A DNA stretch of 21,572 bases from a virus. Made by a program: the position numbers and the translations under genes. Positions 1-21,572 of this stretch are shown here, in pieces. Each line of letters begins with the position of its first letter. Within the stretch, counting starts at the first letter, position 1. The notes below the pieces were generated by a model. That model saw only the letters and a list, made by a program, of their open reading frames with translations, was not told the origin of the DNA and made no database searches. The stretch covers positions 1-21,572 of IMG/VR virus record IMGVR_UViG_3300005584_000048; one strand, given 5' to 3'.

Positions 1-3000
1 CACCACCTTCATTTTGCACCAAGAATGTTTGAGCCAATGGATCATACCATCCAGTATCACGTTCAACACGTTCAAGAGTGCGAGTAATAGTATCATTCTC
101 TGCAATAATTTCTTGGATAATATGAGCATTGCGGATTGAAAGAACAGTTTGTTGTTTTGTCTCTAAGATACCAGTTGCTTCATATTGAGTTTTAGCAGAA
201 GATGATTGTTGACCATCAACAGTGCTTACGTCAAGCAATTTAAATTCACGAGTACCAGTTCTAAAGTTAATAGAACTAGTATTTGGAATATGATAGATGA
301 AGTTTAAATCACCGATAGAGTTAGTCACAAGATTAGCACCCTGAGACTTATTATTTTCTTTGGCAGTTAAAGTACCAACAGCACCAGAGATTGAACCAGC
401 GATTTGTTCAGAAATACTAAATGTACCTTTAATATTCATTACATGAAGAATTCTGATTCCACTTTCTTCATTATATTCTTTACCAACAACAACAGCAGTT
501 GCACCTGATGTAGCACCAGTAATTACGTCACCAACATTCAAACACATATTGCCAGCATCATCAGCACTTAGTACACCAGAGATATTATTAATAACACGAG
601 CAGTTGAAGAAGCTAAACTACCAGAGTTCTTTGCAGTTTCAAAATCAGTTGATGTTAAAGAAGGTAGTGTATATGTAAAGTATGAAGATGGTGTGCAATA
701 AGGTGTTACACTGATATTATCAAAATACGGATAGAATTTTGTATTTGGCTTTAGCTTCTTAACCTGAACAAGAATGTTTCTACTACGGATATAAGGAATC
801 AACGCTGTTGAAATTATCTTGTCATCAACAACTTGTCTTTCCATTTGAACTGCAAGAGTTGATTTAACACCAGTTCTAGATTTAGTACCAGTTTGAGCTG
901 ATTGGGAAACATAAACCTGACGTGCTGGAGCCGTTTGCCCTTGACCGCCAAAACGCTGGTTAAATTGGTCCACATTAATATATGTAGCACCCTGTTCCAA
1001 CGCACGTTGGTTTGCCCAGTTATCACCAGTTGTATATTGAATTAAAGATCCACCAACTGGAACTGGTTGACCGATCCAGTTTACTTGCCATGCATTCCAG
1101 ATAGTTCCAAGAATACCAGCTTGTGTTGCAAGAGCAGCAATAGTATTAAAGTTACCTTCTACGTTACGAACGATATCTGGAGCACGATTAACTTCAAACC
1201 AATCATCAGAAGATGGGTTCAAACGAATATCGCCAAGGAACGTAAAGATAGCGAATGGGTTAATATTCTCTAGACGAGAAGCGTACTGTTGTGTAACTAA
1301 TGGTACATGTGGAGTTGATGCGTTTAATGGTAGTGTAATTACATCGCCATAAACTTTATACCCAGCTGTTGTACGATCTCCATCGTTTGATAAATTCTCA
1401 ACAAGATTTACGTTGTCCATTACGTAGAATGGACGTAGTTCACCATTCTGCATATCAACAGAGCATAGGTAGTCTGGAGATAATACATTACCAACATTAT
1501 GGCCAGTGAACGCATCCACAACGAAACCATTTTTAAATCTATCAAGACCAGTAGAGTCTGTGATAGTAAGTCCCTTTGTTTCTTGCTCCAACAAAGTTAA
1601 AGAAGTATAGTACTCTAGATTATCAATACGTTTTTCAAGTTTACCGATATCACGCATGGTGTATCGTTTGTTATCAACCTGATCAATAATTAAGTTTGCG
1701 TTTGTTGTTCCAAAAGTGTATGGCTCAAGAGTAAGTTTATACAGAACCATACCAATTGATGGATCAACTGGCTCTGATGGTGTTAATGCAGAAACACCAG
1801 AAACTGCAAAGAATGAACCATATGGAGATATAGCGATTTTATCTTTTCGTGATAGGTAGTAAGAATAATCTACAGTGACATCTTGGCCACGTTTAGGTGT
1901 CATTGCAAAAGATGATCCAGAACCAGAGAATGTTGTTCCCGCATCACCAATACGTGGACGGAAATCTAATACATCTCGTAGTGATACACTATTGTATGAT
2001 GGAATATCTTTAAGAGCAACAGTTGCTGGATATGAGTTTACTGTGAAGTAATCACCAGATGAGTGAGAAAAATGTTCAAAGGTTACAGAGATTCGAGCAG
2101 ATGGAGGTGAGTATGAATGTTTCAAAAACAAACGACCAAGATCGTAATGAGTATCTCTTTGACCATTGTCGAAATCATAACGATCAAGAATGTCAATAGT
2201 GTATGTTCCTGCTGGAGAAGCAAAAGAACCACTGTCCATTAATATAGATTTAATTCTTAAAACATCAGCTTTACCAAGCGATAAAATTGCTCGAGTTGCT
2301 GCTGCTTGTGTTGTATATGTTTGGGTTACCGTTGTAAGTGTCTTGGTCTTTTCTCCACCATCAGAACCAACTTTCTTAATTGTAGCCATGACAATAAAGT
2401 TAGTTGATGCGTATGTATCTGGTAAAGTAAACGTAATAGAAGAAGCACCACCAGCACTAATAGAAGTTGGTTTTACAATAGTACCACCAGAAGTAGAATC
2501 ATACCATGCCACAATATAATTATCAGTTTCTGTGGAATCTGCGAATACACCAGCGGCAGTATTAATTGTTAATGTGCAAGAACCACCAGAACCAGAAGTT
2601 GTTGTTCCTGTAATATATTGCATTCCATAGTAAATAATCTGTTTAACTGAACTAGCGTCACGAACAGATTTAATTGCGTAATTTGGAAGTGGGAAAACTA
2701 ATCTATTATTTTGTGGCTCTTGTACTTTAGTTGTAATCAGTCTAAGAATACCGCCATCTACAGTTACACTAGAATCTACAGCAATAGATCCATTATTTGT
2801 AATTGTAATTACTCTGCGAACAACATCACCAGAAGTAGTATTAATTAAAACATAATCTCCAACTTTAAATGCTGGACTGGTAGTTGTACCACCCTTCCAT
2901 GCAGATCCAATACCAACTAAAGTGGCAGAAGCACCTTTAGTTGGATATGAAGAGTAAGTTGTTGCAGAACCAACTAACTCAATAGAAATTGCATTTATGT

Positions 3001-4603
3001 CAGCAGTAAAGTTTAAATTAGTATCTGAACGACTATAGAAGAATGATTTAACATCTCTATTGAATTCATATCCAGTTGTCATGGTGACATCGAATAGATA
3101 CAACTTGTAAACAGCAGTCTGTGTTCCAATAGTCCCGCTGTCCCATTCAATACCACGAACACGTGCAGTACCTATTGCAGTTCCACCAGAAGGTAATACT
3201 CCAACTGAAGCAGTAACTCTATTGTAAAGAGTTACTGATGGCATTCCACTTGTTGAATCAAATGGTGGTAATGAATTTATATTGGTAACATATACAAAAT
3301 TACCAATTGGTGTGGTTAAATACGTATCAGTTGTTTGAATAAAATCACGTGCTTTTGGAACAGTAACATATTCAGTGGCGATCTTTTCGATCTCATATCC
3401 CTGAACATATGCCTTTCCTGGCTCCATACCAATAGCAAGTTTAGCTTCAAGACCACCAGCTTCTGGTGTATAGATACCACGATTGTATGCTGGGTTTAAA
3501 TTATATTCCCAGTTAACACCAGTTGAAGATGCACCATCATATGATTCCCCAGAAGTATGCGTTGGTGGAATATTTACAGATGTTGAAGAAGTTTTGGCAA
3601 CATAAATGTTAACTCCATTTGTAACTACGTCACCGATCAAATATGCTTTGTTGGCAACCCATGCTCCACGATTATTGTTTCTGTGTTCACGAACATCAAT
3701 CTTAAATGGTTTTGTAGTATAGTTACCAGATTCATCGAATGTGCGACGAGCGAGGGTTTTCTCAATTTCAGCATAAGCTGTTGTTTTTACCTCACGTTTA
3801 ATCTCTCCTGTATCTACAGTAAGTAATTCAATAAAATTAACATCTTCTGTAGAATTTAATGCTATCTTAGTTAATACTAAATCGATAAAGTAACGATGTG
3901 CACCTGGAGCAGCGTAGTTATAGCTGTTCTGTGCATTATCTAGTAGTGATTCGTAACCAGTATCTTCTGGTGTAACTTTCTGCTCATCAATATTTAAACC
4001 AACTCTATATGAAGGTGTGTTTGTATATTTGTCAAGAACGATTGTTTGAGCATCACACAGAACGAAGAATCCATTTACATAATAAACACCACGCTCAATA
4101 GTTGCAGCTGAACCAGTACCAGTAGCACTAGAAGCTAAAACAGTTACTGTATATTCATCATCTGATGTAGTTAAAACTTCACTACCAACAAATACCTTTG
4201 TTGTAGTATCATCTGCGCTTGAAGTATAGCGAACGTATAATGTAGTTGGATCTGTGCCGTCAGCATTTGTTATTGCCACAATTTGGGCAGTTAATCCACT
4301 AGCACCAATTAAAGTCTTACCTGCTAGTCCTGCAATAAATGTTTCAGTAACGTCGCCAGCACTGTTAAATGCTTCTAGTTTTACATAACTGAGTTTTCTA
4401 TCAAGAGAGATTTGTCCAGGGATAATCATTGCACCCTGTTTGAATACATGGTCTCCATGACGCTTGATTTGATTCTGCAGGATTGATTGAAGCTGAGTTA
4501 ATTCTCTAGCTTGAACAGCATAACTAGGACGAAATAAAATTCTATGGAATTTATTATTCTCGTCAAAGTCATCATTATATGGTTCTGTATTAAAATCTAG
4601 CAT
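1..4603 (-). CDS. Large DUF4815-type virion structural protein, 3' end outside the window (partial)
   Basis: An open frame runs from the ATG at 4603 to the left edge without a stop, giving 1534 codons with the C-terminus missing. The N-terminus (FRPSYAVQARELTQLQ, near residues 25-40) and the segment RRYTMRD-like/GKLEKRIDNLEYYTSL near residues 979-1005 match my memory of DUF4815 proteins, which are large virion proteins of T4-like marine phages. Residues about 312-367 (nt 3503-3668) are a small Trp/Tyr module also found several times in the neighbouring gp8. The gene follows gp8, where T4 has genes 9 and 10, so I infer a role at the baseplate edge or in fibre attachment; no enzymatic motif is visible. 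A late-promoter motif lies 30 bases before the start, and an AGGACA ribosome-binding-like sequence lies between. Family assignment is strong; exact function is not known. Confidence 0.85.
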   Translation of the reverse strand, partial: MLDFNTEPYNDDFDENNKFHRILFRPSYAVQARELTQLQSILQNQIKRHGDHVFKQGAMIIPGQISLDRKLSYVKLEAFNSAGDVTETFIAGLAGKTLIGASGLTAQIVAITNADGTDPTTLYVRYTSSADDTTTKVFVGSEVLTTSDDEYTVTVLASSATGTGSAATIERGVYYVNGFFVLCDAQTIVLDKYTNTPSYRVGLNIDEQKVTPEDTGYESLLDNAQNSYNYAAPGAHRYFIDLVLTKIALNSTEDVNFIELLTVDTGEIKREVKTTAYAEIEKTLARRTFDESGNYTTKPFKIDVREHRNNNRGAWVANKAYLIGDVVTNGVNIYVAKTSSTSVNIPPTHTSGESYDGASSTGVNWEYNLNPAYNRGIYTPEAGGLEAKLAIGMEPGKAYVQGYEIEKIATEYVTVPKARDFIQTTDTYLTTPIGNFVYVTNINSLPPFDSTSGMPSVTLYNRVTASVGVLPSGGTAIGTARVRGIEWDSGTIGTQTAVYKLYLFDVTMTTGYEFNRDVKSFFYSRSDTNLNFTADINAISIELVGSATTYSSYPTKGASATLVGIGSAWKGGTTTSPAFKVGDYVLINTTSGDVVRRVITITNNGSIAVDSSVTVDGGILRLITTKVQEPQNNRLVFPLPNYAIKSVRDASSVKQIIYYGMQYITGTTTSGSGGSCTLTINTAAGVFADSTETDNYIVAWYDSTSGGTIVKPTSISAGGASSITFTLPDTYASTNFIVMATIKKVGSDGGEKTKTLTTVTQTYTTQAAATRAILSLGKADVLRIKSILMDSGSFASPAGTYTIDILDRYDFDNGQRDTHYDLGRLFLKHSYSPPSARISVTFEHFSHSSGDYFTVNSYPATVALKDIPSYNSVSLRDVLDFRPRIGDAGTTFSGSGSSFAMTPKRGQDVTVDYSYYLSRKDKIAISPYGSFFAVSGVSALTPSEPVDPSIGMVLYKLTLEPYTFGTTNANLIIDQVDNKRYTMRDIGKLEKRIDNLEYYTSLTLLEQETKGLTITDSTGLDRFKNGFVVDAFTGHNVGNVLSPDYLCSVDMQNGELRPFYVMDNVNLVENLSNDGDRTTAGYKVYGDVITLPLNASTPHVPLVTQQYASRLENINPFAIFTFLGDIRLNPSSDDWFEVNRAPDIVRNVEGNFNTIAALATQAGILGTIWNAWQVNWIGQPVPVGGSLIQYTTGDNWANQRALEQGATYINVDQFNQRFGGQGQTAPARQVYVSQSAQTGTKSRTGVKSTLAVQMERQVVDDKIISTALIPYIRSRNILVQVKKLKPNTKFYPYFDNISVTPYCTPSSYFTYTLPSLTSTDFETAKNSGSLASSTARVINNISGVLSADDAGNMCLNVGDVITGATSGATAVVVGKEYNEESGIRILHVMNIKGTFSISEQIAGSISGAVGTLTAKENNKSQGANLVTNSIGDLNFIYHIPNTSSINFRTGTREFKLLDVSTVDGQQSSSAKTQYEATGILETKQQTVLSIRNAHIIQEIIAENDTITRTLERVERDTGWYDPLAQTFLVQNEGG

Positions 4604-4633
4604 TGTGAACTCTGTCCTGTAAGTAATCTCTAT

Positions 4634-4640
4634 TATTTAT
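4634..4640 (-). promoter_or_regulatory. T4-type late promoter motif (ATAAATA)
   Basis: On the minus strand the sequence reads ATAAATA directly after the gp8 stop codon, 30 bases before the ATG of the DUF4815 gene. T4 late promoters are a single TATAAATA box read by gp55/gp33-modified host RNA polymerase. The same spacing occurs before gp48 and gp4, which supports a real site. Assignment is by pattern only. Confidence 0.6.
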
Positions 4641-7600
4641 TAGAACTTAATAACAGTTCTAAGGGTAACTGTCTCATCTGCAGTTGGGGTGAATGCTTGC
4701 TTGTTATCAATAAACAACAAGTCACCTGAATATTTATCTATTGTTGGTGGAGTGACTGAAGACACGGTAAACAAATCTCCAGCAGTATTAGAGAAATTTA
4801 CACCAGCAACAATTTGTGCATTATCAATTGATTGTACGAGTAATGCTGAACCTGTATTTGTAACAATTCTAAATCTATTATCTGCGTCATCTGTAATAGT
4901 AGAATCTACTGGAAATAGTGCTATATTTGCAATACCACCAATTACCCAGCATCCTGAAGCAAGAACTGAAGTTAGTGGATTAGTATTTCCATATTGACGT
5001 GGAGATTTAATAATACCAAGTTGACGGTAATCATTATTAACATCAAATCCTTGATTTCTATCTCTGGAAACATTGCTGTAAAACATCAATGTTCTTGCAT
5101 ACAAATTATTAAGTGCTTCTTTACCAAACCCACCATATGTGCCAATAATTGCTCTGGCTTTGGCACCATATCCAGCACCAGTAATCAAAACATTTGCGTA
5201 GCGATAACCAGAACCATAATTGGTCATATTTATTTTCTGAACAGAACCATTGCTGATAACAGCTGTTGCTGTGGCACCAGTACCATCACCAGTAATAGTT
5301 ATAGTCGCTGTCCCATAACCAAACCCACCAGAAATAACTGGACAATTTATTATTCTTCCATCTACAGTAAGTAATTCAATATTTGCTTGTAGAGTATTAA
5401 CATCACCTGGAGATAAGTCTGCAGTAACCTCTGCGCCAGAACCATCACCAGTTACAGTTAAGTTTGCATATGTATACCCAACACCTGGATCATCTACCTG
5501 AACTCCAACCAGTTCACCAAATAATCCTTCAAAGTATAATTTAGTTGTACCATTTGAAAGAGTACCAGAAGTATGAGAAGGCGCAGTAGTTCCACTTGTA
5601 CCAGCAGTCGTAACAGTATATAATCTATTACTATACCAAACATTTAATCCTGCAGTATATACAGTACTAGACTGCCATTGTTGACCAAGCGTATCTGCTG
5701 CAAAAATTGGAATTAAACTAGCTTCAGTTTTAACCCCAGTGAAATTAATCGCAGCACCAGTTCCAGAAAGAGATGAAATCGTAATAGTAGGATATGCAGA
5801 ATAACCAGCACCATATTTAAGAGAAGTGGATGCAGTAGCCTGTGTTCCAGCATATGTTAATGTTGCAGGTACACCAAGATATAATAATGCTGCAGTTCCA
5901 TTTGTCACAGTTCCGGTAGTATGTGAAGGAATTGTAGAAGCATGTGTAGTACCAGCAGTTGTAACTTTATATAATCTATTCGAAACAAAAACAGTACTAT
6001 TTAAAGTTAATGCAGTTGATGCTGCAAAAGCTGGAGAATTTGTTGCAGTTCCAGAAACATGGATAGGTGCAACAGAACCTGTGAAACCCGTGCTGGCCAC
6101 AGTGTATAAACGATTTGAGAAAAAGATCTGATCACCAATGTTTGTTAGTGAAGTTAATCCAGTCCAAAGTGTACCAAAGGTAATAGTTGGTGCAGATGTG
6201 TAATCATATCCTGGATCTGTTACAACAACACGTATAATTGATCCATTCTGTAAAACAGCAACAGCTGCTGCGCTAGTTCCACTACCGCCACTAAAATTAA
6301 CAACAGGAGGAGAAGTATATCCAGAACCACCACCAAGCACTTGAATTTTGTTTATCATTCCATACAATGTTAAATCTGTAATGGTTTTAAATGTAGCAGT
6401 ACCATTACCTAATCCAGTTCCAGCAAGTGCAGCAGTAAATACACTACCAACAGTATAAGTTATTGCACTGGTTCCAGCAATGGTATTCCACTGAGTGCTA
6501 GTAGTAGTACCCATACTGGCTATTGTATATATTTTACCAATAGTGAAAGAACCAACAGTAACTGTGCTGTTAGTAATAACAGCCTCAGCTGTTGCTGTAG
6601 TACCAACATACTCAAGGGCAGCAGTTCCATTTTTAACAGTATTATGACGATGAACTGGTCCACTGGATCCAGTTATGCCACCAACTGCAACACGGTATAT
6701 ATTATTTTGATATGTTAATTTTTGATTCACTAATGCAGTACTGGCAGCAGACCAAGTAGAAACTCCATCAAATGGTGGTGAAATACTAACAGTGGCAGAA
6801 GTATACCCAGAACCACCATTTGATATCGTTTTATTTGTTAGATAAAGTTCTTCACCAGTAGCAAAACCATCACCCTGAACAAGAATTGAACCAGAAGTAT
6901 ATCCAGAACCAGTTTGATCTAAACGAACTGTTTTCAACGTACCTGCAGAATAAAATTGATCACGAAGAGCAGTAACAACTGGCATGTATACATCAGTTAA
7001 GAATTTATTTCTTAAAGCAATTGGAATATTATAAAGAAATTTCCAAACATATCCATCAGTAGTTTCAGTTGCATCATAAGATGTTCCTGTTGGTTTAACT
7101 GTAGATGAACCACCATTGTTATTATCTAAACATTGATATACATTAAACTCATCAGTAACTACGTAAAAAACTGCATTTTCTAATTTCTGCGCTCCAGATG
7201 GAGCAACTGTAACAATCGCATTTGCAGCAGCTGTTGCTCCATTGCCGCCAATAATAACAACAGTTGGTTGTGATGTATATCCAGTACCACGAGCAGTTAA
7301 TTCAATATCAATAACCTGTCCATCTAAAACAGTTGTTTCTGCTGTTGCTCCACTACCATTGGCATCATTATGCGCAAAGTACTGCAACATTAAAGTTCCA
7401 GTACCATTTAAAACAGTACCCGTAGTATGAGTTGGTGCAGTGGTTCCAGAAACACCAGTATTTGTTACAAGATAAGTTCTTTGAACAGTTGCTGATACCG
7501 CAACCTTAAGCATTTGACCATAGGTATATGATGTACTAGCAGCCCAAGTAACCGCACCCTTAGAACCAATATAAACATTGGGTGCTGAACCATAGCTATA

Positions 7601-7930
7601 ACCACCAGATGTTAAATTAATACCCTGAACCTCAGTAGAGTATTGATCATCAAATTGGTCATAGGTAGTTCCATTAACCCAGTCATGTCTTAAAACAACG
7701 TAAGCAACGTCAGTTGGTTTAATTTCTTTTGCTGTGATAATTTCATTACGAGTTTGTAATTCGTAAGCAAAACTATCAATCGGTGTTGGCGGGGTTAATT
7801 CAGCTTCCCATGTAAGAGTTCTACCCAAGAAATAATAGTATCTTGCGTATCTAGATGTAATCTCATTGTATAGACCATCTGCAATAGAATTATGCAGAGT
7901 GGTCTTCATTAAAGAAGATGATGTCGCCAT
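4640..7930 (-). CDS. 8: Baseplate wedge protein gp8, enlarged by two modular insertions
   Basis: gp8 is a wedge component at the outer part of the T4 baseplate and is 334 residues in T4; this protein is 1096. Four blocks recall T4 gp8 in order: residues 15-100 (FLGRTLTWEAE, PTPIDS, RHDWVNG), 252-330 (FYVVTDE, VYQCLD, DGYVWKFLYNIP), 940-975 (a YRQLGII segment) and 1064-1096 (YSGDLLFIDN, ending in VIKF where T4 has ILFTF). Between them lie insertions at about 103-245 and 330-935 made of Gly-rich GSGYTS-type repeats (about ten), five Trp/Tyr modules and one GTTTSTQWNTIAGTSA-type module. The insertions are probably surface-exposed beta structure. The gene follows the 153-residue virion gene by 15 bases; only a weak GGAT lies before its ATG. 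Identity as gp8 rests on remembered alignment of the conserved blocks, but these are in order and include the C-terminus. Confidence 0.85.
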   Translation of the reverse strand: MATSSSLMKTTLHNSIADGLYNEITSRYARYYYFLGRTLTWEAELTPPTPIDSFAYELQTRNEIITAKEIKPTDVAYVVLRHDWVNGTTYDQFDDQYSTEVQGINLTSGGYSYGSAPNVYIGSKGAVTWAASTSYTYGQMLKVAVSATVQRTYLVTNTGVSGTTAPTHTTGTVLNGTGTLMLQYFAHNDANGSGATAETTVLDGQVIDIELTARGTGYTSQPTVVIIGGNGATAAANAIVTVAPSGAQKLENAVFYVVTDEFNVYQCLDNNNGGSSTVKPTGTSYDATETTDGYVWKFLYNIPIALRNKFLTDVYMPVVTALRDQFYSAGTLKTVRLDQTGSGYTSGSILVQGDGFATGEELYLTNKTISNGGSGYTSATVSISPPFDGVSTWSAASTALVNQKLTYQNNIYRVAVGGITGSSGPVHRHNTVKNGTAALEYVGTTATAEAVITNSTVTVGSFTIGKIYTIASMGTTTSTQWNTIAGTSAITYTVGSVFTAALAGTGLGNGTATFKTITDLTLYGMINKIQVLGGGSGYTSPPVVNFSGGSGTSAAAVAVLQNGSIIRVVVTDPGYDYTSAPTITFGTLWTGLTSLTNIGDQIFFSNRLYTVASTGFTGSVAPIHVSGTATNSPAFAASTALTLNSTVFVSNRLYKVTTAGTTHASTIPSHTTGTVTNGTAALLYLGVPATLTYAGTQATASTSLKYGAGYSAYPTITISSLSGTGAAINFTGVKTEASLIPIFAADTLGQQWQSSTVYTAGLNVWYSNRLYTVTTAGTSGTTAPSHTSGTLSNGTTKLYFEGLFGELVGVQVDDPGVGYTYANLTVTGDGSGAEVTADLSPGDVNTLQANIELLTVDGRIINCPVISGGFGYGTATITITGDGTGATATAVISNGSVQKINMTNYGSGYRYANVLITGAGYGAKARAIIGTYGGFGKEALNNLYARTLMFYSNVSRDRNQGFDVNNDYRQLGIIKSPRQYGNTNPLTSVLASGCWVIGGIANIALFPVDSTITDDADNRFRIVTNTGSALLVQSIDNAQIVAGVNFSNTAGDLFTVSSVTPPTIDKYSGDLLFIDNKQAFTPTADETVTLRTVIKF
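5126..6943 (-). repeat. Large coding repeat insertion in gp8 (residues about 330-935)
   Basis: This part of gp8 has no counterpart in T4 gp8. It contains Gly-rich units centred near residues 343, 374, 537, 577, 710, 819, 870 and 908 (core GxGYTSxP followed by alternating hydrophobic residues and GxGA). It also has four Trp/Tyr modules at about 390-443, 590-625, 635-686 and 748-801 (core YSNRLYTVTTAGTSGTTAPS, then H and NGT), and one different module at about 460-513. Copies are diverged at DNA level, so they are old duplications or imported units under protein-level selection. Confidence 0.75.
7196..7624 (-). repeat. Smaller coding repeat insertion in gp8 (residues about 103-245)
   Basis: This segment lies between the gp8 block ending in RHDWVNGTTYDQFDDQYS and the block beginning FYVVTDE. 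It holds two Gly-rich units (near residues 108-121 and 211-240) flanking one Trp/Tyr module (residues 127-186, with AASTSYTYGQ and SGTTAPTHTTGT). These are the same module types as in the larger insertion, so the two insertions share an origin or were filled from the same pool. Confidence 0.7.
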
Positions 7931-7945
7931 GTTTTATCCGAAAAA

Positions 7946-8407
7946 TTAACTTACTGTAATTACCCAAGTGATTGCGATAGAGTCACCTGCTGCTTTATTA
8001 ACAACTGGGAAAGTTGTTCGGCATAGCATTGAGTTTGTTCCATCAGAACCACCTGCAGTAGTTGGATTAAAAATGCCAGCTTCAGTAATAGCACCAGTAC
8101 CAGTACCAGCTGGGAAAGTTGCTGTTGCAGTAACAGTATTGGTAGTAGCAGTGAATGAACTAGTAGCAACACGACCAGCTGATGTTCCCAATGCGGTATC
8201 ACCAACTGCTGGAGTACCAGTACCAGTACCGATTCCCATAGTATTCATTACTGACTGTGCAGTACCAGCCATACGAGCAGCAATATAGGTCTTACCAGCT
8301 GTAACAACTAAGTTACTATGTTTTCTTGCTTCTTTTAAATTGCCATTTCTGTCAAATACAGAAATAGTTAACTCGCCTGTGATTCCTAAATTTTCTTGTA
8401 AATTCAT
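7946..8407 (-). CDS. Small virion protein of tail-fibre/baseplate type, function unknown
   Basis: This 153-residue protein has a pattern common in small phage tail-associated proteins: an N-terminal strand pair (GELTISVFDRNGNL), then NLVVTAGKTYIAARMAG, then a low-complexity core rich in Gly, Thr and Ala (MGIGTGTGTPAVGDTAL) and a C-terminal stretch of beta-type sequence ending in ITWVITVS. No signal peptide, membrane segment or enzyme motif is seen. It sits between gp7 and gp8, which are adjacent in T4, and it has the clearest Shine-Dalgarno in the window, suggesting independent and possibly high expression. I infer a structural role at the baseplate surface, but the family cannot be named. 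Confidence 0.75.
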   Translation of the reverse strand: MNLQENLGITGELTISVFDRNGNLKEARKHSNLVVTAGKTYIAARMAGTAQSVMNTMGIGTGTGTPAVGDTALGTSAGRVATSSFTATTNTVTATATFPAGTGTGAITEAGIFNPTTAGGSDGTNSMLCRTTFPVVNKAAGDSIAITWVITVS

Positions 8408-8412
8408 AAAAT

Positions 8413-8419
8413 TCTCCTT
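8413..8419 (-). promoter_or_regulatory. Strong ribosome binding site (AAGGAGA)
   Basis: On the minus strand AAAAGGAGAATTTT precedes the ATG at 8407, with AAGGAGA five bases before the start. It fixes the start of the 153-residue gene and is much stronger than the sites of neighbouring genes, most of which rely on overlapping stop/start codons. Confidence 0.8.
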
Positions 8420-8426
8420 TTATTAA

Positions 8427-9221
8427 TTATCCCGTGAAAGTGGATTCGCCTACTATGTAGTTTCCACTATCATTTGCAAAATATGAACTGCTAATTGGAT
8501 ATGGGTCATTATATGAATTTAACCAAATCCCACCACCACTACCAGTTGCTGTAACTGAACTCGTATCTGCTGTTGTCCCATCATTTAAATAATGGGTAGC
8601 CAATGATTTATTTAGGACAACAAAGGGAACAGTTCTTGTGCTGTTAATACCAGTTTCAGAACTCATTGTAACTGAACTAGTATCTGCAGTAACACCATCA
8701 TTTAACAAGTGAGTTGCCAATGGTTTTTCTATTTCAGCATAAGGTACTGTTCTTGTGCTGTTAGATCCTGTTGTATCACTTAACGTAAATAAGTCACTAT
8801 CTAATGTTACCCCATCATACAAATAATGATTATATACTTGAGAGTTTAGTATCTTAGTGTTAGTTAATACACTAATACCATTTCTAGTTAATGAACTATA
8901 ACCATAAGATATTGTTGCTTCTGAAGGAGTAGCCGAACTAGTATCTGCCGTAGTACCATCGTTTAAAAAGTGAGTTGCCAATGGTTTAGATATATCAGCA
9001 TAAGGTACAGTTCTTGTACTATTAGTTCCAGTTTCAGAACTCATTGTTACTGAACTAGTATCTGCAGTAACACCATCATTTAAATAATGTGTAGCAATAG
9101 CCTTTGTGGTAACTAGAAATGGTACTGTTCTTGTTGATAATGTCCCAGTCTCAGAACTCATTGTAACAGTATTACTATCAGCTGTTACTCCATTATTTAA
9201 AAAGTGAGTAGCAATGGCTTT
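8427..9221 (-). repeat. Six tandem coding repeats at the gp7 C-terminus
   Basis: Units begin at gp7 residues 466, 505, 544, 588, 631 and 670, that is at 9221, 9104, 8987, 8855, 8726 and 8609 on the minus strand. Complete units are 39 residues (117 bases) with consensus KxLATHxLNDGVTADTSSVT, then MSSETGxNSTRTVPY. Units 3 and 4 are 44 and 43 residues and altered in the second half; unit 6 keeps only the first half before a different C-terminal end. DNA similarity between units is high, indicating recent duplication or ongoing homogenisation. Periodicity comes from protein-coding repeats. Confidence 0.9.
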
Positions 9222-10616
9222 AGAAACACCCTTTGTAGAAATAACAGCATCAGTTTGAACTTCATCTTGCTGCGCAAGTATCAAATACTTTAATGCAAAT
9301 TCTAATAAAGTGCCAGTGTCAAATTCGTTTCGAATATCAAACTCACCAAACAGTGCCATACCAGCTGGATGCAATAATGTTTTAACTGCAGAACGGTAAG
9401 TATCTAGACGCTCATCAATCTTAAGAACATACGCAAATGCCTGATAGTAACGACTGTCTTGAATAAAGATAGCGTCATCTAAGAAGCCATCATTCGTTGT
9501 ATAGTATCCTGGATATTTCGCCAAAGAGTTTAGCGTAACTTTAATAACTGCAGGTTCATCTGCATCTAAAATTGTATATTTGTTATCAACAAAGAATTCA
9601 CGAACAGTTTCACCTACATAAGTACCATCCCAATATGATGTTACGTTATAGTTTGTAGTATTGATAGTACCTTGCTCAAAGAAACCATTTAAAGTTTCTG
9701 AGAATGCAATTGCAGTGCTTGGAGATGAACCAGAAATAACTAAACCAGTGGAACCAGCACTTGTTGCAGAAACACCACCATACGGTAATAATGTTGCAGT
9801 AAAGTCTGTTGTATATCCAATACCATATTTAACAAAATCAAGTGATTCAATACCACCAGTTTCATTTACACGAGTAACCTTTAATACCGAACCAACACCC
9901 AGTCCATTTCTAACTTCATACAATTCACCAACTTTAAACTTCTTACCAGCACGTTGAATCTCAACCTTTGATGTAGTTGCCAATACCGTGGCATCAAATA
10001 TGTTACTATAACGAAGTTTATCACCAATGGTAATATTACCAAAGAATCTACGATCAATAAACAATTCGTAAATATTTTCAGAAATTTGAACTGAATTCTC
10101 TACTTCAATTTCAACATACTGTCTTTTATCAACCTGAATGCGAAGAATCTTTGTTGCAGTAACAACATCAACAATTTTACCAACAATATCTTCTGGATCA
10201 CCAGCATTAACATATACGAATACAGAAACGTCTTGATTCCACTTACCATCAGATGCACGTAGAATTTGTCTTGATGGATAATCAACTACAACTTCTTTAT
10301 TGAATAAGATTTTAAAAAGAAGTTTGAAAGATGCTTCAGAACCTTTTGCTAGGTACTGATCTTTGATTTTACTTAATAAGAATCTTTCATTAACAACCGT
10401 ATAAGGAATGTTGTGCGCCAACTCATTTTTAAAATATTGTATAAATGAGTCTAGAGTGCTATCTAAATCTCTTAGAGTTGTAAATTGTGGGTCATAATTC
10501 TGATCCAAAAACTCATAATATGCTTTTATGAAATCAATGAATGTGCTATAGTCTTCCCTTACAAACTCAGGAACCTGAGAAGGAAGAACTGATGAGATCT
10601 TTGGACGGGTAATCAT
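8427..10616 (-). CDS. 7: Baseplate wedge protein gp7-like, short N-terminus and repeated C-terminus
   Basis: The N-terminal 120 residues resemble the C-terminal part of T4 gp7: a helical segment with FIDFIKAYYEFLDQNYDPQF, a TLRDL element, then KGSEASFKLLFKILFNKEV where T4 has KGIEASYKFLFKVLYNEEV. Residues 416-420 (HPAGM) match the T4 HPVGF element. gp7 is the largest T4 wedge protein (1032 residues) and binds gp6 and gp8. This 729-residue homologue starts where T4 gp7 is already about two thirds through, so the large N-terminal portion is absent. Residues 260-280 carry one GIGYTT unit like those in gp8. Residues 466-729 are six tandem repeats. Its start overlaps the gp6 stop as TAATG, implying coupled translation, and it lies between gp6 and gp8 as expected for gene 7. 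Confidence 0.85.
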   Translation of the reverse strand: MITRPKISSVLPSQVPEFVREDYSTFIDFIKAYYEFLDQNYDPQFTTLRDLDSTLDSFIQYFKNELAHNIPYTVVNERFLLSKIKDQYLAKGSEASFKLLFKILFNKEVVVDYPSRQILRASDGKWNQDVSVFVYVNAGDPEDIVGKIVDVVTATKILRIQVDKRQYVEIEVENSVQISENIYELFIDRRFFGNITIGDKLRYSNIFDATVLATTSKVEIQRAGKKFKVGELYEVRNGLGVGSVLKVTRVNETGGIESLDFVKYGIGYTTDFTATLLPYGGVSATSAGSTGLVISGSSPSTAIAFSETLNGFFEQGTINTTNYNVTSYWDGTYVGETVREFFVDNKYTILDADEPAVIKVTLNSLAKYPGYYTTNDGFLDDAIFIQDSRYYQAFAYVLKIDERLDTYRSAVKTLLHPAGMALFGEFDIRNEFDTGTLLEFALKYLILAQQDEVQTDAVISTKGVSKAIATHFLNNGVTADSNTVTMSSETGTLSTRTVPFLVTTKAIATHYLNDGVTADTSSVTMSSETGTNSTRTVPYADISKPLATHFLNDGTTADTSSATPSEATISYGYSSLTRNGISVLTNTKILNSQVYNHYLYDGVTLDSDLFTLSDTTGSNSTRTVPYAEIEKPLATHLLNDGVTADTSSVTMSSETGINSTRTVPFVVLNKSLATHYLNDGTTADTSSVTATGSGGGIWLNSYNDPYPISSSYFANDSGNYIVGESTFTG

Positions 10617-12463
10617 TAATTTCTGCTAGAAGTAAATGTATAATTCTTTCCACCACGCAGATCACCATTTGCAGTTTTATCCGCAATTGCCAACACAGTT
10701 AAGTGATCACGTGCAATTTCAGCAATTTGAGTATAAGCAGAAACGATATCGTTTGATTGTGGTTTGAAAGTAATTTCCCAATCAATATCTGCTAACCCAG
10801 TAATATTCAAGTTCTTAATATTTAACAAACCATTGGCGTAGTCAACAGTTCCGATTGTTGGATTCACAATAAATTTTGTGCTTCCAGATGCACTATTAGA
10901 TGCAACATTATAAAAAAGTCTAACATTACCCAAACCATCATCTTCAAGATAATGTATCTCTTCACTACCAATAACATAAAACCCTGTTGATGATACAGCT
11001 TCTTCTGCAACACCAGAAGATAAAATTGGGTTAATCATGTTCAATGTATACTCAGCAGAAACATTATAACGTGGTGATACTTTTCTACGCATCAATACAG
11101 TTGTTATGTTACTTACAATTGCTTGTTCTGCAGTATCAATTAAACGACTAAGTTCAGAGAAGCGGAATACTCCATCGAATCTTTGAAGTTTAGAATCATC
11201 ATAATTTAAAATAGTAGTAGTTACGATTGATGCAATCTCAGATGCAGTCTTAATAGTTTTTCTATCATTGAAGTAAACTGTTACGTCTAACGCAATATTG
11301 ATAAAGTCTGGATCAACAATCTCTGGTGTAATAGATACTACACTTCTAGATGCAAGTAATGTTGTTAAGATATCAGTTTTTTGTTGTTGAGTTAGTTTAT
11401 TTGCATTATATGGTTTTGCGCAAATAAATGTTTTACCGTAAACTGGAGGTGTATTATCTTCTCCACCCCAAACAGAAACTGACTGAATATAATTATACGC
11501 AGCATAAATTAATGCTTTGTAATCATCTGGAGTTACTGCTCTATTTTGTGCAGCATATAATCTTGGAGCATTATACTTAATACTATCAATAGTTTCAATG
11601 TCAACTCCACCAGCACCAATATCAAGTGTAGTTATCAATGGACTTCCACCAATCAATGAAATGCCATTGTAGGTAAATTGACGTGCGCCATTACCAACAA
11701 TTCCGCCAGAAACAAAATAATCTAAGTGAACAATATTACCATTTGTTAGACCACTTGATATAATTGAATCACCAAATACAATTTCATACAATCCTCCATC
11801 AATTTCTTTAATGAAGAAAACATTACTATCTGATGCCAATTGAACTATAGAAGTTGCTGCTGTGAATGTGGTAAATGTATCTGATATTGCAGATTCTTGT
11901 ACACGAACAGTTAGTGTTGAAATATCAGCGAATTGATTTGGTACGATATACTGCTGACCAGTGGCAACCGTATATTTAAATGATAGAGGTCTCCCTTCAA
12001 TCAATTCCACATTTGTAAAAGTGTAGTTGCCACTTACAGGAATAATTGTATATTCAGATAGCGTATAGAAGGTGTAATTAGAACCAGAAATAATTGTACT
12101 GAATGGGCTATTCTTGGGGAGTGTTAGTGTAGCTGGACTTTGGTTTGGATTAGTTACCGCCATATTAATCTTGGCTCTGGCAGATCTAACTGAAGAAGGA
12201 GTATATCCTAATGTCTTTGCAATAGAAACTACGCTTGCACGTTTACTTGCTGAATCCAAAAACATTTCGTTTACAGCTAGGTTTGTGTACAATGCATTAT
12301 AGTGCGTATTGTATGCAAGAACATCTAGAAGAACTGATAATCCTGAACCCTCAAAGTCGTAATCAGAAAACTGATTCTGACCCTTTAAGAAATTCTTTAG
12401 ATTACCTTTAATTTGGTCAAAATCTAATTCGCTGACCTGAATTCTTTTGCTGTCGATAGCCAT
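10616..12463 (-). CDS. 6: Baseplate wedge protein gp6
   Basis: gp6 forms the inner ring that joins neighbouring wedges and is the core of the gp6-gp7 heterotrimer; it belongs to the baseplate J-like superfamily. This protein has 615 residues against 660 in T4. Family-typical features are an N-terminal helical segment with LSVLLDVLAYNTHYNALYTN, a central beta-rich region with GLYEIVFGDSIISSGLTNGN, and a C-terminal region with APRLYAAQNRAVTPDDYKAL, the signature of J-like proteins. It begins three bases after the gp25 stop and overlaps the gp7 start by one base. No anomalies are seen. Confidence 0.93.
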   Translation of the reverse strand: MAIDSKRIQVSELDFDQIKGNLKNFLKGQNQFSDYDFEGSGLSVLLDVLAYNTHYNALYTNLAVNEMFLDSASKRASVVSIAKTLGYTPSSVRSARAKINMAVTNPNQSPATLTLPKNSPFSTIISGSNYTFYTLSEYTIIPVSGNYTFTNVELIEGRPLSFKYTVATGQQYIVPNQFADISTLTVRVQESAISDTFTTFTAATSIVQLASDSNVFFIKEIDGGLYEIVFGDSIISSGLTNGNIVHLDYFVSGGIVGNGARQFTYNGISLIGGSPLITTLDIGAGGVDIETIDSIKYNAPRLYAAQNRAVTPDDYKALIYAAYNYIQSVSVWGGEDNTPPVYGKTFICAKPYNANKLTQQQKTDILTTLLASRSVVSITPEIVDPDFINIALDVTVYFNDRKTIKTASEIASIVTTTILNYDDSKLQRFDGVFRFSELSRLIDTAEQAIVSNITTVLMRRKVSPRYNVSAEYTLNMINPILSSGVAEEAVSSTGFYVIGSEEIHYLEDDGLGNVRLFYNVASNSASGSTKFIVNPTIGTVDYANGLLNIKNLNITGLADIDWEITFKPQSNDIVSAYTQIAEIARDHLTVLAIADKTANGDLRGGKNYTFTSSRN

Positions 12464-12466
12464 ATC

Positions 12467-12859
12467 TTATCTCGTTCTATAAAGTATTAGATCAAGTCCC
12501 ACTGGGGTACTCGTATTAATTATTACAAACTCTATACTTACGTTAATAGAGTTTTCATCTTCAGATAAAATTGTACTCACGTTCGTAAGATTAACTCTTG
12601 GTTCAAAGTTGTAAATTGTAAATTCTATTGCTTTCTTAAGCATAATAGGCAGCATGGGAGTAGCTGGCTCAAACAAGAGTGAATTTATCTGAGAACCGAT
12701 CTCTGGATGAAATGGTTTTTCGTAATTTGATGTTAAAATCAAATTTCGGATTGAGGATTTAATAGCTTGCTCATTAGTCTTAACTGTCACATCTTTGGTG
12801 ACAGGATGAGCCAGAAAATTTAAATCTATATCAGTGAATGTTCGGGAATTGTGTGCCAT
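12467..12859 (-). CDS. 25: Baseplate wedge / sheath-initiating protein gp25
   Basis: The 130-residue length is almost that of T4 gp25 (132). Family features are the SIRNLILTSNYEKPFHPEIG segment, LLFEPATP, and the conserved Glu-Pro-Arg motif (FEPRVNL, residues near 88-94), which in contractile systems contacts the hub or core. gp25 ties the wedge core to the first sheath ring. The ATG at 12859 lies only five bases after a CTAAATA motif and has no Shine-Dalgarno, an unusual arrangement discussed in the findings. The adjacency PAAR-gp25-gp6 is shared with many contractile injection systems. Confidence 0.95.
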   Translation of the reverse strand: MAHNSRTFTDIDLNFLAHPVTKDVTVKTNEQAIKSSIRNLILTSNYEKPFHPEIGSQINSLLFEPATPMLPIMLKKAIEFTIYNFEPRVNLTNVSTILSEDENSINVSIEFVIINTSTPVGLDLILYRTR

Positions 12860-12864
12860 ATTAT

Positions 12865-12871
12865 TATTTAG
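12865..12871 (-). promoter_or_regulatory. Candidate late promoter motif (CTAAATA) five bases before gp25
   Basis: On the minus strand CTAAATA, then five A/T bases, then ATG of gp25. It lies in the 15-base gap after the PAAR stop codon. If it acts like a T4 late box, transcription would begin at or near the start codon, giving a leaderless or nearly leaderless message. An identical geometry occurs at 20779. Confidence 0.5.
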
Positions 12872-12874
12872 TAA

Positions 12875-13183
12875 TTATGCTGCAAATACGTTTGCGGATC
12901 CCTGAGTAATCACGTTATTTCCGTAACTATCTCCTATCCTACCAACACCCTTACCACCTATACTAACTGTTGCTGAAAACGAAGATAAAGTTGAAGTATC
13001 GGTGGAACATCCACCTTTTGGATGTGGAGATACCACATTTCCCTGAACTACGATAAGAATACCATTTGCATAAACATTATTACTATTAACTTCACCAACA
13101 CTAGTTTCCATGGGTGCACCGCATTGATATCCAGTTCCATCTGGGGACAATACTGTATCACCTGCTCTAGATACGGAAGGCAT
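12875..13183 (-). CDS. 5.4: PAAR-type spike tip protein (gp5.4-like)
   Basis: The start is taken at 13183, giving 102 residues (MPSVSRAGDTV...), because this ATG overlaps the upstream stop as TAATG; a longer in-frame version from 13252 would add non-conserved, Cys-rich residues inside the preceding gene. PAAR proteins sharpen the needle tip by capping the gp5 beta-helix and bind a metal through His and Cys. The pattern is visible: RAGDT near residue 6, a glycine-turn region with VVSPHPKGGCS near residues 50-60 that supplies candidate His and Cys ligands, and GVGRIGDSYGNNVITQGSAN toward the C-terminus. It lies between the gp5/186-residue pair and gp25. Confidence 0.92.
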   Translation of the reverse strand: MPSVSRAGDTVLSPDGTGYQCGAPMETSVGEVNSNNVYANGILIVVQGNVVSPHPKGGCSTDTSTLSSFSATVSIGGKGVGRIGDSYGNNVITQGSANVFAA

Positions 13184-13743
13184 TATTTTAATCCTATTGA
13201 TCTTGCAGAAGCAATAGCTGCCACTGCAGTAGAGTAAGACCAATGAACCCATTGGTATAAACTAATAGTTTCAGTTGTTGAAGATCCTCCAAGTATTGGA
13301 TCTGCTGGTATTGTTACATTAAACGTATATGTTTTCATTAAGCTAACTGGAGAAGGCATTTGATACTTCTCCAATGAAAAGAATGGTGTAGTGGTATCTT
13401 TCGGTAAAACTTGTAAACTTAAATCTGGAAGAACGAATCTATAATATTGATTAGTAAAAGGACTTGTTATTGGACCAGATATGCGAGCAACGCTGGCACT
13501 AATTTTAGTATAAGTCAACCCAATTGCACTCCATCCAAATGATGAAGTATTATTTGTTGCTGGTAGATAAGTAAATCCACTAACACCATCAGAATACTTA
13601 CCATCAAAAGTTAAATCAATGGAAAATGTAGTTTCTTCCAATACCGTTGGAAGATAGTTATTTAAATCTTCTACCTCATTAGTTTCATCTCCAGGAACTG
13701 AAGAAAATCCTGACTGGTTTGATTTAGTTATTCTGATGGCCAT
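13183..13743 (-). CDS. Unknown baseplate-associated protein between gp5 and PAAR
   Basis: I do not recognise this 186-residue protein by function. Its start overlaps the gp5 stop and its stop overlaps the PAAR start, both as TAATG, so the three are probably translated together. The sequence looks mostly beta: alternating hydrophobics in TTFSIDLTFDGKYSDG, then a MKTYTFNVTIPADP stretch, and near the end an aromatic motif YQWVHWSY followed by a short Ala-rich helix. No signal peptide or membrane segment is visible. Placement suggests a small spike-associated or hub-associated structural protein, possibly one that mediates between the gp5 spike and the PAAR tip; that is inference from context only. 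Confidence 0.8.
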   Translation of the reverse strand: MAIRITKSNQSGFSSVPGDETNEVEDLNNYLPTVLEETTFSIDLTFDGKYSDGVSGFTYLPATNNTSSFGWSAIGLTYTKISASVARISGPITSPFTNQYYRFVLPDLSLQVLPKDTTTPFFSLEKYQMPSPVSLMKTYTFNVTIPADPILGGSSTTETISLYQWVHWSYSTAVAAIASARSIGLK

Positions 13744-16700
13744 TATACCAATACAAATCCATTTTTAGGATAAGTTCCAGCAATAGTTTGATGGTTATTC
13801 ATTGTAAACATCATTCCCTGATTTCCTGTTTGTCTGTATGAGCAGTGAATCCAGAATTGAGAACCACCACCATCATATTCCATGATAATCTGATGCCATG
13901 AACCTAACTTCTTAACAATCTCACCTGCTTTCTTAAAGGTATCCGCTTTACCACCTTTGAAAGAAATATCAGCAGCACGTCCAGTAGGATGATCACCACC
14001 TTCTTTCTGATAACTACCATCAGCTTTCTTAATATTCAAGTCACCACCATCATTTGGACCAGTTGATGGTCTTCTAAATCCACTAGTAATTATAAAAGAA
14101 TCTCTTCCATATAATTCACAAATTGGTTCAAGTACGTTATCACATAGACGCTTCATATTAGCAACAATATCTTGTGGTGCTAACATTTCACCAGTAGCCA
14201 TTTGATATGATCTTCTTGGGATGCGAACACCACCTTTAGTTAAATCACCAAGAGTAAAGTTCTTGGATAATCTCATACCAGCATTAAATGCATCTGGGGA
14301 CATATTTAATATTGCGCTAACATCAGATTCTTTTCCAGTTGCTGCAGATTTAGCAGTTGGTTTAACTGTGTCTTTAGCAAAAGTAGTTGCAGCGTCTCCA
14401 GATTTTGATGTTTGATTCTGAGCAACTCTATCTGCTTTATATGCGGCTAAATCAGAACCTGGAGTTTTCTCTGGTGACTCAAAAGCAACTTCAGAACCAC
14501 GAGTTACCACTGGAGCAGATGCTACCTGAGAAACACCAGAAGTTCCACGTGTTTCAATTGGTAATTCTAAATCAGTTCTAACCGCAGTTCTGGCTGGTTT
14601 AGCTTCTTTAGCTGCAGTTGCAGATCCTGGAGCAGTAGAGTCGCCGTTATTTAATTGAATTGCAGTACCATCAATTGCAACAGCTGCACTAGAATTGATA
14701 CTTAATGGACCAGTTGAACCAAACGAACCATCACCAGCAGTTTTAAGATTTAAATTATCAGTACTTTCAATGTTCAATAGTTTATCGGATTTGATATTAA
14801 AAATATCTTCACTTTGCATATTCAACAAGCCACCAGATTTGATGTTTGTATCAGTACCACTTTCAATAAATACACCACCCTTAGTTTTATTATTAATGTT
14901 ACCTTCAGTTTGAACAAACGCTGTGCCATCACTCTTAATGTGAAGATCTGCACCAGATTCCATGTTGAAACCAGTTTTAGATATAAGGTTAAACTGCCCA
15001 GCAGATTCCATGTTAATCTTATTTGCTTTAAGATTAAACTCACCACCAATAGCCATATTAGTTGAACCACTTACATTAATGTTAGCGTCATTATATACAT
15101 TGATATTCATTGCGCCAGAAACTTCAAGATTAAAGACGTTATCTGTACGAACATTTAATGCGCCATCAACTGTTAAATTGCATGCACCTTTAATATAGAT
15201 AAAACCATTACGATCAATAATTTCATATCCATCACCCATGATTCTGTTGACTTGAGTTCCTGAAGCATCTATCTCAATGAATGTGCCAGCTTTGTGGTGG
15301 ATATTAATACGCTCAGCTTCTGGAGTATTATCAAACTCCAGTACATGTCCACACTCATACTGTTTTACATGGTTATAAGGATAGACAGCAGCATAAGGAA
15401 CTGGTGGTGAATTCCAAGTTCCACCATTTGCTATTCTTATTCCAGATTTTAAATCAGCTTGTTTTTCAGTAACAATTGTTCTTCCAAGATTATTACCAGA
15501 AGCAAGTCGGTTTGTGTCTTGCTCTTCTTGATACTTTGGATATACACCATTTGGATCTTGGAATCCTTTAGTTGGATCAACTAAACTACCATTACTAATA
15601 GTTCCATCTGGTCTGCGTTCTCCCATGGGAACTGCTTGTGGTTTAGATGGTTCACCTTGTAGTTTTACTAATAATGCTTTTGCTTGTCCAGCAGTGGAAC
15701 CAGCAATTTTCTCCATTTCTTTTACCAGCAATCTAGGATCAGCTGAAGATAATCCTAGATTAGCAACTAATCCACTAACAGTACCAGATGGATTATCAAT
15801 ACCAAGATTTGATGATATATCATTTAGGTTATTGCCATAACTAGTAAGAGTACTGGTGGCAGTTCCAGTTACACTTGTTAGAACCTTATTAATATCACCA
15901 TCTAAATTAACTTGCTTTGCTAAATTTGCAAATTCAGTTTGAGTGGCAGTTATTGATGATAGTAAAGATGCATCTAAATTACCAAGACCAGAAATACCTA
16001 ACTCACCAATTGCTGATCCAAGATCACCAAGTTTACCAAGATCGCCCAATCCGAGATTATTTAAATCACCAGCAGCAGTTAGTGCAGCTGCGTTAAATGC
16101 ATTACCAAGATCAGCAAAGTTTGTTAGATTACCAGCACCTAAGATATCCAAACCACCAAGAATATCTGGATTTGGAAATTCATTTGGAATATTAGTTCCA
16201 GCTGCAGTGGAAGATTCTGGAGGAGTTGTGGTTGAATCATCTGGTGGTAGTGATTTTCTTACACCAGAAAAATCAGATCCCTTTTCAACTTTATCGCCAC
16301 CCGCAATTGCTACTGTTGGTGAAGGATTGTTTGCGTCGTTTCGAAATTCCCATTCTTGTAATAGGTTTTCTTTAACAGTATCGAATTTAGTGGCAACTCT
16401 ATGTCCAGCTTTATAGTAGTTACCTTTCTCACCACCATATGGGAATCCAGGATTGTATGGATCTTCATATGTAGGAAATTCTGCTGCAAGTGCTTCACCA
16501 GCATCTTTTAATAACTTTTCATCAGTTTTAGAAGCAGTTTTAAAATACGCAAATAGCTTCGGACGTTTACGAGCAACAATATATTCTTGACAAATAAGAT
16601 CCTGTGTTGACTCACTGAATGTTTGATTTACATCTATGTTAAGTGCTTGAATCGCATTCTTTAAAGTTACTGGATCGATTTGATACTTACCAACTGAAGA

Positions 16701-17357
16701 AAGTTTATCTGGACTTCCAGCTGGCATTGATTGTTTTTCCATGATGTCTTTAATTGTCATCTTAGACAATTTGACATTACCACTACCAGTTGCTACAGAA
16801 GAAGTTCCTTGTGGACCATTTGAAGATTTTGTAAAGGTATCATAACTACCCGCAACTGTCTCACCACTCTTAATAAGTTTAGCAAGTGGACCAATAACAT
16901 TTTCTGTGCTTACAACTTTGCCAGGTGGTAATTTATCTGATCCAACTGAACCACCAGATGAGACTGTCGGTGGAGGTGGAGCATTGGCTGCTCTTTCTGG
17001 TTCTCCCCTAAATTGATAATTATTAACAACTAGCGGAGTTTGTACATTACCACCGTCAAAGGCATCTTCTTTTTGAGAAACTCCCGTAAGAGTTCCCATC
17101 ATAATTGGAATCTGCTCGTCTACATCCATGAAGAAAATTAATACCCATGTACCAGGAACTGGTCCAACTGGTGAACTACCAACACCAGAAGAGCCAGCTT
17201 CAGTGATGGGTAATACAGGTTGAGCCCATGGCAGATCTTTCGTTGGAAGTTCAGTTTTATCTTCAGTATGAAGACCAACAACACGAACTTTACAACGTCC
17301 TACTTTTAAAGGATCATCTCTGTCCTCTACGCATCCAGTATAAAACTTTTTAAACAT
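13743..17357 (-). CDS. 5: Central hub/spike protein gp5 with two predicted cell-wall lytic domains
   Basis: In T4, trimeric gp5 is the needle: OB-fold, lysozyme, beta-helix. This protein is 1204 residues (T4: 575). Residues 1-115 are the OB-fold (TGCVEDRDDPLKVGRCKVRV, GTWVLIFFMD, PIMMGTLTG). Residues about 155-335 look like the lambda R transglycosylase/COG4678 family, with a SGE motif (candidate catalytic Glu166), SSVGKYQI at 220-227 matching the lambda GAGRYQL element, and a QD at 252-253. Residues 395-465 are Leu/Gly-rich. Residues 665-905 are the beta-helix, with twelve exact octads at 781-876 (pattern as in FNMESGAD, FNIKSDKL). An Ala/Thr/Pro/Lys linker follows. Residues about 1028-1180 are an M15-type zinc peptidase with SGFRRP, HPTGRAAD (His1123, Asp1130) and WIH (His1171). 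It starts inside the last codons of gp27 (8-base overlap). Confidence 0.93.
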   Translation of the reverse strand: MFKKFYTGCVEDRDDPLKVGRCKVRVVGLHTEDKTELPTKDLPWAQPVLPITEAGSSGVGSSPVGPVPGTWVLIFFMDVDEQIPIMMGTLTGVSQKEDAFDGGNVQTPLVVNNYQFRGEPERAANAPPPPTVSSGGSVGSDKLPPGKVVSTENVIGPLAKLIKSGETVAGSYDTFTKSSNGPQGTSSVATGSGNVKLSKMTIKDIMEKQSMPAGSPDKLSSVGKYQIDPVTLKNAIQALNIDVNQTFSESTQDLICQEYIVARKRPKLFAYFKTASKTDEKLLKDAGEALAAEFPTYEDPYNPGFPYGGEKGNYYKAGHRVATKFDTVKENLLQEWEFRNDANNPSPTVAIAGGDKVEKGSDFSGVRKSLPPDDSTTTPPESSTAAGTNIPNEFPNPDILGGLDILGAGNLTNFADLGNAFNAAALTAAGDLNNLGLGDLGKLGDLGSAIGELGISGLGNLDASLLSSITATQTEFANLAKQVNLDGDINKVLTSVTGTATSTLTSYGNNLNDISSNLGIDNPSGTVSGLVANLGLSSADPRLLVKEMEKIAGSTAGQAKALLVKLQGEPSKPQAVPMGERRPDGTISNGSLVDPTKGFQDPNGVYPKYQEEQDTNRLASGNNLGRTIVTEKQADLKSGIRIANGGTWNSPPVPYAAVYPYNHVKQYECGHVLEFDNTPEAERINIHHKAGTFIEIDASGTQVNRIMGDGYEIIDRNGFIYIKGACNLTVDGALNVRTDNVFNLEVSGAMNINVYNDANINVSGSTNMAIGGEFNLKANKINMESAGQFNLISKTGFNMESGADLHIKSDGTAFVQTEGNINNKTKGGVFIESGTDTNIKSGGLLNMQSEDIFNIKSDKLLNIESTDNLNLKTAGDGSFGSTGPLSINSSAAVAIDGTAIQLNNGDSTAPGSATAAKEAKPARTAVRTDLELPIETRGTSGVSQVASAPVVTRGSEVAFESPEKTPGSDLAAYKADRVAQNQTSKSGDAATTFAKDTVKPTAKSAATGKESDVSAILNMSPDAFNAGMRLSKNFTLGDLTKGGVRIPRRSYQMATGEMLAPQDIVANMKRLCDNVLEPICELYGRDSFIITSGFRRPSTGPNDGGDLNIKKADGSYQKEGGDHPTGRAADISFKGGKADTFKKAGEIVKKLGSWHQIIMEYDGGGSQFWIHCSYRQTGNQGMMFTMNNHQTIAGTYPKNGFVLV

Positions 17358-18693
17358 TGCTTAACCCATGATAAGAATCTTTGATTAATTGCATATGGCA
17401 CTCATGATGTTTTCTATCAATCACATGATTAATAGTAGCTATTAAATAAAATCCAGATATAGTGTTATCTAAACTATCAGTATCACTGTCAGATTTTTGT
17501 ATAGGTGCATTCTTATAACTTTTTACCCTAACTTTATCGCCAACAGTATAATCAGTCCTCCCCGCAACTACAATATTAATCTTAAATGCTTCTGCCATCT
17601 TCAATCTAGACATACGTTCTAGTCTCATAGTTACGCTAGTAACATCATCCCACTCATCCCCAAACATCTTTGAATGCACAACATCATTAAACATAACTCC
17701 TTTATTTGTTGCAATCAACTTAGATGTAAACAATGCAGTTGGGTTTAAATGAGTTTCTTTAGGATTAAACTTAGAACTCGGTTGATATGTAATTCTTTTA
17801 AATTTCTTTTTAGTAATATCAAAAAACATTATCGTAGAACCATAGGCTCCACTCATAACATTGTCCATGTAGTTTTGACTAGACACAATCTCAAACTCTT
17901 TAATAGATTGGTATTGTTTTAATATATTTCTACTAGATCCACCACCAGGTTTTATATCATCCTGCACTTGATTATTTAAAAAAATCATTTTTGGTCCATT
18001 ATTGCCGTTTACATTTAGTTCATCTAACGAAATAAAATTAAACCCATATCTATTTTCAAAAAAGATATATGTTGGATTACCTTTACTATCAAGAGCACGA
18101 TCAGCAAGGTAATTTATATTTTTAATTGGCGACCAGTAGTTAGAAACGTATTTTGTTTTATTTGCAACTAAAGTACATTTTACATTTTTCTTAAAATCTT
18201 GCTGTGGACCTTGTAACCATGTACCAACAATTTGCGGTACTATCTCACGAATGTTTCCTTCAAATGCTTTTGAAATTTTTGTATTCAGATCAGTTACCGC
18301 TTCAACAGCAATAAAGTGTAGTTGATAAACTACATTTCTATCTGCTAACTTCTCACGATCAGATATTTTGTAGATATAAAATCTTGCATTTATCACATCA
18401 GCTGGTTGTGACTTGTCGAATCCAGGAGTGAAAATCCTAATAGTTACTACTTCTTCTCCAATGAAAGGAAAGTTAGCAACAAAGTCAAGTGATTCGCTAA
18501 AGATTAAAGAGCCAGACATGAATGGCGCAAATAGATCTTCATATATTTGAATGGTTAGTAATTGATTTGTTACGTTAAATGTCTTACCATTTGCAAGAGA
18601 TTTTATTTCAATTCTCCCAACATTAATGTCTCCAGCCTGTCTGATTTTATCAGAACTAAATCCCTTTGATGCAGTACCAAGAAAATCAAACAT
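17350..18693 (-). CDS. 27: Baseplate hub protein gp27
   Basis: gp27 forms the trimeric ring that holds gp5 and supports the tail tube; T4 gp27 is 391 residues, this one 447. The N-terminal segment with RIEIKSLANGKTFNVTNQ and YEDLFAPFMSGSLIFSES, and the C-terminal GFYLIATINHVIDRKHHECH, are typical of the T4-like gp27 family. In T4 gene 27 is not next to gene 5; here the two partners of the same complex overlap by eight bases, which would favour balanced synthesis. It begins two bases after the gp53 stop. No unusual residues or breaks. Confidence 0.92.
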   Translation of the reverse strand: MFDFLGTASKGFSSDKIRQAGDINVGRIEIKSLANGKTFNVTNQLLTIQIYEDLFAPFMSGSLIFSESLDFVANFPFIGEEVVTIRIFTPGFDKSQPADVINARFYIYKISDREKLADRNVVYQLHFIAVEAVTDLNTKISKAFEGNIREIVPQIVGTWLQGPQQDFKKNVKCTLVANKTKYVSNYWSPIKNINYLADRALDSKGNPTYIFFENRYGFNFISLDELNVNGNNGPKMIFLNNQVQDDIKPGGGSSRNILKQYQSIKEFEIVSSQNYMDNVMSGAYGSTIMFFDITKKKFKRITYQPSSKFNPKETHLNPTALFTSKLIATNKGVMFNDVVHSKMFGDEWDDVTSVTMRLERMSRLKMAEAFKINIVVAGRTDYTVGDKVRVKSYKNAPIQKSDSDTDSLDNTISGFYLIATINHVIDRKHHECHMQLIKDSYHGLSNV

Positions 18694-18695
18694 AA

Positions 18696-19196
18696 TTATG
18701 CCATCAATCTTTCAAATTCAGAAGTCATTTGTTGTATAATCTGAAGGGAAACTAATTTAATAGTTCGTTTCGATTCATTAATTCTTTCTTCATATGTAAT
18801 ATTATCTATCGGAGTTGCTGATGGATAATCACTATTTACAACAAACCCATTTTCATCCTCGTAATGGTGTGTGTCATAAATGTTACCTTCGCCATATTTG
18901 TCAATACCATATTGAACTAATCTGTCATAAGGTAATGGAAAATCATTTAAATAATCATAACGCTGGTTTGCCATCATTATTGCCCAATGATATTTGGGCG
19001 AACCATAAAATTTGTTTGATATAATTTCTGGAGTCTCACCATCAATAATATCATAGAGATCATACAATGTTATATTATCGAGAGTGTTTTTTAATGGTCT
19101 TACATTCGCAGTGATATCTCGGACGATGAAAAGTTTATCGTCTCCATTCACCATGAAGTTGTAATATATTTCTGGGAGATTGTTAAAGTAACTCAT
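18696..19196 (-). CDS. 53: Baseplate wedge protein gp53
   Basis: gp53 is the last wedge protein to join in T4 and helps six wedges close around the hub (T4: 196 residues; here 166). Recognisable elements are the N-terminal SYFNNLPEIYYNF, the KNTLDNITLYDLYDIIDGET segment, and the aromatic PKYHWAIMMANQRYDYLNDFP that is characteristic of the family. The ATG overlaps the gp48 stop as TAATG and the stop is two bases before gp27. Identity is secure from sequence and context. Confidence 0.92.
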   Translation of the reverse strand: MSYFNNLPEIYYNFMVNGDDKLFIVRDITANVRPLKNTLDNITLYDLYDIIDGETPEIISNKFYGSPKYHWAIMMANQRYDYLNDFPLPYDRLVQYGIDKYGEGNIYDTHHYEDENGFVVNSDYPSATPIDNITYEERINESKRTIKLVSLQIIQQMTSEFERLMA

Positions 19197-20251
19197 TAGT
19201 AATTATTCGCTATTTGTGCTTTAGTCAAGATTGCCAATTCTATGAACGACAAGGTGACATTAATTTGAGTTGGCATTCCACCCTCGAAGGTATTGAATGC
19301 ACCATTTGGAGTATAATTTATATTCATACTTTCAAGTACGCAAGATGGATGGCGATGTAAATTAAAATTCTCAGTACCACCAGAATAATATGATATGTCA
19401 AATTCAGATGGATAGATAAAGACAAAGTTTGAAGTATCTTTAAACTCTGGGTGCATGTGGAGTTTAAATGTGTTTATAATTTTATTAACAGTTCTTGCTT
19501 CAGCAGCAGTACGAGGTGCAAAAGTATAATCAAATGTAAATTTTCTAAAGTTTACATTTTTAAATACCTGTTCCTTCATGGGGTTTGCTGCCATACCAGA
19601 AGCTGCAGAAAGAGCACCACTAATAGGTGTCTTTGATAGCGCAAGATTTAACGCAATATCTTTTGCAATTGACTTTGCTGCATTCTCTCCACCTTCAACT
19701 GCTTTACCTATTTCTCTATTGGCTATGGCTGCTGCTTGAAAAGCAAAGGTTTCTTCACTAGACCATTCCATACTATAATTTATATTCAACTGATTTGGTA
19801 CATGAAGCATGATTCCAGCAGTAATTCGTTTCTGTTGTCGTGATAAATCACCACCAGTTGCATCAGTTACAATTACACCAGCACCTAGCCCAAGTAATGC
19901 ACCAACAGCAGTTCCGTCAAAGTTTCCACTCAACAACCCACCACCAAGAGCACCAATTTCTGCTGCGGCAAGAACACCTTCACCACTCGTAATTTTACTA
20001 CCAATTAATGCTCCACGCTGATCACGTGTTGGTTGATTTTGAACTGCCGTGGCAGAACCAGATTTTAATAATCTAGAATCATCACTTACATTAATATTGA
20101 AAAGTACGTAGTTTCCACCATAAACACGTTGGTTACTAAACAAGTCACTCGGATACGACATTCCACCAATTGCAAATTCTTTAGCATTGAATTTCTGCGC
20201 TTTGGTAGTTTCGAATTGGGGTGCGGTAGGTTTTTCGTTTGTTTCTGCCAT
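19196..20251 (-). CDS. 48: Baseplate tail-tube cap/junction protein gp48
   Basis: gp48 sits on the hub and, with gp54, makes the platform on which the tail tube polymerises (T4: 364 residues; here 351). The C-terminus matches in style: NYTPNGAFNTFEGGMPTQIN followed by VTLSFIELAILTKAQ, where T4 has KTPNGNFN...TLEITMREIITLNRA. A central FDYTFAPRTAAEARTVNKII segment corresponds to the T4 TWDLTPRSTEDLMAII element. Residues about 93-128 are a glycine-zipper-like hydrophobic stretch (GALGGGLLSGN, GALLGLGAGVIV), long enough to span a membrane. It is the first gene of the minus-strand operon, with a late-promoter motif 30 bases upstream and AGAGAA before its ATG. Confidence 0.9.
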   Translation of the reverse strand: MAETNEKPTAPQFETTKAQKFNAKEFAIGGMSYPSDLFSNQRVYGGNYVLFNINVSDDSRLLKSGSATAVQNQPTRDQRGALIGSKITSGEGVLAAAEIGALGGGLLSGNFDGTAVGALLGLGAGVIVTDATGGDLSRQQKRITAGIMLHVPNQLNINYSMEWSSEETFAFQAAAIANREIGKAVEGGENAAKSIAKDIALNLALSKTPISGALSAASGMAANPMKEQVFKNVNFRKFTFDYTFAPRTAAEARTVNKIINTFKLHMHPEFKDTSNFVFIYPSEFDISYYSGGTENFNLHRHPSCVLESMNINYTPNGAFNTFEGGMPTQINVTLSFIELAILTKAQIANNY

Positions 20252-20281
20252 AAGTTCTCTATTTTGGGTGGCTTACATTAT

Positions 20282-20288
20282 TATTTAG
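20282..20288 (-). promoter_or_regulatory. Late promoter motif for the baseplate operon (CTAAATA)
   Basis: The minus strand reads CTAAATA 30 bases before the gp48 ATG. A second ATAAATA lies farther upstream on the same strand at 20319-20325. T4-like late promoters need only this box. Its position at the head of an eleven-gene run makes it the probable main late promoter for the baseplate genes. Confidence 0.65.
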
Positions 20289-20303
20289 GCGCATTACTTA
20301 CGT

Positions 20304-20310
20304 CTAAATA
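20304..20310 (+). promoter_or_regulatory. Late promoter motif for gp4 (CTAAATA)
   Basis: The plus strand reads CTAAATA 29 bases before the gp4 ATG at 20340, nearly the same distance as on the opposite strand for gp48. The two boxes are separated by only 15 bases and point away from each other, so they form a compact divergent late promoter. Confidence 0.65.
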
Positions 20311-20339
20311 AAAGTGGTTATTTATTCTTTACAATATTT

Positions 20340-20777
20340 ATGTTCCATAAAAGACGATTCGTACCTGCATTTCCAGAAAAATACTCAGGTGATCCTACGT
20401 GTATAATCATGCGTAGTTCCTGGGAGACTAAATTCGCCTCATGGTGTGATAAAAACCCATCGGTCGTTAAGTGGAAATCTGAAGAAACAGTCGTACCGTA
20501 TCGCTGCCCAACCGATGATAAGATTCATCGTTATTTCGTGGACTTTCAGATTCAAATTAAGAACAAAGAAGGTTTGCTTAGAACCTATCTCGTAGAGGTA
20601 AAACCAGCTGCTCAAACTATTCCACCAGTATATCCAGGTCGTCAGACTCAGCGTTATCTAACAGAATCAATGACCTTTATTAAAAATCAAGCTAAGTGGA
20701 AAGCTGCCACTGAGTATGCAAAAGATCGTGGATGGGAATTTAAGATTATCACCGAGCATGAACTTGGTATTAAATGA
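20340..20777 (+). CDS. 4: Head completion protein gp4, TnsA-like nuclease fold
   Basis: gp4 acts after DNA packaging to finish the head so that the tail can join; T4 gp4 is about 150 residues, this one 145. The N-terminal motif with MRSSWETKFASW, the RYFVDF segment with a conserved Asp, and the VEVKPAAQ segment (Glu-x-Lys) form the Glu...Asp...Glu-x-Lys arrangement seen in TnsA/restriction-endonuclease-like folds. The later KWKAATEYAKDRGWEFKIITE is a helix-strand end typical of that fold. It has no clear Shine-Dalgarno. It heads the plus-strand operon and is transcribed away from the baseplate genes. Nuclease activity is inferred from the motifs. Confidence 0.9.
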   Translation: MFHKRRFVPAFPEKYSGDPTCIIMRSSWETKFASWCDKNPSVVKWKSEETVVPYRCPTDDKIHRYFVDFQIQIKNKEGLLRTYLVEVKPAAQTIPPVYPGRQTQRYLTESMTFIKNQAKWKAATEYAKDRGWEFKIITEHELGIK

Positions 20778-20778
20778 C

Positions 20779-20785
20779 CTAAATA
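20779..20785 (+). promoter_or_regulatory. Candidate late promoter motif (CTAAATA) five bases before the 200-residue gene
   Basis: CTAAATA begins two bases after the gp4 stop codon and is followed by five bases (ATTAA) and then the ATG at 20791. No Shine-Dalgarno is present. It shares this geometry with the motif before gp25. Confidence 0.5.
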
Positions 20786-20790
20786 ATTAA

Positions 20791-21393
20791 ATGGCTACTC
20801 AACCTAAAAACCCTTCCATGAATGACATTTTTGAGCGTAATAAATACGATCTCAAAACTGCATTAACAAAATCTCGTGGGTGGTTCTCTCAACAAGTACT
20901 GCTTCTCGATAAGCAGAGGATCACACCACAACGATTAATGCGTGAGAATAATGGTAATTTGAAAGCACGTGTTATTCCTGGGAATCTTTACATGTTTGGA
21001 TATGATCCAAAACTAAAGGAAACCCTACCGTACTATGATAAGTTTCCTTTAGTATTTCCATACGCAGCAGTTCCTGGTGGGTTCATGGGTTTAAATATGC
21101 ACTATCTTCCTTATCAATTACGTATTCGTCTGTTAGATCGTTTGATGGTATTCAAGAATAATGATAAAATGGATGCTACTACTAGAATAAGATACTCATG
21201 GGAATTGATCGCAGGTGTATCTAAGTTTAAATTAGCGGAACCTTGTATCAAACACTATCTATTGCCACATGTTAAAACATCGTTTAAGAAAATTGATTCC
21301 AACGACTGGGCGACAGCCATGATGTTACCAGTAGAACGATTTGCGAAAACCTCAAAACAAAATGTATGGAAAGACTCTCAGGCTAGTATATGA
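20791..21393 (+). CDS. Conserved T4-like phage protein, possible DNA end protector (gp2-type)
   Basis: The 200-residue product has a strong central motif: LYMFGYDPKLKETLPYYDKF, then PLVFPYAAVPGGFMGLNMHY and LPYQLRIRLLDRL. I associate this pattern with a conserved protein of T4-like phages, often near gp4 and sometimes called DNA end protector (gp2), but I cannot confirm the name from sequence alone. The N-terminus is basic with SRGWFSQQVLLLDKQRITPQ, and the C-terminal half is helical and Lys-rich, consistent with nucleic-acid or virion contact. No membrane segment or enzyme motif is seen. Its stop overlaps the next start as ATGA. The product is probably virion-associated and made late, judging by its neighbours gp4 and gp54. 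Confidence 0.8.
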   Translation: MATQPKNPSMNDIFERNKYDLKTALTKSRGWFSQQVLLLDKQRITPQRLMRENNGNLKARVIPGNLYMFGYDPKLKETLPYYDKFPLVFPYAAVPGGFMGLNMHYLPYQLRIRLLDRLMVFKNNDKMDATTRIRYSWELIAGVSKFKLAEPCIKHYLLPHVKTSFKKIDSNDWATAMMLPVERFAKTSKQNVWKDSQASI

Positions 21394-21572
21394 AAATATC
21401 AAATTTTGTATCACAGATCGGTGAATCTGGTTTAGCAAGATCAAATCGTTATACGGTTGAGATGGCTCTTCCAGGAACATCTTATAATACTAATCAATAC
21501 AGAAAGATGATGCTATTCTGTGAAGCTGTACAGCTACCTGGATTGAATGTAAATACAACACCAATTAGAACA
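21390..21572 (+). CDS. 54: Baseplate tail-tube initiator gp54-like (partial, N-terminus only)
   Basis: The first 61 codons are visible before the right edge. The translation begins MKISNFVSQIGESGLARSNR and continues with a YTVEMALPG strand and a CEAVQLPGLNVNTTPIR segment. This layout (a short helix, a strand with a small aliphatic pattern, then C-E-xx-x-LPG) is that of gp19/gp54 tail-tube-like proteins in T4-like phages, where gp54 initiates the tube on the gp48 ring. gp54 is favoured over the tube protein gp19 because of baseplate context, but too little is seen to be certain. The ATG overlaps the previous stop (ATGA), implying coupled translation. Confidence 0.6.
   Translation, partial: MKISNFVSQIGESGLARSNRYTVEMALPGTSYNTNQYRKMMLFCEAVQLPGLNVNTTPIRT

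Follow-up and report, generated by a model that had tools for sequence, protein, structure and literature searches.

The window analyzed here, a 21,572-nucleotide stretch of DNA from an uncultured bacterial virus, encodes a gp5-type protein, probably a modular variant of the cell-puncturing T4 gp5 needle that bears two enzymes, whose activities are predicted from sequence and structure models. One enzyme-like domain (NLYS) resembles the lambda R lysozyme and follows the OB-fold domain, and the other is an M15-type zinc peptidase behind the beta-helix. Such a two-enzyme needle is a recurring, little-noticed design. In the clade of the window, the active site of the NLYS is eroding and that of the M15 domain is not.

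The ORF was identified as a gp5 needle by its matches to Pfam PF06714 Gp5_OB (4e-21), phrog_430 'baseplate hub subunit and tail lysozyme' (1e-84) and T4 gp5 structures in the PDB (1e-30). A profile of its helix (HELIX) matched residues 375–567 of T4 gp5 with 1.6e-42. Consistently, the gene order is T4-like (tail tube cap, gp53, hub protein, gp5, PAAR, gp25 and gp6). The gp5 identity and the ORF bounds given in the preliminary description are both borne out (Table 1). An NCBIfam search gave no matches. The 186-aa orphan ORF is located 3' of gp5 in most relatives.

Table 1. Features of the gp5 needle ORF and its neighbors (all on the minus strand)
Feature	Residues	Positions	Strand	Basis or remark
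gp5-type central spike/needle ORF	1–1204	13743..17357	-	1204 aa, ATG start
OB-fold domain	1–105	17043..17357	-	PF06714 model 10–78 at residues 32–100; T4 gp5 OB alignment
NLYS, lambda-R-like lysozyme/transglycosylase-family domain	155–345	16323..16895	-	phrog_30077, phrog_90 via relatives; AF2; weak lysozyme-fold matches
Candidate catalytic Glu166	166	16860..16862	-	Glu in all homologues outside gp5
SSVGKYQI motif	220–227	16677..16700	-	family consensus FAVGKYQ
Long linker, Gly/Ser/Leu-rich	351–590	15588..16307	-	length variable; almost missing in 950-aa relatives
Conserved GFQDPNGVYPKYQEEQDTNRLA element (GFxDPxGxYP)	598–619	15501..15566	-	marks the insert as upstream, unlike T4
Triple-stranded beta-helix needle	~640–895	14673..15440	-	HELIX profile and PDB matches
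Low-complexity tether, helix to peptidase	896–1010	14328..14672	-	highest dN/dS among the modules
M15/LAS zinc metallopeptidase domain	1020–1204	13746..14300	-	phrog_894 4e-17; 1LBU; PF08291 in relatives
His1123, predicted zinc ligand	1123	13989..13991	-	invariant 55/55; aligns with 1LBU His154
Asp1130, predicted zinc ligand	1130	13968..13970	-	invariant 55/55; aligns with 1LBU Asp161
Glu1160, likely general base	1160	13878..13880	-	invariant 55/55; absent from the preliminary description
His1171 (WIH), predicted third zinc ligand	1171	13845..13847	-	invariant 55/55
PAAR tip protein (T4 gp5.4-like), expected helix cap		12875..13252	-	phrog_281 6e-18; PF05488 under the cut-off (6e-5)
Tail hub protein (phrog_350), gp27 position		17350..18693	-	phrog_350 match
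Orphan ORF, 186 aa, conserved		13183..13743	-	overlaps gp5 stop (ATGA)

The C-terminal domain is well supported as an M15-type metallopeptidase, for which zinc binding and peptidase activity are predicted. Its profile (A6) matched 1LBU with 7.3e-7, and Foldseek of its model (pLDDT 94.4) returned 1LBU at the top with a probability of 0.99 (E 0.023), followed by hedgehog proteins, which are LAS relatives, and VanXYc. PF08291 was found in 24 of 55 relatives (best 3.9e-23), and the domain of the window itself scored 16 bits against a curated cut-off of 23.2. The HxxxxxxD...E...H active site (H1123, D1130, E1160 and H1171) is kept in 55/55 relatives. These data agree with the earlier assignment of an M15 peptidase after the spike, whose His1123, Asp1130 and His1171 were correctly located.

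The NLYS can be placed in the lambda-R-like lysozyme/transglycosylase family, with support at the family level. All 54 relatives matched phrog_30077 and 46 of the 54 matched phrog_90 (best 7e-14), the endolysin family that includes lambda R (4e-62 for lambda R itself). The NLYS of the window gave no phrog_90 match at 1e-3, and hhalign against lambda R gave an E of 0.0036 with a probability of only 9%. Its AF2 model (pLDDT 83.8) matched endolysins in BFVD down to 7.7e-9. No significant fold match was found in the PDB (best 8KEA, E 0.054), where the weak matches were mostly MltF, pesticin, Slt70 and lysozymes, and phmmer with the N-domain alone against the PDB returned a single chance match. A match of the A3 profile to the '66 kDa protein' of 11mn (1.5e-4; only 0.07 with A5, a larger profile) was not relied on. 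The lambda-R-like identity proposed in the preliminary description thus holds for the family but not for direct PDB fold matches, and Glu166 and SSVGKYQI are located where it placed them. Because the M15 domain of the window is below the Pfam cut-off and its NLYS has no phrog_90 match at 1e-3, both assignments lean on the relatives.

The NLYS does not occupy the position of the T4 lysozyme, as had been assumed. In T4 gp5, the GFxDPxGxYP element (110–139) precedes the lysozyme (174–339), whereas in the window it follows the lysozyme-like domain and runs on into the helix. Consistently, the Gp5_OB Pfam model is contiguous in T4 gp5 but split in the window, where model positions 75–106 are found at residues ~595–627, far behind the first part in the OB domain. 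The order of the elements and the interrupted model rule out a shared position, since the insert lies upstream of the GFxDPxGxYP element and that of T4 downstream. The ORF remains a member of the gp5 family, but it is not a T4-style tail lysozyme.

The two domains differ in how well their invariant positions are preserved. Of the positions that do not vary across the 12 other lineages, 14/69 are changed in the NLYS of the window clade and 0/54 in its M15 domain (Fisher p 0.0002). Many of the changed NLYS positions cluster at 167–178 and 220–228, where F220 and A221 of the family consensus became Ser; G223, Y225 and Q226 are invariant in 65/65 alignment rows. Relatives of the L008 type retain ESG, NRG and FAVGKYQ. 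Position 166 is Asp in three sister gp5s (L003/L005/L011), and the segment with the Glu is deleted in a different lineage (L148/L149). That copies inside and outside gp5 differ in their Glu state reflects about two events only and is not treated as statistics.

Both the clustered changes and the replaced or deleted Glu are in line with an explanation in which only the tip M15 domain cuts and the lambda-R-like domain, left with little or no catalytic activity in this clade, acts as a wall-binding or spacer module. However, Glu166 and GKYQ are kept in the window itself, Asp can partly substitute for the catalytic acid in some enzymes, and the NLYS is under constraint, because its dN/dS is low (0.14–0.22). 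This explanation is tenable but tentative. The dN/dS per domain indicates constraint in every module, weakest in the tether; therefore, the erosion of the NLYS is positional and not a general loss of constraint. Glycan cutting by the window protein, which had been proposed earlier, is plausible yet doubtful with invariant residues lost around Glu166 and GKYQ, and it may be absent here, since some relatives have another residue in place of the catalytic Glu or lack it.

In the two-enzyme needle, three gp5 copies would form each spike, with an OB collar and a triple beta-helix, and a separate PAAR protein is expected to cap it. Each copy would carry its M15 peptidase past the helix tip on a flexible tether of ~115 residues. 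Because it is tethered beyond the tip, the M15 domain would be the first to meet the wall, where it would cleave stem peptides or cross-links. The NLYS, which sits at the base with the OB domain on one side and the GFxDP element on the other, would meet the glycan strands only afterwards, when the tube moves in. By these steps the gp5 of the window may act on two bond types.

The M15 domain might instead act in assembly, like a maturation protease on gp5 or a partner. T4 gp5 is matured by cleavage between lysozyme and helix (PMC7650644), and the two gp5 halves are separate ORFs at the lysozyme/helix junction in L155/L156 and Melnitz. But the domain is kept in relatives with gp5 already split at the gene level, it is related to D-Ala-D-Ala peptidases and to phage 'endolysins' that occur as stand-alone proteins (phrog_894), and it is also found at the tip without any gp5 link, in the PAAR fusions of Milchi and PA5oct; the PA5oct fusion was detected by MS. 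A role in assembly is thus improbable.

The OB domain, NLYS, beta-helix and M15 domain were found together in 27 distinct, intact gp5 ORFs, which form 22 clusters at 90% identity and come from many metagenomes. Because both domains are homologous to independent families and co-occur in these 27 ORFs, the two-domain gp5 is neither chance nor an assembly chimera; profile matches together with recurrence also exclude chance motifs. Although broken versions of the ORF exist in a few contigs (L132, L133 and L142), an origin from misassembly, a frameshift error or a single recombination event is refuted by this recurrence, and each module is also under purifying selection.

A branch with support 100/97 separates the gp5-borne NLYS domains from the other copies, consistent with a single capture into gp5. 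Other M15-tipped gp5s carry a different base enzyme: GH24 in L015, GH19 in BUCT-ZZ01 and PF18013 in Cr30. Across this family, the peptidase at the tip stays the same and is strongly conserved, and the slot at the base is exchangeable. A further, rather unlikely reading is that the lambda-R-like cartridge in this slot has lost cutting in the window clade and now docks to the wall, with the three tethered zinc peptidases at the tip opening it. If true, the wall of a presumably Gram-negative host would be crossed peptidase first.

In phages of Gram-negative bacteria, wall opening is usually ascribed to one tail glycosidase. The needles described here show that two predicted wall enzymes can sit on the spike itself, a constant peptidase at the tip and a glycan enzyme exchanged among unrelated folds at an insertion site other than that of T4. 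The natural series of GH24, GH19, PF18013, lambda-R-like domain and none offers a test of which bond the needle must cut. In the open-licence literature searched, no account of a gp5 with an M15 domain was found.

The window protein has the OB domain, the GFxDPxGxYP element, the triple-stranded beta-helix and the baseplate cluster with PAAR and gp6 downstream in common with T4 gp5. T4 gp5, however, has one GH24 lysozyme after the GFxDP element and no peptidase, whereas the window has a different lysozyme-like family before this element and an M15 domain after the helix. With lambda R, the lambda lysozyme and a lytic transglycosylase, the NLYS shares phrog_90 through its relatives, the GxGxYQ motif, the Glu soon after the first helix and the F..xxQD motif, but lambda R is a free endolysin and the NLYS is part of a virion spike with an altered active-site surround. 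The M15 domain shares its HxxxxxxD...E...H site and fold with 1LBU (Streptomyces albus G Zn D-Ala-D-Ala carboxypeptidase, M15) and the phage M15_3 endolysins (phrog_894); unlike them, it is tethered to a needle tip. Among cultured phages, a similar architecture is seen in gp5 of Caulobacter phage Cr30 and Synechococcus phage BUCT-ZZ01, with OB domain, glycan-cutting domain, beta-helix and C-terminal M15 as in the window, but their base enzymes, a PF18013 tail lysozyme and a GH19 respectively, are unrelated to that of the window.

Two wall-cutting domains on one virion protein, as in the window gp5, are known from CwlP, HydH5 and phi11 gp49 of siphoviruses of Gram-positive hosts, and a 2017 review listed two-domain virion lysins for Gram-positive phages only, with none from Gram-negative phages (PMC5380687). 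A case on a hub followed in 2024: gp15 of cyanophage A-1(L) (PDB 8KEA), a trimeric hub protein of a myophage, combines a lysozyme domain with glycan- and peptide-cutting activities, reported for its endoglucanase and peptidase domains (PMC10966104). Among PDB entries, this baseplate structure also scored best, albeit weakly, in the fold search with the window NLYS. The enzymes of A-1(L) are on the hub ring and those of the window on the spike, and gp15 is the published precedent for a peptidase and a glycan hydrolase on one myophage hub.

The 1204-aa ORF is, judged by its sequence, a gp5-type spike, which matches Gp5_OB in Pfam (PF06714, 4e-21), phrog_430 in PHROGs (1e-84) and T4 gp5 chains in the PDB search (1e-30). 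The source contig is a virus record. Its gene block runs tail tube cap, gp53, hub protein, gp5, a 186-aa orphan, PAAR, gp25 and gp6, in agreement with T4-like gene order, and the head-closure and DNA-end-protector genes are divergent from this block. The similarity of gp6 to gp6 of the Pelagibacter phages Melnitz and Mosig (about 42% identity) suggests, rather than shows, a Gram-negative host. The 186-aa ORF, possibly a needle-tip partner or adaptor, follows gp5 in most relatives; phage records, PHROGs and Pfam yielded no match to it. It was seen beside none of the short gp5s (about 950 aa; relatives L143-L145, L153 and L154), from which the Gly/Leu-rich linker is nearly missing.

Coordinates of features in the window and in relative loci
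Feature	Position	Strand	Remark
Predicted gp5-type spike ORF, 1204 aa	13743-17357	minus	single ORF
186-aa ORF	13183-13743	minus	overlaps gp5 stop (ATGA); PAAR comes next
Gly/Leu-rich linker, 240 aa	15588-16307	minus	in long gp5s (1140-1350 aa)
729-aa baseplate-region ORF	8427-10616	minus	C-terminal part built from ATHFLNDGVTADTSSVTMSSETGTNSTRTVPF-like repeats at 8550-8763
gp5 as two ORFs, locus L155	2850-3833 and 3802-5943		break between lambda-R-like domain and helix
gp5 as two ORFs, locus L156	5614-6597 and 6566-8707		same break
Ochrobactrum phage vB_OspM_OC gp5	L024:2941-5364		M15 and PF18013 both upstream of helix

The M15-type peptidase that the preliminary description placed after the spike was confirmed by profile and by fold. 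Residues 1005-1187 match phrog_894 "endolysin" (4e-17), and a profile of 55 relatives matches the Zn D-Ala-D-Ala peptidase 1LBU (7e-7), whose HxxxxxxD ligands line up with His1123 and Asp1130; next come a D,D-dipeptidase/carboxypeptidase and hedgehog proteins, which belong to the same superfamily. PF08291 was found in 24 of the 55 relatives (best 4e-23), the window's own score being below the curated cut-off. 1LBU is also the top PDB match of the AlphaFold2 model (pLDDT 94.4; probability 0.99). Across all 55 relatives, Ser1092, Arg1095, His1123, Asp1130, Gln1156, Glu1160, Trp1169 and His1171 do not vary. We consider the M15 assignment safe.

The N-terminal domain is probably lambda-R-like, as had been proposed. 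Residues 155-345 on their own match mainly unnamed PHROGs. At the family level the proposal is supported: 46 of 54 members match phrog_90, of which lambda R is a strong member across the same profile region, and they share the signature GES(G/A)xxxY(N/D)A(F)NRG, then LFAVGKYQxIPxTL. Aligned directly, the domain and lambda R match in register but weakly (E 0.0036, probability 9%). In the model (pLDDT 83.8), Glu166 sits immediately behind the first helix. None of the PDB matches of this model is significant; most are lysozyme-fold enzymes, and the A-1(L) baseplate ranks first; among predicted viral structures, another gp5 and several phage lysins match.

This domain had been placed at the T4 lysozyme position, which the order of the GFxDPxGxYP element rules out. 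In T4 the element (110-139) directly follows OB, upstream of lysozyme, and in Milchi, which has no insert, it likewise adjoins OB. L015, BUCT-ZZ01 and the window family have it downstream of the inserted enzyme, continuous with the helix. The sites are therefore non-equivalent, which argues for separate insertions of the T4 lysozyme and the window-type base enzymes.

Scanning IMG/VR with profiles built here recovered the four-module gp5 (OB, lambda-R-like, helix, M15) in 27 distinct ORFs (22 clusters at 90% identity). In the N-domain tree, a branch with 100/97 support separates gp5-borne copies from those on other proteins; cyanophages such as Syn19, S-PRM1, Sf-CH1b and S-SZBM1 carry this domain type on a separate hub-cluster protein. 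The break in the two-ORF gp5s resembles that of Melnitz, near the T4 maturation cleavage site.

The domains predicted in other C-terminal-M15 gp5s mark the OB-side slot as holding a swappable base enzyme, of types unrelated to the lambda-R-like domain: GH24 in L015, GH19 in Synechococcus phage BUCT-ZZ01 and PF18013 in Caulobacter phage Cr30. vB_OspM_OC has the two activities in a different arrangement, Melnitz has a VanY-like domain encoded by a separate ORF that bears OB, and in pf16 the base enzyme was not seen. In Milchi and PA5oct, M15 is fused to the PAAR protein instead, an independent sign that it works at the needle tip.

In the window clade the N-domain looks eroded when the clade is compared with 12 other lineages at otherwise invariant positions. 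Altered were 14/69 in the N-domain (including S167T, G168V, N176T, R177K, G178S, F220S, A221S and I228D), 8/84 in the helix, 1/47 in OB and 0/54 in M15 (N-domain versus M15, p 0.0002; versus helix, p 0.07). Three sister sequences carry Asp at position 166, and L148, L149 and L150 have lost the segment with the candidate catalytic Glu while keeping the remaining N-domain; M15 is kept in L149 and L150, and the L148 sequence stops before it. Purifying selection persists (N-domain dN/dS 0.14-0.22 against close relatives). Glycan cutting is thus plausible, yet the weaker half of the two-enzyme claim.

We infer the geometry, order of action and specificity as follows. The PAAR-capped trimer most likely punches through the outer membrane. 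Carried on low-complexity tethers of about 115 residues, the M15 domains would reach the wall first and cut peptides, and the base domain would engage glycan while the tube advances. Up to 2017, Gram-positive phages were the only known source of two-domain virion lysins (PMC5380687). The nearest published precedent is the hub of cyanophage A-1(L), with endoglucanase and peptidase activities (PMC10966104).
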